Shown here in pieces: positions 1 through 48,441 of a DNA stretch of 48,441 bases. The translations under genes were made by a program, and so were the position numbers. This DNA is from Candidatus Thermoplasmatota archaeon (GTDB lineage Archaea > Thermoplasmatota > SW-10-69-26 > JACQPN01 > JAIVGT01). Every line of letters starts with the position of its first letter. The first letter of the stretch is position 1. The stretch is from positions 1 through 48,441 of the forward strand of contig DATLFM010000110.1 in NCBI GenBank assembly GCA_035541015.1. Reading direction: 5' to 3'. The notes under the pieces were generated by a model. The model was not told the DNA's origin. It did no database searches and saw nothing but the letters and a program-made list of their open reading frames with translations.

Positions 1-2
1 AC

Positions 3-1169
3 CGCTCCCTGGAGGCCCGCGCCGGCGCGTACCTCGCGCCGCAGCACGTGCGGCCCCCGCCCGAGCCCCACCCCTGCCCCGTGTACGGCACGCCCACCGC
101 GCGCGCGTACGACCAAAGCGGCGCCATGCGCGAGGAGACGCGCCCCGAGCGGCGGTGCGGCTTCCGCTACGCCGACGGGGTCGCGATGGGCCAGCACGTG
201 AAGTTCCACCTCGACGAGCGGACCGGCGACGTCACGCGCTACACCGTGGAGGGCACGAGCGTCTTCTACGGCATGTCCGTGCGCGGCGGCAACCCGATCC
301 TCGACGTCCAGAACCACGGATGGCTCTTCGCCCGCGGCCGCGTGGCGGCGTACGGCTTCCACGACGGCCCGGGCGGCGGCATCGCCGTGGCGGCCTGCGG
401 CGCGCAGGAGGCCGGCGTGGTCTTCAAGCTCGCCGACGGCGTCTTTGCCAAGCAGGGCGACGGCGAAGTGTACCTTGGCGGCGCCTTCCACGGCGTCTTC
501 ACGGGCAAGGGCGCCGTGCGCCTGTCGGTGTCCGACAACGGCCGCGAGGTCCTCGCCAAGATCGCCGCCTCGAACGTCCGCTGCGAGCCAAACGGCGGCC
601 AGGAGCCGCACCACGCGCTCCTGTTCCACGGCCGCCCCGCGCAGTTCCGCGACGAGCCCGAGCCCCTCGTTTCCGCGAAGGCCCGCGCGATCGCCGAGCG
701 GCGCCTTGGCGCCGAGGCGGAGATCACCGCCGACGCGCAGCTTCGCACCGTGGACTACACGGGCGTCGAGGTCCGTCTTCGCGAGGCCGTGTCCGGCCGC
801 GCGATCCTCACCGTGGACAGCCCGCAGCACGAGGGCAAGATCGTGACCTTCCGCCTGCCCCGCGCGATCCTCTCCGTGATGGCGCCCGAGGAGGTCTCGG
901 TGCTCTTCGACGGCGGCGACGCGCGCATGGCGGCGAGCTTCGAGGACCTCCAGCGCGGCGGCCCCGAATCGAAGTTCGTGGTCGTGATCGCGGCCAACCA
1001 CGTGGAGGTGCTCGTGTGGGTGCCCCACTTCAGCGTGCACGAGATCACGATCCAGTCCGTCGCGTCGGCCTCGATCGTGGGCAGCCCCGCGTGGATCGGC
1101 GTCGCCGTCGGCGGCGCCGCCATCGCCGCGGCCGCGTGCCTTACGCTGCGCGGACGGCGCGACCTCTAG
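3..1169 (+). CDS. C-terminal part of a membrane-anchored surface protein (5' end outside window)
   Basis: The frame is open from the first bases of the window, so the gene probably starts upstream; the first start codon visible in frame is GTG at 48. I recognise no domain. What can be seen is a Gly-rich, beta-strand-like composition through the body and a single hydrophobic helix near the C-terminus (AWIGVAVGGAAIAAAACLTL) followed by the basic tail RGRRDL. That is the usual arrangement for an exported protein held in the membrane by a C-terminal anchor. A hairpin plus T-rich tract follows the stop directly. Export and anchoring are inferred from the tail only. Confidence 0.7.
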   Translation, partial: RSLEARAGAYLAPQHVRPPPEPHPCPVYGTPTARAYDQSGAMREETRPERRCGFRYADGVAMGQHVKFHLDERTGDVTRYTVEGTSVFYGMSVRGGNPILDVQNHGWLFARGRVAAYGFHDGPGGGIAVAACGAQEAGVVFKLADGVFAKQGDGEVYLGGAFHGVFTGKGAVRLSVSDNGREVLAKIAASNVRCEPNGGQEPHHALLFHGRPAQFRDEPEPLVSAKARAIAERRLGAEAEITADAQLRTVDYTGVEVRLREAVSGRAILTVDSPQHEGKIVTFRLPRAILSVMAPEEVSVLFDGGDARMAASFEDLQRGGPESKFVVVIAANHVEVLVWVPHFSVHEITIQSVASASIVGSPAWIGVAVGGAAIAAAACLTLRGRRDL

Positions 1170-1182
1170 AACGATGAAACCC

Positions 1183-1233
1183 GGGAGGCGCAAACCCTCG
1201 GCGCCTCCCCACCCTTTTCTTTTCTCGTCTTAC
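1183..1233 (+). terminator. Hairpin plus T-rich tract after the surface protein gene
   Basis: A perfect 9-bp inverted repeat (GGGAGGCGC at 1183-1191, GCGCCTCCC at 1201-1209) is followed by a pyrimidine tract with several T runs (1214-1231). It lies between two convergent genes, so it is placed to stop plus-strand transcription before ygfZ. Archaeal termination needs mainly the T tract; the hairpin may protect the 3' end. Confidence 0.65.
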
Positions 1234-1250
1234 CTTTTAGGGTCATAAAA
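1234..1250. terminator. Candidate bidirectional terminator motif, copy 1 (overlaps the ygfZ 3' end)
   Basis: CTTTTAGGGTCATAAAA lies at the junction of two convergent genes and overlaps the ygfZ stop codon. TTTTA and TAAAA are inverted around a six-base loop, so both strands carry a short T run. The same 17 bases recur at 44782-44798, again at a convergent gene junction. A terminator role is inferred from position. Confidence 0.45.
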
Positions 1251-2298
1251 CGGTCGCCGCAACGCCGCTTGCCGAAAGGCGCATCCCTGGCTCAGCGGCT
1301 TCCACGCGCACCAACGCGAGGCCCACCGGCGATTCGTGGCCGGGCTTCACGGACGAGGTGACCGTGCCCACGTCCTTGCCGTCGCGCGAGAGCGTTGCGC
1401 CGGGCGCGGGCGGCTCCTTCGCGTCGAAGCGCACGCGCACGAGCCGGCGGTTCACCTTGCCGAGATTCTTGATGCGCGCCATCGTCTCCTGGCCCACAAA
1501 GCAGCCCTTCGCGAAGCTCACGAGCGGATCGAGTCCAACCTCTTGCGGGAAGACGTCGGGCGAAAGCTCGGCGCCAAAGCGCGGCTCTCCGGCCCACACG
1601 CGCGCGGTCTCCTCCGCCGCGAACCCCGCGGGCTGCGCGCCGGCCTGCCGAAGGAGCTTCCACATCTCGAGCGTCTCGTCGCGCTGGACGAGGAACTGGA
1701 CGCCCGGAAGCTCGCCGAACGCAAACGCCCGCGCGTAGGCGTTTCCGGCCTGCACGAACGTGCCGTCCTTGGGCGCTTCGCCGTCGGTCACCTGCTCGAA
1801 GAGCCGCGGGGCAAGCGGGCCCACGAGGCGGATCTCGTCGAGGTCCGCCTCGCCCATGCGGCTTTTCGAGAAGCGCAGGTAGCGCTCGAGCGTGGTCTTG
1901 GCGGCGGCGGCGCAGCCGGCTTCCGCGAGGACGAGGTAGGCGGCGTCGGTCTCGAGGAGCGCAAGCCGCGCGACGAGGCGACCCTTGGGGTCCAGGAGCA
2001 GGCTCTCGCGCGCCTCGCCGGGCTTCATCCCGCGGATCTCGTTTGAAAGGACGCCGTGGAGGAGGCGCTCGCGATCGGGTCCTGCCAGCAGCCAGCGCGC
2101 GTGGCGGCGAGCGTCGAGGATGGCCACGCGGGCGGTGAGGGCTTCGTGCTCGGCCCAAGGGCTGCCGAAGCGCTCCGGCCCCGGCTGGCCCTCGAACGGG
2201 CGCATGCGCGCGCCCTCGGCGGCAAGCCACGCGTCAAGCTCCGTCACGTCGCCGCCAGCGCCGCGGCCCCCGAAAACCTTTCCGTATGAATCGTTCAT
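1243..2298 (-). CDS. ygfZ: YgfZ/GcvT-like folate-binding protein
   Basis: A 351-residue protein of the aminomethyltransferase-like fold. The family signature K-G-C-F-V-G-Q-E is visible about two thirds along (KGCFVGQETMARIKNLGKVNRRL region), which separates YgfZ from true GcvT. YgfZ proteins bind tetrahydrofolate and help maintain or repair certain Fe-S enzymes; the Cys of the motif is the conserved functional residue. The start ATG at 2298 is divergent from the thiamine operon across a 44-bp gap. Fe-S enzymes in this window that might benefit include lipoyl synthase and the LeuC-like dehydratase; that link is inference. Confidence 0.85.
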   Translation of the reverse strand: MNDSYGKVFGGRGAGGDVTELDAWLAAEGARMRPFEGQPGPERFGSPWAEHEALTARVAILDARRHARWLLAGPDRERLLHGVLSNEIRGMKPGEARESLLLDPKGRLVARLALLETDAAYLVLAEAGCAAAAKTTLERYLRFSKSRMGEADLDEIRLVGPLAPRLFEQVTDGEAPKDGTFVQAGNAYARAFAFGELPGVQFLVQRDETLEMWKLLRQAGAQPAGFAAEETARVWAGEPRFGAELSPDVFPQEVGLDPLVSFAKGCFVGQETMARIKNLGKVNRRLVRVRFDAKEPPAPGATLSRDGKDVGTVTSSVKPGHESPVGLALVRVEAAEPGMRLSASGVAATVL

Positions 2299-2311
2299 GA
2301 CGGGCCATCAT

Positions 2312-2321
2312 CTAGTTATAC
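2312..2321 (+). promoter_or_regulatory. TATA-like box of the thiamine operon
   Basis: CTAGTTATAC is centred about 26 bp before the ATG at 2343, the spacing expected if transcription starts at or next to the start codon (leaderless mRNA). The 44-bp divergent gap must also hold the ygfZ promoter and any ThiR site; I could not identify a convincing operator palindrome. Confidence 0.5.
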
Positions 2322-2342
2322 GTCCGCCCGCATGCCGCGCGC

Positions 2343-3155
2343 ATGGGCCTTGCCGCCTTCCTCGCCACGACCGAGGCGCTGGCGCCCCTCGTCCGGGCGC
2401 TTGCCTCGCGGGAGCTTGCCCGCGAGGGATGGAGCCAGGATCGCATCGCGCAGGCGCTTGGCGTCACGCAGAGCATGGTGAGCCGCTACCTCGCCGCGAA
2501 GCCGCCGCCCGCCGATGCGCTCGCCGCGCGCCTGGCCGAGGAGCTCTGCCGCGAGCTTCAGGACCCACCGTCGGCCCGGCCGGACGCGTGGGCCGCCCTC
2601 GTCCTCGAAACGGCGCGGTCGGGCGCCGACGACGCGCTCCACGACCTTCTGGAAGCCGAGCGCGCGCTTGCGGCCGCCGCGCCGCTTGCGCTTGTCCCCC
2701 AGATCGGCATCAACCTCGCGCGCGCGGCGCAGGACGCGACCGATCCCTCGCGGGTGGCCGCGTTCCCCGGCCGCATCGTGGAGGCCGCAGGCCGTCTCGT
2801 CGCGCCCGCGCCGCCGGCCTTTGGCGCAAGCGACCACCTCGCGCGCTGCCTGCTGCGCGCCCGCGCGCGCGATCCCGCAGTGCAGGCGATGGGAAGCGTG
2901 CGCGGGGGCGACGACGCGCGCCGCGCCGCCGCGCGGGAGGGGCTCGCTCCCGTGGACGTCTCGCGGAGGCGCGAGGCGCGAGGCGACCCGGACGCGGACT
3001 TTGCCGCGGCCGTCCGCGCCGCGCGGCCGCCCATCCTCGCGGTGCACGATCCGGGCGCCTTCGGGATCGAGCCGTGCCTTTACGTCGCCGGCCCGTCGGC
3101 GCGCGACGTGGCGCGCCGGATCGTCGCGATCGAACGGAACCTCGTGAGACCATGA
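2343..3155 (+). CDS. thiR: ThiR-type regulator: HTH domain plus ThiN-like thiamine-phosphate-binding domain
   Basis: A 270-residue protein. Residues about 25-52 form a classical helix-turn-helix (WSQDRIAQALGVTQSMVSRYLA). Residues about 95-268 resemble the ThiN domain found fused to ThiD and, with an HTH, in the archaeal thiamine repressor ThiR. In that family the ThiN domain binds thiamine phosphate as effector and no longer needs to make it. The gene leads an operon whose next four members import and pyrophosphorylate thiamine, which strongly supports the call. Its stop overlaps the next start by ATGA. Very likely it represses this operon when thiamine phosphates are plentiful. Confidence 0.85.
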   Translation: MGLAAFLATTEALAPLVRALASRELAREGWSQDRIAQALGVTQSMVSRYLAAKPPPADALAARLAEELCRELQDPPSARPDAWAALVLETARSGADDALHDLLEAERALAAAAPLALVPQIGINLARAAQDATDPSRVAAFPGRIVEAAGRLVAPAPPAFGASDHLARCLLRARARDPAVQAMGSVRGGDDARRAAAREGLAPVDVSRRREARGDPDADFAAAVRAARPPILAVHDPGAFGIEPCLYVAGPSARDVARRIVAIERNLVRP

Positions 3156-4303
3156 GCCCCCGCCGACTGCTCGTCCCCGCCGCGCTTGCGATCGCCCTCC
3201 TTCTCGCCGGGTGCGCCGCGCCCCCGCCGCGGTCCCCGGACCCCGGCCCGGACGACGTCAAGGGCTACGACGGGACGTCGTGGCCGCGCCTCTCCGGCGT
3301 GACGCTCACGATCCTCGACCACGGCGCCCCGTGGGGCTTCGAGGAGGCCAAGCAGCGGTTCGAGAACCTCACCGGCGCGCGCGTGCTGCAGGTGCAGGCC
3401 GACGACACGGGAGCCGCGCTTGCGCGGGCCATCCGGGAGAAGGGCGCGCCCAGCTTCGACGTGATCTACGGCCTCGACAACGTCCTTCTCGCTCGCGCGG
3501 AGGCCGAGGGCATCCTCCACGCGTACAAGCCGTTCCTTGCCGACCGCGTGGACGCGCGCTACCGGTTCTTCCCGGACTCGGGCGCGTGGCCGGCCACGCC
3601 CGTCGACCACGGGTACATCGCGATCAACTGGGACCCCCGCCACCCGGACCTTCGCGAAGCCCACCTCGAGAGCCTGCTCGACGTCCGTGACCACGCGCGC
3701 CTGTTCGTCACGCAGGACCCGCGAACGAGCACGCCGGGCCTGGGCTTTCTCCTCGCGACGATCGCCACGTTCCCGGAGGGCGCGCCGTACGACTGGAAGG
3801 CGTACTGGCGCGACCTCTTTTCCGGCGGCGTCGTCGTGACGGCGGGCTGGACCGAGGCGTACGAGCAGCGTTTCAGCGGCGGCTACGGCGTGGACGCGGG
3901 CGGGCTTGGCGACAAGCCGATCGTCACGAGCTACAGCACGAGCCCCGCGTACGAGCATTTCTATGGGCGGCCGCGGGAGGACGCCGCGTCGGCGCTCGTG
4001 GCCGACAACGCGACCTTCCAGCAGATCCAGACCATGGCCATCCTGAAGGGAACGCGAAACCTGCTTGCAGCCAAAGCCTGGATCGAGTGGACGCTCACGG
4101 ACGAGTTCCAGGACATGGCCGCGCCGCTGCGCGCGGTCTACCCCGCGGTGCCGGGCGTTCGCGTGAACGGCACCTTTGCCGACCTCGACCCCGCCCCCGA
4201 CACGTTCGTTCCCGCCCGCTTCGAGTACCGGGATCTCGCGCAGCGGCTCGAGACGTGGGTCCGGCAGTGGGTCGACCTCTGCGAGGCGGCGAACTGCGCG
4301 TGA
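3152..4303 (+). CDS. thiB: Thiamine ABC transporter, substrate-binding lipoprotein
   Basis: A 383-residue protein that captures thiamine outside the cell. The start at 3152 overlaps the thiR stop (ATGA) and gives a lipoprotein signal with lipobox LLAGC at residues 18-22. Several stretches match the ThiB/TbpA family: FDVIYGLDNVLLARA, the segment DHGYIAINWD, the diagnostic TQDPRTSTPGLGFLL, and VTSYSTSPAYEH. These line the thiamine site in the family. It is a little longer than bacterial ThiB. ThiP and ThiQ follow directly with four-base overlaps, giving a complete importer. Confidence 0.93.
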   Translation: MSPRRLLVPAALAIALLLAGCAAPPPRSPDPGPDDVKGYDGTSWPRLSGVTLTILDHGAPWGFEEAKQRFENLTGARVLQVQADDTGAALARAIREKGAPSFDVIYGLDNVLLARAEAEGILHAYKPFLADRVDARYRFFPDSGAWPATPVDHGYIAINWDPRHPDLREAHLESLLDVRDHARLFVTQDPRTSTPGLGFLLATIATFPEGAPYDWKAYWRDLFSGGVVVTAGWTEAYEQRFSGGYGVDAGGLGDKPIVTSYSTSPAYEHFYGRPREDAASALVADNATFQQIQTMAILKGTRNLLAAKAWIEWTLTDEFQDMAAPLRAVYPAVPGVRVNGTFADLDPAPDTFVPARFEYRDLAQRLETWVRQWVDLCEAANCA

Positions 4304-5931
4304 CGCTTGCTCCCGTCGCCCGGCGGACGGCGCTCCTTCTTCTGGCCGCGCCGGTCGCCTTCCTCGCGACGTTCTTCTTTGGCCCGCTTGCCGTCGTCCT
4401 GGCCGCAGCGCCCCCGGGAAGCGCCGCGTGGGAGTGGATGGGGTCGGACTACGTCCGAGGGCGCGTCGGGGGCGCGGTCTTGCAGGCCGCGCTGTCGGTC
4501 GCGCTCACGCTCTTGGTCGCGGCCCCGCTCGCGTGGTTCCTCCACCGCCGCCGCGTGCCGTGGACGCGCGCGCAGCTTGCCGTGCACGCCGCGCCGTTCG
4601 TGCTTCCCGTCTTCGTCGTCGTGTACGGCGTGCAGCACGCGCTGGGTCCCCGCGGGCTTTCGGCAACCCTTCTTGGCGTCGACGCCTTGGCCGCCGTGGG
4701 TCCGCTGGGCGCCGTCGTGATCGCGCACGCGTACTACAACTACGGATTTGCCGCGCGCGTGCTCCACGGCACCCTCGAGCGGCGGCCGGTTGCGCTGGAG
4801 GAGGCCGCGCGCACGCTGGGGGCGCCGCCCACCTCGGCGTTCCTTCGCGTCACGCTGCCGGCGCTGTGGCCCGCGTTTGCGGCCGTCGCCGTCCTCGTGT
4901 TCCTGCTCACCTTCGCGAGCTTTGGCGTCGTGTTGTTCCTGGGCCAGGGACAAGTCTCCACGCTCGAGACCATGCTCTACCAGAACCTCGGCGGCGCGTT
5001 CCCGCGCGAGGATCGGGCCGCTGCGCTGGGCCTCCTGCAGCTTGTCGTGAACGTGGGCCTCTTCGCGGCGTACTTCGGCCTTCGCCGCCGCGACCTCTCC
5101 GTTCCCCTTGGCGCCGCCGCGCGCCGGGCGCCCGCGCGCCGGCGCGACCTTGCCCTTGCGGCGGCGTTCCTTGCGGTGGCCCTCGTTCCCCCGCTTGCCG
5201 TCTTCGCAGGCGCCTTCCGCGTGGGAAACGAGTGGAGCCTCGAAGCCTGGCGCGCGGTGTGGGACGCAAGCCACCCGCGCCACCTCGCCGGCTTCGACCT
5301 TCCCGCCGTCGTCGCCCGCAGCCTCGCCTACGCAGCGGCCACCGTCGCGCTTGCGCTCTCGTTCACGCTCTTGCTTGCCTACGGGTCGCGCGCGTTCCCG
5401 CGCCGCGCGCGCCAGGTCCTCGAGGGCGCGGCGGCCCTCCCGCTTGGCGTCTCGAGCCTCCTTGTCGGCCTCGGGCTCCTGCTGTCCTTTGGCGCGGGAA
5501 GCGCCTTCGACCTTCGCGAGAGCGCCGCGCTTGTCGTGATCGCCCACGCGCTGCTCGCGTTCCCGTTTGCCGCGCGCCTCGTGCTGCCCGCGCTCGACCT
5601 CCGCGACCGGCGCCTCGACGAGGCGGCCGCGACGCTTGGCGCGCGACCGTTGGACGTCGTCCGTCGGGTGCACCTGCCACAGCTGCGCGGGCCGCTTCTG
5701 CTGGCCGCCGGGCTTGCCGCGGCGGTCAGCCTGGGCGACTTTGGCGCAAGCCTTCTGCTCGCCCGCGACGACACGGCCACCCTTGCGGTCTGGATCGCCC
5801 GCATGGACGCGCCCTTCGACCCGCTTCGCAAGGCCCAGGCCACCGCGCTTGCCGCCATCCTCATGCTGCTTGCCGCCATGGCCTACCTCGTGGTCGAGCG
5901 CGCGCGCCCCCGGGGAGTGGCCGAGGCTTGA
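4300..5931 (+). CDS. thiP: Thiamine ABC transporter, fused-duplicate permease
   Basis: A 543-residue integral membrane protein with about 12 hydrophobic helices, made of two homologous halves as in bacterial ThiP and FbpB. Each half carries an EAA loop that docks the ATPase: EEAARTLGAPPTSAFLRVTLP and DEAAATLGARPLDVVRRVHLP. I chose GTG 4300 because it overlaps the thiB stop (GTGA) and puts a hydrophobic helix right after VTLAPVARR; in-frame codons upstream lie inside thiB. It forms the thiamine channel with ThiB and ThiQ. Confidence 0.93.
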   Translation: MTLAPVARRTALLLLAAPVAFLATFFFGPLAVVLAAAPPGSAAWEWMGSDYVRGRVGGAVLQAALSVALTLLVAAPLAWFLHRRRVPWTRAQLAVHAAPFVLPVFVVVYGVQHALGPRGLSATLLGVDALAAVGPLGAVVIAHAYYNYGFAARVLHGTLERRPVALEEAARTLGAPPTSAFLRVTLPALWPAFAAVAVLVFLLTFASFGVVLFLGQGQVSTLETMLYQNLGGAFPREDRAAALGLLQLVVNVGLFAAYFGLRRRDLSVPLGAAARRAPARRRDLALAAAFLAVALVPPLAVFAGAFRVGNEWSLEAWRAVWDASHPRHLAGFDLPAVVARSLAYAAATVALALSFTLLLAYGSRAFPRRARQVLEGAAALPLGVSSLLVGLGLLLSFGAGSAFDLRESAALVVIAHALLAFPFAARLVLPALDLRDRRLDEAAATLGARPLDVVRRVHLPQLRGPLLLAAGLAAAVSLGDFGASLLLARDDTATLAVWIARMDAPFDPLRKAQATALAAILMLLAAMAYLVVERARPRGVAEA

Positions 5932-6593
5932 CGCTCCGCATCGAGAACCTCGAGTTCACGTACCCCGGCTGGCCGCCCACGCTGCGCGGCGCAAGCCTCG
6001 CCGTCCCGGCGGGCGAGTCGGGCTTCCTCCTTGGCCCCTCCGGAAGCGGCAAAAGCACGCTCCTCCGCTGCGTCGCCGGCCTCGAACGGGACTACCGCGG
6101 CACGATCCGCTGGAACGACGACCCCCTCGACCCGCTGGCGCCCCACGCGCGCCGCGTCGGAATGCTCTTCCAGGAGCCCGCGCTCTTCCCCCACCTCTCC
6201 GTGCGCGAGAACGTGGCCTTTGGCATGCGGTACCAGGGAATCCCCCGCGACCGCGAGCGCGCGGAAGCCCAGTCGTGGCTGGCCCTCGTCGAGCTTGCGG
6301 GCAAGGCCGACGCGCGGCCCGACGAGCTCTCCGGCGGCGAGCGGCAACGCGTCGCGCTTGCGCGCACGCTTGCCGCCCGGCCGCGCGCCGTGCTCCTCGA
6401 CGAGCCCATGAGCGCGCTCGACCGCGACCTGCGCGACGAGCTTGCTCCGCGCGTGAAAGCGCTCCTTGCCGAACGCAAGGTCGCCGCGCTGTGGGTCACG
6501 CACGACCGCGACGAGGCCCGCCGCCTCGCCGACCGCCTCTGGACGCTCGTGGACGGCCGCTGCGTCGAAGGGCTTCCGGAGGCGCGCGCATGA
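5928..6593 (+). CDS. thiQ: Thiamine ABC transporter, ATP-binding protein
   Basis: A 221-residue ABC ATPase. Walker A GPSGSGKST is at residues 36-44, a Q loop at FQEP (81-84), the signature LSGGERQR at 134-141, Walker B VLLDEP at 155-160 and the switch His in VTHD. The start is TTG 5928, overlapping the thiP stop as TTGA; no ATG or GTG in frame fits better, and the resulting N-terminus LTLRIENLEFTYPG is typical of these ATPases. It powers the ThiBP importer from the cytoplasmic side. Confidence 0.92.
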   Translation: MTLRIENLEFTYPGWPPTLRGASLAVPAGESGFLLGPSGSGKSTLLRCVAGLERDYRGTIRWNDDPLDPLAPHARRVGMLFQEPALFPHLSVRENVAFGMRYQGIPRDRERAEAQSWLALVELAGKADARPDELSGGERQRVALARTLAARPRAVLLDEPMSALDRDLRDELAPRVKALLAERKVAALWVTHDRDEARRLADRLWTLVDGRCVEGLPEARA

Positions 6594-7216
6594 TCGTCGG
6601 CCTCGTGCTCCACGGCGACGCCCCCGGCGAACGGGAGCTTCGGCTCCTCGACGCCTGCGACGTCCTCGTGTGCGCCGACGGCGGCGCCAACGGCCTCGTC
6701 GCCGCCGGCCGCATCCCCGACTGGATCGTCGGCGACTTCGACTCCATCGACCCGGCCGTGCTGGAGAAGTGCCGCGGCGCCAACCTCGTCGAGCTTCCCC
6801 GCCGCAAGGACTTCACCGACGGCGAGGCCGCCCTCAAGAAGGCCCTCGAACTCTCGCCGCGGCGCCTCCTTATCGCGGGCGCGCACGGCGGCTCCACGGC
6901 CCACTTCCTCGCGAACGTCGCGCTCCTGCGCCGCGCACAAGCCTCCGGCGTCGAGACGCTCATGGTCGGCGCCGGCGAGACGCTCCGCTTCGTCCCCGCG
7001 CCCGGAAGGCTTCCGCTTCCCCCGCGCGGCGCGCGCTTCCACCTCCTGCCCGAAGCCGGCGGCGCCACGGTCACGCTCCAAGGCACCGCCTACGACATCG
7101 AGAGACAGCCGCTTGCGTGGGGATCCTCGCGCGGGCTCTCAAACCGCGTCGAGCGCGACGGCGCGCTGCTGTCCGTACACGAAGGCGTCGTGCTCCTCGT
7201 CGCGGAGGGACCGTGA
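6590..7216 (+). CDS. Thiamine pyrophosphokinase
   Basis: A 208-residue enzyme that transfers pyrophosphate from ATP to thiamine, giving thiamine diphosphate directly. Family motifs are in order: ADGGAN at 29-34, WIVGDFDSID at 45-54, and DFTDGE at 74-79, which corresponds to the metal-binding D-x-T-D. The ATG overlaps the thiQ stop (ATGA), and the gene follows a thiamine importer, so it most likely activates imported thiamine. Archaeal 6-hydroxymethylpterin pyrophosphokinase (MptE) belongs to the same superfamily, but the operon favours thiamine. Confidence 0.87.
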   Translation: MIVGLVLHGDAPGERELRLLDACDVLVCADGGANGLVAAGRIPDWIVGDFDSIDPAVLEKCRGANLVELPRRKDFTDGEAALKKALELSPRRLLIAGAHGGSTAHFLANVALLRRAQASGVETLMVGAGETLRFVPAPGRLPLPPRGARFHLLPEAGGATVTLQGTAYDIERQPLAWGSSRGLSNRVERDGALLSVHEGVVLLVAEGP

Positions 7217-7788
7217 CCGCGAGGTTCCTTGCGCCGCCCGACGACGGCGACGTCGCCTACGAGTTCTACGCGCCATACGCACACGTGCCGGGCCGCTTCG
7301 AGTGGATCCGCCTCCGCACGCGCACGCACGGCACCTTCGACGCCTTCGTGCTTCTCCCCGCCGACGCAAACGCCGCGCCCGACGTCTTCGTCAACTCGGA
7401 CGACGGCAGCGACTTCCTCCACGAGCGCTTCCCCGAAGCGCGAGCCTGGCGCGTGCCCGAGCGGGCGCTTCGCATCGACGAGCGCGACGCGGGCCGCACC
7501 GTCGCCGGCCGGCTTCGCTCGGAGGACGGCCCGCTGCGCGAGGCGGACATGGTCCTCTCCGTACCGATCCGCGAGCCGCCGCAGACCGTGCGACACGGCG
7601 GCGAGGGCGCGCCGCGTTGGGGAAGCAAACAGTGGACGGGCTGGGGCGTCGACCTCGCGCTTCGCGCAACGGCCGCGGGCACGATCCGGTGGGCGGAACG
7701 GCACCGTCCGGAGGACCTGCGCGCCGTGCCCGCCGTCGTCACGCTTGGAAGCTTCCGACGGATCGCGTCCCGCCCGAGCGCGCCCTGA
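7213..7788 (+). CDS. Unknown protein, last gene of the thiamine operon
   Basis: A 191-residue soluble protein starting at GTG 7213, which overlaps the preceding stop as GTGA, so it is translationally coupled to the pyrophosphokinase. I do not recognise the family. The sequence alternates short beta-like strands with acidic loops (NSDDGSD, RIDERDAG) and has a Trp-rich centre (SKQWTGWGVDL). There is no signal peptide or membrane helix. Position suggests a role in thiamine handling, but nothing in the sequence itself shows that. Confidence 0.7.
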   Translation: MTARFLAPPDDGDVAYEFYAPYAHVPGRFEWIRLRTRTHGTFDAFVLLPADANAAPDVFVNSDDGSDFLHERFPEARAWRVPERALRIDERDAGRTVAGRLRSEDGPLREADMVLSVPIREPPQTVRHGGEGAPRWGSKQWTGWGVDLALRATAAGTIRWAERHRPEDLRAVPAVVTLGSFRRIASRPSAP

Positions 7789-7792
7789 GCCG

Positions 7793-7823
7793 GTATGTAT
7801 ACATACGTATACGTGTGTATACG
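7793..7823. promoter_or_regulatory. Phased GTATAC operator, copy 1
   Basis: Three GTATAC palindromes lie at 7797, 7807 and 7817, exactly 10 bp apart and so on one face of the helix. The first sits in the perfect 14-bp palindrome GTATGTATACATAC (7793-7806) and the second in ACGTATACGT (7805-7814). The block ends 12 bp before the ATG of the RHH gene. Tandem 10-bp repeats are the usual operator form for RHH (CopG/Arc-type) dimers, so autoregulation is likely. A near-copy lies at 32176-32205. Confidence 0.75.
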
Positions 7824-7834
7824 CCGCGGTTCCC

Positions 7835-7999
7835 ATGGCAAAGAAGCAGACGACGATCCGCATCCCCGTCGCGCTCCGCGACCGCCTCGCCCGCCACCGC
7901 GCGCACCCGCGCGAGTCGCTCGCTGACGTCGTCGCCCGCGCGCTCGACGCCGCAGAGGGCAAGGCGGGCGCGCAGCTTGGCGCGTCCGCGCGGCTGTAG
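7835..7999 (+). CDS. Small ribbon-helix-helix DNA-binding protein
   Basis: A 54-residue protein with the pattern of the RHH fold: a short N-terminal beta strand (QTTIRIPVALRDRLARH) followed by two helices (ESLADVVARALDAAE). RHH proteins bind DNA as dimers that insert a beta ribbon in the major groove and often repress their own gene. ATG 7835 is the only sensible start and lies just downstream of the phased GTATAC palindromes. It is the best candidate for the protein that binds those sites and the matching set at 32176. Confidence 0.8.
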   Translation: MAKKQTTIRIPVALRDRLARHRAHPRESLADVVARALDAAEGKAGAQLGASARL

Positions 8000-8048
8000 C
8001 CGCCGCGTCGGCGGTACGCTTATCTCACCCGCGCGTGTAACCGTACGC

Positions 8049-9386
8049 ATGGCTTCGGGTTCGCCCCACACGCTTGCGGAGAAGATCCTCGCTCTCAAGG
8101 CGGGCAAGCGCGAGGTGTCGCCCGGCGAGATCGTGGACGCGAAGGTGGACGTCGCCATGGCGCACGAGGCGTGCGCGCAGGTCGTAAAGCCGCTCGACGA
8201 GATGGGCGCGACGAAGCTTTGGGACCCCGACCGCGTGGTCGTGCCGATCGACCACTGGGTTCCCGCGTCGACCGAGGCGTCGGCCAAGCTCCACGCGACG
8301 ATCCGCGAGTTCGTGCAGAAGTGGGGCATTCGCCACTTCTACGACATCGGGAACCAGGGCATCTGCCATCAGATCATGGTCGAGGAGGGCTTCGTGCTGC
8401 CCGGCGACCTCATGGTCGGCACGGACAGCCACAGCAACATGGCCGGCGCGATGGGCGCGTTTGCATCCGGAATCGGCCCCACGGAGATGGCCGCCGTCAT
8501 GGCCACGGGCGAGATCTGGCTTCGCGTTCCCGAGACCTTCCGCATGCGCATCACGGGCGAGCTGTCGTTCCCCGTGCAGAGCAAGGACCTCGTGCTCTCG
8601 ATCATCGGGAGAATCGGCGACGACGGCGGCCGCTACATGGCCGTCGAGTTCGACGGCTCGGCCATCGAGAAGATGCCCATGTACGAGCGCTTCACGCTCA
8701 CCAACATGACGACCGAGATGGGGGCGAAGACCGGCATCATTCCCGCCGACGCAAAGACGCTCGAATACCTCCGCAACGTCGACGTCAAGAACGGGCGGCG
8801 CGGCGAGGTCGAGCGGTACGCGGGCCTGCGCAGCGACGCGAACGCGCGTTTTGCCAAGTCGATCGAGATCGACGCCTCGGCGCTCGAGCCCGTCGTCGCC
8901 ATGCCGCACTCGCCCGACAACGTGCGGCCCGTGCGCGAGGTGGACGTGCCGCGCGTCGACCAAGTCTTCGTGGGCTCGTGCACGAACGCGCGGCTCGAGG
9001 ACATGCGCACGCTTGCCCGGATCATCAAGGGACAGAAGGTGGCCCGCGGAACGCGCCTTGTCGTCTTCCCCGCCTCCACGTCGATCTACAAGCAGTGCCT
9101 CAAGGAAGGCATCGTCGAGATCGTCACCGAGGCCGGCGGCATCTTCAACGCTGCTTCGTGCGGCGCGTGCTTTGGCGGAATGGGCGGCGTGCTCGCCTCG
9201 CAGGAAATCTGCGTCTCCACGAGCAACCGCAACTACGTCGGGCGCATGGGCCACCCCAAATCGCTCTCGTACCTCGTCTCGCCCGCCACGGCGGCGGTCA
9301 CGGCGATCGAGGGCCGGCTCGTGGACCCGCGCGAGTTCGTGGGCAAGGAGATGCGGCGCGACATCGAGCGGCCGATGACGGCGTGA
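8049..9386 (+). CDS. leuC: Aconitase-family dehydratase large subunit (3-isopropylmalate dehydratase / homoaconitase type)
   Basis: A 445-residue protein. The Fe-S cluster ligands are Cys311 (GSCTNARLEDM) and Cys371/Cys374 (SCGACFGG). The segment PIDHWVPAS and the length match the archaeal large-subunit group that includes LeuC and methanogen HacA, not the longer one-chain aconitases. Such enzymes need a separate small subunit, which sets substrate choice; none is seen in this window. So isopropylmalate, homocitrate or another 2-hydroxyacid cannot be decided here. A CTTATCT box about 28 bp before ATG 8049 supports that start. Confidence 0.85.
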   Translation: MASGSPHTLAEKILALKAGKREVSPGEIVDAKVDVAMAHEACAQVVKPLDEMGATKLWDPDRVVVPIDHWVPASTEASAKLHATIREFVQKWGIRHFYDIGNQGICHQIMVEEGFVLPGDLMVGTDSHSNMAGAMGAFASGIGPTEMAAVMATGEIWLRVPETFRMRITGELSFPVQSKDLVLSIIGRIGDDGGRYMAVEFDGSAIEKMPMYERFTLTNMTTEMGAKTGIIPADAKTLEYLRNVDVKNGRRGEVERYAGLRSDANARFAKSIEIDASALEPVVAMPHSPDNVRPVREVDVPRVDQVFVGSCTNARLEDMRTLARIIKGQKVARGTRLVVFPASTSIYKQCLKEGIVEIVTEAGGIFNAASCGACFGGMGGVLASQEICVSTSNRNYVGRMGHPKSLSYLVSPATAAVTAIEGRLVDPREFVGKEMRRDIERPMTA

Positions 9387-9432
9387 GCCCTTCGGCAGTC
9401 ATCCGCTTGCTTGAACTCGAGCCCAAGTAGGT

Positions 9433-9440
9433 CTTAAGAT
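9433..9440 (+). promoter_or_regulatory. TATA-like box before membrane paralogue 1
   Basis: CTTAAGAT lies 25-28 bp upstream of GTG 9462, consistent with a leaderless mRNA. Similar TTAAG-centred boxes precede other genes here (10858, 13520, 20414, 32875). Confidence 0.45.
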
Positions 9441-9461
9441 TCCCTACCGCTTGGGCGGTTC

Positions 9462-10745
9462 GTGGACTGGGAGCTCACGACCGCGTTCAACGTAGCCGGC
9501 GGCGTCGCGGTGATCGCCTTTGGCCTGTTCGTGGCTTCCGTGCGGCCCCGGACGGAGCAGGCGACGGCCGTCGCAGCATTCCTGTTTGCTTTTGGTGCCG
9601 CCGTTTCCTGCATCAACTTGGCCGTCGTCGCGGGCCCCGCGTCGCCGCTTGTCCTGGCATTGTCGTGGGCTGCCGCGGGATTCTCGGTTGCGCAGATTGC
9701 AGCAACGGCCTTCGTGCTGAGGGTCGTCCCGGCCCGGCTTGCGCCCGGCGAGCGCGTGCTTCTCTTGATTCCCGTCGTTACCGTTGCGGCAATGGCCTGG
9801 GCGGGCCGTGGCGTTTTGACGGACGAGTCACCCACCATCGCAGCGCTTGGCCCGGGCGTACCGTTCTACCTTTTCTTCGCATGGATCAGCCTGGGCCTGT
9901 GGTATGGGTTGCTGCTTGTGATGGCGGCGCGCGTCGCCCGCCGCGCGGCGGCTCCGGCGATCCTCGAACGAACGCCGCTGCTTGCCGCCGCGCTCACGTT
10001 CTATCCGTTCAGCAGCACCGGCCGAGCCTTCTCCACGGATCCGGTGATCCGTGGGGCGTCGGAGCTTTTCGTCGTGTTTGCAGTCGTGGTCGCGCTCGCG
10101 TGGCTTTGGTCGTGGCATCGCGCGGGCAGACCGAGAGTCGGGAGAAACCTCGCGTGGCTTGGGCTTGGAATCGCCGTGGCGGGGCTTCTGGAAGGCGCGC
10201 TTGCGGGGGCGGAGTTCGGCAGCGGGATCGGCCTCAACGGCATCGCGCGCCTGCTCACGGTTGCCGTCCTGTCGTACGCGGTCGTCCGGCACCAGCTCCT
10301 GGGCATCGACGTGAAAGTCCGTTGGGGCATCAGCAAGACGACCGTCGCCGCGATCTTCATCACGGTGTTCTTCGTCATCAGCGAAGCGGCGCAAGTGGTT
10401 TTTTCGACCGAGGACAACGAGTACTTCGGCATCGCCGCGGCGGCCCTTCTCGTCTTTGCGATTGCGCCGCTCATGCAGTTTGCCGACCGGGTGGCGCACG
10501 CGGCGGTTCCGGTCGGCTCGCCGACAACGGCCACGCCGGCTGGAACTCCCGCGTCCCGTCGGCAGGACGTCTATCGCGCGGCGGTGCGGTATGCGATCCG
10601 CGAGGGGAGGGTGACGAGGGCCGAGGAGCGCCACTTGGCCGATCTTGCGGCCGAGCTTGGCATCGACGCGTCGACGGCGCTGTCCCTCCGCGAGACCGTC
10701 GAAAAGGAAGCGTCGCAAGCGTCGACGGAGGCGCGTTGGGCGTGA
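9462..10745 (+). CDS. Polytopic membrane sensor-like protein, paralogue 1
   Basis: A 427-residue protein with about 10 hydrophobic helices and a short cytoplasmic tail. Around residues 270-290 the phrase YAVVRHQLLGIDVKVRWGIS resembles the end of the 7TM sensor region of some histidine kinases (YAI-R-RL-DID). Two more helices follow, including VFFVISEAAQVVF and GIAAAALLVFAIAPL. The tail, about residues 365-425, is a helical domain (YRAAVRYAIREGRVTRAEERHLADLAAELGID) that I liken to short TerB-like or EF-hand-like modules. There is no kinase domain. Three full paralogues lie in the window. Function is unknown; sensing is inferred from the resemblance only. Confidence 0.75.
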   Translation: MDWELTTAFNVAGGVAVIAFGLFVASVRPRTEQATAVAAFLFAFGAAVSCINLAVVAGPASPLVLALSWAAAGFSVAQIAATAFVLRVVPARLAPGERVLLLIPVVTVAAMAWAGRGVLTDESPTIAALGPGVPFYLFFAWISLGLWYGLLLVMAARVARRAAAPAILERTPLLAAALTFYPFSSTGRAFSTDPVIRGASELFVVFAVVVALAWLWSWHRAGRPRVGRNLAWLGLGIAVAGLLEGALAGAEFGSGIGLNGIARLLTVAVLSYAVVRHQLLGIDVKVRWGISKTTVAAIFITVFFVISEAAQVVFSTEDNEYFGIAAAALLVFAIAPLMQFADRVAHAAVPVGSPTTATPAGTPASRRQDVYRAAVRYAIREGRVTRAEERHLADLAAELGIDASTALSLRETVEKEASQASTEARWA

Positions 10746-10857
10746 TCGTGATCGCGACGGCGCTCGACGCGTGGCCTGGTACGCTTCGACGACGTTCGAC
10801 GAGGTGAGCGGCGTTGCGCAGCAAGACCCGCTCGCCCCGCCGATCCGGCGGACGCGC

Positions 10858-10867
10858 GCTTTAAGCC
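10858..10867 (+). promoter_or_regulatory. TATA-like box before membrane paralogue 2
   Basis: GCTTTAAGCC is centred about 30 bp before TTG 10892. It is nearly the same as the box before the paralogue at 20624 (GTTTAAGCC at 20414). The 146-bp gap between paralogues 1 and 2 holds nothing else I can identify. Confidence 0.45.
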
Positions 10868-10891
10868 TTCACGCGTCGTCAGTTCCGCTCG

Positions 10892-12193
10892 TTGGTCGAG
10901 ATCGCCACCGACGCGGGGAGCATCCTCAACGCGGCAAGCGGCGCGCTTCTTGTTGCCTTGGGCGTCTTCGTCGCATCCGTCAAGCCGCGCGCTTCCGGCA
11001 ACGTCGCCTTTGCGGCGTTTGCGGTGACCTTCGGGACCGGCGTGCTGCTTTTGAACGTCTTCTTGCAAGAGATCCTCCAAGGGACCGCAGCGGGAACGCT
11101 TGTGGCGTGGGTGAGCTTGGGGTCCATCGTCGCAAGCGCGGGGTTTGCGGCGCGGGTCGCCACCCGTTTTCCCCATCCCCTTGCCCCGGGGGACCGGCCG
11201 GCGCTTGCGTTGGCCTTGGCCATCGGGGTGCTCTACGTGGCGGTCGCCTCGTTTCTTGCCGTTCCGGCCGTGACGGCTCTTGCCCCGCGGAACCCGATCG
11301 TCGGCTCGGTCGCCCATTACGCCGCGGCCGTGTTGGCGTACGTCGCGGTCACCGGCGCGCTCACCTTCCTGCTCGTGATGTCGGCACTCCGTTACCGTCG
11401 CGAGAGCGACCCCGTCGCCCGCCGACAGTTCTTGCTGATGTCCGCCGCGCTCGTTCCGTACGTGGGCTTTGTCGCGGGAGCCGGCACGACCGACGGCTCG
11501 CCCACGTTCGTTGGACCGCCGGAGCTGGTCGCGACGGCCGCCGTTTCGATCGCGATCGTCACGGTTCTGGCCGCACTTTGGCTCCGCAACGCGAACGAGG
11601 GTCCCGAGGCGGCGGCGTGCAGGAACCTCGCGCTTCTCGCGCTGGGCGCGGCCCTTGCCGGATTGCTGTGGGCACGGCTGGACGGGCCGACCGGCCCGCG
11701 CGGCTTCCTGCGGACCCTTGGCGTTCTCGTCTTCGCCTACGCGATCTTGCGGATGCAGCTGCTTGGCATCGACGTGAAGGTCCGCTGGGGCATCAGCCGC
11801 GGGACGATCGCGGCCGCCTTCATCGCGGTCTTCTTCGTCGCAAGCGAAGCGGCGCAGGTCGTCTTCGGCGGGGAAGAGAACCCGTACGTCGGGATCGCGG
11901 CCGCGGGCCTGCTCGTGTTCGCGATCGCGCCCTTGCAGCGCGCGGCGGACCGGCTCGCACAGGCGGCGGTTCCAGGCGACGATTTGCGGAGGGCCGCGGG
12001 GAAGGAGGACGCGTTCCGCACCGCAGCCCGGTTCGCGCTTCGTGACCATCGTCTCTCGACCGAGGAGGAGCTTGCGCTTGCGCACTTGTCCGACGAGCTT
12101 GGGCTCTCGCACCGTCGGGCGCTTGAGCTGCGAAACGAAGTGGAGGCGGACCTTGCCGCCAAGCGGCCGACGGCCGGGAGGAGTCGGTCTTGA
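10892..12193 (+). CDS. Polytopic membrane sensor-like protein, paralogue 2
   Basis: A 433-residue relative of the protein at 9462, with the same plan: about 8 divergent N-terminal helices, the phrase YAILRMQLLGIDVKVRWGIS near residue 280, two conserved helices and a tail domain (DAFRTAARFALRDHRLSTEEELALAHLSDELGLS). TTG 10892 fits the upstream box and gives an N-terminus (ILNAASGALLVALGVFVAS) aligned with the paralogues. Its 3' half shares a 116-bp identical run with paralogue 3 (11843-11958 against 13159-13274) while the 5' halves are very different, a mosaic pattern. The stop overlaps the next start (TTGA), so paralogues 2 and 3 are co-translated. Confidence 0.75.
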   Translation: MVEIATDAGSILNAASGALLVALGVFVASVKPRASGNVAFAAFAVTFGTGVLLLNVFLQEILQGTAAGTLVAWVSLGSIVASAGFAARVATRFPHPLAPGDRPALALALAIGVLYVAVASFLAVPAVTALAPRNPIVGSVAHYAAAVLAYVAVTGALTFLLVMSALRYRRESDPVARRQFLLMSAALVPYVGFVAGAGTTDGSPTFVGPPELVATAAVSIAIVTVLAALWLRNANEGPEAAACRNLALLALGAALAGLLWARLDGPTGPRGFLRTLGVLVFAYAILRMQLLGIDVKVRWGISRGTIAAAFIAVFFVASEAAQVVFGGEENPYVGIAAAGLLVFAIAPLQRAADRLAQAAVPGDDLRRAAGKEDAFRTAARFALRDHRLSTEEELALAHLSDELGLSHRRALELRNEVEADLAAKRPTAGRSRS

Positions 12194-13491
12194 CGCCGGA
12201 TCTTTCGCAGGCCGCCCTGTTCAACGTCGCAGGCGCCCTCCTGCTGGCAGCCGTGGGGGTCTTCGTGGGCTCGATCCGTCCGCGGACGCTCGTGAACCGG
12301 CGGTTCGCGCTCTTTGCGATCGGCCTTGGTCTGGCCCTCGCCTGCAACAGCCTCGTCGTGCGGGACCTCACCCTCCTGACGAGCCCCTTGGCCGTCGTGC
12401 TCCTGGCTGCCGGCGCTCCGTTGTTTGTCCTGTCGGCCGTTGGAATCGTCGGGCTGGCGGCATTGTTCCCAAGGCCGTTGAGCTCCTCCGAACGACGGCT
12501 TGCCCTCCTAGCTGTCCTTCCAGCCTTGTGGGTCGTCCTCGTGCCAAACCTTCCGGCCTATCTCCACTGGGAGATCGCAAGCGGCCTGTACGTGGACGGT
12601 CAGCTCGTCTCGGTCTGGACGGCCGCGCCCACGCTCGCTGCAGCCTTGTTCCTGGGCGGCCAAGCAGCAGGCGTGGCCTTGGCCGCTTTCTGGTACTGCA
12701 CGTTTCTCTTCGCGCTTCGGTACCACCGCGAGCCGCGGCAGGAGTATTACCTCCTCAGCGCAGCCCTCATTCTCCTGATCGCATACGTCGTCGGGGTCGA
12801 GATCCTTCGCGCCTGGCGCCACACGGGCCCACTTCCTTTCTTCACGCCGGCGGTGTTCGTGGGGTTCTTGCCACCGACGCTTGCGTTGTCGGCCTTGTGG
12901 CTTCGCAACGTGCGGATCTCCCCCCGCCCCGCCGCCGCGCGGACGGTCGCATGGCTGCCGCTTGCCGTGGCCCTGGCCGCGATGGCGCAGATCCTGGTGG
13001 AGCCCCGCTCCTTGCACGGCCTTGCCCGCTTCGCGAGCGTCCTGCTCCTCGCCTACGCCATCGTTCGCCACCAGCTCCTTGGCATCGACGTGAAGGTGCG
13101 CTGGACCATCAGCCGCGGGACGATCGCCGCCGCCTTCATCGCGGTCTTCTTCGTCGTGAGCGAAGCGGCGCAGGTCGTCTTCGGCGGGGAAGAGAACCCG
13201 TACGTCGGGATCGCGGCCGCGGGCCTGCTCGTGTTCGCGATCGCGCCCTTGCAGCGCGCGGCGGACCGGCTCGCGCAGGCGGCCGTGCCCGCCAGCGGTT
13301 CTGCCGTTCCGCCCTCCGACCGCGAGGAAACCTACCGCGCGGCCGTGCGCATGGCGCTTCGCGGCGGCATCTCACGCGACGAGGAGCGGACGTTGGCGCG
13401 GCTTGCGCGCGACCTTGGCATCGACGCGCACCGGGCGTTTGAGATCCGCGAGGAAACTGAGCGGACGGACTCGCGCGCGCCTCTGGCTTGA
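12190..13491 (+). CDS. Polytopic membrane sensor-like protein, paralogue 3
   Basis: A 433-residue member of the same family. TTG 12190 overlaps the stop of paralogue 2. The N-terminal helices differ from those of the others, but residues from about 286 (YAIVRHQLLGIDVKVRWTIS) through GEENPYVGIAAAGLLVFAIAPL are nearly identical to paralogue 2. The tail domain reads ETYRAAVRMALRGGISRDEERTLARLARDLGID. The family shows variable, presumably outward or ligand-facing helices joined to a fixed output half. No catalytic residues are evident. Confidence 0.75.
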   Translation: MTPDLSQAALFNVAGALLLAAVGVFVGSIRPRTLVNRRFALFAIGLGLALACNSLVVRDLTLLTSPLAVVLLAAGAPLFVLSAVGIVGLAALFPRPLSSSERRLALLAVLPALWVVLVPNLPAYLHWEIASGLYVDGQLVSVWTAAPTLAAALFLGGQAAGVALAAFWYCTFLFALRYHREPRQEYYLLSAALILLIAYVVGVEILRAWRHTGPLPFFTPAVFVGFLPPTLALSALWLRNVRISPRPAAARTVAWLPLAVALAAMAQILVEPRSLHGLARFASVLLLAYAIVRHQLLGIDVKVRWTISRGTIAAAFIAVFFVVSEAAQVVFGGEENPYVGIAAAGLLVFAIAPLQRAADRLAQAAVPASGSAVPPSDREETYRAAVRMALRGGISRDEERTLARLARDLGIDAHRAFEIREETERTDSRAPLA

Positions 13492-13539
13492 GACGCCGTT
13501 TCAGGACCCGCCGATAAGCGTTAAGCCATGGAGCGCGCA

Positions 13540-14553
13540 ATGCCGTTCGTGCGCCACGCCTCGCTTGTGGTTCTGTTCCTTGTCTCGATCGTTGCTGCCT
13601 CTGGGTGCCTGGGCCCTTCCGAAACCGCGCGACCTCCCCCGGACGATCCACGCACGCAGCGCGACCCGCCTCCGCCGCCAGCACCGGATCCGCAGGCCGG
13701 AGAGGTCGTTCGCTTCCTCGTCCTGGGCGATCAAGGCACGGGCACGCCCGCGCAGCACCGCGTCGCGGCGGCCATGCTATCGGTGTGCGAAGAACTCGGC
13801 TGCGACTTCGTCGTCGGAACGGGCGACAACATCTACGAGGTCGGCGTGACGAGCCACTACGACCCACAGTTTCTCGAGAAGTTCGAAGCCCCCTACGCGG
13901 CCTTCGACATCCCCTTCTACATGACGCTTGGCAACCACGACAACGGGCTGCAGCGCGAGGCCTGGGCGCTTGGCGACTTCCAAGTCGCCTACGCGCAGCG
14001 GACCGACCGACCCAGCGAGAAGTGGCAAATGCCGGCGCGACACTACAAGCACGAGCACGGCGCGCTTGCGTTCTTCGCGCTCGACACCTACCTCATCTTC
14101 GGACAGAGAGCCGCCTTGGGCAAGGACCCCGAGGGCGCCGCGCAGGCTGCGTGGCTTGCGCGTGAGCTTCCCGCACGCGGAGCCACGTGGACGTTCGCCC
14201 ACGCGCATTATCCGTACATCAGCAACGGCCAGCACGGCAACGCCGCCCCGGAGCTTCGCGCGTGGTTCGAGGCGACCATCTGCGACAAGGTGGACGTCTT
14301 CTTCGCCGGCCACGAGCACGATCTGCAGTGGCTCGCCCCCGTCCCCTCCTGCGGCGCGACGCACTTTGTCATCAGCGGCGGAGGCGCCAAGACGCGCCCG
14401 CTTGCCGATCCCTCCCGCAACGAGGCGTACTTCCAGAAGGGCGACACGCTCGGGTTCGTCTGGGCAAGCGTGGAGGGCGAGACGCTTGCGCTGCGATTCT
14501 ACGACGGGGACGCGAACCTCCTGCACGAGGGGACGATCGAGCGCGCGGCGTAG
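13540..14553 (+). CDS. Secreted calcineurin-like phosphoesterase (purple acid phosphatase-like lipoprotein)
   Basis: A 337-residue metallophosphoesterase from ATG 13540. An ATG at 13528 is also in frame, but TATA-like GATAAG/GTTAAG sequences at 13513-13525 place the transcript start too close to it. The signal peptide ends in a lipobox (VAASGC). Metal-ligand motifs appear in family order: GDQG, GTGDNIYE, GNHDNG, HAHYPYIS and GHEHDLQ. The layout matches tartrate-resistant or purple acid phosphatases, which hydrolyse phosphomonoesters. It would act outside the membrane, tethered by lipid, perhaps in phosphate scavenging. The stop is 3 bp from the convergent dnaJ stop. Confidence 0.88.
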   Translation: MPFVRHASLVVLFLVSIVAASGCLGPSETARPPPDDPRTQRDPPPPPAPDPQAGEVVRFLVLGDQGTGTPAQHRVAAAMLSVCEELGCDFVVGTGDNIYEVGVTSHYDPQFLEKFEAPYAAFDIPFYMTLGNHDNGLQREAWALGDFQVAYAQRTDRPSEKWQMPARHYKHEHGALAFFALDTYLIFGQRAALGKDPEGAAQAAWLARELPARGATWTFAHAHYPYISNGQHGNAAPELRAWFEATICDKVDVFFAGHEHDLQWLAPVPSCGATHFVISGGGAKTRPLADPSRNEAYFQKGDTLGFVWASVEGETLALRFYDGDANLLHEGTIERAA

Positions 14554-14556
14554 CCG

Positions 14557-15663
14557 TCAAAGGTAGCCGCGCATCTTGTCGAAGAAGCCGCGGCCCGTCG
14601 TGGGCTTCCCGGTTTGGCCCGAAAGCTCGCGCACGGCTTCCCGCTCTTTGGCCGAGAGCTTGCGCGGGATCTCCACCTCCACGCGGACGATCTGGTCCCC
14701 GCGGCGGCCGCCGCGCACCTCGGGCATGCCGTGGCCCGGCAACCGGAAGAGAGTGTGGCTCTGCGTGCCCGGCGGGATGGGAAGCTTCTCCTCCCCCTCC
14801 AGCGTTGGCACCTCGATCGTTCCCCCGAGGATGGCCGTCGCGAGGTCGATCCGCGTGACGCAGAAGAGGTTTGCGCCCTCGCGCTCAAAGACGGCATGCG
14901 GGCGGACGCCCACGAGAACGAAGAGATCGCCGGGAGGCGCGCCGGGCTCGCCCTCCTCACCGGCGCCCGCGACGCGGAGATGGTGGCCGTCCTCGATGCC
15001 AGGCGGGATGCGGACGCGCAGCGATTCCTCCGCTCGCACGCGGCCCTGACCGCGACAGTCGCGGCAGGCTTGGCGCGAGAATCGGCCGCGCCCCCCGCAT
15101 TCGGCGCACGGCTGGATGGACACGAACTGCCCAAACGCCGTGCGCTGAGCCTGGCGGACCTGCCCCGCGCCGCCGCAGGCGCGGCAGGTCTCGATGCTGC
15201 CGGGCGTGGCGCCCGTGCCCTCGCAGGTCGCGCAGCCGCGGGCGTGGACCACGAGGACAGGCTTCTCCGTCCCCTGGAACGACTCCTCGAGGTCGATCTC
15301 GACCTCGGCGCGCAGATCCAGGCCCTGGCGCGGGCCCCGCCGGCCGAAGGCTTCGAAGAGATCCCCCAGCCCAAAGTCGCGGAAGAGGTCGTTGAGGTTG
15401 ATGTCAAAGCCGCGGAAGCCGGCGACGTCCTCGGGCGCAAACGCGCCGTGCCCGTGACGGTCGTACTGGGCGCGCCGCTGCGGGTCGGAAAGGACCTGGA
15501 ACGCCTCGTTGATCTCCTTGAAGCGCGCCTCGGCTTCCGGGTTGCCGGGGTTCACGTCGGGGTGCCACTTGCGGGCAAGCTGGCGGAAGGCTTTCTTGAT
15601 CGCATCCGGCGTGGCGTCGCGGTCAAGGCCGAGGACCTCGTAGTAGTCGCGCTTGTCCGCCAT
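14557..15663 (-). CDS. dnaJ: Chaperone DnaJ (type I Hsp40)
   Basis: A 368-residue co-chaperone. The J domain (1-70) has the HPD motif at 34-36 that triggers DnaK ATPase. A short G/F region follows, then the zinc domain with four C-x-x-C modules (CATCEGTG, CRACGGAG, CAECGGRG, CRDCRGQG), then the two C-terminal substrate-binding beta domains. It starts 14 bp after the dnaK stop, the last gene of grpE-dnaK-dnaJ. It delivers unfolded clients to DnaK. Confidence 0.96.
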   Translation of the reverse strand: MADKRDYYEVLGLDRDATPDAIKKAFRQLARKWHPDVNPGNPEAEARFKEINEAFQVLSDPQRRAQYDRHGHGAFAPEDVAGFRGFDINLNDLFRDFGLGDLFEAFGRRGPRQGLDLRAEVEIDLEESFQGTEKPVLVVHARGCATCEGTGATPGSIETCRACGGAGQVRQAQRTAFGQFVSIQPCAECGGRGRFSRQACRDCRGQGRVRAEESLRVRIPPGIEDGHHLRVAGAGEEGEPGAPPGDLFVLVGVRPHAVFEREGANLFCVTRIDLATAILGGTIEVPTLEGEEKLPIPPGTQSHTLFRLPGHGMPEVRGGRRGDQIVRVEVEIPRKLSAKEREAVRELSGQTGKPTTGRGFFDKMRGYL

Positions 15664-15677
15664 GGCCCCGCCGATTC

Positions 15678-17564
15678 CTACGGCTCCCGCTTGGCGTCCG
15701 TGTCAACGACGTTTTCCGGCTTCTCGTTCGCATCTCGCACGTGAACGCGGTGGCCCTCACCGGAGCCGTCCGCTCGGGCGTCCGGCCCGCCGGTGGCCTG
15801 CGCGGCCGCGCTTGCGGCGCTGCCGTACACCGCCTGCCCCACGCCGGCAAGCGCCTTCTCGAGCCGATCCTTGGCAGCGCGAACCTTGGCGACGTCTTGG
15901 CTTGCAAGGGCGGACTTCACGTCTTGGGCTGCCGATTCGACGGCGGTGAGCACCTCCTTGGGTACCTTGCTTGCGTGCTCGGCGATCGCCTTCTCGGCGG
16001 CGTAGACGAGCGCGTCCGCCTCGTTGCGAAGCTCGATCTCCTGCCGCCGGCGCTTGTCCTCCTCCTCGTGCTCCTTTGCCTCGCGCACCATGCGCTGGAC
16101 GTCGGCGTCAGCGAGCTTGGTCGAGGCCGTCACGGTCATCTTCTGCTCCTTGCCCGTGCCGAGGTCCTTTGCGGAGACGTGGAGGATACCCGAGGCGTCG
16201 ATGTCGAAGGTGACCTCGATCTGCGGGACGCCGCGCGGCGCCGGCGGGATGCCGACGAGGTTGAACTGGCCCAGGCTCACGTTGTCCTTGGCCATGGGCC
16301 GCTCGCCCTGGAGCACGTGCACGGTCACGGCCGTCTGGAGGTCGGAGGCGGTGGAGAAGATCTGGCTCTTCTTCGTGGGGATGGTGGTGTTCCTCTCGAT
16401 GAGGGGTGTGAGGACCTTGCCGAGGGTTTCGATGCCCAGTGTAAGCGGCGTCACGTCGAGCAGCACGAGATCCTTTACGTCTCCGGCCAGGATGCCGCCT
16501 TGGATCGCAGCGCCCAGCGCCACGCATTCCATCGGGTCCACCCCGCGCGCGACCTTCGTGCCGACGCGCTCTTCGAGGAACTTGTGCACGACGGGCATGC
16601 GCGTGGGGCCGCCCACGAGCACGATGCGGTCGATGTCGCCCCTCGTTAGCTTGGCGTCGGCGAGCGCCTGCTCGACGGGGTGGATGCAGCGCGCGACGAT
16701 GGGCGCCACGATCTGCTCGAGCTTCGCGCGCGTGAGGCGGAGCTGCAGGTGCTTGGGCCCGGAGGCGTCCGCCGTCACGTAGGGGAGGTTGATGTCGGTC
16801 TCGAGCACCGTGGAGAGCTCGATCTTGGCCTTCTCGGCGGCCTCGCGCACCCGCTGCATGGCCATGGCGTCCTTGCGAAGGTCCACCCCCTGCTCGCGGC
16901 GGAACTCGGAGACGATCCAGTCGACAAGGGCAGCGTCCATGTCCGTGCCGCCAAGCTGCGTGTCGCCGGAGGTGGACAGCACGTTGAACGTGCCCTCGCC
17001 CATTTCCATGATCGTCACGTCGAGCGTGCCGCCGCCAAGGTCGAACACGAGAATCTTGTGGTCGCCCTCCTTGTCGAGGCCGTAGGCCATTGCGGCGGCC
17101 GTGGGTTCGTTCACGAGGCGCACGACCTCGAGGCCCGCGATGCGTCCGGCGTCCTTGGTCGCCGTGCGCTGGTTGTCGTTGAAGTATGCGGGAACCGTGA
17201 TGACGGCCTTTGTCACGGGCTCGCCGAGGAACGCCTCGGCGTCGCGCTTGATCTTTTGCAGGAGAAAGGCTGAGATCTGCTGGGGCGTGTACTCCTTGCC
17301 GTGCAGGCGGAAGGCGTGGCTCGTTCCCATCTTGCGCTTGGCGGCAAGCACCGTGCCCTCGGGGTTCGAGACGGTCTGGCGGCGGGCCGGCTCGCCGACG
17401 AGCAGCTGCCCGTCCCGGGTGAAGGCCACGACGGAGGGGAACATCTTGCCGGCCACCGTGGCGCCTTCGGCCGACGGGACGATGGTGGGCTTGCCGCCCA
17501 TCATGACGGCGGCTTGGCTGTTGGACGTTCCAAGGTCGATGCCGAGGATCTTCTCACGCGTCAT
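15678..17564 (-). CDS. dnaK: Chaperone DnaK (Hsp70)
   Basis: A 628-residue Hsp70. The N-terminal ATPase carries [10 protein letters not shown], phosphate-2 segment DLGGGTLDV and adenosine motif VGGPTRMP. The linker [15 protein letters not shown] leads to the substrate-binding beta domain ([30 protein letters not shown]) and a helical lid. I chose ATG 17564 because GGTGAT, a good match to the archaeal anti-Shine-Dalgarno, stands 4 bases before it; an upstream GTG at 17573 is less likely. It overlaps the grpE 3' end by 11 bp. In archaea the DnaK system is usually considered acquired from bacteria. Confidence 0.96.
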
Positions 17565-18099
17565 GGGAATCACCTTCTGGAGTGGCAGTCGGGGGAGAAG
17601 CGGCGATCCGGACCTGCGAAGGACGGATCACGCGGTCGCCCACCGCGTAGCCCTTCACGATCTCGGAGAGGACCGTGCCTTCGGGCTTGTCGGAGCTCTC
17701 GCGCGCCACGGCCTCGTGCAGGAACGGGTCGAAGGGCTTGCCGACGGGATCGAGCGCCCGAAGCCCCCGCGCCTGCAGAACGGAGAGGAGGTTGCCGTGC
17801 AGGAGGGAAAGCCCGCGACGCTCGTCACCGTCGGGGAGCGTCGCGAGCGCGCGGTCGAAGTCGTCGAGGACGGGAAGGAGGTCGCGCGCAAACGACTCGA
17901 CCGCGCGACGCTCGACCTCGGCGCGCTCGCGGGCGAAGCTCTTGCGAAGGTTCTCAAGGTCGGCCTGGAGATACCGAAGCTGCGAGAGCCGGTCCTGCGC
18001 GAGCTGCTGCGCTTTGGCAAGCTCGGCTTGGAGACGGTCGGCCTCCTCCGAAGGGGCGGACGATCGCTCCGTCGCAACCGGCGGCGTCTCGCTCGACAA
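17554..18099 (-). CDS. grpE: Nucleotide exchange factor GrpE
   Basis: About 181 residues. A long N-terminal helix or coiled coil ([19 protein letters not shown] then [18 protein letters not shown]) is followed by the DnaK-binding beta domain, with the family phrase LHEAVAR and [23 protein letters not shown] near the C-terminus. No ATG or GTG is in frame at the right place; TTG 18099 gives the acidic N-terminus [13 protein letters not shown] and is my choice. GrpE releases ADP from DnaK. The gene leads grpE-dnaK-dnaJ and lies just downstream of a strong inverted repeat. Confidence 0.9.
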
Positions 18100-18112
18100 A
18101 GGGCTCCCCGAA

Positions 18113-18154
18113 GGCCGACAAAAAAAGCGGTTCCATATGAACCTTTTGTCGGGC
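18113..18154. promoter_or_regulatory. Long interrupted inverted repeat at the grpE promoter
   Basis: On the minus strand the arm GGCCCGACAAAAGGTTC is followed by ATATG and then GAACC, three or more extra bases, TTTTTTTGTCGGCC. The two arms pair over both the GGTTC/GAACC core and the outer GACAAAA/TTTTGTC part. It lies between the M14 peptidase stop (18168) and the grpE start (18099). With its run of seven T it could end M14 transcription; as a palindrome over the grpE promoter it could be a heat-shock operator. I cannot decide. Confidence 0.55.
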
Positions 18155-18167
18155 CCGCTCGGAAGCC

Positions 18168-20276
18168 CTAGGTGCGACGCCGGCGCGCCGCAACCGCCAA
18201 GGCGCCAACTGCGGCAAGCAGGATTACCGGCTCCAACCCCGGCACGCTGGCCGGCTCCTCGCCTCCGGTCGGGTTGAGCACGCCGTCGAGGAGCCCGCGC
18301 GGCTCCTGGCTTTCGACAAGCGTGAAGCCAAGCGCGTTGTAGAGCACCTGGTAGCCCGTGGCGGTTACGGCGTAGCTTGCAAGGCCGTAGGGTGGATCGT
18401 GCTCTGTCGTAGGCGGAGCCAAGAGGGCGCCGAGGAAGACGATCTCGCCCTTGCCAAGAGGAAGCGTTCCGAGGCTCGCGGCGCTTGTGGAGCCCGAGGT
18501 TCCGGCCACGGCGCCGCCGGCCGATTCGACGGCCGTGGCGGCGATCGTCCAGATGGGCGCCGAGCCGCGAAGGTCGTAGCCGATTGTGATGCCGCTGTAG
18601 AGCTCGCGGGCCAGCCCGCGCACGCCCTTTGCAAGAGCGTGGTCGCCAACGATGTTCGCATAGCCGAGGTAGCCTGTGGTTTCCTTGACCTCGTCGGCGG
18701 CGACGGCACCCAACGCGTGCGCAAGCGCGAGCGCGCCGTCCGTCACGACAAGGCGCCCGCCGGCCTCGACCCACGCCTTCATCGCAGAGACGGCGGCGGC
18801 GTTGGAAAGGAGCGATTCTGCGGCGCGGCCGCCGACGGCAAAGCGGTCGAAGTCCGATAGGCGGCCGGCGGCGACGTCGGTTGCCGAGAGACCCGCGACC
18901 GGGCCGTCGACCACGTTTGCCATGTCGGCCCAGAACTCGTTGAGATCCGCGCGGACCTTGCGTTCGAAGACGGCGGCCGAGTCCGCGAGCCCCTCGGGGG
19001 CCGCGCCCACGTCCGTGGCAAGCGGGTCGACGAGGTAGGCGAGCTTGTGCCCGTTTGCCTGCACGAGCGCGAAGATTTTCTGCTGCGCCGTCTCCACGTA
19101 GGAGCGCACGATCTCGCGCACCGTGTGTACGTGCATGTCGTTCAGGATGGCGACGTAGTTGTCGTCGAACGTGATGTGGTTGTACGCAAGCTCGAAGTCG
19201 AAGCCCTCGGCCTCGACGAACTGCGCGAAGAACTCGCCCGTCGTTCCCGAGTCCGTGTAGCCGATCGTGTCCCAGGTCGTGCCGTACTCGTTGAAGTTGC
19301 CGCCGGCCAGGCCCACGTTGGGAAGCGACGAGAACCACGGGTAGCGCTCGCTTGCCATCGCGTTTAGCCGTTCCTTCACGTTCTCGGCAAGGCGGACGTT
19401 GCGGAGGTGGCCCGTGGGCGTCTCCTGCGCCGAGGGGATAAGCGAGAGGACGAAGTGGCCCTCGCGAAGGCACGTGCCGCCCAAGAACGGCGACGTGCGC
19501 GGCAGGCATTGGATGGGCTTTCCGTACCCGGCGAACAGGATCCCGCTGTCGGCCGGGTGCAGCATGCCGTGGATGTCCGTCGCGTACATCGCGCGGCCCT
19601 TGAACTGGAGGTAGTAGGGCGCAAGGCCTGCGATCTCCGGCTCGGAGAGGGCCGGGCCGCGGCCGCCTCCCGATTGGTACCACCCCATCGAGGGGAAGTC
19701 GCGGTTCAAGTCGCGGCCGTTGCCGTTGCCGCGCGTGTAGCCCGTGTTGACGGGGTCGCCCAGGCGGTGCTCGAGCTCCTCGTGCGCCCACCCGTCCACG
19801 TTCGGGAACGTGAAGACGAGCAGGAACTGATCGAGGATCGCCGCGCGGAAGGCCTCGTCGTAGTAGTGGCCGGCCGCGAGATCCTCGATCACGCGCATGC
19901 CGCCCTCGCGTCCGCCCTTCTCGTTGCCGTGGATCGAGAGCTGGAAGATGAGGACGGGCTTCTCGTCGCGCGGCGTCGCGCTCTTGTCGTTTGTAACCTC
20001 GACCGCGACGATGGGATATTGCGCGCGACCACCCGTGGCCGTCGGGATGCCAAAGCTGCTGCCGACCTCCCTGACGACCAGAACGTCGGGGTGGGCCTTG
20101 GCAAGCTTGTCGATTCCGGCGTAGAACTCGCGGATGCCCACGAAGTCGGTCGTCTCAAGCGGCTCCGGGAAGACGCGCGAGCTTGCGCTTGCGCTTGGAA
20201 GCGGCCCCGCCTGGGAGAGCGGCACCATCGACAGGGCGATCGCGGCCGATACGGCGAGGGCAAGGACGCGCCTCAT
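18168..20276 (-). CDS. Secreted M14-family zinc carboxypeptidase with C-terminal membrane anchor
   Basis: A 702-residue exported protein. ATG 20276 gives a clean signal peptide (RRVLALAVSAAIALSMVPLSQA); a TTG 12 bases upstream is less likely. The M14 domain shows zinc ligands His116 and Glu119 (HGNE) and His236 (DIHG), plus NRDFP at 191-195. A central 300 residues look like a glutamine-amidotransferase-type or other Rossmann-like module (RLVVTDGALALAHALG), not certain. The C-terminus VPGLEPVILLAAVGALAVAARRRR resembles PGF-CTERM tails processed by archaeosortase. It trims peptides at the cell surface. Confidence 0.87.
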   Translation of the reverse strand: MRRVLALAVSAAIALSMVPLSQAGPLPSASASSRVFPEPLETTDFVGIREFYAGIDKLAKAHPDVLVVREVGSSFGIPTATGGRAQYPIVAVEVTNDKSATPRDEKPVLIFQLSIHGNEKGGREGGMRVIEDLAAGHYYDEAFRAAILDQFLLVFTFPNVDGWAHEELEHRLGDPVNTGYTRGNGNGRDLNRDFPSMGWYQSGGGRGPALSEPEIAGLAPYYLQFKGRAMYATDIHGMLHPADSGILFAGYGKPIQCLPRTSPFLGGTCLREGHFVLSLIPSAQETPTGHLRNVRLAENVKERLNAMASERYPWFSSLPNVGLAGGNFNEYGTTWDTIGYTDSGTTGEFFAQFVEAEGFDFELAYNHITFDDNYVAILNDMHVHTVREIVRSYVETAQQKIFALVQANGHKLAYLVDPLATDVGAAPEGLADSAAVFERKVRADLNEFWADMANVVDGPVAGLSATDVAAGRLSDFDRFAVGGRAAESLLSNAAAVSAMKAWVEAGGRLVVTDGALALAHALGAVAADEVKETTGYLGYANIVGDHALAKGVRGLARELYSGITIGYDLRGSAPIWTIAATAVESAGGAVAGTSGSTSAASLGTLPLGKGEIVFLGALLAPPTTEHDPPYGLASYAVTATGYQVLYNALGFTLVESQEPRGLLDGVLNPTGGEEPASVPGLEPVILLAAVGALAVAARRRRT

Positions 20277-20413
20277 GAGAAGCCTCAAGTCCGCCGACTC
20301 TGGACGATGCTATTTCAGGTTTGTGGTGGGCCTGTTGGTCAAGAGCGCCTCGCCCAACGCTTGCGCGGCCGCCCCCAAGACGCACCGGGCCCGTCCGTGC
20401 ATGCCTCGGAGCA

Positions 20414-20422
20414 GGTTTAAGC
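20414..20422 (+). promoter_or_regulatory. TATA-like box before the 20445/20624 gene pair
   Basis: GTTTAAGCC lies about 28 bp before GTG 20445. That makes GTG 20445 a better leaderless start than GTG 20427, which would sit upstream of the predicted transcript start. Confidence 0.45.
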
Positions 20423-20444
20423 CGACGTGCGCGCGTGGCGCGGC

Positions 20445-20627
20445 GTGCTGCCCGTCTTCGACGTCTTGTCGCCCGAGACGCTCAACGTGGCAAGCGGCCT
20501 CCTCGCGGCCTCGCATCTTGCGCTCACGGGGCGTGCCAAGCGGCTTGGCACCGGCGCCCGCCGGAACATGGAGATGCGCCGCGAGGTGAAGCGTGACGAG
20601 CCTGGGGCGCCGGAGGCGACGCCGTGA
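20445..20627 (+). CDS. Truncated relative of the membrane sensor-like family (one helix)
   Basis: About 60 residues from GTG 20445 (66 from GTG 20427). The stretch ETLNVASGLLAASHLALTGRAKR aligns with the first helix of paralogue 2 (SILNAASGALLVALGVFVAS-KPR). After this helix the sequence turns basic and hydrophilic (GARRNMEMRREVKRDE). The stop overlaps the next start as GTGA, so it is coupled to the full paralogue at 20624. It may be a decayed gene end or a retained small subunit; the intact coupling slightly favours expression. Confidence 0.5.
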   Translation: MLPVFDVLSPETLNVASGLLAASHLALTGRAKRLGTGARRNMEMRREVKRDEPGAPEATP

Positions 20628-21877
20628 GCCTCAACCTTGGCGCGGGCGCGCTTGCAAGCGTCGCGGGGGCCCTTCTCATGGTCGGGCTGGGCCTTGCGGT
20701 CCTCCGGGTCCGGCCGCGCCGTCGGGAGAACGTGGCCTTCGCGGCCTTTGCCATGGCCTTTGGCGGCGGGTTCGTGCCGGTCAACCTGTTCACGCCCGAC
20801 GATCCGGTGATGGCCCATGCAGCCATGCTCGCCGCGCTGCTGTTCACCGCGGCAGCGGTTGCGCTTGCGTTCCTGGGCCGCTTGTTCCCCGTGCCGTTGG
20901 CCGTCGGCGAGTGGAAACTTGCTGTCCCAGCCGCCGCCGTGGGCGCCGCCGCGGCCGTGCGCGTGCCCCTTGTTGCGCTTCCTTCGCTGGACCCCGCCCT
21001 GCACGGTCTTCCGTTTGTCCTGGGCATCGTCGCGCTTGGGATCAGCCACGGCGCCGGGCTTGCGTTCCTGCTGTTCCTCGGGCTCCGCTTCCCGCGGTAC
21101 GCGTCGGATCCGCGAATCGCAAGTCAGTTCGCCCTGGCAAGCGCCGGGATCGGTATCCTGCCGGCCTTTGCGCTTGGTTCCTCCCTGCGGCAGATCACGA
21201 CGGTCGAGACTGCGCCCACGGACCCGATGCTCGCAGCTGCGGGATTTGGCATCCTCTTGCTGCTTGCGGGCATGTGGCTTTGGAATGCAGCCGTTGCCGC
21301 CCGGCCGGCGGCGGCCCGAAACGTCGCTTGGTTTCTTCTCGTCGTGGCGCTTCTCGGACTTGTCTCGGCCTCCTTCAATCTCGTGGGCGCGGCCGGCGTC
21401 GCGCGAATGGCAACGGTGGCGCTTCTGGCCTACGCCATCCTGCGCCATCAGCTCCTTGGCATCGACGTCACGCTTCGTTGGGGGCTTGGCAAGACCACAG
21501 CGGCGGCCATCTTCATCACCGTCTTTTTCCTCGTGAGCGAGGCCGCGCAGGTTCTCTTTCGCGAGGAGGGCAACGAATACTTCGGCATCCTGGCGGCGGG
21601 GCTCCTCGTCTTCGCGATCGCGCCGCTCATGCAATTTGCGGATCGGGTCGCGCAGGCGGCCGTGCCGATCGGAGCCGCCGATCCGCGGCCCTCGCGCGAG
21701 GAGGCCTACCGTCGCGCGGTGCGCCTTGCGCTGCGAGGCGGGATCACGCGCGAGGAGGAGCTTTCCCTTGCGATGCTCGCGCGCGAGCTTGGCATCGACG
21801 CGCACCGGGCGCTCACGCTCCGCCACGAGGTGGAGGAAGCCCGATCGGGCGCAACGCATGAGAAGGCGGTGGCGTGA
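20624..21877 (+). CDS. Polytopic membrane sensor-like protein, paralogue 4
   Basis: A 417-residue member of the family at 9462-13491, about 7 kb away from the others. It has around 10 hydrophobic helices, the phrase YAILRHQLLGIDVTLRWGLG near residue 268, VFFLVSEAAQVLFREEGNEYFGI, and a tail domain (EEAYRRAVRLALRGGITREEELSLAMLARELGID). The 5' half is again unlike the other paralogues. GTG 20624 and the 3' end (GTGA at 21874) overlap flanking small genes, giving a three-gene operon. Function unknown. Confidence 0.75.
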   Translation: MSLNLGAGALASVAGALLMVGLGLAVLRVRPRRRENVAFAAFAMAFGGGFVPVNLFTPDDPVMAHAAMLAALLFTAAAVALAFLGRLFPVPLAVGEWKLAVPAAAVGAAAAVRVPLVALPSLDPALHGLPFVLGIVALGISHGAGLAFLLFLGLRFPRYASDPRIASQFALASAGIGILPAFALGSSLRQITTVETAPTDPMLAAAGFGILLLLAGMWLWNAAVAARPAAARNVAWFLLVVALLGLVSASFNLVGAAGVARMATVALLAYAILRHQLLGIDVTLRWGLGKTTAAAIFITVFFLVSEAAQVLFREEGNEYFGILAAGLLVFAIAPLMQFADRVAQAAVPIGAADPRPSREEAYRRAVRLALRGGITREEELSLAMLARELGIDAHRALTLRHEVEEARSGATHEKAVA

Positions 21878-22095
21878 GCCTCTTGTGGAACCCGTGGGCG
21901 ATCCCGGGACTCTTGGGCGCCGCCTTGTTTGTGGCCTCGGCCGCCATCCTCTACTTCACGGCCCCGCAGCGGCGCTTGAACCGCATGGCAAGCGTCATGC
22001 TCTATGTGAACGGCTTCCACGTGCTCGCTTCCGGCAGCGTCTCGCTCGTCCTGTTCACCGATGCCGCAAGCGCAGGCGCCGCGGTTGGGACCTGA
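21874..22095 (+). CDS. Small two-helix membrane protein, N-terminal fragment of the sensor-like family
   Basis: A 73-residue protein with two hydrophobic helices (IPGLLGAALFVASAAILYF and SVMLYVNGFHVLASGSVSLVLF) joined by a basic loop (PQRRLNR). This is the layout of the first two helices of the four full paralogues (FGLFVASVRPR then FLFAFGAAVSC). GTG 21874 overlaps the stop of paralogue 4. It ends where a third helix would begin, so it is either a truncated copy or a small partner protein. A T-rich tract (CCTTTTTCTCTCCCC, about 22106-22120) follows and probably ends the transcript. Confidence 0.55.
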   Translation: MSLLWNPWAIPGLLGAALFVASAAILYFTAPQRRLNRMASVMLYVNGFHVLASGSVSLVLFTDAASAGAAVGT

Positions 22096-22140
22096 ACGCA
22101 TCGGAACCTTTTTCTCTCCCCCCGCCGGTCGGCCGCCCCA

Positions 22141-22450
22141 TGCCCTTGCGCGTGCCCGTTCTCGTCGACGCGCTCCCGGGACGGGAGGACGACGTGTGGG
22201 AGTCGCTTCCCAAGCTTCCGTCCGTCGTCGCCCGCCGCAAGCTCCAGCCGAAGTTCCGCAACTGCGAGTTCCTCGTCCTCGTGCAGGGAGACGACCCGGA
22301 CTCGGTGGCCAAGGCGGTTTCGCGCGAGCTTCGCAGCCTCACGGCGTCTCCAAGCTCGAAACGCTTCGGCGCGCCGACGACATCGATCCATCGCTTGTTC
22401 CCATCGTGCGGGAGCTCGAGCGGGAAGCCGCCGCCGCCAGCGGTCGCTGA
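22141..22450 (+). pseudogene. Lrp/AsnC RAM-like ligand-binding protein, interrupted by a one-base frameshift
   Basis: From ATG 22141 one frame encodes VPVLVDALPGREDDVWESLPKL and continues to SRELRSL near 22338. The natural continuation, GVSKLETLRRADDIDPSLVPIVRELE, is in another frame and ends at 22450; adding one base near 22336-22342 joins them into about 102 residues. The whole resembles the stand-alone RAM domain of Lrp-type regulators (beta-alpha-beta-beta-alpha-beta), which bind amino acids or other small effectors. The gene is either recently broken or carries a sequencing error. No DNA-binding domain is present. Confidence 0.6.
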
Positions 22451-22451
22451 C

Positions 22452-22979
22452 TCAACGGGGCGCCCGCTGCGCGCTCGTGCGCACGCGCTTTGCCGCATCC
22501 CCCTGCAGGGGAGGAAACTTCGGCAACTGCGCTTCCGCGAGCTCGAGGTAATTCCGCCAGCCGTGGCGGATGCGCTCGAGGTGGTGCGGCTGCAGGAGAT
22601 GGTGCACCTTCGCCGGCACGCCCAAGGCGATGCTGCGCGGCGGGATCTTCGTCCCCTCCGAGACGACCGCGCCGGCGCCGATGAACGACTGCTCGCCGAT
22701 GTGCGCGCCCGTTGTGATGATCGCGCCCATGCCGATGGTCACCTCGTCGTCCACCGTGCACCCGTGCACGATGGCTCCGTGGCCCACCACTACGCGGTTG
22801 CCGATGCGGCAGGGCGCGCCCTCGTCCACGTGGACGACGACGTTGTCCTGGATGTTCGTCTGACGACCGATCACGATGGCCTCCGTGTCGCCCCGCAGGG
22901 TCGCGTGGTGCCAGACGGAGGTTTCGTCGCCGATGGTGACGTCGCCCGTGACGACGGCCGACGGTGCCAACCAGATCAT
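22452..22979 (-). CDS. Gamma-class carbonic anhydrase-like hexapeptide protein
   Basis: A 175-residue left-handed beta-helix protein with repeated hexapeptides (VVTGDVTIGDETSVW through EQSFIGAGAVVSEGTKI). The three zinc His of the gamma carbonic anhydrase family are at about 50, 67 and 72 (VVVHVDEG, GHGAIVHGC), and the Q-D-N-V motif precedes the first. It lacks the acidic loop of Cam and so resembles the CamH or YrdA type. It trims to a trimer with metal sites at interfaces. CO2 hydration is the likely activity, although many members of this group are untested. Confidence 0.82.
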   Translation of the reverse strand: MIWLAPSAVVTGDVTIGDETSVWHHATLRGDTEAIVIGRQTNIQDNVVVHVDEGAPCRIGNRVVVGHGAIVHGCTVDDEVTIGMGAIITTGAHIGEQSFIGAGAVVSEGTKIPPRSIALGVPAKVHHLLQPHHLERIRHGWRNYLELAEAQLPKFPPLQGDAAKRVRTSAQRAPR

Positions 22980-23010
22980 GCTGCCGCCATGCCGCGACCT
23001 CGGGAAAGCC

Positions 23011-23017
23011 TTTATCC
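23011..23017 (+). promoter_or_regulatory. TATA-like box of the HRDC gene
   Basis: TTTATCC is centred 28 bp before ATG 23042, fitting a leaderless transcript and supporting that start over in-frame codons upstream. Confidence 0.45.
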
Positions 23018-23041
23018 TCCACGCGCGGCTGGCTTTCGGGC

Positions 23042-23761
23042 ATGACCGCCGCCGCGCCCGAGCGCCCCGCCGAAGCCCAACCGTGGTGCGTCGCCTGCCT
23101 TTCGGTCTCGCCGCAGCCCAAGGCCTGCCCTGCCTGCAACGGGGAGGTCGTGCTCCTCGAGATCCACCCGCAGGCGCCCGACAACGCCAAGGTCGTCGCC
23201 GAGACGCTCCGCACCTGGCGCTCGCGCCAGGCCCGCATCCAGCGAACCGACCCGTTCATGGTGATCCCCAACCGGACGCTTGCATGCCTGGCCGGCGCCC
23301 AGCCGGAGCGCAGGGAGGCGTTGCGCACGGTCCCCGGCATCGGACCGGCCAAGGACCGGGACTACGGCTTCGTCCTCGCGCGGTACTTCGCCGAGCTGCA
23401 CGCCGGCAAGGCCGATACGCGGCCCGCGCTTGCGCGAGGCCCCATGCCCGAAGGGCTCACGACCGAGGAGGAGGCGCTCGTGGTGGATCTGCGGGAAATG
23501 GAAAAGCCGCTCCACGATCTCGCCCGGACGCACGGCCTCCCGATCGAATCCCTGCTCGCGCGCATCGCCCGCCTCGTCGAGCGGGGCGTCCCGGACGTGG
23601 CACAGCGATTGTGCGCGCCCGCGGAGATCGAGTGGATTTCCGCGCACCTGGAGGCCCATCCGGGCGCAACCCCCGAGGACCTGCGGCAAGCCTTCCCGGT
23701 GTGCTCGCTTGCGGCCTGCTACCTCGTCCCGGCGCTTCTTCGGGAGGCCAAGTCCTCATGA
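23042..23761 (+). CDS. Zinc-ribbon plus HRDC-domain protein
   Basis: A 239-residue protein. Residues 16-31 form a C-x-x-C ... C-x-x-C zinc ribbon (CVAC, CPAC). Residues about 65-120 match an HRDC domain (FMVIPNRTLACLAG, VPGIGPAKDRDYG), the nucleic-acid-binding module seen at the C-terminus of RecQ helicases and RNase D. The last third (LVVDLREMEKPLHDLARTHGLPIESLLARIARLVERG) looks like the helix-turn-helix that often accompanies HRDC. No helicase or nuclease domain is present, so it is a stand-alone DNA or RNA binding protein of unknown role. Confidence 0.7.
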   Translation: MTAAAPERPAEAQPWCVACLSVSPQPKACPACNGEVVLLEIHPQAPDNAKVVAETLRTWRSRQARIQRTDPFMVIPNRTLACLAGAQPERREALRTVPGIGPAKDRDYGFVLARYFAELHAGKADTRPALARGPMPEGLTTEEEALVVDLREMEKPLHDLARTHGLPIESLLARIARLVERGVPDVAQRLCAPAEIEWISAHLEAHPGATPEDLRQAFPVCSLAACYLVPALLREAKSS

Positions 23762-23785
23762 GCCCGAAGGGCGCTTTGGGGGCCC

Positions 23786-23953
23786 GTGCCGGAACCCGTG
23801 CGGTGCCCCGTTTGCCGAAGCGACCTCGGCACGCCCGAGGAGGCGCGCGCGCTTGGCGCCTTCGTCGAGGAGCACCCCGGGCACGCCCACTTCTTTGACA
23901 GCGCGGCGTGCCGGGATGCGTTTCTTGGGAACCCGCGACGTTACCACGGCTGA
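23786..23953 (+). CDS. Small YHS/TRASH-like metal-binding protein
   Basis: A 55-residue protein from GTG 23786. It has C-P-V-C at its start, a His-rich middle (EEHPGHAHFFDSAAC) and the ending CRDAFLGNPRRYHG, which strongly resembles the C-terminal half of YHS domains (C-x-x-x-F-x-x-N-P-x-x-Y). YHS and TRASH modules bind metals such as copper or zinc and act in metal sensing or transfer. A competing frame from ATG 23758 is Arg/Pro-rich and not protein-like. It lies 24 bp after the HRDC gene. Confidence 0.6.
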   Translation: MPEPVRCPVCRSDLGTPEEARALGAFVEEHPGHAHFFDSAACRDAFLGNPRRYHG

Positions 23954-23959
23954 CGGCGC

Positions 23960-24193
23960 CTAGGGCCGCGGCTCGCGCGGCCCGTACCGCCGCTCCTCGA
24001 CGACCCTCGTGTCGTCGGGCGGGATGCGCCCGGCGGCGCTCATGATCGCCACTCCGATGATGAGCACGAGCGCCACGATGGCGATCGTGTACGGAATCCA
24101 CCGTTCGAGGCCCGTCATGAAGAACAGCATCCATGCGGCCAGGATGACCAAGCCCAAGCCCACGAGGTAAACAACCAGCCTTGCTCCGTCCAT
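23960..24193 (-). CDS. Small two-helix membrane protein A
   Basis: A 77-residue protein with two membrane helices (LVVYLVGLGLVILAAWMLFF and YTIAIVALVLIIGVAIMSA) and a charged C-terminal tail (DDTRVVEERRYGPREPRP). Its neighbour at 24295 has the same plan and clear similarity (LGLVLVILAIALLFFTTGL, LLLIVGVAVMAMA, arginine- and glutamate-rich tail), so the two are tandem paralogues. I do not recognise the family. Confidence 0.65.
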   Translation of the reverse strand: MDGARLVVYLVGLGLVILAAWMLFFMTGLERWIPYTIAIVALVLIIGVAIMSAAGRIPPDDTRVVEERRYGPREPRP

Positions 24194-24294
24194 GGGTAGC
24201 GCTCGGGCCGCCCGGACGGAAGAACGTTAGGGGTCAGAAATCGGTGGAGCGGCGGGCGTCCGGCCGCGGCCACAGACGCCCGTCCGGCAGGACT

Positions 24295-24564
24295 TCAGGG
24301 CTCCTCGCGGACGCGGCGCTCCTCGAAGCGCCGCGGCGGGCGCTCGATGTACGTCGGCCGCTCGACGTAGCGTTCGTCGACGTACGTGCGGTCGGTCGGA
24401 TAGGCGCCGACTCGATCGGCCATGGCCATGACCGCCACGCCCACGATGAGAAGCAGCGCGGCGGCCGCCACCGAGACCGGAACGAAGCGGTCGAGCCCCG
24501 TCGTAAAGAACAGCAGGGCGATCGCCAAGATCACGAGCACAAGCCCCAGTACCCACGTCGCCAT
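24295..24564 (-). CDS. Small two-helix membrane protein B (paralogue of A)
   Basis: About 89 residues from ATG 24564; ATGs at 24606 and 24579 would add a short hydrophilic lead. Two helices (TWVLGLVLVILAIALLFF and VAAAALLLIVGVAVMAM) are followed by a tail with repeated YVERPTYIERPPRR-like units. The tail pattern suggests a flexible cytoplasmic arm. It is tandem with its paralogue at 23960. Function unknown. Confidence 0.6.
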   Translation of the reverse strand: MATWVLGLVLVILAIALLFFTTGLDRFVPVSVAAAALLLIVGVAVMAMADRVGAYPTDRTYVDERYVERPTYIERPPRRFEERRVREEP

Positions 24565-24632
24565 TCGGGTGCCGTACATGACCGGGGATCGTCCGGCGGC
24601 GGCCAATCAGGGTTTGGGTACGCTCGCCGGTG

Positions 24633-25112
24633 CTACCCGCGCGCGTGGAACAAGTATCGTTCCCCGGCGTGCTCGAGCTCCTCCGGGCGCGCTTCGTTGA
24701 CCATCCGCGCGAAGTCGTCGAGGTCCTGCTGGAGAGCCCGCTCGAACGCCTTGCCCGCGCCAAGGAAGTCCCCGAGGTCGCCCAGCAGGCCGCCGGGCGG
24801 GTCGTAGTCGATTCGGACCTGGATGCGCGTCCGGCCGGGGCCAAGCGCCTCGAAGGTCACGCGGCCGCTGTGCGTCACGTCGCCCTCGGTCGTCCGCCAA
24901 CCGATCTGCCGCTGCTCGATCCAGTCCTCGTTGACGGCCGTCCATTCCTGGCGGCCCATCATGTCCACGACCCAGCGGCTGCGCCCGTCGCCGAGCTCCT
25001 GGACCTCCTTCACGTGGCGCAGGAACCGGGGGAAGTCCTCGAAATGCGCCCACATGTCCCAAGCCCTCGCGACAGAGGCGTTCACGATCGTGGAGGCGGT
25101 TTGCGTCGGCAA
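24633..25112 (-). CDS. SRPBCC-family (START-like) protein
   Basis: A 159-residue single-domain protein. It opens with the usual strand-helix of polyketide cyclase/START-like folds (STIVNASVARAWDMWAHFEDFPRFLRHVKEV) and closes with the long C-terminal helix (FERALQQDLDDFARMVNEA) that lines the hydrophobic pocket. Such proteins bind lipids or other hydrophobic ligands. The start is TTG 25112, supported by GGTGATC three bases before it, a strong anti-Shine-Dalgarno match. The ligand is unknown. Confidence 0.8.
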   Translation of the reverse strand: MPTQTASTIVNASVARAWDMWAHFEDFPRFLRHVKEVQELGDGRSRWVVDMMGRQEWTAVNEDWIEQRQIGWRTTEGDVTHSGRVTFEALGPGRTRIQVRIDYDPPGGLLGDLGDFLGAGKAFERALQQDLDDFARMVNEARPEELEHAGERYLFHARG

Positions 25113-25187
25113 GCGATCACCGGCAGGGGTACGGCCCCCGACGGGAAAGGGATTCAGGGACGGTTCCGGCGCGGCCGCTTCCGAGGC

Positions 25188-26654
25188 TCATCCCTCCCGC
25201 ACCACCTGCGTCGGATCCTTGTCGAAACGCAGGCCCTTGTAGGACGGCTGGCGGAGCGTTCCCTCGCGCGTCCACTCCGTGAAAGCGACCTCGGCGACCA
25301 GGCGCGGATCGACGAACGCCCCGCGTGGGGGCCCGCCCACGAACGGGCTCGTGCTGCGGACAAGCGGGGCGAGCTTTCCGTCCAGGCGATCGAGCTCGGC
25401 GTCCGTGAAGCCGGTGCCGACCTTTCCGGCGTACCGGAGCCTCGGCTCGCCGCCGGGACCTTCCTCGTAAACGCCCACGAGCAGCGCCCCGATTCGGCCA
25501 AGGCGGGCGCCTTCGCCGCGGGTGAAGCCGCCGATCACGACCTCCTGGCGCATCGCGTTCTTGATCTTGCGCCAGGCGCCGCTGCGAAGCCCCGGCTCGT
25601 AGGGCGAGTCCAGTCGTTTGGCCATGATGCCTTCGAGTCCCTTCGCGCGCGTGGCCGCTAGCAACGCGGCGCCGTCGCCGCGATGGTAGGAGGGCGTCTG
25701 CCAGTGCGGGCCTTCGAGGCCCAGCGCTTCGAGGATGCGGCGCCGCTTGTCGTACGGACGCGCGAGGAGGCTTTCTCCTTCGAGGTAGAGGACGTCGAAC
25801 AGGACGTACGTTACGGGCACCGCCCGCTGCATGCGCCGCACGGCGGCCTCGCTCTGGAGGCCCATGCGAGGCTGCAGGCGCTGGAAGCTTGGAGTCCCTT
25901 TTTCGTCGAAGGCCACGATCTCGCCGTCCAGGACGGCTTCCCGCGAGCCAAGCGCCGGCCCGAGACCGGCGATCTCCGGATACTGCGCGGTCACGTCGAG
26001 CAGGTTCCGGCTTTGGAGTCGCACGCGACCGCCCTGCACGAACGCGACGGCCCGCACGCCGTCCCATTTGATCTCGTATCCCCACGCGGGGTCGTCCTTG
26101 GGCAGGCCGGAGAGCTTGGCCATCATGGGAACGACGCGCTCGGGCATGGGATCGGCCCGCGGCTTTGCCGGCGGGTCCATGCGGTGGATCATCCAGTTCT
26201 TGCCGCGCGTCCGGAAGAGCACGTATCGTCCGGAGACGCGTCGGCCGTGCAGGACGAACTTCACCTTGTCCTTCTCCCAGGCGACCGGCTCGTACGTGCC
26301 CTCGTCCCAGATGGTGACGGGCCCCGCGCCGTACTGGCCTTCGGGGATCGTCCCCTCGAACGTGCGGTACTGCATCGGGTGATCTTCGGTCTGCACGGCG
26401 AGGTTGTTCCGCTCCTTGTCGAGGGGAATCCCCTTGGGCACGGCCCACGACACGAGGACGCCATCGCGCTCGAGCCGGAGGTCCCAGTGGAGGCTTCGCG
26501 CGTGATGCTCCTGGATCACAAACGCCGGCCGACCGTCCGCGCGCCTGCCCTTCGCCCGGGCGCCGGCGGGCTCGGGCGTCTTGCGGAACTCGCGCATCGC
26601 CCGGTACGGCCCCAGAGGATCGTCGGCTTGGCGTTCGCGAGCGGGCGCCGCCAT
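25188..26654 (-). CDS. ligD: LigD-type DNA ligase: 3'-phosphoesterase domain plus ATP-dependent ligase
   Basis: A 488-residue protein. Residues about 45-165 match the LigD 3'-phosphoesterase domain (FVIQEHHARSLHWDLRLE, VSWAVPKG, TEDHPMQYRTFEGTIPEGQYGAG). Residues about 195-485 are the nucleotidyltransferase and OB domains: YEIKWDGVRA holds the adenylated Lys (K-x-D-G), followed by LDGEIVAFDEKG, YVLFDVLYLEGE, EGIMAKRLDSPYEPG and WRKIKN. The primase-like polymerase domain of bacterial LigD is missing and no Ku gene is in the window. It probably acts in end joining or break repair. The ATG has GAGG seven bases upstream. Confidence 0.88.
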   Translation of the reverse strand: MAAPARERQADDPLGPYRAMREFRKTPEPAGARAKGRRADGRPAFVIQEHHARSLHWDLRLERDGVLVSWAVPKGIPLDKERNNLAVQTEDHPMQYRTFEGTIPEGQYGAGPVTIWDEGTYEPVAWEKDKVKFVLHGRRVSGRYVLFRTRGKNWMIHRMDPPAKPRADPMPERVVPMMAKLSGLPKDDPAWGYEIKWDGVRAVAFVQGGRVRLQSRNLLDVTAQYPEIAGLGPALGSREAVLDGEIVAFDEKGTPSFQRLQPRMGLQSEAAVRRMQRAVPVTYVLFDVLYLEGESLLARPYDKRRRILEALGLEGPHWQTPSYHRGDGAALLAATRAKGLEGIMAKRLDSPYEPGLRSGAWRKIKNAMRQEVVIGGFTRGEGARLGRIGALLVGVYEEGPGGEPRLRYAGKVGTGFTDAELDRLDGKLAPLVRSTSPFVGGPPRGAFVDPRLVAEVAFTEWTREGTLRQPSYKGLRFDKDPTQVVREG

Positions 26655-26724
26655 GGCAAGCGCCTCGATCGCAGCGGACGTTGAGGGTCGTGGGACAGGG
26701 GCCGGGACCGCGACGGGCGGGCGG

Positions 26725-28212
26725 CTAGAATTCCAGCGGCCGCGAGCCCGGAAGCATGGCGTTTTGCGGCCGCGCCACGCGGATGCCCAGGGGTTCCAGG
26801 TTCTTCTCGAACAGATCGTGGCGCTCCGTGTGGACGGGCACGACCGTCCGCGGGGCGATTTCGCGGATGGCCTCCCAAAGCTCGGGTCCGGCCGCGTGCC
26901 CGGAGGCGTGCGCATGGACGTACGGGAAGAGGCCAAAGTGCCGAAGCCAGTTCTCCACGCGCGCGTGGTCCAACCGGCCCTCGTCGTCAAACGGCTCGGT
27001 GAGGGAATGGACGTAGCGGGAGCCGGGCGGAGGGTCGAGGTCCACGAGCTGCGTGAGCTCGAAGAAGTCCACGCGCACCACGAACGCATCGGGCTCGTCG
27101 TGGATCTCGTGGGCGAAGATGGCATTCGAGTGCTCGACGTACGGACGCTCCCATTCCCGGTACTCGGAAAGGCCAAGATCGCGATCGACACCCGCGCGCC
27201 CCAGGAGACCCCACCCGCGCCGCGGCACGTAGATGCGCAGTCCGGCGTCGTGGAGCGACGGCAGCTCCGTCTCTCCTGCCGCTCGAAGCTTCTCCAACAC
27301 GTAGGCCTGCTTGGTGCTGATGCAAAGCTTGCGATTGGCCGCGCGCGCGGCGTCGTAGAAGCTGAGCATGCGGTCCGTGTCCCGCACGGGCCATCCGGCC
27401 ACGACAAGAGACGGCGTCGCCTCGATCTCGGCGCGAAGGGCCGCTGCCACGTCGGCCTCCGAATCGATGCCTTCCGCGTCGGCCCGGGTCCCTTCGATGA
27501 GGAGCACGTCGGGCTCAAAGGCCTTCGCCTGCTCGACGAACGCGCGCGACCGCTCGCCGTGCCGCCCGTGGAACCGGAAGTCGCCCGTATAGGCGAGCCG
27601 GGCGCTCGCGGCTTCGACGAGGATGCCCCGCGCGCCGGGCAGCGAATGGTCTTCGATGACGCCCCGCGCCTTGACGTCGCCCACCTGCGCCTCGTTGGCG
27701 CCGTATTCGATCGTCGGGCGCGGCTGCGCAGCGATGTCCTGGGCGTTGAGCTTCTTTGTGCCACCGTCGCGTTTGGCCCCCAGGCGGAACGTCTCCTTCC
27801 AGTGCAGGTATTCGTTTCCGCCGATCGCCTCCAGGGCGGCCATGACGGCAAAGCTGCCCTTGGACGCGAGGATGGGAACGTCGCCTCGCAGGAAGGGGAG
27901 ATCGCCGATGTGATCCACGTGGGCATGGCTGACAAGCACGCCATCCAAGGCCCGCTCGCCGTCCTGAACCCCCATGTGCCGGAGGTAATCGGCGCGGTAG
28001 GCCCCCCGGAGATTCTTTGGCAGGAGGTTCAAGCGGAAGTGGTCGCCAAGGCCGTTCACTTTCCGCGGCTGGAGAAAGTCGCTGAAGAAGTCCTTTCGAG
28101 CGCCAAAGCTCATCCCAAAGTCGAGGAACACGCGGGTGCGGCCGGTCTCCAGCAGGATCTTGTTCCCGCCGATCTCGTCCACGCCGCCGTAGAAGGTGAG
28201 CCGCGCGCTCAC
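26725..28212 (-). CDS. RNase J-like metallo-beta-lactamase/beta-CASP nuclease
   Basis: A 495-residue protein. The metal-binding motif HAHVDHIGD is at about residue 95, with further ligands downstream (TGDFRFHG). C-terminal beta-CASP features follow: HASGHAAG and VVPVHTERHDLF, the pair of His motifs typical of RNase J-type enzymes. The start GTG 28212 overlaps the stop of a short upstream ORF as GTGA. RNase J acts on RNA as a 5'-3' exonuclease and sometimes an endonuclease. A second beta-CASP enzyme, aCPSF1, is at 41380. Confidence 0.8.
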   Translation of the reverse strand: MSARLTFYGGVDEIGGNKILLETGRTRVFLDFGMSFGARKDFFSDFLQPRKVNGLGDHFRLNLLPKNLRGAYRADYLRHMGVQDGERALDGVLVSHAHVDHIGDLPFLRGDVPILASKGSFAVMAALEAIGGNEYLHWKETFRLGAKRDGGTKKLNAQDIAAQPRPTIEYGANEAQVGDVKARGVIEDHSLPGARGILVEAASARLAYTGDFRFHGRHGERSRAFVEQAKAFEPDVLLIEGTRADAEGIDSEADVAAALRAEIEATPSLVVAGWPVRDTDRMLSFYDAARAANRKLCISTKQAYVLEKLRAAGETELPSLHDAGLRIYVPRRGWGLLGRAGVDRDLGLSEYREWERPYVEHSNAIFAHEIHDEPDAFVVRVDFFELTQLVDLDPPPGSRYVHSLTEPFDDEGRLDHARVENWLRHFGLFPYVHAHASGHAAGPELWEAIREIAPRTVVPVHTERHDLFEKNLEPLGIRVARPQNAMLPGSRPLEF

Positions 28213-28328
28213 AGCGCGAATCCTCCGTTGAGCTCGGGCGCCGTGCGGGCCACAAGCTCCATGGATCGCCAAAGCCGCAACGTGGCGGTCTCCTCCACCC
28301 GTCCGGTCGCATGCATGGGTTGCACCAT
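28209..28328 (-). CDS. Possible short ORF coupled to the RNase J-like gene
   Basis: A 39-codon frame (MVQPMHATGRVEETATLRLW, ending NGGFAL) whose stop overlaps the GTG start of the nuclease gene as GTGA. A TATA-like CTTATGG covers its first ATG, so a leaderless transcript would more likely use GTG 28298 and give 29 residues. It could be a real small protein or a leader peptide that couples translation. No homology is recognised. Confidence 0.35.
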   Translation of the reverse strand: MVQPMHATGRVEETATLRLWRSMELVARTAPELNGGFAL

Positions 28329-28441
28329 AAGGGTACGGGCGGGCGCCACGACGAAAGCTTCTTCGAATGGTTCGATGCCTTATCGAACGAACTCGCGCCC
28401 CCCGCCGAAAGGCGCAAGAAGGATCGCCCGGATTGCCGACC

Positions 28442-30310
28442 GTGCGCCCGGTCGTCTTGCTGCTGCCGCTCCTGCTTGCGCTTCCGGCGCACGCCGCCAC
28501 GCTCGAGCTTGCGCCTCCGACGAGCGTCGCCGCGGTGGCCGTCGCCGAGACGCCGCAGGGCCTCGTGGGAAGCGTGGCGACGGTCGACGTCTCGCGGACG
28601 ACCGGGCGCGGAAGCGGCGAGATCTTCCTCTCCACCCACCCCCTCGCCGAGATCGACATGCAAGGCTCCGCCCGCCTGGCCGTGCGCGTGGCCGGCGCGG
28701 CCACCGGCATCCCGGTCGCCGACAAGGACTTCTTCCTCGTCATTCGAAGCCCAAGCCCGATGGTCGGCGGGCCCTCCGCCGGCGCGATCCTGGCCGTCGC
28801 CGCCATGGCCTCGCTCGCGTCCGTGCCCGTCCGCAACGACGTCTTCATGACGGGGACCGTAAGCCCCGTGGGCGACGTGGGCCCCATCGGCGGGCTTGCG
28901 CCCAAGATCCAGGCCGCGCGCGACGCCGGGGGGCGCCTGTTCCTGTACCCGGAGGCCCAGGACACGGTGACGGTCTTGCGCATGGGAAGCGCAGGCGAGG
29001 AGGTCCGGACCCTTGCCACCGCCGACTTCTGCCAGGAGATCGGCATCCCGTGCATTCCCGTGGGCGAGGTGGAAACCGCGTTCCGCCACTTCACCGGCTA
29101 CGAGCTCTCGCGGCCCGGGCGCATCGAGAACGTGAGCTTTGGCGACTTCGTCTCGGTGCTCGCGCCCGAGGCCGCAGGACGCCTGGAGCGCGCCGGCGGC
29201 ATCCTGGAGCGCGCCCGCGCGAACCTCACCGCCGCCTCGCTTGGCTCCCCCGAGCGCGCCGCGGCGCAGGACGCGATCGGACGCTCCGAGCGGCTCCTCG
29301 ACCGCGCGGGCAACGCAAGCGGCGGCCATCGCTACTACACGGCGGCAAGCCTCGCCTTCCAGGCCGCCATCGAGGCGCGACTTGCCGAGCACCTCGTTGC
29401 GGTCGCCTCCAATCCGTCGCCCGAAGAAGCGCTTGCGCGCATCGAAACGGCAGCCCGCCGCGAGGCCGAGGAGGCCTTCCATCGCGCGCGGGCCGTCGAG
29501 CCCACGACGCTCTCGGAGCTGGGAGGCGTGGGCGCCGCGCAGGAGCGCGCGAGCGAGGCGCGGTCGCTTGTCGGCCGCGCGCAGGCGGCCCGCGAGCAAG
29601 GCCAGCATGGCAACGCGCTTCGCCTCCTGGCCCAGGCCGTCGAGCGGACGTCCACGGCGCTGTGGTGGCTCGAGCTTGCGCAGCACCTTCGCGGCGGCCA
29701 GCCGCTCTCCCGCGACGAGCTTTCCCGCGCCGCCGAGGAGCTCCTGTCGACGGCAACCGAGACGCTCGCGTACGCTCGCGTGATCCTGCGCGTCGAGCCC
29801 GGGCCCGGAGACGCGCTCTCGGAGCCCGCCGAGCTTCTGGCCCGCGCGCGCGCCGACCTCAAGGAGGGCGCCGTGGCCGGGGCGATCTTCGTGGCCTCGA
29901 ATGCGGCCGTGCAGGCGGGGCTTGCGCTCGAGCGCGCCGGCCTCGAGGACGTCCCGGAGGCCAAGCTCGCCCGCGCGCGCGAACGCGCGGCCGTTGCGAT
30001 CCTGCAGGCGCGCGAGCGCGGCGTCGAACCGGTGCTCGCGCTCTCGCTCTTCGAGTTCGCGGGGGACCAGCCGCCCACGCACGAGGGCCGTCAGGCGGCG
30101 CTTGGCCTCTACGCGACCGCGCGGGCGTCGGCGATGCACCACGCGGTCGTCCGCGACGCGGGCGGCCCCCGGGAGCTGCACTTCGTGGGCCACGCGGTGC
30201 CGCCGGGCCCCGACGGCGCGGCGGTGCGGCAGCTCGTGAGCGCGTTTGCGATGGGCGCGGCCGTGGCGACGATGCTTGCGCTGCCCTTCGTGGTGCTGCG
30301 AAAACGGTAG
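28442..30310 (+). CDS. Secreted Lon-type (S16) serine protease with coiled C-terminal region
   Basis: A 622-residue protein from GTG 28442 (TTG 28433 is possible). A signal peptide (VVLLLPLLLALPAHA) leads to an S16 protease domain with the catalytic dyad Ser112 (GGPSAGAI) and Lys155 (GLAPKIQAA). There is no AAA ATPase domain, as in the archaeal stand-alone Lon-like group. Residues about 220-580 are almost all helix and Ala/Glu/Arg-rich, then a membrane helix (AMGAAVATMLALPFVVL) with a KR tail anchors the C-terminus. The protease faces outward, so it must work without ATP. Substrates are unknown. Confidence 0.85.
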   Translation: MRPVVLLLPLLLALPAHAATLELAPPTSVAAVAVAETPQGLVGSVATVDVSRTTGRGSGEIFLSTHPLAEIDMQGSARLAVRVAGAATGIPVADKDFFLVIRSPSPMVGGPSAGAILAVAAMASLASVPVRNDVFMTGTVSPVGDVGPIGGLAPKIQAARDAGGRLFLYPEAQDTVTVLRMGSAGEEVRTLATADFCQEIGIPCIPVGEVETAFRHFTGYELSRPGRIENVSFGDFVSVLAPEAAGRLERAGGILERARANLTAASLGSPERAAAQDAIGRSERLLDRAGNASGGHRYYTAASLAFQAAIEARLAEHLVAVASNPSPEEALARIETAARREAEEAFHRARAVEPTTLSELGGVGAAQERASEARSLVGRAQAAREQGQHGNALRLLAQAVERTSTALWWLELAQHLRGGQPLSRDELSRAAEELLSTATETLAYARVILRVEPGPGDALSEPAELLARARADLKEGAVAGAIFVASNAAVQAGLALERAGLEDVPEAKLARARERAAVAILQARERGVEPVLALSLFEFAGDQPPTHEGRQAALGLYATARASAMHHAVVRDAGGPRELHFVGHAVPPGPDGAAVRQLVSAFAMGAAVATMLALPFVVLRKR

Positions 30311-30316
30311 CCCGCG

Positions 30317-30640
30317 CTACGTCTCTTCCTCGTCGTCGACGCCCTCGGGTGGAGGCGCGCCGCCAAGCGTGATCTCGCCGGGCTCGCCGATCTCGCCGAT
30401 GCGGGCGACCTTGATGCGGCGGCGCGGCGCCTTGAGCGTGGCCGTCTCGCGGACGACCGTGATGGGGATCACGCCGCGCGCGAACTCGGCGTCGGCGACG
30501 CGGACCGGATCCACAAGCGGCATGTCCAGGAGCACGGGCGCGCCAAGCGCGATCTGCAGCGACCGCGCGCCGATGATGCGCGCGCGCTCGAACCGATTGA
30601 ACTGCGAGGCGTCAAAACCCGTCCGGATCGCTTCGGCCAT
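30317..30640 (-). CDS. rpoK: DNA-directed RNA polymerase subunit K (Rpb6 homologue)
   Basis: A 107-residue polymerase subunit. The conserved core reads [20 protein letters not shown], then [18 protein letters not shown] and [10 protein letters not shown], the Rpb6/omega signature. I chose ATG 30640: the TATA box at 30684-30692 places the transcript start near 30660, which rules out the upstream ATG at 30676. The C-terminus extends beyond the core with an acidic tail (EGVDDEEET). It helps assemble and stabilise the polymerase. Confidence 0.93.
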
Positions 30641-30683
30641 GATAGGAATCCAACCCCGCGGAGGGGGGCTAGTCATGATCCCC

Positions 30684-30692
30684 GATATATAG
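30684..30692 (-). promoter_or_regulatory. TATA box of rpoK
   Basis: GATATATAG (CTATATATC on the minus strand) is the clearest canonical TATA box in this region. It lies about 48 bp before ATG 30640, giving a leader of roughly 20 bases. Confidence 0.7.
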
Positions 30693-30721
30693 TTTTGCGG
30701 TCGGGAAGCGGCCTCTTGCGT

Positions 30722-31444
30722 TCATCCGCGCAAGGCGCGGAACAGGAGCGAGAAGAGCACGTCGCCCACGAAGAACGCGAGCACGAAGCCGGCCAGAAGC
30801 GGCACCATGAAGGGCACCTTCGGGGTCACCCACGGCCGTTCGACGCCCGCCTGCCGCAGCGCCTCGTAGTCCTCGTCCTCCCACTCGAACCGGCTGGGCA
30901 TGCGCACCGCCGCGAGCTTGCCGTCGACGACGGCCTCCATGGGCCACACGTGCGCGCGCTTGGCCGCGTCCACCTCCATCCGGTACCCAAGGAACGCGTG
31001 CGGGAACCGAAGATCGCCCCGCGCGAGGTTCCGAACGAAGAACACGAGAGGAAGCGCAAGGAAGGCCAGCAACGCGTTCCCCAGCGTCGCAAAGGACGCG
31101 GGCGTGGGGCTCTCCAGCAACGGAAGCGAGCCCGAGAGGTGAAGCGGAAACGGAACGAGCACGGCCGCGGCGACAAGCGCCTTCGCGTCGGCGCCGCCGG
31201 CGATGAGATGCAGGCGGTACAACACGAGGATGAAGCCGGCAAACAACGGCGCAAACGCGAGGTACGGAGCGGCCGACACGAGCGAGGGATCGCTCACGAG
31301 ATCCACGGTCAGCAGCACCGCGCCCACGCTTGCCATGACGATCCAAAGCACGTTTGGCGCTCGGCGCCAACGCAGATCCGTCCACGTCGCAAAGGCCAGG
31401 ATCGCCGTGCCGGCAAAGAGTCGGACGGCGTCGGTCGCGAGCAT
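30722..31444 (-). CDS. Type IV prepilin/prearchaellin peptidase (A24 family)
   Basis: A 240-residue membrane protease with six or more helices. The two catalytic Asp are Asp23 (ATWTDLRWRR) and Asp86 (GGADAK), both on the cytoplasmic side as in PibD and FlaK. ATG 31444 fits the shared upstream box at 31470-31480; a TTG at 31465 would be upstream of the likely transcript start. It cleaves class III signal peptides of archaellins and pilins; no substrate gene was recognised in the window. Confidence 0.88.
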   Translation of the reverse strand: MLATDAVRLFAGTAILAFATWTDLRWRRAPNVLWIVMASVGAVLLTVDLVSDPSLVSAAPYLAFAPLFAGFILVLYRLHLIAGGADAKALVAAAVLVPFPLHLSGSLPLLESPTPASFATLGNALLAFLALPLVFFVRNLARGDLRFPHAFLGYRMEVDAAKRAHVWPMEAVVDGKLAAVRMPSRFEWEDEDYEALRQAGVERPWVTPKVPFMVPLLAGFVLAFFVGDVLFSLLFRALRG

Positions 31445-31506
31445 GGCGAGAACCGCATGCCTCAACCGTGCTAAGCTTTTTGCGAGAGCGCATCGCTTGC
31501 TCCCGC

Positions 31507-32013
31507 GTGGCCGAGATCAAGCCGCGCAACCGCCGCCGCCTGCGCGACAAGGACGTCGAGACGCTCGCGGTGGCGCTCCAGACCCGTTTCGGGGCGCAGC
31601 TTCTGTCGCCCACCGAGCACGTCGACCGCGCCGAGACGAGCGAGTACGACGTCCTCCTGGTGGGCCAGCACATCGTGGCCCTCGTACTGCCCGCAGCCGA
31701 GGGCGCGGCGGAGACGATCGCGCCAAGCCTGCGCCTCCTGCTTCGCCAGACGCCCACGCGATCCTACGTCACCGTCGACATGGGCGCCGTGAAGTTCGTG
31801 ACAAACGGGGCCGACGTCATGGGGCCCGGCATCGTGGAAGCCGACCTGGCGATCCGGAAGGGGGACCTCGTGTGGATTCGCGACGAGCGCAACCGGCGTC
31901 CGCTCGCCGTGGGCGAAGCCCTTTTCCCGGGGCCCGAGCTCGTGAAGCAACCGGGCAAGCGCGTGCGGACGTTCCACTGGGTGGGCGACCGCATCTGGTC
32001 CTGGGAAGGCTAG
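31507..32013 (+). CDS. PUA-domain RNA-binding protein
   Basis: A 168-residue protein from GTG 31507. The C-terminal PUA domain is clear (YVTVDMGAVKFVTNGADVMGPGI, then VWIRDERNRRPLAVGEALF). The N-terminal 85 residues form the small alpha/beta domain that precedes PUA in archaeal relatives of MCT-1/Tma20. Such proteins bind structured RNA, in eukaryotes the small ribosomal subunit. It is divergent from the prepilin peptidase and shares an AT-rich promoter region (GCTAAGCTTTTT). Confidence 0.82.
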   Translation: MAEIKPRNRRRLRDKDVETLAVALQTRFGAQLLSPTEHVDRAETSEYDVLLVGQHIVALVLPAAEGAAETIAPSLRLLLRQTPTRSYVTVDMGAVKFVTNGADVMGPGIVEADLAIRKGDLVWIRDERNRRPLAVGEALFPGPELVKQPGKRVRTFHWVGDRIWSWEG

Positions 32014-32059
32014 GGAAAGAAAATCTCAAGTACACGTTCGCGATTCCGCGCGCGGTCAC

Positions 32060-32173
32060 ATGTTCGACAGCTTCAACACGGCCCCCATCGTCATGTTCGT
32101 AGGATTCGTCATGGCCGCCCTTGGCGTGGCCGCGCCGATCCTCTACACGTACATGCGAGACGGCGAGCTCTGA
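32060..32173 (+). CDS. Single-helix small membrane protein
   Basis: A 37-residue frame from ATG 32060. It has one hydrophobic helix (PIVMFVGFVMAALGVAAPIL) and a short charged tail (YTYMRDGEL). An AT-rich stretch (GGGAAAGAAAATCTCAAG) about 30 bp upstream could be its promoter. It ends 4 bp before the second GTATAC array. No family recognised; the composition is more protein-like than chance frames nearby. Confidence 0.5.
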   Translation: MFDSFNTAPIVMFVGFVMAALGVAAPILYTYMRDGEL

Positions 32174-32175
32174 AG

Positions 32176-32205
32176 ACGTATACGTCTGTATACATACGTA
32201 TACAT
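32176..32205. promoter_or_regulatory. Phased GTATAC operator, copy 2
   Basis: GTATAC occurs at 32178, 32188 and 32198, again exactly 10 bp apart. TGTATACATACGTATAC (32187-32203) is identical to 7796-7812 in copy 1, and ACGTATACGT is shared too. It lies 70 bp before ATG 32275. The only two such arrays in the window precede the RHH gene and the gene at 32275, so both are likely bound by the RHH protein of 7835. Confidence 0.75.
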
Positions 32206-32274
32206 CGGCGCTCATCATCGAACCGCGCGATCGCGGACCGATGGAATCAAGCTTGCACCCCGCGGTCCTCCCGC

Positions 32275-32841
32275 ATGCCTCGCGCACGCGCGGCCCGGCC
32301 CGCGTACCCGAAGGACTTCCCCCGATTCGCCCGGTACGGGCCCGCCGATCGGTACTTCTCCGCGCCGCCGGCAGGCTTCTGCATCTCGGTCTTCGCGGTG
32401 GCCCGCCGCGGACCGCGCCTCCTCGCCGGGCTTCCCGACCTTGCGCATCCGCGGTGGGAGCGCGAGTGGCTGCCCAACGTGCGAGCGTACGCGAAGGAGG
32501 ACCGCGAGGAGTACGCGGAGACGCTGCAAGTCCCGTGCACGTACCTTCGCGAACACGAGCATCCGGACGACGCGCTCGCGCGCGTCCTGCGTGCGCAGGT
32601 GGGCGCGCGCTCGTACGAGGCGACCGCGCTTGAGATCGTGAGCGCGTCGGCGCAAAGCACGTGGTACCCCGGCGAAAGGCACTGGGACCTCGCATTTGTG
32701 TACCTCGTCGACGCAAATGCGCCCGCCAAGCCGCCGCGATGGTGGCACGAGCTTTCGTGGATGGACACGCGCAAGCTGCGCGCAAGCGACTTTGGCTGGA
32801 ACGGAGACATGCTCGTGGACCTTGGCGTGCTGGCGCGGTGA
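32275..32841 (+). CDS. Nudix-fold-like protein with degenerate Nudix box
   Basis: A 188-residue protein. The overall strand order (GFCISVFAVARRGPRLLAGL, later RHWDLAFVYLVDAN and WHELSWMD) resembles Nudix hydrolases. Where the Nudix box G-x5-E-x7-R-E-x-x-E-E-x-G should be, it reads REHEHPDDALARVLRAQVG, keeping the helix but losing the R-E-x-x-E-E glutamates. If the assignment is right it is probably a ligand-binding protein, not a hydrolase. It stands behind the second GTATAC operator. The fold call is by eye. Confidence 0.6.
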   Translation: MPRARAARPAYPKDFPRFARYGPADRYFSAPPAGFCISVFAVARRGPRLLAGLPDLAHPRWEREWLPNVRAYAKEDREEYAETLQVPCTYLREHEHPDDALARVLRAQVGARSYEATALEIVSASAQSTWYPGERHWDLAFVYLVDANAPAKPPRWWHELSWMDTRKLRASDFGWNGDMLVDLGVLAR

Positions 32842-32913
32842 AACCGAGCCGTCTTTTCGGCCCCTTTGGGCCAAAGGTTAAGGCTTTGCAGAACGGCTTC
32901 CCGGCGGGAGGCC

Positions 32914-34113
32914 ATGACGCAACCGGCAAGAATCGCGTCCGTGCTGGCAGCCGCCTTGCTGGCCGGCTGCACGAGCATGGAGCCCGAGGGAGACGCGGTC
33001 CAATCGGCCGCCGCGATTCCCCTTCTTTCCGAACTGGGCCTCTTGCGATCGCAACTAATCGAGCATCGCATCGAGCTCTCGCCCGGCCCGAACGAGTGGG
33101 AAGCGGTTCGGTTGGCGATGACGCCGGAGCGCTGGAGCTACGTCGATTGGCGTGGTGCCGGTCACGACAACAGTGCGATCGCAAGCTTCGGGCTTCGCGC
33201 GGCGGGTCCGCCCGGCTCCTCAGGGGCACTTCTTATCGCCACGCACAATCCGGACAGCCGCTTCACTCCGGACGCCGCGTTCTTCGCGATCGATCTGTCG
33301 CCGAGCAACCCATTCAATCCGATGTTGACTTACATCTGGATCGGGTGCAGCGGCGATTGCCCCTCGTCGCCGCCGGCCTATGAATTCGTTTTCATGTTCG
33401 GTGCGCCGGTCCCGGCCACGCTTGACGTGGGGCTCGTGAAGATCGACCGTGAGGGCAGGATCCCCGACGGGGCGGTCGAAGGCGTGTCCGAGCGGCCGCG
33501 CCTGACCGTCGCGCCGGACGCGCGAGGAAGCCACGCCGTCGCCGGGACGTTTTTCCGAAGCTACGGATCAAACGCTGTCGAGTACCTCGCGGGCGCGATC
33601 GAGGCCGAAACGAGGGAGACCGTTCCCTCCGTGGACCCGCTCGTTCCTCGTTCGACGCTTCGCATCTCGGGGACGGCGCCGGCGAAAGACGGCCTGGCAA
33701 GCGTGATCGGGATCGTCATCGATCCTGCCGCCGTCTCCGAGTGGAACGCCGCGTACGAGTTTTCGCCCCATGGGGCGGAACGAAAGGGGTTCGCCCCATC
33801 GCTATACTGGGTGCCGGGCGAAGTGGCCGGTTACTCGGTCATGCCGGCCATCCTTTGGGAGGAGCGCGAGGTGGAGGCATCCTCGCTGTCTTTCCACCTC
33901 GAACGCACGGCAAGCGGCCTCACGCACGGCGCGACGTTCATCGACTTCGCGTTTGCGACGTGGGGGCATGCCGACATCGACCCGTCGGCGCTCTTCGGCT
34001 GGCCGCCGTTCGACTACTCGCTTTGGGAGCCGACCGCGGCTCCTGCGCCGGCGCCCGCCGTCCAAAGCGCGATCTGTCTTCCGGCCGTCGCCCTGTGCTT
34101 GCCGTCTCGCTGA
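32914..34113 (+). CDS. Secreted lipoprotein of unknown function
   Basis: A 399-residue lipoprotein from ATG 32914: signal ARIASVLAAALLAGC with the lipobox LLAGC. A TATA-like GGTTAAGGC lies about 35 bp upstream. The rest is beta-rich without motifs I know; it contains a C-x-x-x-C pair (GCSGDC) and ends in a Pro/Ala-rich stretch (PTAAPAPAPA) then a hydrophobic Cys-containing end. Base composition is slightly less GC-rich than its neighbours. It would sit on the outer face of the membrane. Confidence 0.7.
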   Translation: MTQPARIASVLAAALLAGCTSMEPEGDAVQSAAAIPLLSELGLLRSQLIEHRIELSPGPNEWEAVRLAMTPERWSYVDWRGAGHDNSAIASFGLRAAGPPGSSGALLIATHNPDSRFTPDAAFFAIDLSPSNPFNPMLTYIWIGCSGDCPSSPPAYEFVFMFGAPVPATLDVGLVKIDREGRIPDGAVEGVSERPRLTVAPDARGSHAVAGTFFRSYGSNAVEYLAGAIEAETRETVPSVDPLVPRSTLRISGTAPAKDGLASVIGIVIDPAAVSEWNAAYEFSPHGAERKGFAPSLYWVPGEVAGYSVMPAILWEEREVEASSLSFHLERTASGLTHGATFIDFAFATWGHADIDPSALFGWPPFDYSLWEPTAAPAPAPAVQSAICLPAVALCLPSR

Positions 34114-34120
34114 GTCGGGT

Positions 34121-34423
34121 TTACACCCGCGGCGGCGCGCAGAACACGCCGCCGATCACGGCGCCGCCGCGGACCTGTCCGCACCGCATGACGGGCGGCT
34201 TCGATTCCGAGCTTCCTGCAAACGCGTCCACCTTGTAGCCCTTTCCGGCCGCGCCCACGGAGCAGTCGACCTTGGCGCCGCCGGTGCCCGCCTGCTCGTA
34301 GCAGACGAAGTGATCGGCCGCGGGCGAACGCTCTTCGACGTCGACGTACCCGTAGAGCGCGCTCGCGTTTCCGACAAGCCCGATCGTCGCGACAAAGCCC
34401 AACCACACGCACGCACGAAGCAT
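34121..34423 (-). CDS. Small secreted Cys-containing protein
   Basis: A 100-residue protein with signal peptide LRACVWLGFVATIGLVGNASA from ATG 34423. The mature part has four Cys (FVCYEQ, VDCSV, MRCGQ, VFCAPP), probably two disulfides. The protein at 34776 has a similar size, signal and Cys spread, suggesting a loosely related pair. No known domain. Confidence 0.65.
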   Translation of the reverse strand: MLRACVWLGFVATIGLVGNASALYGYVDVEERSPAADHFVCYEQAGTGGAKVDCSVGAAGKGYKVDAFAGSSESKPPVMRCGQVRGGAVIGGVFCAPPRV

Positions 34424-34499
34424 TTCTCTTCCACCGTTTGCGACACGGGCGCGCGTGCACTTAGCGGGTTTCCTACGGGATTTCAAGCGGGCGATTCCT

Positions 34500-34724
34500 T
34501 CAGGTCGCCTTCCTCCACCCCGTCGCGCGCTCCTCTTCGTCCGCGCGGGCGTCGCGGAGGTCGAAGTTGAGGTCGACGTTCGTGGAGCGGCACTGCGGGC
34601 AGACGGGCTTGGGGAAGGCGACGATGCCGCCGCGGCCCATGCCTTGCGCCCCTTGCGCCTTTCCCCACTCGTATTCGGGGGCTTCCTTGCCGCAGGCCTT
34701 GCAGCGGAAGATGAAAAGGTCCAC
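34500..34724 (-). CDS. Small zinc-ribbon protein
   Basis: A 74-residue protein with two C-x-x-C knuckles (FRCKACGKE and PVCPQCRST) that form a zinc ribbon, and a charged tail rich in Asp, Glu and Arg. The start is GTG 34724, which is embedded in a perfect hairpin. Such small ribbons usually bind nucleic acid or proteins of the transcription or translation machinery; the partner is unknown. Confidence 0.75.
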   Translation of the reverse strand: MDLFIFRCKACGKEAPEYEWGKAQGAQGMGRGGIVAFPKPVCPQCRSTNVDLNFDLRDARADEEERATGWRKAT

Positions 34725-34745
34725 GAGGCCCCGTGAGGCCTCGTG
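34722..34745 (-). promoter_or_regulatory. Perfect 9-bp hairpin covering the GTG start of the zinc-ribbon gene
   Basis: CACGAGGCC (34722-34730) and GGCCTCGTG (34737-34745) pair perfectly around a six-base loop. On the mRNA the last three bases of the stem are the start codon GTG, so the hairpin would mask initiation. Just upstream, a T-rich tract (CCTTTTCCTTCCC on the minus strand) may end the previous transcript. Confidence 0.5.
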
Positions 34746-34775
34746 GGAAGGAAAAGGTTCCGGCGCCGGAGCGGT

Positions 34776-35153
34776 CTAGGCTACGGGGCGAAGGTCGATT
34801 CCAACGGGCGGGTCGCGCAGCCACCGGCCGGGGTGGCACACGGCGCCCGTGGGGCCGCCGCCGACCGACTGCTGGCAGACGAGGAGGGTTCCGACCGGGT
34901 ACTGGCCGGCGCCCGCGGCGACGAAGACGTTGCCGGCCGAGCATACCACGACCGCGCCTTGACCGACGGCTTGGGCGCATTGGACGCCGCGGCCGTCGTG
35001 GTCCGTGCGCAAGCACAGCGCGTAGTGGTCGCTGAAGTGGCACGGTTGCGGGTCGAGGACAGGGGACTGCGCCGAGAGGTTCGCGGCGTGGCCCGACGAG
35101 GCGAGGAGGACGATCGCGGCAAGGCTCGAAAGGCCCACGAGGACGTGTCGCAC
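34776..35153 (-). CDS. Small secreted Cys-rich protein
   Basis: A 125-residue protein from GTG 35153 with signal peptide [22 protein letters not shown]. The mature chain has six Cys (PQPCHF, ALCLR, VQCAQ, VVCSA, LVCQQ, AVCHP), an even number that suggests disulfides. It is Gly/Val-rich with no recognised motif. It is divergent from lipA. Confidence 0.65.
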
Positions 35154-35260
35154 GTTTGCACCGGGCCGCGACGAGGTTTGCGCGGCCTTCAACTCCTTCC
35201 TAGCGAGTTCCCGACTTCCGGTCCACCGCAACCTATAACATCGGCCGCCCCATTGCCCGA

Positions 35261-35268
35261 CTTAAATA
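35261..35268 (+). promoter_or_regulatory. TATA box of the lipA-E1-E2 operon
   Basis: CTTAAATA is centred about 25 bp before the ATC codon at 35289, the codon I propose as the non-canonical start of lipA. Confidence 0.55.
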
Positions 35269-35288
35269 GGCCCCCGGGGGAATTCCTC

Positions 35289-36209
35289 ATCGCCACGAAC
35301 GCGCGGCTAGCCGGCTCCAACCACCCTCCCAAGCCCCCGTGGCTTCGGGTCCGGCCCCCCGGCGGCGAGAGCTACCTTCGCATCAAGTCGCTGCTGCGGG
35401 AGAACGGCCTTCACACGGTATGCGAGGAGGCCCAGTGCCCGAACGTGGGCGAATGCTGGGGCGGGGGCACGGCCACCTTCATGCTCATGGGGGACACGTG
35501 CACGCGCGGCTGCCGCTTCTGCGCCGTGAAGACGGCCAAGGTGGGGGCGCCGCTCGACCCGGACGAGCCGTCCAAGGTCGCGGCCTCGATCGCCGCCCTT
35601 GGCCTCGACTACGTTGTGCTCACGAGCGTGGACCGCGACGACCTGCCCGACCAGGGCGCCGCGCACGTGGCCGAGACGATCGCCCGCCTTCGGGCGAGCG
35701 ATCCTCGCCTCCTCGTCGAAGTGCTCATCCCGGATTTCCAGGGCCGCCGCGACCTTCTGCAAACGGTCGTCGAGGCGGGCCCCCACGTCCTTGCGCACAA
35801 CGTGGAGACCGTCGCGCGCCTGACGCCCACGGTTCGTGACGCGCGCGCGGGCTATCGACAGAGCCTTTCCGTCCTGCGCATGGGGAAGGAGATCCGGCCC
35901 GGCCAGGTGACAAAGTCGAGCCTCATGGTGGGCCTGGGCGAGACGGACGACGAAGTCGTCGCGGCCATGCGGGACCTTCGCGAGGCGGGCGTCGACGTGC
36001 TCACGATCGGGCAATACCTGCGCCCGTCGGCGTGGCACTTGCCCGTCGACGGCTACGTTCCGCCCGAGCGGTTCCGCCGGTACGAGGAGATCGGGCTCTC
36101 GCTCGGGTTCGCGTACGTCGCAAGCGGGCCCCTCGTCCGGAGCTCCTACCGCGCGGGCGAGTACTTCCTCAAGAGCTACCTTTCGCAACGGACCGGTGCC
36201 AAGGCATGA
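35289..36209 (+). CDS. lipA: Lipoyl synthase (start codon non-canonical or unresolved)
   Basis: About 306 residues of a radical-SAM enzyme that inserts two sulfurs into octanoyl groups on E2. The auxiliary-cluster motif [12 protein letters not shown], the radical-SAM motif C-T-R-G-C-R-F-C ([11 protein letters not shown]), [15 protein letters not shown] and the C-terminal R-S-S-Y are all present. The family N-terminus [29 protein letters not shown] starts near 35331. No ATG, GTG or TTG is in frame between the TATA box and that segment; ATC 35289 sits at the predicted transcript start. The stop overlaps the E1alpha start (ATGA), so the enzyme is made with the complex that needs lipoate. Confidence 0.88.
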
Positions 36210-37285
36210 TGCAATTGCGCCAAGTCGTGCGCGAGAACGGAGAATACGAGGCCGCAAGCGAGCCCAAGGTGGGCGCCGACGAGCTTCGCGCCATGTACAA
36301 GGCGATGGTGCAAGTGCGGCTCCTCGACGAGCGCGGCATGCTTTTGCAGCGCCAAGGCCGCATCGGTTTCTACATCAGCGCGCAGGGCCAGGAGGCCGTG
36401 CACGTGGGCGCCGCTGCCGCGCTCCAGCCCGCGGACTGGTACTTTCCGCACTACCGCGACGTGGGCGTCGCGCTCCTGCGGGGGGCCTCCTTTCGCGACA
36501 TCTTCAACCAGCTGTTCGGGAACGCGGAGGACCTCATCAAGGGCCGCCAAATGCCCAACCACTTCGCCTTCCGGGCGCAGAACTACAATTCCGTCTCGAG
36601 CCCCCTTTCCACGCAGATTCCGCAGGCCACGGGCGCCGCGTACGCGATGAAGTACCTGGGCAAGAAGGAGGTCGCCATGGTCTCCTTCGGCGACGGCTCG
36701 ACGTCGGAGGGCGATTTCCACGTGGGCCTCAACTTCGCGGCCGTGTGGAAGACGCCCGCGGTCTTCGTGTGCAACAACAACCAGTGGGCGATCTCGGTGC
36801 CGCTCAAGAAGCAGACGGCAAGCGAGTCCATCGCCGTGAAGGCTCTCGCCTACGGCATGCCGGGCGTCCGCGTGGACGGAAACGACATCCTCGCCGTCTA
36901 CAGCGCGGCCAAGGAGGCCGTCGACCGCGCGCGGCGCGGCGAAGGACCCACGCTCATCGAATGCGTCACCTACCGCATGAGCAGCCATTCCTCAAGCGAC
37001 GACGCCGCCCGCTACGTCCCCAAGGAGGAGCTCGACCGGTGGGCGAAGAAAGATCCCATCGTCCGCTTTGGAACGTACCTTCGCCGAAAGGGCCTGTGGG
37101 ACGACGCGCGCGAACGCGAGTTCGTCGAGGCGACCAAACACGCCCTCGAGGAGGCTTTCCAGCACGCCGAGAAGGTGGGCAAGCCTCGCTTCGAGGAGAT
37201 CTTCAACGACACGTACGCGGAGTGGATCCCGCAGTACGGCGAGCAGATCAAGGAGCTTCAGGACGCGCACCCGGAGGGGGCCTAG
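36206..37285 (+). CDS. 2-oxoacid dehydrogenase E1 component, alpha subunit
   Basis: A 359-residue thiamine-diphosphate enzyme subunit. The ThDP motif runs from GDGSTSEGD (162-170) to CNNNQWAIS (189-197). The phosphorylation-loop-like region [15 protein letters not shown] is typical of branched-chain/pyruvate E1alpha. With E1beta it decarboxylates a 2-oxoacid and acylates lipoyl-E2. Substrate (pyruvate, branched-chain or both) cannot be fixed by sequence reading alone. ATG 36206 overlaps the lipA stop. Confidence 0.92.
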
Positions 37286-37287
37286 GA

Positions 37288-38265
37288 ATGCCGGAATTGA
37301 CCATCGTGCAGGCCGTCACGTCGGCGCTTCGAACGGAGATGCGGCTCGACGAGAACGTCATCGTGCTCGGCGAGGACGTGGGCGTGAACGGGGGCGTCTT
37401 CCGCGCCACGGACGGGCTCCAGAAGGAGTTTGGCGAGGACCGCGTGATCGACACGCCGCTTGCCGAGGCGGGCATCGTGGGCGCGGCCATCGGCATGGCC
37501 CTCTACGGGCTCAGGCCCGTGCCGGAGATCCAGTTCCAGGACTTCATCTTCCCCGCCTTCGACCAGATCGTGAACGAGCTTGCCAAGTTCCGCTACCGCA
37601 GCGGCGGCCAATACCCCTGCCCCGTCACGATCCGCACCCCGTACGGCGGCGGCATCAAGGGTGGCCATTACCATTCGCAGTCGGGCGAGGCGTACTTCGC
37701 GCACACGCCGGGACTCAAGGTCGTCGTGCCGAGCAACCCGTACGACACGAAGGGCCTCCTCATCGCCTCCATCCGCGACCCCGACCCCGTCATGTTCTTC
37801 GAGCCCAAGCGCATCTACCGCGCGGTCAAGGGCGAGGTTCCCGAGGAAGCGTACACCGTGCCCATCGGAAAGGCCGAGGTCGCGCGCGAGGGAGCCGACG
37901 TCACGCTCGTGGGCTGGGGCGCCATGCTCCACGTGTGCCTGCAGGCCGCCGAGAAAGCGCAGGAGCGCGGGATCTCGTGCGAGGTCGTCGACATGCGCAC
38001 GCTTGTGCCCCTGGACGAGGAGACCCTTCTCGACTCGGTGCGCAAGACCGGGCGGCTCGTCACCGTGTACGAGGCGCCGAAGACGGGCGGCTTTGGCGGC
38101 GAGATCGCGGCGATCGTCGCCGAGAAGGCCATCGAGCACCTGCGCGCGCCCATCGCGCGCGTCGCCGGGTTCGACACGCCGTTCCCCTACACGCTCGAGA
38201 ACTACTACCTTCCCGACGTGCCGCGTACGCTGCACGCCATCGAGAAGGTCATGAGCTGGACGTGA
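37288..38265 (+). CDS. 2-oxoacid dehydrogenase E1 component, beta subunit
   Basis: A 325-residue partner of E1alpha. It has VLGEDVGVNGGVFRATDGL near residue 27, DTPLAEAGIVGAAIGMA, EIQFQDFIFPAFDQ, TPYGGGIKGGHYHSQS and the C-terminal domain VVDMRTLVPLDEET and YEAPKTGGFGGEI. All are family landmarks. GGAGG 10 bases upstream of ATG 37288 is a good ribosome site. The active site forms at the alpha/beta interface. Confidence 0.93.
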   Translation: MPELTIVQAVTSALRTEMRLDENVIVLGEDVGVNGGVFRATDGLQKEFGEDRVIDTPLAEAGIVGAAIGMALYGLRPVPEIQFQDFIFPAFDQIVNELAKFRYRSGGQYPCPVTIRTPYGGGIKGGHYHSQSGEAYFAHTPGLKVVVPSNPYDTKGLLIASIRDPDPVMFFEPKRIYRAVKGEVPEEAYTVPIGKAEVAREGADVTLVGWGAMLHVCLQAAEKAQERGISCEVVDMRTLVPLDEETLLDSVRKTGRLVTVYEAPKTGGFGGEIAAIVAEKAIEHLRAPIARVAGFDTPFPYTLENYYLPDVPRTLHAIEKVMSWT

Positions 38266-38269
38266 ACGC

Positions 38270-38572
38270 ATGGCCAACGACGTTCGAAAGGCGATCGAGG
38301 AAGCCGAACGCGCGCTCGAGGACATCCGCCGCCGCGCCGTGCAGTTCGCCCAGGAGAGCCAACGCGAGATCGAGCGCCGCCTGCGGGACATCCAGGAGCT
38401 CGCCAAGCAGGAAGCTTCCACGCGACGCGCCGACGCGGAGAAGCAGGCCGCCGCGGCGCTCCAGGAAGCGGCGGCCGAGCTCGATCGCCGCACCAAGGAG
38501 CTGGAAGCGCGCTGGCACGAGGCCTTGAAGCGGCTCCAGGACGCCATGGAAAAGCGCAAAGGAGGCGCCTAG
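38270..38572 (+). CDS. Coiled-coil protein inside the dehydrogenase operon
   Basis: A 100-residue protein that is almost wholly one long charged helix (EEAERALEDIRRRAVQFAQE, then RRLRDIQELAKQEASTRR). Heptad-like spacing of Ala/Leu and absence of Gly or Pro until the last three residues point to a coiled coil. It resembles stalk proteins such as V-type ATPase G/H subunits in style, not clearly in sequence. It lies 4 bp after E1beta and 1 bp before E2, with the E2 ribosome site GGAGG inside its last codons. A structural role in the complex is plausible but unproven. Confidence 0.8.
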   Translation: MANDVRKAIEEAERALEDIRRRAVQFAQESQREIERRLRDIQELAKQEASTRRADAEKQAAAALQEAAAELDRRTKELEARWHEALKRLQDAMEKRKGGA

Positions 38573-38573
38573 C

Positions 38574-39995
38574 GTGTTCGAGTTCAAGCTGCCCGACGTG
38601 GGCGAAGGCATCCACGAGGGCGAGATCGTCGCGTGGAAGGTCAAGGAAGGCGACGTCGTGAAGGCCGACCAGCCGCTCGTCGACGTCATGACCGACAAGG
38701 CCACCGTCGAGATCACAAGTCCACGCGCCGGTCGCATCGCCAAGCTCGCCGCCAAGGAGGGCCAGCAGGTGAAGGTGGGCGAGGTCATCGTCGTCATTGA
38801 CACCGAAGCGGAGCAAGGCTCCGCGAGGCCCGGCGGAACCGGAGGTTCCGCCAGGGAGTCGGCCGCCGGCGCGCCCACCGCGCAGCCTCAACGCGCCACA
38901 GAGCCTGCGCCAACGGCGGCCCCGCCCAAGGCGGAGGAGAAGAAGGAGAAAACGCTCTTCGAGCTTCCCGAAGGCGTCGCCGCCGCCTACCAGCCCAAGG
39001 CCGGGCTTGCGCACGCGCAGCGGAACAAGACGCAGGCCGGCGGCGCCGCGCCCACGCCCGTTTCCGTCGCGGCCGGCCCCGTGCTCGCCGCCCCCGCCAC
39101 GCGGCGATTGGCGCGCGAGCTTGGCGTGGACCTTGCGACCGTCCGCGGAACCGGCCCGGCGGGGCGCGTTGAGCGCGCCGACGTTGAGGCTGCCGCACGC
39201 GCCGCGCCGCGGACGACCGCGCCGGGCGCGGGAGCCGTCGCGCCCGCCGTGACGATCGCGCCCACTTCGATCCCCAAGGGCCCCGGGCAGGAGGAGCGCA
39301 TCCCGCTCAAGGGCTTGCGCAAGCGCATCAGCGAGCGGATGACGGAGAGCAAGCGCCACGCGGCGCACTACGCGTACGTCGAGGAGGTCGACGTGACGGA
39401 CCTCGTGAAGCTCCGGGATCACGCCAAGGAGATCGCCGAGCACAAGGGCGTGAAGCTCACGTTCCTCCCGTTCGTCCTCAAGGCGGCGGCGCACGCGCTG
39501 AAGAAGCACCCGCTCGTGAACGCAAGCCTCGACGAATCCACGGGCGAGATCGTCCTCAAGAAGTACTACAACCTCGGCGTGGCCGCCGCGACGCCCGACG
39601 GCCTCATCGTGCCCGTCGTGAAGAACGTCGACCGCCTCCACATCCTCGACATCGCGCGCGAGGTCGAGCGCCTGGCCGAGGCGGCCAAGAGCGGCAAGAG
39701 CAAGCTCGAGGACCTCCAGGGCGGCACCTTCACCGTGACGAGCTTGGGCAAGATGGGCGGCCTCTTTGCGATCCCCGTCATCAACTACCCGGAGGTCGCC
39801 ATCATGGGCGTCCACAAGATCGAGAAGCGCCCCGTCGTCGCAAAGGACGGCCACTCGATCGTCGTGCGGGACATGATGAACCTCTCCTTCAGCTTCGACC
39901 ACCGGATCGTGGACGGAGCCATTGGCGCGGAGTTTGCGCACACCCTGATCCGGTACTTGGAGCATCCGAATCTGCTGCTGTTGGAAGGGCTTTGA
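38574..39995 (+). CDS. 2-oxoacid dehydrogenase E2 component (dihydrolipoyl acyltransferase)
   Basis: A 473-residue core enzyme. Residues 1-78 are one lipoyl domain with the modified Lys42 (MTDKATVEI). An Ala/Pro/Gly linker (80-165) leads to the E1/E3-binding domain at about 172-206 (APATRRLARELGVDLATVRGTG). The catalytic domain starts near 240 and holds FSFDHRIVDGA, with the active-site His. GTG 38574 has GGAGG eight bases upstream. No E3 gene is in the window, so dihydrolipoyl dehydrogenase must be encoded elsewhere. Confidence 0.94.
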   Translation: MFEFKLPDVGEGIHEGEIVAWKVKEGDVVKADQPLVDVMTDKATVEITSPRAGRIAKLAAKEGQQVKVGEVIVVIDTEAEQGSARPGGTGGSARESAAGAPTAQPQRATEPAPTAAPPKAEEKKEKTLFELPEGVAAAYQPKAGLAHAQRNKTQAGGAAPTPVSVAAGPVLAAPATRRLARELGVDLATVRGTGPAGRVERADVEAAARAAPRTTAPGAGAVAPAVTIAPTSIPKGPGQEERIPLKGLRKRISERMTESKRHAAHYAYVEEVDVTDLVKLRDHAKEIAEHKGVKLTFLPFVLKAAAHALKKHPLVNASLDESTGEIVLKKYYNLGVAAATPDGLIVPVVKNVDRLHILDIAREVERLAEAAKSGKSKLEDLQGGTFTVTSLGKMGGLFAIPVINYPEVAIMGVHKIEKRPVVAKDGHSIVVRDMMNLSFSFDHRIVDGAIGAEFAHTLIRYLEHPNLLLLEGL

Positions 39996-40001
39996 CGAGT
40001 C

Positions 40002-40397
40002 CTACGTCAGCACCTGCACGCGCAGCACGTAGGACGGCGCGTTGCGGGCCGACGCGGAGAGGACGACCACGTGCGTGTCGACCTCGTCGCACGTGTCGGC
40101 GAGACGAAGCGCGGCCGTGATGGGCGCGCTGCCGCCAACGGGAATGGACCCGACGGGCAGGTCGAGCGGCGAGGCGCCGCCCTGCGCGCTTAGCCAAACG
40201 TCGCCGGCAGGCGCGGAGCCAACGTTCTCCACCGTGATGCGGAAAGGAACCTCGTCCTGGCAGCCTTGGTCCTCGTAGGAGAAGCCCGCGAGGAAAAGCT
40301 GCGTACGGGCTTCGGCAAGCGTCACGGGCTCCCCCGGCGGAGCCGCGCATCCGGCCAACGCGAGGGTGCCGACGGCCGCAAGCACGACGAGTCGCAT
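40002..40397 (-). CDS. Small secreted lipoprotein
   Basis: A 131-residue lipoprotein with signal RLVVLAAVGTLALAGC (lipobox ALAGC). The mature domain looks like a small Ig-like beta sandwich of the CARDB style (FRITVENVGSAPAGDVWL, PVGSIPVGGSAPITAAL) with a Cys pair (QGCQDE, DTCDE). Six bases separate its stop from the convergent E2 stop. Function unknown. Confidence 0.7.
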   Translation of the reverse strand: MRLVVLAAVGTLALAGCAAPPGEPVTLAEARTQLFLAGFSYEDQGCQDEVPFRITVENVGSAPAGDVWLSAQGGASPLDLPVGSIPVGGSAPITAALRLADTCDEVDTHVVVLSASARNAPSYVLRVQVLT

Positions 40398-40477
40398 GGT
40401 CTATCCAAGCGCCCGGCCGGCGATGAAGGTTTCCCCCGTCCGGAACCTTCGCGAGATCGGCTGCGCCTCCTACGCGA

Positions 40478-40735
40478 TCATGACGATGGGCCCCTGTCGG
40501 AGCCGCTTGGCCCGTCCGGCGTCGCAGCGTAGAGCCGCATGGCAAGGCCGTCGAGGCGGATCTCGACGATCCCCCGTTCGTGCAGATGATAGACGGCTTG
40601 CCATGCGAGCTGGACGCTCCATCCCAGCGCGCATGCAAGCGTCGGCGGGTCGATGCCGGGGCGATCCCGGACGACGACGAGGACGGCGGCGAGGCGGCCC
40701 TCGGAATCCTCCAGGCGGGTGACGGCCACAAGCAT
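40478..40735 (-). CDS. Winged-helix transcriptional regulator
   Basis: An 85-residue single-domain protein that fits a winged helix: DSEGRLAAVLVVVRDRPGI, then a recognition pair PTLACALGWSVQLAWQAVYHLHERG and the wing VEIRLDGLAMRLYAA. ATG 40735 lies 12-30 bp downstream of a near-palindrome (40747-40765) that also covers its promoter, suggesting autoregulation. No effector domain is present. Confidence 0.75.
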   Translation of the reverse strand: MLVAVTRLEDSEGRLAAVLVVVRDRPGIDPPTLACALGWSVQLAWQAVYHLHERGIVEIRLDGLAMRLYAATPDGPSGSDRGPSS

Positions 40736-40746
40736 CCGTTACCGTA

Positions 40747-40765
40747 GATGAAAATGATTCTTATC
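40747..40765. promoter_or_regulatory. 19-bp near-palindrome upstream of the winged-helix gene
   Basis: GATGAAAATGATTCTTATC matches its own reverse complement at 14 of 18 paired positions and is very AT-rich for this genome. It resembles Fur/DtxR-type operators in shape. It overlaps the expected TATA region of the minus-strand regulator gene and lies between it and the divergent surface protein gene. Confidence 0.45.
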
Positions 40766-40845
40766 CTAAGTTCCTGTACGGATTCGGACGGGTTCGAGAG
40801 CACGGGGACGAAATCACTAAGAGCCGGCCTTGCGCTCGCGGCTCG

Positions 40846-41352
40846 ATGTTCGGACGTGTCCTTGCGCTCGCGCTCGTCGCGGTGGCGCTGCTCCCGGCCG
40901 CCCAAGGACAAGGGTCCGAATGCTCCGGCCCCTCCGCCAATCCCAATTCCTTCACCCTTGGCCCGGACGCCGGAAGCCGGTCGGTCCTGATCTTTGGACC
41001 CGGCGGGTGCAGCTACGGCGTCACCACAACCGAGGAATGGCTGCACGTGCCCGTGAGCGAGGTCGCGACCTCCGACACGGAGGCACAGACGCTGACGTTC
41101 ACGTTCGACGCCTACACAGGCGACTACGTGCGCAACGGACGCGTTTCGATCTACGACTACAATGGATACGCTGGCGCTTCGGTGTTCGTGTCGCAGTCGG
41201 CTCGGGCAAGCGGCGACGGCTCCGACCATTCGGGTGACTCTCTCGAAGGCGAGGAGCGGTCGCGGCTGCACAACAGCGAGACACCCGGAATCGAGACCGC
41301 GTTTGCGATCGTCGGCCTTGCGATCGTCGCCGCGATCGCGCGCAAGCGCTAG
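40846..41352 (+). CDS. Secreted BACON-like domain protein with C-terminal anchor
   Basis: A 168-residue exported protein. The signal is RVLALALVAVALLPAAQG. The domain (about 30-125) has the BACON-like pattern: CSYGVTTTEEWLHVPVSE, strands ending NGRVSIYDYNGYAG, and SVFVSQSA. After a short acidic linker, TPGIETAFAIVGLAIVAAIARKR resembles PGF-CTERM anchors, as in the M14 peptidase of this window. TATA-like CACTAAGA lies about 28 bp upstream of ATG 40846. BACON modules often bind carbohydrates; that is only suggestive here. Confidence 0.75.
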   Translation: MFGRVLALALVAVALLPAAQGQGSECSGPSANPNSFTLGPDAGSRSVLIFGPGGCSYGVTTTEEWLHVPVSEVATSDTEAQTLTFTFDAYTGDYVRNGRVSIYDYNGYAGASVFVSQSARASGDGSDHSGDSLEGEERSRLHNSETPGIETAFAIVGLAIVAAIARKR

Positions 41353-41379
41353 CCCGTCCCTGCGGGCCCTCGGGCGGCC

Positions 41380-43299
41380 CTACCGCAGCCGAATCGTCTC
41401 CAGATTGTACGGCGCGTGCGTCTGCATGCGGTACTTCTTGTGGATGGACGAGGCGAGATCGAGGCACTTTGTCTCCTCGCCGTGCATGACGATGACGCGG
41501 TCGGGCTTGGGCTGCAGGTTGTTGATGTAGTTCATGAGCTGGCGGCGGTCCGAGTGGCCCGAGAACCCGTCGCAGGTCTCGACCTGCATGTTCATCTTGA
41601 CGATCCGGCTTTGGCCGCCTTTCTCGCTCACGGTGATCTCGTTCCAGCCCTTCTGGATGCGCCGCCCGAGCGTGCCCTCGGCCTGGAAGCCCACGAAGAC
41701 GAGCGTGTTGCGCTCGTCGGGCGCCCAGGCTTTGAAGTACTCCATGACGGGGCCGCCCGACAGCATGCCGCTTGTCGCCAGCACGACGCAGGGGTCGTGC
41801 GAGTCGAGGACGTTGCGGCGCTTCTCCTGGCTGTCGATGCGCTGGAAGATGGGCGAGAGGAGCGGGTTCTCGCCCTCGTGGAAGATGGTCGTGCGCAGCT
41901 GGTTGTTGAGGAACTCGGGGTAGGCCGTGTGGATGGCCGTGGCTTCCCAGATCATCCCGTCGAGATAGACCGGCACGCGCGGCACCTGGCCCCGGCGCAT
42001 GAGCTCCTCCATGACGATCATGATCTCCTGCGAGCGGCCCACGGCAAAGACGGGGCAGACGACCTTGCCGCCGCGCCCCAGCGTGCGCTCCAGGATCTCC
42101 TTCATCTGGTCGAGCGCGTTGATGCGCGTGGGCTGGAAGTCGTCGCGCCCGCCGTAGGTCGACTCGATGATGAGGGTCTCCAGGCGCGGGAAACGGTTGA
42201 CGGCCGGGTTGAACAGCCACGTCCGCTCGTACTTCATGTCGCTTGTGATGGCGATGTTGTGCATGCCGTCGCCCACGTGGAAGTGGGCGATGGACGAGCC
42301 GAGGATGTGCCCGCTGTTCTGCAGCGTGAGCTTGATGTCCGGCGAGATGTCCGTCGTGTCGCCCCAGTTGAGCGTCACGCAGTGCTTGACGAACTCGCGG
42401 ATGTGGTCGCTGTCGAAGGGCGGCTTGCGCCCTTCGGCCGCGGCCACCTTGAGATAGTCCAGGCACAGGAGCGCCGTGATGTCGCGCGTCGGCGCCGTGC
42501 AGTACACGGGCCCCGTGTAGCCGTACTTGTAGAGAAGCGGGATGAAGCCGCAGTGGTCGAGGTGGGCGTGCGAGAGCACGACGGCGTCGAGCGAGTCGTA
42601 CGGGTAGATCTCCGGCAAGTGCAAATACGGCGAGCCGGACGCGTCTCCGTCGGCGCTGATGTTGACGCCGCAATCGATCATGACCTTGCTGTCCTGCGTC
42701 TGGAGGAGGTGGCAGCTGCGGCCCACCTCGCGGTAGCCGCCGAGGCTCGTCCAGCGGACCCAGGGTTCCTGGTTGCCCGTTCCGCGGTAGATGCGGCGGC
42801 CGGTCTTGTTGAGAATCGCCTTGCGCTCGTCGGCCTCCGCGCGCAGGTACTCGCGGATCTCCTTCACAGTCTTGCTCGGGATGGGCGGCGTGCGCGCGAC
42901 CTTGAGGGCCCAGCCGATCTCCTTCTTGACGTTGTTCAGGGTCTCGCCGTGGCGGCCGATCACAAGACCGGGCTTTCGCGCCTCGATCATGACCTCGCCC
43001 ACGTCGGGCTCGAAGTAGATCTCGGTGATCTCGGCCTCGGCCGGGACGAGCTCGCGGATCTTCGCCTCGGCCTCCGCGACGTCGGCGAGGACGGAGGGGT
43101 CGGGCCGCACGACGACGCGCTTGCGAAGGCGCTTGGCCAGGCGGCGGACGAGGTCTTCCTGCTCGGCGAACTTCTCCGGGTGCTTCGTGTAGAGCACGAG
43201 GGTGGCCGCTTCGAATTCGATGTCGGTGATCTCGACGCCGGGAGGAACCTCCTGGCGCACGGTTTCGCCGATCTCCCGCAACAGCTCTTCAACGCCCAT
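41380..43299 (-). CDS. aCPSF1/FttA, KH-domain beta-CASP ribonuclease and termination factor
   Basis: A 639-residue protein. The N-terminal 150 residues hold two KH-like domains, with the GXXG loop in GLVIGRHGETLNN. The metallo-beta-lactamase core carries HAHLDHCGF, and the beta-CASP part carries DGFSGHSDRRQL and VIVMHGEE with the metal-binding His. Order and length match the universal archaeal aCPSF1, which cleaves pre-mRNA 3' ends at U-rich sites and terminates transcription. The start has a ribosome-site-like GGCGAT a few bases upstream. Confidence 0.95.
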   Translation of the reverse strand: MGVEELLREIGETVRQEVPPGVEITDIEFEAATLVLYTKHPEKFAEQEDLVRRLAKRLRKRVVVRPDPSVLADVAEAEAKIRELVPAEAEITEIYFEPDVGEVMIEARKPGLVIGRHGETLNNVKKEIGWALKVARTPPIPSKTVKEIREYLRAEADERKAILNKTGRRIYRGTGNQEPWVRWTSLGGYREVGRSCHLLQTQDSKVMIDCGVNISADGDASGSPYLHLPEIYPYDSLDAVVLSHAHLDHCGFIPLLYKYGYTGPVYCTAPTRDITALLCLDYLKVAAAEGRKPPFDSDHIREFVKHCVTLNWGDTTDISPDIKLTLQNSGHILGSSIAHFHVGDGMHNIAITSDMKYERTWLFNPAVNRFPRLETLIIESTYGGRDDFQPTRINALDQMKEILERTLGRGGKVVCPVFAVGRSQEIMIVMEELMRRGQVPRVPVYLDGMIWEATAIHTAYPEFLNNQLRTTIFHEGENPLLSPIFQRIDSQEKRRNVLDSHDPCVVLATSGMLSGGPVMEYFKAWAPDERNTLVFVGFQAEGTLGRRIQKGWNEITVSEKGGQSRIVKMNMQVETCDGFSGHSDRRQLMNYINNLQPKPDRVIVMHGEETKCLDLASSIHKKYRMQTHAPYNLETIRLR

Positions 43300-43400
43300 G
43301 GGGAATCGCCTTTCCGAGTCTCTCCGCTGTCCGCGTCGTCGTTACGGAACGCGTGAGCGAGAGAGGCCCCCGCGGGGGCGAGGAACGGCGCGTTGCGCGC

Positions 43401-44078
43401 CTAGTTGCCGCCGGGCTGCGGCGTGACGATGCCCATGCGCTTCTTGCGCCGGTCGATCTCGGCCTTGTCCAGGCGCTTGAAGCCGGTCTTGGGGTCGATG
43501 GCGCAGATGGCGATGCCGTCGCCGCTGGCCGAATCGCGCTTCATGGCGGCCATGAGCGCGCGGATGCCAAGGTCGAGGCCCTCGTCCGTCGTCATGTCGT
43601 CCTTCCAGTGGTCCTCGAGCACGCCGTACATGAACGGCGAGCCGGAGCCCGTGGCGACGAACTTGTCGGGGATGCTCCCGCCGGCGGCGTCGAGCGAGTA
43701 GACCCAGCCGCCCTCCTTGTCCACGCCGCCCACGAGGAGCTGCACGTAGAAGGGGGCGAACTTGCGGCCGTTCAGGATGTTGGCAAGAAGCGTCGAGGCG
43801 GCCTTGATCGAGATGGGCGCGTTGCGCTTGACCTCGTAGAGCTCGACCTCGGCGGCAAGCCAGCGGGCGAGCACCTGCGCGTCGCCCACGAGGCCGGCCA
43901 CGGTAAACCCGATCCGGTCGTTGATGCGGAAGAGCTTCTGGGTCGTCTTGTGTCCGATCATGTGGCCCATGGTGGCCCGCATCTCGGTGCCCATGACGAC
44001 CCCGTTCTTGCAGACAAAGCCGAGCGTGCTCGTGCCCGTCTTCATGAGGTTTGCTTCGTTGGAGAGGAGTTTGTCCAT
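43401..44078 (-). CDS. psmB: Proteasome beta subunit
   Basis: A 225-residue N-terminal nucleophile hydrolase. ATG 44078 gives a 15-residue propeptide ending MKTG, cleaved before the catalytic Thr (TSTLGF). Glu17 and Lys33 of the mature chain are present (TEMRATMG, QKLF), as is GSGSPF and RDSASGDG. The sequence is close to the Thermoplasma subunit (GTE, AGLVGDAQVL). It forms the inner rings of the 20S proteasome. The strong TATA at 44133 implies a leader of about 30 bases. Confidence 0.95.
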   Translation of the reverse strand: MDKLLSNEANLMKTGTSTLGFVCKNGVVMGTEMRATMGHMIGHKTTQKLFRINDRIGFTVAGLVGDAQVLARWLAAEVELYEVKRNAPISIKAASTLLANILNGRKFAPFYVQLLVGGVDKEGGWVYSLDAAGGSIPDKFVATGSGSPFMYGVLEDHWKDDMTTDEGLDLGIRALMAAMKRDSASGDGIAICAIDPKTGFKRLDKAEIDRRKKRMGIVTPQPGGN

Positions 44079-44132
44079 GAACGGTTCCCTCGAAAAGTCG
44101 AGAAAACTACTGAAACGGTCATTCGGGGCGCC

Positions 44133-44143
44133 GCTATATAAGC
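44133..44143 (-). promoter_or_regulatory. TATA box of psmB
   Basis: GCTATATAAGC (GCTTATATAGC on the minus strand) lies about 60 bp before ATG 44078. It is nearly symmetric and so might also serve the divergent membrane protein gene at 44203. Confidence 0.65.
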
Positions 44144-44202
44144 GTTCGGTAGCGCCCCGTCCTGTCCCGTACGGGTCCACGGCAGCCTCTTGAACGAGTA
44201 GC

Positions 44203-44796
44203 GTGTTGCGGCCGAGCGTGGAACCCATCCGCTTTGCGGCCTTGGGCGCTGGCACCTGTGCGCTTGGCCTTGCGATCCTGTCGAGCTACGTCTGGTCCGT
44301 CGGCTCGGTGGGGAACGGAGTCGCAAGCTCGCTTGGCGCGCTCGGGTTTGCGCTGCTTGCGTTGGCCCTCTGGCAGCCCGAGCGTCCCGACACGCTCCTG
44401 CGGGCCGGCGCGGGAATCGCCATCGTCGCCGTCTCGCGGCTTGTGTCCACCGCCGCGTGGGGCGCGCAGGGCAACGCCGAGAACGCGCTCCGCTCCATGC
44501 TCACGCTCTTTGCCTTCGTGCCCGCCGCCGTGCTCTGGCTGGGCGCCGCTCGGGGGCGCTTCCCCGTCGGGCGTGCCGTCCTTGCGCTGCGATACGGAAG
44601 CCTCGCCGGGGCGTTTCTCGCCGCGTACGTGCTGTGGAGCCTGCTCGACGGCGCCCCGGGTCCGCTCGTCCTGGGCTTTGCCACGTGGGCGATCGGCCTC
44701 GTCGTGCTGTCGTTGTACATCGAGACCCCTCGAAGCCACGCGATCGGGCTTGTGCCGGCCGCGCCGGAAAATCCGGCGCGGCTTTTAGGGTCATAA
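44203..44796 (+). CDS. Membrane protein of unknown function
   Basis: A 197-residue protein with about six hydrophobic helices (FAALGAGTCALGLAILSSYVW, LGALGFALLALAL, MLTLFAFVPAAVLWLGA, LVLGFATWAIGLVVLSLYI among them). GTG 44203 is chosen; GTG 44218 is also possible. It is divergent from psmB. The last codons and the stop lie inside the repeated TTTTAGGGTCATAAAA motif. No family recognised. Confidence 0.6.
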   Translation: MLRPSVEPIRFAALGAGTCALGLAILSSYVWSVGSVGNGVASSLGALGFALLALALWQPERPDTLLRAGAGIAIVAVSRLVSTAAWGAQGNAENALRSMLTLFAFVPAAVLWLGAARGRFPVGRAVLALRYGSLAGAFLAAYVLWSLLDGAPGPLVLGFATWAIGLVVLSLYIETPRSHAIGLVPAAPENPARLLGS

Positions 44797-44798
44797 AA
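44782..44798. terminator. Candidate bidirectional terminator motif, copy 2
   Basis: CTTTTAGGGTCATAAAA, identical to 1234-1250, spans the stop of the plus-strand gene at 44796 and lies 8 bp before the end of the convergent gene. In copy 1 the TCA of the motif is the reverse stop of ygfZ; here TAA is the forward stop. Confidence 0.45.
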
Positions 44799-44805
44799 TC
44801 CGGGG

Positions 44806-45399
44806 CTAGCCAAATCGCTCGGGCACGGCGCGGAACTCGGAGACCTTCTCCCGCAGCACGTCGAAGACCGCTTGCGCCGTCACGACCTCGTCGGGATCGG
44901 CGGGCGTTCCCGGCTGCACGAAGGTCAGCGTTTCGAGGTACGGGTGCGATCGTCCGGCCTTCCAGCCGACAAGCGCGGCCGCGTACTCTCGGCGCGCGTC
45001 GTCCACGCCGCGGTTGCCCGTGACGATCTCGTGGGCGAGGTTCAAGGCGAGCCTTGCGGCCTCCTCGCTGTCGCAGCGGGCGGAGACCTCGCCCTTCGTG
45101 CGCTCGGGGATGACGCTTCCGTGGAAGCGCGCGAGGTCCGAGAACCGCTCGACGGGCGTGCGATAGTCCACGAAGCATTCGAGGAAGTCGCCGTGCGGGA
45201 GGGGGAAATCGTGGTGCACGATGTCCCGGTACGCGACGATCCGTTTCCAGGGTCCAACCGAGCGCCAGAGGAGGAAGCTTGGGCCGGCCTCCTCCGGCTC
45301 GCCGTAGCGGTCGAGGAGCTCGCGCGCCGCGTCGGCCGGTCCCTGGGGCCACTCGTCGAGCAGGGCGAGCACGCGCTCGCGCGTGGGAATGTCGATCAT
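44806..45399 (-). CDS. Conserved protein of unknown function
   Basis: A 197-residue soluble protein from ATG 45399. It contains a compact conserved-looking core: LDRYGEPEEAGPSFLLWRS, GPWKRIVAYRDIVHHDFPLPHGD, FVDYRTPVERFSDLARFHGS, ERTKGEVSARCDSEEAARLALNLAHEI. I recall similar proteins annotated as hypothetical in several bacterial phyla, so it may be a transferred gene; no activity is known to me. Codon use is like its neighbours. Confidence 0.7.
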   Translation of the reverse strand: MIDIPTRERVLALLDEWPQGPADAARELLDRYGEPEEAGPSFLLWRSVGPWKRIVAYRDIVHHDFPLPHGDFLECFVDYRTPVERFSDLARFHGSVIPERTKGEVSARCDSEEAARLALNLAHEIVTGNRGVDDARREYAAALVGWKAGRSHPYLETLTFVQPGTPADPDEVVTAQAVFDVLREKVSEFRAVPERFG

Positions 45400-45571
45400 A
45401 GGGGTACCATCGCGCCTTGGCGTTGGGGTGGGCTTGCGGTTTGGGGAACAAGGCGCGGTGGAAGACGGCGGCCGTCGGCGGCGCCCGGTCGCAAGCGGGC
45501 GCTTGCCCGGCGGGCCTTCCCGTTGCCAAGCGCTATGGAAGCGGGCGTCCACTCACGGGCGAGGGAAGCCA

Positions 45572-45853
45572 ATGGAACCGCCGAACCCGATGCGCATGGA
45601 ACTGCAGCCCCGCCGCGTCCGCCAGTCGCCCCGCGAGGTCAAGGTCAAGCTCTCGCACCCGACGTGCATCCGCCTCCACGCCCAGAAGATCCTTCGGGGG
45701 CAGGGTATTTCGGCCACGGTCGAGACGGCCCTCAAGGAGTATTTCGAGCGCCTGGCCGGCCAGCCCGGCGCGTTGACGCCCGAGCAGATGGTCGCCGCGG
45801 GGCTGACGAGCGCGCTTGCCGGCGGCGACGAGCGGATCGCCTTCGACGCCTGA
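45572..45853 (+). CDS. Ribbon-helix-helix type DNA-binding protein
   Basis: About 93 residues from ATG 45572 (ATGs at 45590 and 45596 also possible). A beta strand REVKVKLSHPTCIRLHAQKI followed by helices (GISATVETALKEYFERLAG) fits an RHH domain; a 30-residue helical tail follows. It is longer than the RHH protein at 7835 and not its close relative. It is the last host-like gene before the putative attachment site. Confidence 0.6.
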   Translation: MEPPNPMRMELQPRRVRQSPREVKVKLSHPTCIRLHAQKILRGQGISATVETALKEYFERLAGQPGALTPEQMVAAGLTSALAGGDERIAFDA

Positions 45854-45899
45854 GGGTCACGATGAAAAACGGTGCCGGCGCGCGGGCGCCGGGACGTAG

Positions 45900-45919
45900 T
45901 GCTCCTGTCGGGATTTGAA
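45900..45919 (-). repeat. tRNA 3'-end-like fragment, candidate attachment site of the integrated element
   Basis: On the minus strand these 20 bases read TTCAAAT-CCCGA-CAGGAGC-A, exactly the lengths of a T loop (7), 3' T-stem strand (5), 3' acceptor strand (7) and discriminator base. The bases before it (GGTTGAC) cannot pair with the T stem, so no full tRNA is present. This is what a displaced tRNA 3' end looks like after integration at the T-loop position. Codon use changes to its right. Confidence 0.45.
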
Positions 45920-45988
45920 GTCAACCCGCCGGGAAAACGGGGAGGTAGACCCTAGCGTTTGGGCCCTACCGGGAAGCCGGTTCCTCAA

Positions 45989-46030
45989 GGCCCGCCAAGC
46001 GGCGGGCCACCCCTCTTTTTTCTTCTTTTG
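45989..46030 (+). terminator. Strong hairpin with T-rich tail before the methylase gene
   Basis: GGCCCGCC (45989-45996) pairs perfectly with GGCGGGCC (46001-46008) around AAGC, followed by TCTTTTTTCTTCTTTT. It would stop plus-strand transcripts entering from the left, insulating the element, or serve as an attenuator of the methylase gene, which starts 25 bp later. The 200-bp gap 45854-46054 holds this, the tRNA-like fragment and no ORF I can support. Confidence 0.65.
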
Positions 46031-46054
46031 CGCGGGCCAGCGGAGGCAAGGGGC

Positions 46055-46888
46055 ATGAGGTCGCCGATCAAGTGGTTCGGCGGCAAGAGCCTCCTTGCCG
46101 AAACGATCGTTCGGCGCATTCCGAAGCACGAATGCTACGTCGAAGTTTTCGGCGGCGCGGCATGGGTCCTGTTCCGAAAGGAACGGTCCAAGTCGGAGAT
46201 CTACAACGACATCCACGCCGATCTCGTCAACTTCTTCCGCGTTCTTCGGAATCAGCAAGACGAGTTCCTTCGGAAAGCCAAGTTCCTGATGCCAAGCCGC
46301 GACGACTTCCTTCGGGCGCGGGATGAACCCCGGGAACCGCTCGATCCCGTCGAACGCGCCCTACGGTTCTACCTTCTCGTCAGCCAGTCGTTCAACTGCA
46401 ACCTGCGGGAATACCGACCCACCAAGACGCGCCCGCCAAGCCGCGTCGACATGGACCGCCTTCGGGAAGCAAGCCAGCGGTTGCAGCGAGTCTGGATCGA
46501 GCGATTGGACTTCGAGGAATTGATCCGGCGGTACGATAGCCCGCAGACGTTCTTCTTCCTCGACCCACCCTATGCCCCGATCAAGTTTACAAGCGGCGTC
46601 TACGGATGGTCCGACCCCGAACACGACCGCCTGAAGCGCGTCGTTGCCGGAATCAAGGGCCGCTTCCTGATGACGTACCCGGACTGGCCCCGCCTCCGGG
46701 AACTCTGGTCGGAATACCCAACGGAACGGATTCCGACCCAATACCGCAGCTTCAACCGCGAAGCGCAGCCACGCTACGCGGACGTGCTGCTCATCTCGAA
46801 CTACGACACCGCGAAAGTCTGCCCGCTGGTTCGCCCGGGATTCGCGGAAACGGTGGTGAACCTCGATGATCTACAAACTGAACCTTAG
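46055..46888 (+). CDS. dam: D12-class DNA N6-adenine methyltransferase
   Basis: A 277-residue methylase. Motif order is that of the Dam/DpnM class: KWFGGK near the N-terminus (6-11), the AdoMet motif EVFGGAAWVLF (30-40), and the catalytic motif LDPPYAP with DPPY at 170-173. GGAGG eight bases upstream of ATG 46055 is a good ribosome site. Dam-type enzymes usually methylate GATC; the target here is not shown. No cognate endonuclease is next to it, so it may protect element DNA from host restriction. Confidence 0.9.
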   Translation: MRSPIKWFGGKSLLAETIVRRIPKHECYVEVFGGAAWVLFRKERSKSEIYNDIHADLVNFFRVLRNQQDEFLRKAKFLMPSRDDFLRARDEPREPLDPVERALRFYLLVSQSFNCNLREYRPTKTRPPSRVDMDRLREASQRLQRVWIERLDFEELIRRYDSPQTFFFLDPPYAPIKFTSGVYGWSDPEHDRLKRVVAGIKGRFLMTYPDWPRLRELWSEYPTERIPTQYRSFNREAQPRYADVLLISNYDTAKVCPLVRPGFAETVVNLDDLQTEP

Positions 46889-47018
46889 CACCCAGCAGGT
46901 CTTGCGACTGATCCAACTTGGCGAAAGTCCCGACAACCTCGAATGCCTCACGGAATCCCAAAAAGACACGCTACGGAACCTTGCAGCGGAACTTCGGCAA
47001 CGCCTGGAGGCGCTCTAA
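46866..47018 (+). CDS. Small element protein, 50 residues
   Basis: Starts at ATG 46866 inside the methylase 3' end (23-bp overlap, other frame) and runs to TAA 47016. The product is helical and hydrophilic (LNLSTQQVLRLIQLGESPDN then QKDTLRNLAAELRQRLEAL). It uses GAA for Glu four times out of five, like the rest of the element. The next ATG follows the stop directly. Unknown function. Confidence 0.6.
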   Translation: MIYKLNLSTQQVLRLIQLGESPDNLECLTESQKDTLRNLAAELRQRLEAL

Positions 47019-47186
47019 ATGGTCTACGAAGAAACGGAACGAATCCTTGCCGTCATCACGACGCGCGTGAGCTCGCAAGGACGCCTCTACCTCAAGAAAT
47101 ACCGGGGACGTCCCGTTCGGATTCTCGTGCTCTTGGACGACCCGAACGTCGCGCGCCCGTTCATTGATGGCCGACGGAGGCTGTAG
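47019..47186 (+). CDS. Small AbrB-like element protein, 55 residues
   Basis: ATG 47019 follows the previous TAA with no gap, so the two are a translational unit. The centre (ITTRVSSQGRLYLKKYRGRP then VRILVLLDD) resembles the swapped-hairpin AbrB/MazE DNA-binding fold (V-x-x-x-G-R-x-x-L-x-K-x-x-G). That is a weak, by-eye match. Ends 5 bp before a convergent gene. Confidence 0.5.
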   Translation: MVYEETERILAVITTRVSSQGRLYLKKYRGRPVRILVLLDDPNVARPFIDGRRRL

Positions 47187-47191
47187 TCCGC

Positions 47192-47494
47192 CTACCGGCG
47201 TCGAACCTCGTAAGAGAAACTCACGATCCGGTCGGCGATGCGGCTTGCATCGCTGTCCGACATTTGGCGAAGCGTTCTATCCAACGGATCGTCGCCGGGA
47301 CCTTGCTTGGTCCCGGTCAAGCTGTTAATGATCGATTCGTGCTCTTGCCAGAGTTTCTCTTCCTTGAGGTCCATTTTCTGAAGCCGCATGATGCTAATGT
47401 AGGCTTCCCGCAAACGGTGCTGGATTGAATCCGTGCCGATAGCAAGCGCGCGGACTGCGACGTCGTATTTTTCTTCCGGGTACGAGGACTTCAT
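47192..47494 (-). CDS. Element protein of unknown function
   Basis: A 100-residue helical protein (DSIQHRLREAYISIMRLQKM, DLKEEKLWQEHESIINSL, then SDASRIADRIVSFSYEVRRR). It is clearly coding by composition (Lys, Ile and Glu more frequent than in host genes). No signal, membrane helix or known motif. It lies downstream of the zinc-finger gene on the same strand. Confidence 0.6.
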   Translation of the reverse strand: MKSSYPEEKYDVAVRALAIGTDSIQHRLREAYISIMRLQKMDLKEEKLWQEHESIINSLTGTKQGPGDDPLDRTLRQMSDSDASRIADRIVSFSYEVRRR

Positions 47495-47560
47495 GCGCTC
47501 GGGAGGCTTCGCATGGCTCTTGAGACTTGCTGGAGGAGGAGACTCCCCCAGCGCATCCCC

Positions 47561-47929
47561 TTACGCCCGCGAAACTCGCGAGCGACGAGGCTTCTGCTGC
47601 CGGATCGCAGCCGCCTGTCGCGGCAAGGAACGGACCAAGCGCTGGAGGCGATACTCCGGCGCGGGCGTCCCAAGCTCCACGACGACGACTCCGCGCAGGC
47701 GACAACGACGCTGATGAAGTTCCAAGTTGCGGGGAAGGTAGCGCCGGAAGCACCATCGGCAGGCGGGATCGGGATTCCATTTGCAGGCGCTCTCGTGGAA
47801 CCATCGCCCCGTTCGGCTTGCGTACGGCTCGCCGCAATAAAGGCAGGGGTGCTTGCTTCCGATGCGCAGCAAGCGAAGGATTCCGTTCCGAATGCTGAGC
47901 TTGGTTTCCTTTCCGGTGATTCCGAACAT
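47561..47929 (-). CDS. Zinc-finger protein of the element
   Basis: A 122-residue protein from ATG 47929, with GGAG eight bases upstream. It carries two Cys/His knuckle pairs: HPCLYCGEPY then WFHESACKW, and CRWCFRRYL then ELHQRRC. This is typical of small DNA-binding zinc fingers in archaeal viruses and plasmids. The C-terminal 50 residues are basic. It starts 11 bp after the ATPase gene, so they are probably co-transcribed. Confidence 0.65.
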   Translation of the reverse strand: MFGITGKETKLSIRNGILRLLRIGSKHPCLYCGEPYASRTGRWFHESACKWNPDPACRWCFRRYLPRNLELHQRRCRLRGVVVVELGTPAPEYRLQRLVRSLPRQAAAIRQQKPRRSRVSRA

Positions 47930-47940
47930 GGTTTCATCTC

Positions 47941-48441
47941 CTATCCGAAGTGCGCGAAGTTTCCGATCTTGCTCGTATGCAGGACGAGCTCCAGTCCGTT
48001 CTTCTCGTTCACGTACAGGGCTTGGAACGGAAGCATTCGCGAAATGTAGGCGCCCACGCTTGGAAACCTTCCGGGAAGCGGGTTTCGGAAGAACGTGCTG
48101 ACGCGCTTGAGATCGTTGGGGTCGGTCATCTTCAGCGTGATTCGAACGTTGGCTTGCGAAGCCATCGTCGTGTCGAGCAGTTGCACTCGCTGGCTGACCA
48201 TGAGCAGGTCGTTGGCCTGCGTTCGCGCGTCGGTCACAAGGATCTGCGCGTAACGCGGCGTCTTACCTTGCGGAGCAACGACGTGCGCCTCCTCGATCAG
48301 CAAGACCGTATCGCCGCGGTCGTAGATCGCGTGCGCCAAGTGGTCGAAGGCTTCCAGCATCTCGTCGAGCGTCAAACCTTGCGGAACGATCCGCACGCTG
48401 GGAAACTTCGCGATGAGCTTGAGGAAGAACGAGTGCTTTTC
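47941..48441 (-). CDS. HerA/FtsK-like ATPase, C-terminal part (cut by window end)
   Basis: The frame is open to the right edge, so the N-terminal part including Walker A is missing. The visible part has Walker B with hhhhEE (DTVLLIEEAH), a sensor-like segment (VTDARTQANDLLMVSQR) and the following strand ANVRITLKMTDPNDLKRVS, as in HerA-type and conjugation or packaging ATPases. It would translocate DNA during packaging, transfer or segregation of the element. Confidence 0.75.
   Translation of the reverse strand, partial: EKHSFFLKLIAKFPSVRIVPQGLTLDEMLEAFDHLAHAIYDRGDTVLLIEEAHVVAPQGKTPRYAQILVTDARTQANDLLMVSQRVQLLDTTMASQANVRITLKMTDPNDLKRVSTFFRNPLPGRFPSVGAYISRMLPFQALYVNEKNGLELVLHTSKIGNFAHFG

Follow-up and report, generated by a model that had tools for sequence, protein, structure and literature searches.

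The analyzed window, a 48,441-nt stretch of a contig from Candidatus Thermoplasmatota archaeon, encodes four paralogous membrane proteins that are related to transmembrane Ser/Thr kinases and carry no kinase domain. As judged from sequence comparison, this kinase-less form is a stable subfamily on a branch of its own and not a set of broken kinases, and its nearest catalytic kin are Hanks-type Ser/Thr kinases, not histidine kinases. A plausible explanation, to which we give an even chance, is that these proteins are stand-alone membrane receptors that signal by docking of their tails to each other or to a partner.

Three of the genes, A, B, and C, are adjacent, and gene D is a dispersed paralogue:

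9462..10745, plus strand: gene A, kinase-less receptor-like protein, 427 aa, GTG start (open frame, alignment, hydropathy)
10892..12193, plus strand: gene B, kinase-less receptor-like protein, 433 aa, TTG start (open frame, alignment)
12190..13491, plus strand: gene C, kinase-less receptor-like protein, 433 aa, TTG start (open frame, alignment, AlphaFold model)
20624..21877, plus strand: gene D, dispersed paralogue, 417 aa, GTG start (open frame, alignment)

The initial annotation had described three adjacent paralogues and a fourth at 20624. This layout is confirmed, as the three frames span 9462-13491 exactly, D occupies 20624-21877, and all four proteins are alignable over their full length. 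The start of C overlaps the stop of B by 4 nt (12190-12193), and GGAGG is found upstream of the C start.

The neighbours in the window are housekeeping genes for an aconitase family protein, a metallophosphoesterase, DnaJ, DnaK, GrpE, an M14 carboxypeptidase, a hexapeptide protein, and a GCV_T/CAF17-like protein. The M14 carboxypeptidase (18168-20288) looks secreted; its C-terminus has a hydrophobic stretch and is basic at the end, resembling a sorting signal. The dnaJ-dnaK-grpE cluster (14557-18216, minus strand) is located between the array and gene D; a chaperone link was considered and rejected, because these neighbours are not conserved across loci. A survey of gene neighbours had been proposed together with the annotation. 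The all-against-all comparison of neighbours across the receptor loci revealed no conserved partner gene; its output consisted chiefly of frames lying antisense to the receptors, together with small, scattered clusters. No RNA families or tRNAs were found within the window, and no plasmid-borne relatives were found.

The membrane part is larger than the annotated 7TM region. Gene C encodes 11 membrane segments by hydropathy, and its AlphaFold model has 11 long helices followed by three short tail helices, the full-length model being of middling confidence (mean pLDDT 70.5, pTM 0.64, core pLDDT about 40-57). Both analyses give about 9+2 helices ahead of the tail; in the shorter relatives, about 380 residues long, the count is 7+2. 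The distribution of charges suggests that the N-terminus is outside and the tail inside. When the first helices were compared with GPCR/rhodopsin-like 7TM structures, many receptors were tied (Z 7.1-8.6, rmsd about 5 A), and Foldseek produced no match for these helices with E <= 0.001; given ties at Z 7-8.6, we make no claim of a GPCR-like fold. Neither a ligand-binding residue nor a partner gene could be picked out.

Many helices would also be expected of transporters, lipid enzymes, or structural membrane proteins using the tail as a scaffold, and many divergent copies may suit substrate-specific carriers as well. We consider such functions improbable. No known transporter or enzyme family was matched by A-D in Pfam or NCBIfam above cut-off, nor by fold, and hence the profile match to a known enzyme or transporter that could have explained the whole sequence, named in the initial annotation as an argument against receptors, was searched for and not found. 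Moreover, the region of homology corresponds to the kinase input half, and relatives of A-D match HisKA_7TM.

The relation to kinases is seen in the sensor halves, which align between window-type and kinase-bearing proteins with hhalign probability 98.8 and E 1.2e-16 over 185 columns. Each of the seven class genomes has PF00069 kinases, and the core and tail profile matches 16 kinase-bearing proteins ahead of the kinase domain. Contig 12 of the source genome contains two such paralogues in tandem (L042:484-5238), each with a Hanks-type PF00069 domain after the tail and with intact lysine, HRD, and DFG motifs. The multi-TM Hanks-type Ser/Thr kinases of this archaeal class thus have in common with A-D the sensor half, the two-helix core, and the juxtamembrane three-helix unit, in the same order; they differ in having the kinase domain, which A-D lack, and in forming a separate branch.

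A resemblance to the 7TM sensor regions of histidine kinases, suggested by the initial annotation, holds through relatives, whereas A-D themselves have no direct match to HisKA_7TM (PF16927). The kinase-less paralogue on contig 70 of the source genome scores 33.6 bits against PF16927, with a cut-off of 28.6, and HisKA_7TM matches 5 of 12 short-form kinase-less relatives (best 5.2e-11). The fronts of the long and short forms align with hhalign E 5e-7 over 107 columns only; hence the HisKA_7TM kinship of A-D is indirect, via the kinases and these relatives. HisKA_7TM sensors precede archaeal histidine kinases (PMC5847659, PMC6944256), and A-D are probably sensors of the same broad kind. Compared with HisKA_7TM, they add two helices and the tail and are without HisKA or HATPase_c; the 11 HATPase_c matches in the source genome are all on other contigs.

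In the tree built from core and tail, a single branch (SH-aLRT 89) separates 85 kinase-less proteins from 16 kinase-bearing ones, with modest inner support and several long rows. The sister proteins have a kinase directly after a like tail, as might be expected if the kinase-less proteins were decayed kinases that recently lost the catalytic domain and are on the way out. This scenario is very hard to sustain, since a single branch parts all kinase-less proteins from the kinase-bearing ones, and the frames are open, expanded, and spread across several families of the phylum. In addition, most family frames stop 3-17 residues past the tail; A-D, having no kinase domain, end 10-15 residues past it.

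Copy numbers were obtained by a profile search scoring a limited number of candidates per genome. Among the candidates scored, the source genome contains 10 family members, two of them with a kinase: four in the window, two each on contigs 95 and 12, and single members on contigs 98 and 70. One of the contig-95 members is a further close long-form copy. Three genomes contain about 8, 22, and 16 kinase-less copies among the candidates scored, often in head-to-tail arrays. The core-tail profile matches 66 of 243 sampled genomes of the phylum at E <= 1e-5, many of them through the tail alone.

Several further occurrences were observed. A contig binned as Gemmatimonadetes bacterium SS_bin_81 encodes a full kinase-less homologue (L077:5548-6702), and no other strong match was obtained in 80 genomes of that order; it may stem from transfer or mis-binning. 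Two Gemmatimonadota membrane proteins (L213:1468-2715, L214:478-1818) have the two-helix core and neither tail nor kinase. The contig of the nearest named relative, from the same family and filed under the name Halobacteriales archaeon MAG107, is the exact reverse complement of contig 276 of genome G001.

The joint presence of both forms raises the possibility of co-receptors, in which kinase-less proteins would pair with kinase-bearing paralogues via tail and core and tune one Ser/Thr kinase output. Sensor, core, and tail are common to both forms, the source genome has two such kinases with intact motifs, and no tail-bearing protein from outside the family was found in it at E <= 1e-5 (16 of 46 candidates scored). 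We nevertheless regard this explanation as doubtful. The two forms are on separate branches. In genome G003 (97% complete), there are 16 kinase-less copies, and no multi-TM kinase was found; nine more genomes of the phylum that have kinase-less copies yield no more than a single weak kinase match apiece, the frames being about 224-318 aa long. Nor do the copy numbers of the two forms rise together, the opposed relation being a trend only (Spearman -0.78, permutation p 0.052, 7 genomes, kinship uncorrected). Thus, G003, the nine genomes, and the opposed copy numbers argue against an obligatory kinase partnership, although a partnership may exist where both forms occur.

The most conserved part of the stand-alone receptors that we propose is a short membrane core. 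It starts with the phrase YAI-RHQLLGIDVKVRW, where the last sensor helix ends, includes the next two membrane helices, and finishes near the AVP motif:

10257..10520, plus strand: fixed core of A (end of the last sensor helix and two TM helices)
11720..11983, plus strand: fixed core of B (end of the last sensor helix and two TM helices)
13036..13299, plus strand: fixed core of C (end of the last sensor helix and two TM helices)
21413..21676, plus strand: fixed core of D (end of the last sensor helix and two TM helices)
11843..11958, plus strand: 116-nt tract of B identical to C (gene conversion)
13159..13274, plus strand: 116-nt tract of C identical to B (gene conversion)

Among A-D and the contig-95 paralogue, identity is 27-36% in the front, 67-90% in the 88-residue core, and 34-60% in the tail. 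The phrase, reported as conserved, is found with small changes in all four proteins A-D, and the N-terminal helices are as strongly different as had been described. The nearly fixed C-terminal half of the initial annotation, however, shrinks to the membrane core alone, since the tail diverges.

The A-D genes look like mosaics in these comparisons. B and C agree at 38 of 49 four-fold degenerate sites in the core (78%), at 25 of 68 in the front (37%), and at 8 of 14 in the tail. Bootstrap resampling always (100%) pairs B with C in the core; for C, it gives D as the nearest sequence in the tail (87%) and either D (69%) or the contig-95 copy (27%) in the front. The sameness of the B and C cores is partly due to gene conversion. 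The same pattern was observed for one pair in an array of Euryarchaeota archaeon 0813_bin23 (synonymous agreement 29/41 vs 21/74), and most pairs in genome G003 have excess synonymous identity of the core, which was absent from the other paralogue pairs tested. Synonymous identity is not raised by protein selection alone; therefore, the pairs with an excess are most simply explained by recent gene conversion of the core. In the pairs without it, the core is kept alike through protein selection.

The tails occupy the following positions:

10521..10742, plus strand: tail of A, linker and three-helix TerB/ENT-like unit
11984..12190, plus strand: tail of B
13300..13488, plus strand: tail of C, three-helix unit, pLDDT 89 folded alone
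21677..21874, plus strand: tail of D

Modelled separately with ten homologues as input, the tail is a confident three-helix unit (pLDDT 89), in agreement with the helical tail of the initial annotation. The best overlay is with ENT domains (5zx1, 1uz3, 2fmm; Z 7.5-8.8, 63-64 residues), followed by the C-terminal half of the TerB structure 2ou3 (Z 7.1, 2.1 A, 64 residues); by the warning of the tool itself, Z values in this range possibly mean a mere common helical arrangement. Of the two checks proposed for the tail, structure prediction thus yielded a TerB/ENT-like overlay, whereas the profile search gave no match of A-D to TerB (PF05099) at the curated cut-off. Among relatives, 9 of 57 match PF05099 at E <= 0.01 (best 3.6e-5). 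The core-and-tail profile matches 4bm5, a Tic110-like helical repeat, with E 8.7e-11 via the tail, and 2ou3 at 0.26.

Each of these similarities is partial. The complete TerB fold (PF05099; 2ou3) has both halves, and the tail is one three-helix unit overlaying the C-terminal half. The Tic110 helical repeat (PF16940; 4bm5) forms a long array, and the tail is a single unit. The ENT domains of EMSY and T. brucei have 12-13% sequence identity with the tail, which belongs to membrane-anchored archaeal proteins. Matches to PADLOC PDC-S48 were rejected as indicating a defence system, being weak and confined to the tail.

Related units are found in other proteins of the phylum, either as three consecutive copies following a winged-helix domain or combined with HEAT repeats or zinc ribbons. 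Winged-helix proteins with three tail units (L072:3720-4811, L073:4285-5325, L074:4323-5462) are widespread in the phylum. Such a protein was considered as a universal partner and rejected, since it was not found in the source genome and gave only weak matches, in 2 of 7 class genomes. A HEAT-repeat-like protein of genome G043 (L068:4633-7137) has one tail unit, and the region after this unit is presumably a DUF835 domain. A lone half-unit that occurs in multiple copies elsewhere suggests docking or pairing, and the divergence of the tails among paralogues makes them ill suited to one common partner.

The idea of receptors with diverse inputs and one shared output, put forward in the initial annotation, is retained in part. 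A receptor-like family with a variable front, no kinase, and a partner elsewhere agrees with the data, whereas the supposed output, the tail, diverges, and the shared part is the transmembrane coupling module. From the computed kinship with kinases, domain order, branch separation, and gene conversion, we infer sensing, passage of the signal via the helix pair, and docking by the tail. The variable bundle of about 7-9 TM helices would sense a signal outside or within the membrane, and the fixed helix pair would carry the change to the cytosol. There, the single three-helix TerB/ENT-type unit may dock to the tail of a second receptor or to a cytosolic or kinase partner. The kinase-less branch would have its own output, while its sister proteins have sensor, coupler, and tail directly before an intact Hanks-type kinase.

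In archaea, membrane signalling is chiefly known in the form of two-component systems. A bolder and rather unlikely extension of the stand-alone receptor scenario is an enzyme-free archaeal receptor system with dozens of many-helix sensors per genome, apart from both two-component systems and Ser/Thr kinases. Its members would pair only via the lone half-TerB/ENT unit, and gene conversion would keep the coupling helices alike so that fronts and tails vary and recombine freely. Restriction of gene conversion to the coupling helices illustrates how an array of this type may vary its inputs and tails while the transmission part stays common to all.

In summary, the family provides a stable receptor-like branch, with up to about 22 copies per genome, that has its input half in common with transmembrane Ser/Thr kinases and no enzyme. 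It offers a concrete case for studying how an archaeal receptor may signal without a kinase, and its kinase-bearing sisters would allow a direct sensor-swap test.

Follow-up and report, generated by a model that had tools for sequence, protein, structure and literature searches.

An antitoxin-like ribbon-helix-helix protein and some 29 scattered GTATAC arrays suggest a chromosome-organizing system in a Thermoplasmatota archaeon

Three copies of the palindromic hexamer GTATAC lie in the short gap between two open reading frames, raising the question of which protein reads them and what the site is for. A preliminary description of the window (the whole 48,441-nucleotide stretch that was analyzed) proposed that this array and a second one constitute a two-site regulon, in which a tiny ribbon-helix-helix (RHH) regulator is paired with an inactive Nudix-fold protein that might sense a nucleotide. 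The features concerned are as follows.

7797..7822, no strand assigned: GTATAC array before the RHH gene, GTATACATACGTATACGTGTGTATAC
7835..7999, + strand: 54-aa RHH protein with a DUF7557-like antitoxin DNA-binding domain; strand TTIRI; no C-terminal segment
32060..32173, + strand: 37-aa ORF (a gene call), probably a small membrane protein; no Pfam match; its stop lies 4 bp before the array at 32178
32178..32203, no strand assigned: GTATAC array under study, three palindromic hexamers repeated every 10 bp, GTATACGTCTGTATACATACGTATAC, flanked on the outside by GAC/ATC
32275..32841, + strand: 188-aa Nudix-like protein with a degenerate Nudix box, 71 bp downstream of the array; a bystander

The hexamers start exactly 10 bp apart in both arrays (32178, 32188, and 32198; 7797, 7807, and 7817), which bears out the phasing first described at 32178. 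These six are the only GTATAC in the window, where shuffles expect 0.4, and the two-unit pattern with up to three mismatches matches five times, a number that 0 of 100 shuffles reached. The 17 bases TGTATACATACGTATAC are indeed shared by 32187-32203 and 7796-7812; the claim that the arrays are identical holds for this block but not for their full length, over which 17 of 26 bases are common. The array at 7797 follows the previous stop codon by 8 bp and precedes the RHH start by 12 bp, and it is probably the autoregulatory operator of the RHH gene. Upstream of that gene, positions 2343-7216 hold an apparent thiamine operon (HTH-ThiN, solute-binding protein, ABC permease, ATPase, and thiamin pyrophosphokinase).

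Are there only two such sites? The genome (2.2 Mb in 114 contigs, 70% GC, 96% complete, the sole one of its genus in our comparison) contains 51 exact matches to the two-unit pattern at 30 places, while the reversed-pattern control has none. The three-unit pattern, searched with up to three mismatches, yielded 29 separate arrays with zero or one mismatch; across the whole genome, all matches with two or three mismatches were shifted registers of these 29, and no extra array appeared. The 29 are arrays with three or more units, and a two-unit outlier on contig C16 is counted apart. This outlier (L016:4372-5031; G000:C16) stands just before a VapB-like antitoxin gene followed by a PIN-like ORF, and because of that position we set it aside as a separate toxin-antitoxin (TA) operator using the same hexamer. 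With 29 arrays plus the outlier, a regulon of two sites does not describe this genome.

The consensus of the 30 sites is GAT-GTATAC-RTAY-GTATAC-RTAY-GTATAC-ATC. The hexamers are nearly invariant, with GTATGC tolerated as an outer unit, and the spacers vary, starting with R and ending with Y. Distinct cores (29 of the 30) and unalike flanks (mean identity 0.35) around near-invariant hexamers indicate that a protein site has been conserved at each place, rather than a repeat recently copied. A mobile repeat or MITE is ruled out, as neither flanks nor spacers are common to the sites. The arrays could also be decoys or selfish sites, either operator copies that do no more than titrate the RHH protein or relics of TA modules or mobile elements that have since disappeared. 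This operator type does belong to TA modules, which are often mobile, and the arrays are lineage-restricted; however, there are no common flanks, no TA gene remnants were recognized beside the 29 sites, and spacers that differ while hexamers stay invariant imply selection at every site. We consider this origin improbable.

Isolated GTATAC is nearly absent around the arrays and site quality is all-or-none, which suggests that binding needs about three dimers. Pairs of arrays on one contig are 12 to 29 kb apart, with no tight clusters seen within the contigs of this 114-contig assembly.

To place the arrays relative to genes, we called the genes ourselves from codon usage, training the caller on the same loci, added tRNAs from ARAGORN, and compared the positions with 20,000 random placements into intergenic gaps. 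None of the 29 arrays lies inside a called gene. For 22 of them a gene 3' end is no more than 20 bp away (null mean 4.3, maximum 14), and 15 are between convergent genes (null mean 5.5, maximum 14), usually with the stop codon of at least one of the two genes no more than 15 bp away. Tandem gaps hold 11 and divergent gaps 2. Only one array has a start codon within 20 bp, that of the RHH gene at 7835. Both window arrays obey this gene-end rule, at 8 and 4 bp past a stop codon. The neighbors are unrelated housekeeping genes, among them LysRS, a PGI-type isomerase, NUBPL, pyruvate kinase, L18e, and TruB. Two arrays (L019 and L034) stand at the 3' ends of ParA-superfamily P-loop ATPases of the NUBPL/Mrp and ArsA/Get3 types, a placement that is probably coincidence.

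These positions bear on whether the sites form an ordinary genome-wide transcription regulon, with an RHH repressor acting on downstream promoters. A start codon follows a minority of the arrays at 12-110 bp (e.g., RHH at 12, PNP-like at 45, enoyl-CoA hydratase-like at 52, and Nudix-like at 71 bp), and arrays of the antitoxin family elsewhere occupy promoter positions. Over the 29 arrays, however, we found no promoter concentration near functionally related genes: gene ends outnumber starts by 22 to 1 within 20 bp, the adjoining genes have no common pathway, and site quality is all-or-none, with degenerate sites absent. Such a regulon is thus unlikely as an account of the whole set. A minority of sites could be regulatory, namely the two in divergent gaps and five in tandem gaps where a start codon lies at 45-110 bp.

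A second possibility is a roadblock or insulator, in which RHH proteins past the stop codons would halt RNA polymerase entering the convergent neighbor. The 15 convergent arrays so close to stop codons speak for it. Yet most gaps in the fetched loci, most convergent ones included, have no array, 11 sites are tandem and 2 divergent, and relatives keep the same convergent pairs without it: the three gene pairs examined are still convergent neighbors in G001 and/or G002, with no array between. We hold a roadblock to be unlikely, and rank it next after chromosome organization, which we infer to be the most likely function of the scattered sites. An intrinsic terminator was set aside, archaeal terminators being U-rich. 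Because the arrays keep out of coding sequence and promoters and lie close behind stop codons, we prefer a structural role (chromosome marking, bridging, or segregation), together with autorepression at 7797, to a classical regulon.

What of the Nudix-like gene? The 188-aa ORF is supported as real by a homologue in a genome of the same family. Its description as a Nudix-like protein that has lost the catalytic glutamates agrees with our results: one homologue scores 21.5 bits against Pfam NUDIX, just over the cut-off of 21.1, compared with 15.6 bits for the window protein, and all five aligned members have a degenerate REXXEE signature. A degenerate motif throughout the homologues suggests that the protein may well have a non-enzymatic Nudix fold. 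A PDB search gave a weak, non-significant match (E 1.9) to the regulator AraR, and single-sequence structure prediction reached a pLDDT of 39. A paralogue with 35% identity and the same degenerate Nudix box is convergent with a thermosome-like gene elsewhere in the genome (G000:C77:2651-3088; L172).

The proposed partnership with the RHH protein fared less well. The two arrays of the window do lie near these two genes, and the Nudix signature is degenerate, but the relatives G001, G003, G004, and G005 keep a Nudix-like homologue and have no array anywhere in the genome, which is the outcome that the preliminary description itself named as refuting, and the array at 32178 hugs the preceding stop codon. 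A two-site regulon with a Nudix sensor is therefore very improbable, and we reject it on the count of 29 arrays and on these array-free relatives. The Nudix-like gene is a bystander, and the position of the array ahead of it fits the genome-wide gene-end rule.

Which protein, then, reads the arrays? In the examined genomes that share the family, the order, or the class of this archaeon, no arrays were found, and 389 other genomes of the phylum have 0-2 apiece. An RHH-family gene adjoins eight of the nine archaeal loci with an exact three-unit array in a species-level genome collection. Such a gene also adjoins the array in nine of ten further genomes of the phylum that have an array at one place (one locus, L045 and G323, is counted in both archaeal sets). 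These genes encode about 80 residues, start 0-42 bp from the array, and match Pfam DUF7557, whose function Pfam lists as unknown and for which our literature search found no paper naming the family. A RelE/ParE-like ORF follows the RHH gene in 9 of 14 examined cases, with Pfam ParE_toxin matching three of the four tested. A literature search for GTATAC in archaea yielded nothing relevant.

Among bacterial and viral array loci, 1 of 96 adjoins the RHH family; since nearly all of them are not beside it, other readers must exist. On these contigs (L044-L148), single GTATAC arrays with 10-bp pitch are recurrent, and several viral ones have common flanking half-units, e.g., GATACGACCGTATACGACCGTATAC.

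The window RHH gene has the arrangement seen in other archaea, a three-hexamer array just before the start codon (12 bp). Its product carries the TTIx strand of the family (TTIRI) and the E-S/T signature (HPRES), and is predicted to form a strand region followed by two helices (pLDDT 72). A profile of array-adjacent RHHs matches it with E 4.6e-6 when run against the ORFs from the fetched loci and E 0.0025 genome-wide, and in a whole-genome search with the RHH-family profile it is the only member (window 7844-7945). Against Pfam DUF7557 it scores 20.7 bits (E 2.7e-4), under the cut-off of 25. We regard it as a weaker DUF7557 member, for which the sequence link is modest when taken alone and the assignment draws on operator, recognition residue, and uniqueness combined. 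The preliminary description tied a tiny RHH regulator to the array, and this tie stands: based on homologous RHH genes beside arrays in other archaea and on a matching recognition residue, the 54-aa protein is very probably the reader of the array and a candidate binder of them all. The genome's two proteins of Pfam RHH_1 (PF01402) are ruled out as readers, as neither matches the array-linked family. One (L149:1492-1923) is NikR-like and lies near a metal ABC transporter; the other (L150:1399-1629) is small, CdrS-like, and upstream of ftsZ.

The recognition residue was examined in a set selected by protein rather than by array. Members with K at the relevant strand position have GTATAC arrays in 10 of 10 cases, and members with Q have CTATAG-type arrays in 10 of 10 clear cases, the remaining Q members being without a clear array. 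The window RHH has R at this position and a GTATAC array. Upstream regions of Gln-strand DUF7557-type antitoxins (TTIQI/TSIQI; L187-L239) often contain CTATAG/YTATAR arrays with 10-bp pitch before the start codons. K or R thus correlates with GTATAC and Q with CTATAG, in a K set made up partly of closely related proteins. In Arc, the strand contacts DNA bases. By analogy with Arc and RelB (PMC2812701), the K/R/Q residue would lie in the base-contacting strand, and from its correlation with array type we infer that it may set the outer base pair. This amounts to a simple recognition rule for the archaeal antitoxin family DUF7557.

In other respects the window protein departs from its relatives. 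With 54 residues against about 80, its alignment to them stops after the RHH, and the C-terminal 25-30 residues are missing. This segment of an antitoxin usually binds the toxin. We found no toxin gene beside the RHH gene, where the next called gene (8049-9386) encodes 445 aa, and at E 0.1 the whole genome gave no match to ParE_toxin. The spacers run R..Y here (46 of 50) versus Y..R in the TA operators of other archaea (17 of 22), an inverted preference that points either to a shifted specificity or to another reader. Altogether, the shortened RHH, the lack of a ParE toxin match, and the inverted spacers suggest that operator and reader have diverged together from the TA form. The shifted spacer preference and the low score of the window RHH against its family could also mean that another protein reads the dispersed arrays and the RHH is incidental, but the RHH linkage in other archaea, the match in recognition residue, and the presence of just one family member, whose start is preceded at 12 bp by an array of its own, leave this a small probability.

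Of these readings, we favor the one in which an orphan RHH organizes a chromosome over which its operator has been scattered; binding, lost toxin neutralization, and the organizing role are predictions from sequence, and on balance we think this account slightly more probable than its negation. The 54-residue RHH would descend from a DUF7557-type antitoxin and have no toxin of its own. Elsewhere among archaea, the array serves as operator immediately before antitoxin genes of this type; here the toxin would have been lost, along with the antitoxin's C-terminal part, and the operator would have become established at about 28 more places, mostly a few bases past stop codons and often between convergent genes. 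It is this loss, together with the further sites, that makes the orphan RHH most likely an organizer. Its dimers would line up next to one another on one face of the helix, 10 bp apart, like RelB on its hexads (PMC2812701). They would repress the RHH gene itself at 7797 and, by coating some 29 short sites spread over the chromosome, provide a landmark or organizer for the whole of it, much like matS/MatP, SegB sites, and omega-parS arrays. The broader proposal, that a type II antitoxin was domesticated so that a toxin-free DNA-binding domain and a multiplied operator (about 29 three-dimer sites) make up a chromosome-wide marking or segregation system with no detectable ParA/SegA, is one we advance tentatively, at a little under even confidence. 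For most archaea outside Sulfolobales, little is known of how chromosomes are organized and segregated. If the proposal is true, these lineage-specific sites and their 54-residue candidate reader are a compact system, and document a route from a selfish toxin-antitoxin module to chromosome architecture.

The closest comparison is with relBE/parDE-type operators and the archaeal DUF7557 antitoxins with ParE/RelE-like toxins, which share an RHH protein and 6-bp repeats for its dimers before the antitoxin gene; E. coli RelB places RHH dimers on the same DNA face to read such repeats (PMC2812701). The archaeal DUF7557 modules have the same GTATAC array as here. What differs is that here no toxin was found, the antitoxin is shortened, and about 28 extra chromosomal sites lie mostly at gene ends.

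SegB of Sulfolobales has 46-49 scattered palindromic sites per chromosome, with one set before its own operon (PMC12284271), and is likewise an RHH protein with scattered short palindromic sites in an archaeon, the binding in our case being predicted. The Sulfolobus sites are single 13-bp motifs, about 83% inside genes, and work with SegA (PMC12284271), in contrast to the multi-unit arrays here, none of them inside a called gene. Neither SegA nor ParA was found in the 96%-complete genome, where AAA_31 matches are Get3/ArsA/NUBPL-type proteins on other contigs, and with no SegA a SegAB system is ruled out.

MatP, too, uses an RHH domain. It organizes a chromosome domain of E. coli through 23 short matS sites (PMC3330122), and resembles the present case in having about two dozen short sites for one protein. 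In contrast to our multi-unit arrays, matS consists of one 13-bp site and occurs only in the Ter domain (PMC3330122). The omega/parS system of pSM19035, where RHH dimers on contiguous short repeats serve as operator and centromere (PMC4498918), shares the combination of RHH and repeat arrays, but has 7-bp repeats, resides on a plasmid with three promoter sites, and has a delta ATPase partner. By analogy with omega/parS, SegB, and MatP/matS, a structural role and a roadblock would both be feasible for the arrays described here.

Follow-up and report, generated by a model that had tools for sequence, protein, structure and literature searches.

The last 2.5 kb of the window, which is the complete 48,441-base contig C110 of a 2.21-Mb bin in 114 contigs, very probably form the end of an integrated element, most likely a provirus of the icosahedral membrane-containing type, at the 3′ end of a tRNA-Glu gene. 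The 3′ ends of tRNA genes are common targets of the tyrosine recombinases of archaeal elements, and recombination there leaves direct repeats, attL and attR, at either end of the element, according to the available excerpts of two accounts (PMC8371274, PMC6563490). In the corresponding model for the window, the element's own tyrosine recombinase would recombine the chromosomal tRNA with attP, which holds a short copy of the tRNA 3′ end. The tRNA-Glu gene would stay functional at the far end of the element, beyond position 48441 on the minus strand, while the original 3′ end would be displaced to 45900–45919, where host DNA begins. The contig ends at 48441, and the far end of the element lies outside the assembled sequence. 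This element's intact tRNA-Glu, integrase, and other attachment site were not found in the bin, and the 2.5 kb of the element before the contig end contain no integrase gene. The named relatives of the proteasome gene are Thermoplasmata/Euryarchaeota metagenome-assembled genomes (58–61% identity). The features around the boundary are listed in Table 1.

Table 1. Features at the boundary and in the assembled part of the element (window coordinates)
Feature	Position	Strand	Basis or remark
Host-side small protein, many-copy family in the phylum, ribbon-helix-helix-like by eye	45572–45853	+	No Pfam match
7-bp hairpin (45875–45892) and T5, host side, directly downstream of the fragment	45865–45892	−	
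Putative displaced tRNA-Glu 3′ end, T loop to discriminator; host-side attachment-site copy	45900–45919	−	Sequence match and C5 parallel
Element left end, non-coding, conserved with C5:6724–6883	45920–46054	+	Sequence comparison of two elements
Hairpin 1 of left end, GGTAG/CTACC	45944–45948/45966–45970		
Hairpin 2 of left end, GGCCCGCC/GGCGGGCC, then T6 (46016–46021)	45989–45996/46001–46008		
D12-class DNA adenine methyltransferase, 277 aa, phage type (phrog_56)	46055–46888	+	Start taken as 46055
50-aa ORF	46866–47018	+	Kept in second element (C5)
55-aa ORF	47019–47186	+	Kept in second element (C5)
100-aa ORF	47192–47494	−	No counterpart found on C5
122-aa cysteine/histidine-rich ORF	47561–47929	−	34% identity over 76 aa to C5 counterpart
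P-loop ATPase, viral genome-packaging type	47941–48441	−	N terminus lost at contig end

A tRNA-Glu fragment at a break in composition

The minus strand at 45900–45919 reads TTCAAATCCCGACAGGAGCA and runs from the T loop through the acceptor strand to the discriminator. The first-pass annotation had described a fragment of this extent, on the strand expected of a displaced tRNA 3′ end, and both points hold. Its best match in the bin is the 3′ end of tRNA-Glu(UUC) on contig C75 (23603–23622, minus strand), with 18 of 20 bases identical. Besides the fragment's own position, this is the only site in the 2.21 Mb that matches the 20-mer with at most three mismatches (here two); no second exact copy occurs elsewhere in the bin, and the window contains no further tRNA-Glu fragment. 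The bases 5′ of TTCAAAT are GTTGAC and not the xCGGG of a T stem, so the fragment covers only the T loop to the discriminator. ARAGORN detected no tRNA in the window, and no Rfam family reached its gathering score anywhere in it; two weak Rfam matches around the boundary were taken as chance. Folding the boundary as RNA gave mild stability only (z −1.75).

The frequency of chance matches was estimated by comparing 35 of the genome's own tRNA 3′ ends (T loop to discriminator) with 60 Markov-1 random windows. A match to some own tRNA end with at most two mismatches appeared in 2/60 random windows (mean 0.03), compared with one observed, and a shorter degenerate core with three mismatches is expected about 1.8 times per window. 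Judged by its sequence alone, the fragment is suggestive, giving moderate but not conclusive support, and its position at the composition break is what makes the case strong. The G+C content is 69.3% for positions 1–45899 and 60.0% for 45920–48441, with 65.5% the lowest value for any 2,522-base segment of the left part (step 100 bases). The five genes measured left of the fragment have GC3 values of 0.84–0.95 and the six to its right values of 0.65–0.80, in agreement with the split between host-like and foreign-like codon use noted at first pass. That the 20 bases are a chance resemblance, with the foreign DNA having come by another route, is very improbable: random windows do yield equally good matches at the rate given above, and the 16 bases at C29:4770–4785 that match the tRNA-Glu end, within a signal-peptide-like coding stretch, were themselves taken as chance, but the fragment in the window lies at the composition break on the expected strand, and tRNA fragments occupy the corresponding place and strand in a homologous element on contig C5.

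The host-side hairpin (Table 1) begins 8 bases past the fragment and is shorter than the hairpins behind other tRNAs; it is possibly, on weak grounds, an old tRNA 3′ flank or a terminator. Six of the genome's 38 own tRNAs (loci L002–L045) have a perfect hairpin (at least 8 bp, 3–4 base loop) within 6 bases, compared with 36 of 20,000 background positions, and these six hairpins are possibly tRNA terminators. The overall fold energy behind the tRNAs is barely different from background, whereas the stricter perfect-stem count does differ. No empty integration site was found in any relative examined; the left-flank protein (44806–45552) has no match in the 59 other genomes searched, and there is no tRNA at eight loci around the relatives' proteasome genes.

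A second element with the same end structure

C5, a contig of the same bin, repeats the gene order of the element in the window: a methylase, two small ORFs, a weakly conserved Cys/His-rich ORF, and an ATPase. Between the two elements, the D12 methylases are 68% identical and the ATPases 81%. On C5, two fragments of a tRNA-Arg 3′ end lie on the minus strand at 6629–6651 (22/23 bases) and 6705–6723 (18/19 bases), 53 bp apart, between ABC-transporter-like host genes (by eye) and the methylase. The nearer fragment is 160 bp from the methylase, and the corresponding distance in the window is 135 bp. On its host side, the second C5 fragment (6705–6723) is followed by a hairpin of 10 perfectly paired bp around a 3-base loop, of the kind described above for six of the own tRNAs. 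Inside the fragments, the two elements have a non-coding stretch in common, with two hairpins and a T run after the second. When 389 genomes of a phylum sample were searched, this stretch matched in its own genome only.

A directly oriented, displaced piece of a tRNA 3′ end, present here at one side of the element, is one of the marks of a tRNA-integrated element. Mainly because the C5 element has the same end structure, the proposal that the fragment is the left boundary of an integrated element is supported. Misjoining of a host contig and an element contig at a short repeat during assembly is hardly credible as the source of the junction. The bin is split into 114 contigs, the other junction is missing, and contigs C29 and C60 have an exact 57-base tRNA-Arg end in common, at which the assembly may have branched; against this, the 20-mer has no second exact copy in the bin, and on C5 a similarly built, independent junction involves other host DNA and another tRNA.

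The conserved-hairpin pattern was also found in six stretches of viral contigs, which were taken as chance matches with surrounding sequence unlike the element. A tblastn search (E 0.01) of ten element proteins against all loci gave no match in these six stretches.

Integrases and tRNA genes in the same bin

The bin contains two phage-integrase genes, on C60 and C25, each close to a tRNA. The C60 gene encodes a tyrosine recombinase and is convergent with an intact tRNA-Arg(CCG), its stop codon lying ~65 bases downstream of the tRNA. Between them is GGGAGAACGGGGGAGGTAGA (C60:12295–12314), the sole such site in the bin at up to three mismatches. It is near-identical, with one base missing and one changed, to GGGAAAACGGGGAGGTAGA just inside the boundary in the window, and this resemblance suggests that the pair is an element-end motif, perhaps an arm site. 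A scan of viral contigs with the C60 integrase found no relative.

The tRNA-Arg-adjoining element on C60 (locus L158, 2347–12252) is cut by the contig end and includes, in addition to the integrase, genes for a small ribbon-helix-helix protein, a subtilase-like protease, and a PKD-domain protein. The C25 integrase gene (locus L159, 2044–3092) lies close downstream of tRNA-Ala(GGC), and a further element probably ends at this locus. Because tRNA-Arg is involved on both C60 and C5, these two contigs might carry the opposite ends of a single element. No overlaps were found among the contig ends of C110, C5, C60, C25, and C29, and therefore we do not claim C60 and C5 as one element. The 57-base 3′ part of tRNA-Arg(CCG) on C60 (L158, 2227–2283) recurs exactly at the start of C29 (L086, 1–57), followed by different DNA there; this copy may be an attachment copy, an empty site of another strain, or an assembly branch.

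tRNA-Glu as a docking site in related genomes

The first-pass annotation had counted the lack of a tRNA with acceptor strand GCTCCTG in the genome as grounds against integration. No such tRNA was found in the bin, in formal agreement with that objection, while a tRNA-Glu with acceptor GCTCCTG/CAGGAGC, the type expected from the fragment, is present in two related genomes, G002 and G004. The objection carries little weight because G002 and G004 have this tRNA-Glu and because the bin, with 43 tRNA matches, lacks other expected tRNAs. Neither tRNA-Glu(CUC) nor tRNA-Asp nor tRNA-Trp is among the tRNAs identified in it, and given such gaps, the missing tRNA-Glu(CUC) says little.

Ten tRNA-Glu loci, two of which offered just 354 and 3,321 downstream bases, were searched for additional matches to the 3′ 20-mer, allowing up to four mismatches. 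Seven such copies were found, in five of the loci; all seven lie downstream on the same strand, with none upstream or on the opposite strand. The extra fragments of the tRNA-Glu genes on C75 and in G004 and G005 are 61–145 bp downstream. In G005:C1, an integrase ORF (L072:8992–9954) terminates within the 3′ part of the tRNA-Glu(CUC) gene, and ATCCCGACGGGACCA, a 15-base copy of the tRNA-Glu end, recurs ~8.4 kb downstream. An integrase ORF in G002:C25 likewise runs into tRNA-Glu(UUC) and is 31% identical to the C60 integrase.

Several of these loci have further structure. On C75, 145 bases separate the intact tRNA-Glu(UUC) from the second tRNA-Glu 3′ fragment downstream of it (L075, 9440–9455), and a partial copy in inverted orientation lies between the two. 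The G005 locus forms an 8.4-kb element (L072, 1141–9954) that has several tRNA 3′ fragments ~100–225 bp apart at its far end. In G002, three tandem cassettes of 2,210, 2,218, and 1,797 bases stand behind tRNA-Glu(CUC) (L067, G002:C15:157000–176900, 3582–9854), each terminating in the exact 16-base tRNA core AATCCCGGCGGGAGCA. Their first 90–100 bases are 81–88% alike, and in the two pairs with a BLAST alignment at the right end, ~25 bases there are similar. Each cassette has a different gene pair, by eye a helix-turn-helix protein and a nucleotidyltransferase-like protein. Among the six cassette proteins, Pfam identified a DUF6036 nucleotidyltransferase in one and a weak helix-turn-helix match in another; the remaining four gave no match. 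The three cassettes showed no integrase, and DNA-level BLAST, which detects close copies only, located such ends in no other genome among the 389.

Tandem insertions at one tRNA site are described for archaeal elements in the excerpts available (PMC8371274, PMC6563490), and the fragment in the window could be the scar of an older insertion, with the present element ending slightly further inside. The paired fragments on C5, the extra fragments at the tRNA-Glu genes of C75, G004, and G005, and the tandem array in G002 are all consistent with such a history. In the window, by contrast, a single fragment is seen, and the conserved element end starts within ~20 bases of it, making an older scar improbable and favoring the fragment as the boundary of the present element.

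Viral affinity of the ATPase

The ATPase was assigned to phrog_2666 at 1.2e-31 for the C5 copy and 1.6e-16 for the shorter copy in the window; the HCIV-1 ATPase falls in the same phrog_2666 (9.2e-77). Among 50,697 phage records, matches to the ATPase came only from SH1, PH1, HHIV-2, HCIV-1, and NVIV-1 (10 records), which are halophilic icosahedral viruses, and the best match among solved structures was STIV B204 (E 0.0024). In a quick tree with very long branches, the ATPases of both elements join four sphaerolipoviruses of the SH1 type (SH-aLRT 90), apart from 28 HerA proteins of the phylum, with NVIV-1 falling outside. Structure prediction of the ATPase gave a mean pLDDT of 36.8. Scans of viral contigs with the ATPase found no relative, and those with the methylase returned many phage-type methylases at 31–40%, which is little informative. 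The ATPase is closest to the packaging ATPases of Halopanivirales (SH1, HCIV-1, and relatives), as expected of a provirus of that kind, and therefore the element is probably a provirus. We infer that it makes virions.

Integration may be the correct reading and a virus the wrong passenger, the element being instead plasmid-like or another non-viral integrative element with an FtsK/HerA-type ATPase for partition or transfer. No capsid gene was seen in the 2.5 kb of the window's element or the 3.5 kb of the C5 element; a Halopanivirales-like provirus would have two single jelly-roll major capsid proteins, and the neighbors of the ATPase on its 5′ side fall beyond the contig ends of C110 and C5. 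HerA proteins of the phylum match the ATPase too, and its Pfam matches are to general P-loop families only. Yet in BLAST the packaging ATPases of the four sphaerolipoviruses align over 179–200 aa with 81–86 bits, compared with ~90 aa and up to 52 bits for the HerA proteins (NVIV-1, 49 bits), the HCIV-1 packaging ATPase shares the element's PHROG, and the methylase is of the phage type. We consider a non-viral passenger unlikely, although it deserves to be kept in view, and continue to prefer a provirus.

Relation to known elements and implications

In the available excerpts, archaeal tRNA-integrated elements (PMC8371274; thaumarchaeal set, PMC6563490) resemble the present one in having a tRNA 3′ end as target, a short direct repeat, and a displaced 3′ fragment. 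Here, in contrast, the displaced end alone is assembled, and the retained repeat starts from the T loop and spans ~20 bases. Haloarchaea contain sphaerolipovirus-like tailless icosahedral proviruses, for example HalaCibP1, between an integrase and a tRNA gene (PMC5332951, in excerpt). These have in common with the element in the window a packaging ATPase of the SH1/HCIV-1 kind and a tRNA at the end; they differ in that here the host is of the Thermoplasmata type, the ATPase is ~29% identical, and capsid genes and integrase are not in the assembled piece. Head-tailed proviruses, including one in Thermoplasmatota, were likewise recognized by tRNA, integrase, and direct repeats, as far as the excerpted account goes (PMC11705971). 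Those are Caudoviricetes, whereas no tail gene or tailed-virus terminase was seen in the element described here. A literature search that left most subscription journals outside its reach found no sphaerolipovirus-type provirus in Thermoplasmata. Docking sites of this kind at tRNAs are already known, and what is inserted here seems to be a virus relative about which little is known.

A broader idea, which we offer as speculation and think rather doubtful, is that the tRNA 3′ end serves as a general integron-like docking platform in the class, with proviruses giving the recombinase and non-autonomous cassettes using the 15–20 base core in trans. In that case the window's element would be one passenger and would represent the first lineage of SH1-like proviruses in Thermoplasmata-type archaea. 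The array of cassettes in G002 raises the question of cassette capture without a classical integron, and this side finding may prove the more valuable one.

One archaeal genome holds two related elements, docked at different tRNAs, and the 20-base fragment is a marker that shows where the rest of an unrecognized virus family may be sought. If capsid genes are found beyond the contig ends, the range of SH1-kind icosahedral membrane-containing viruses would extend to uncultured Thermoplasmata-type archaea.
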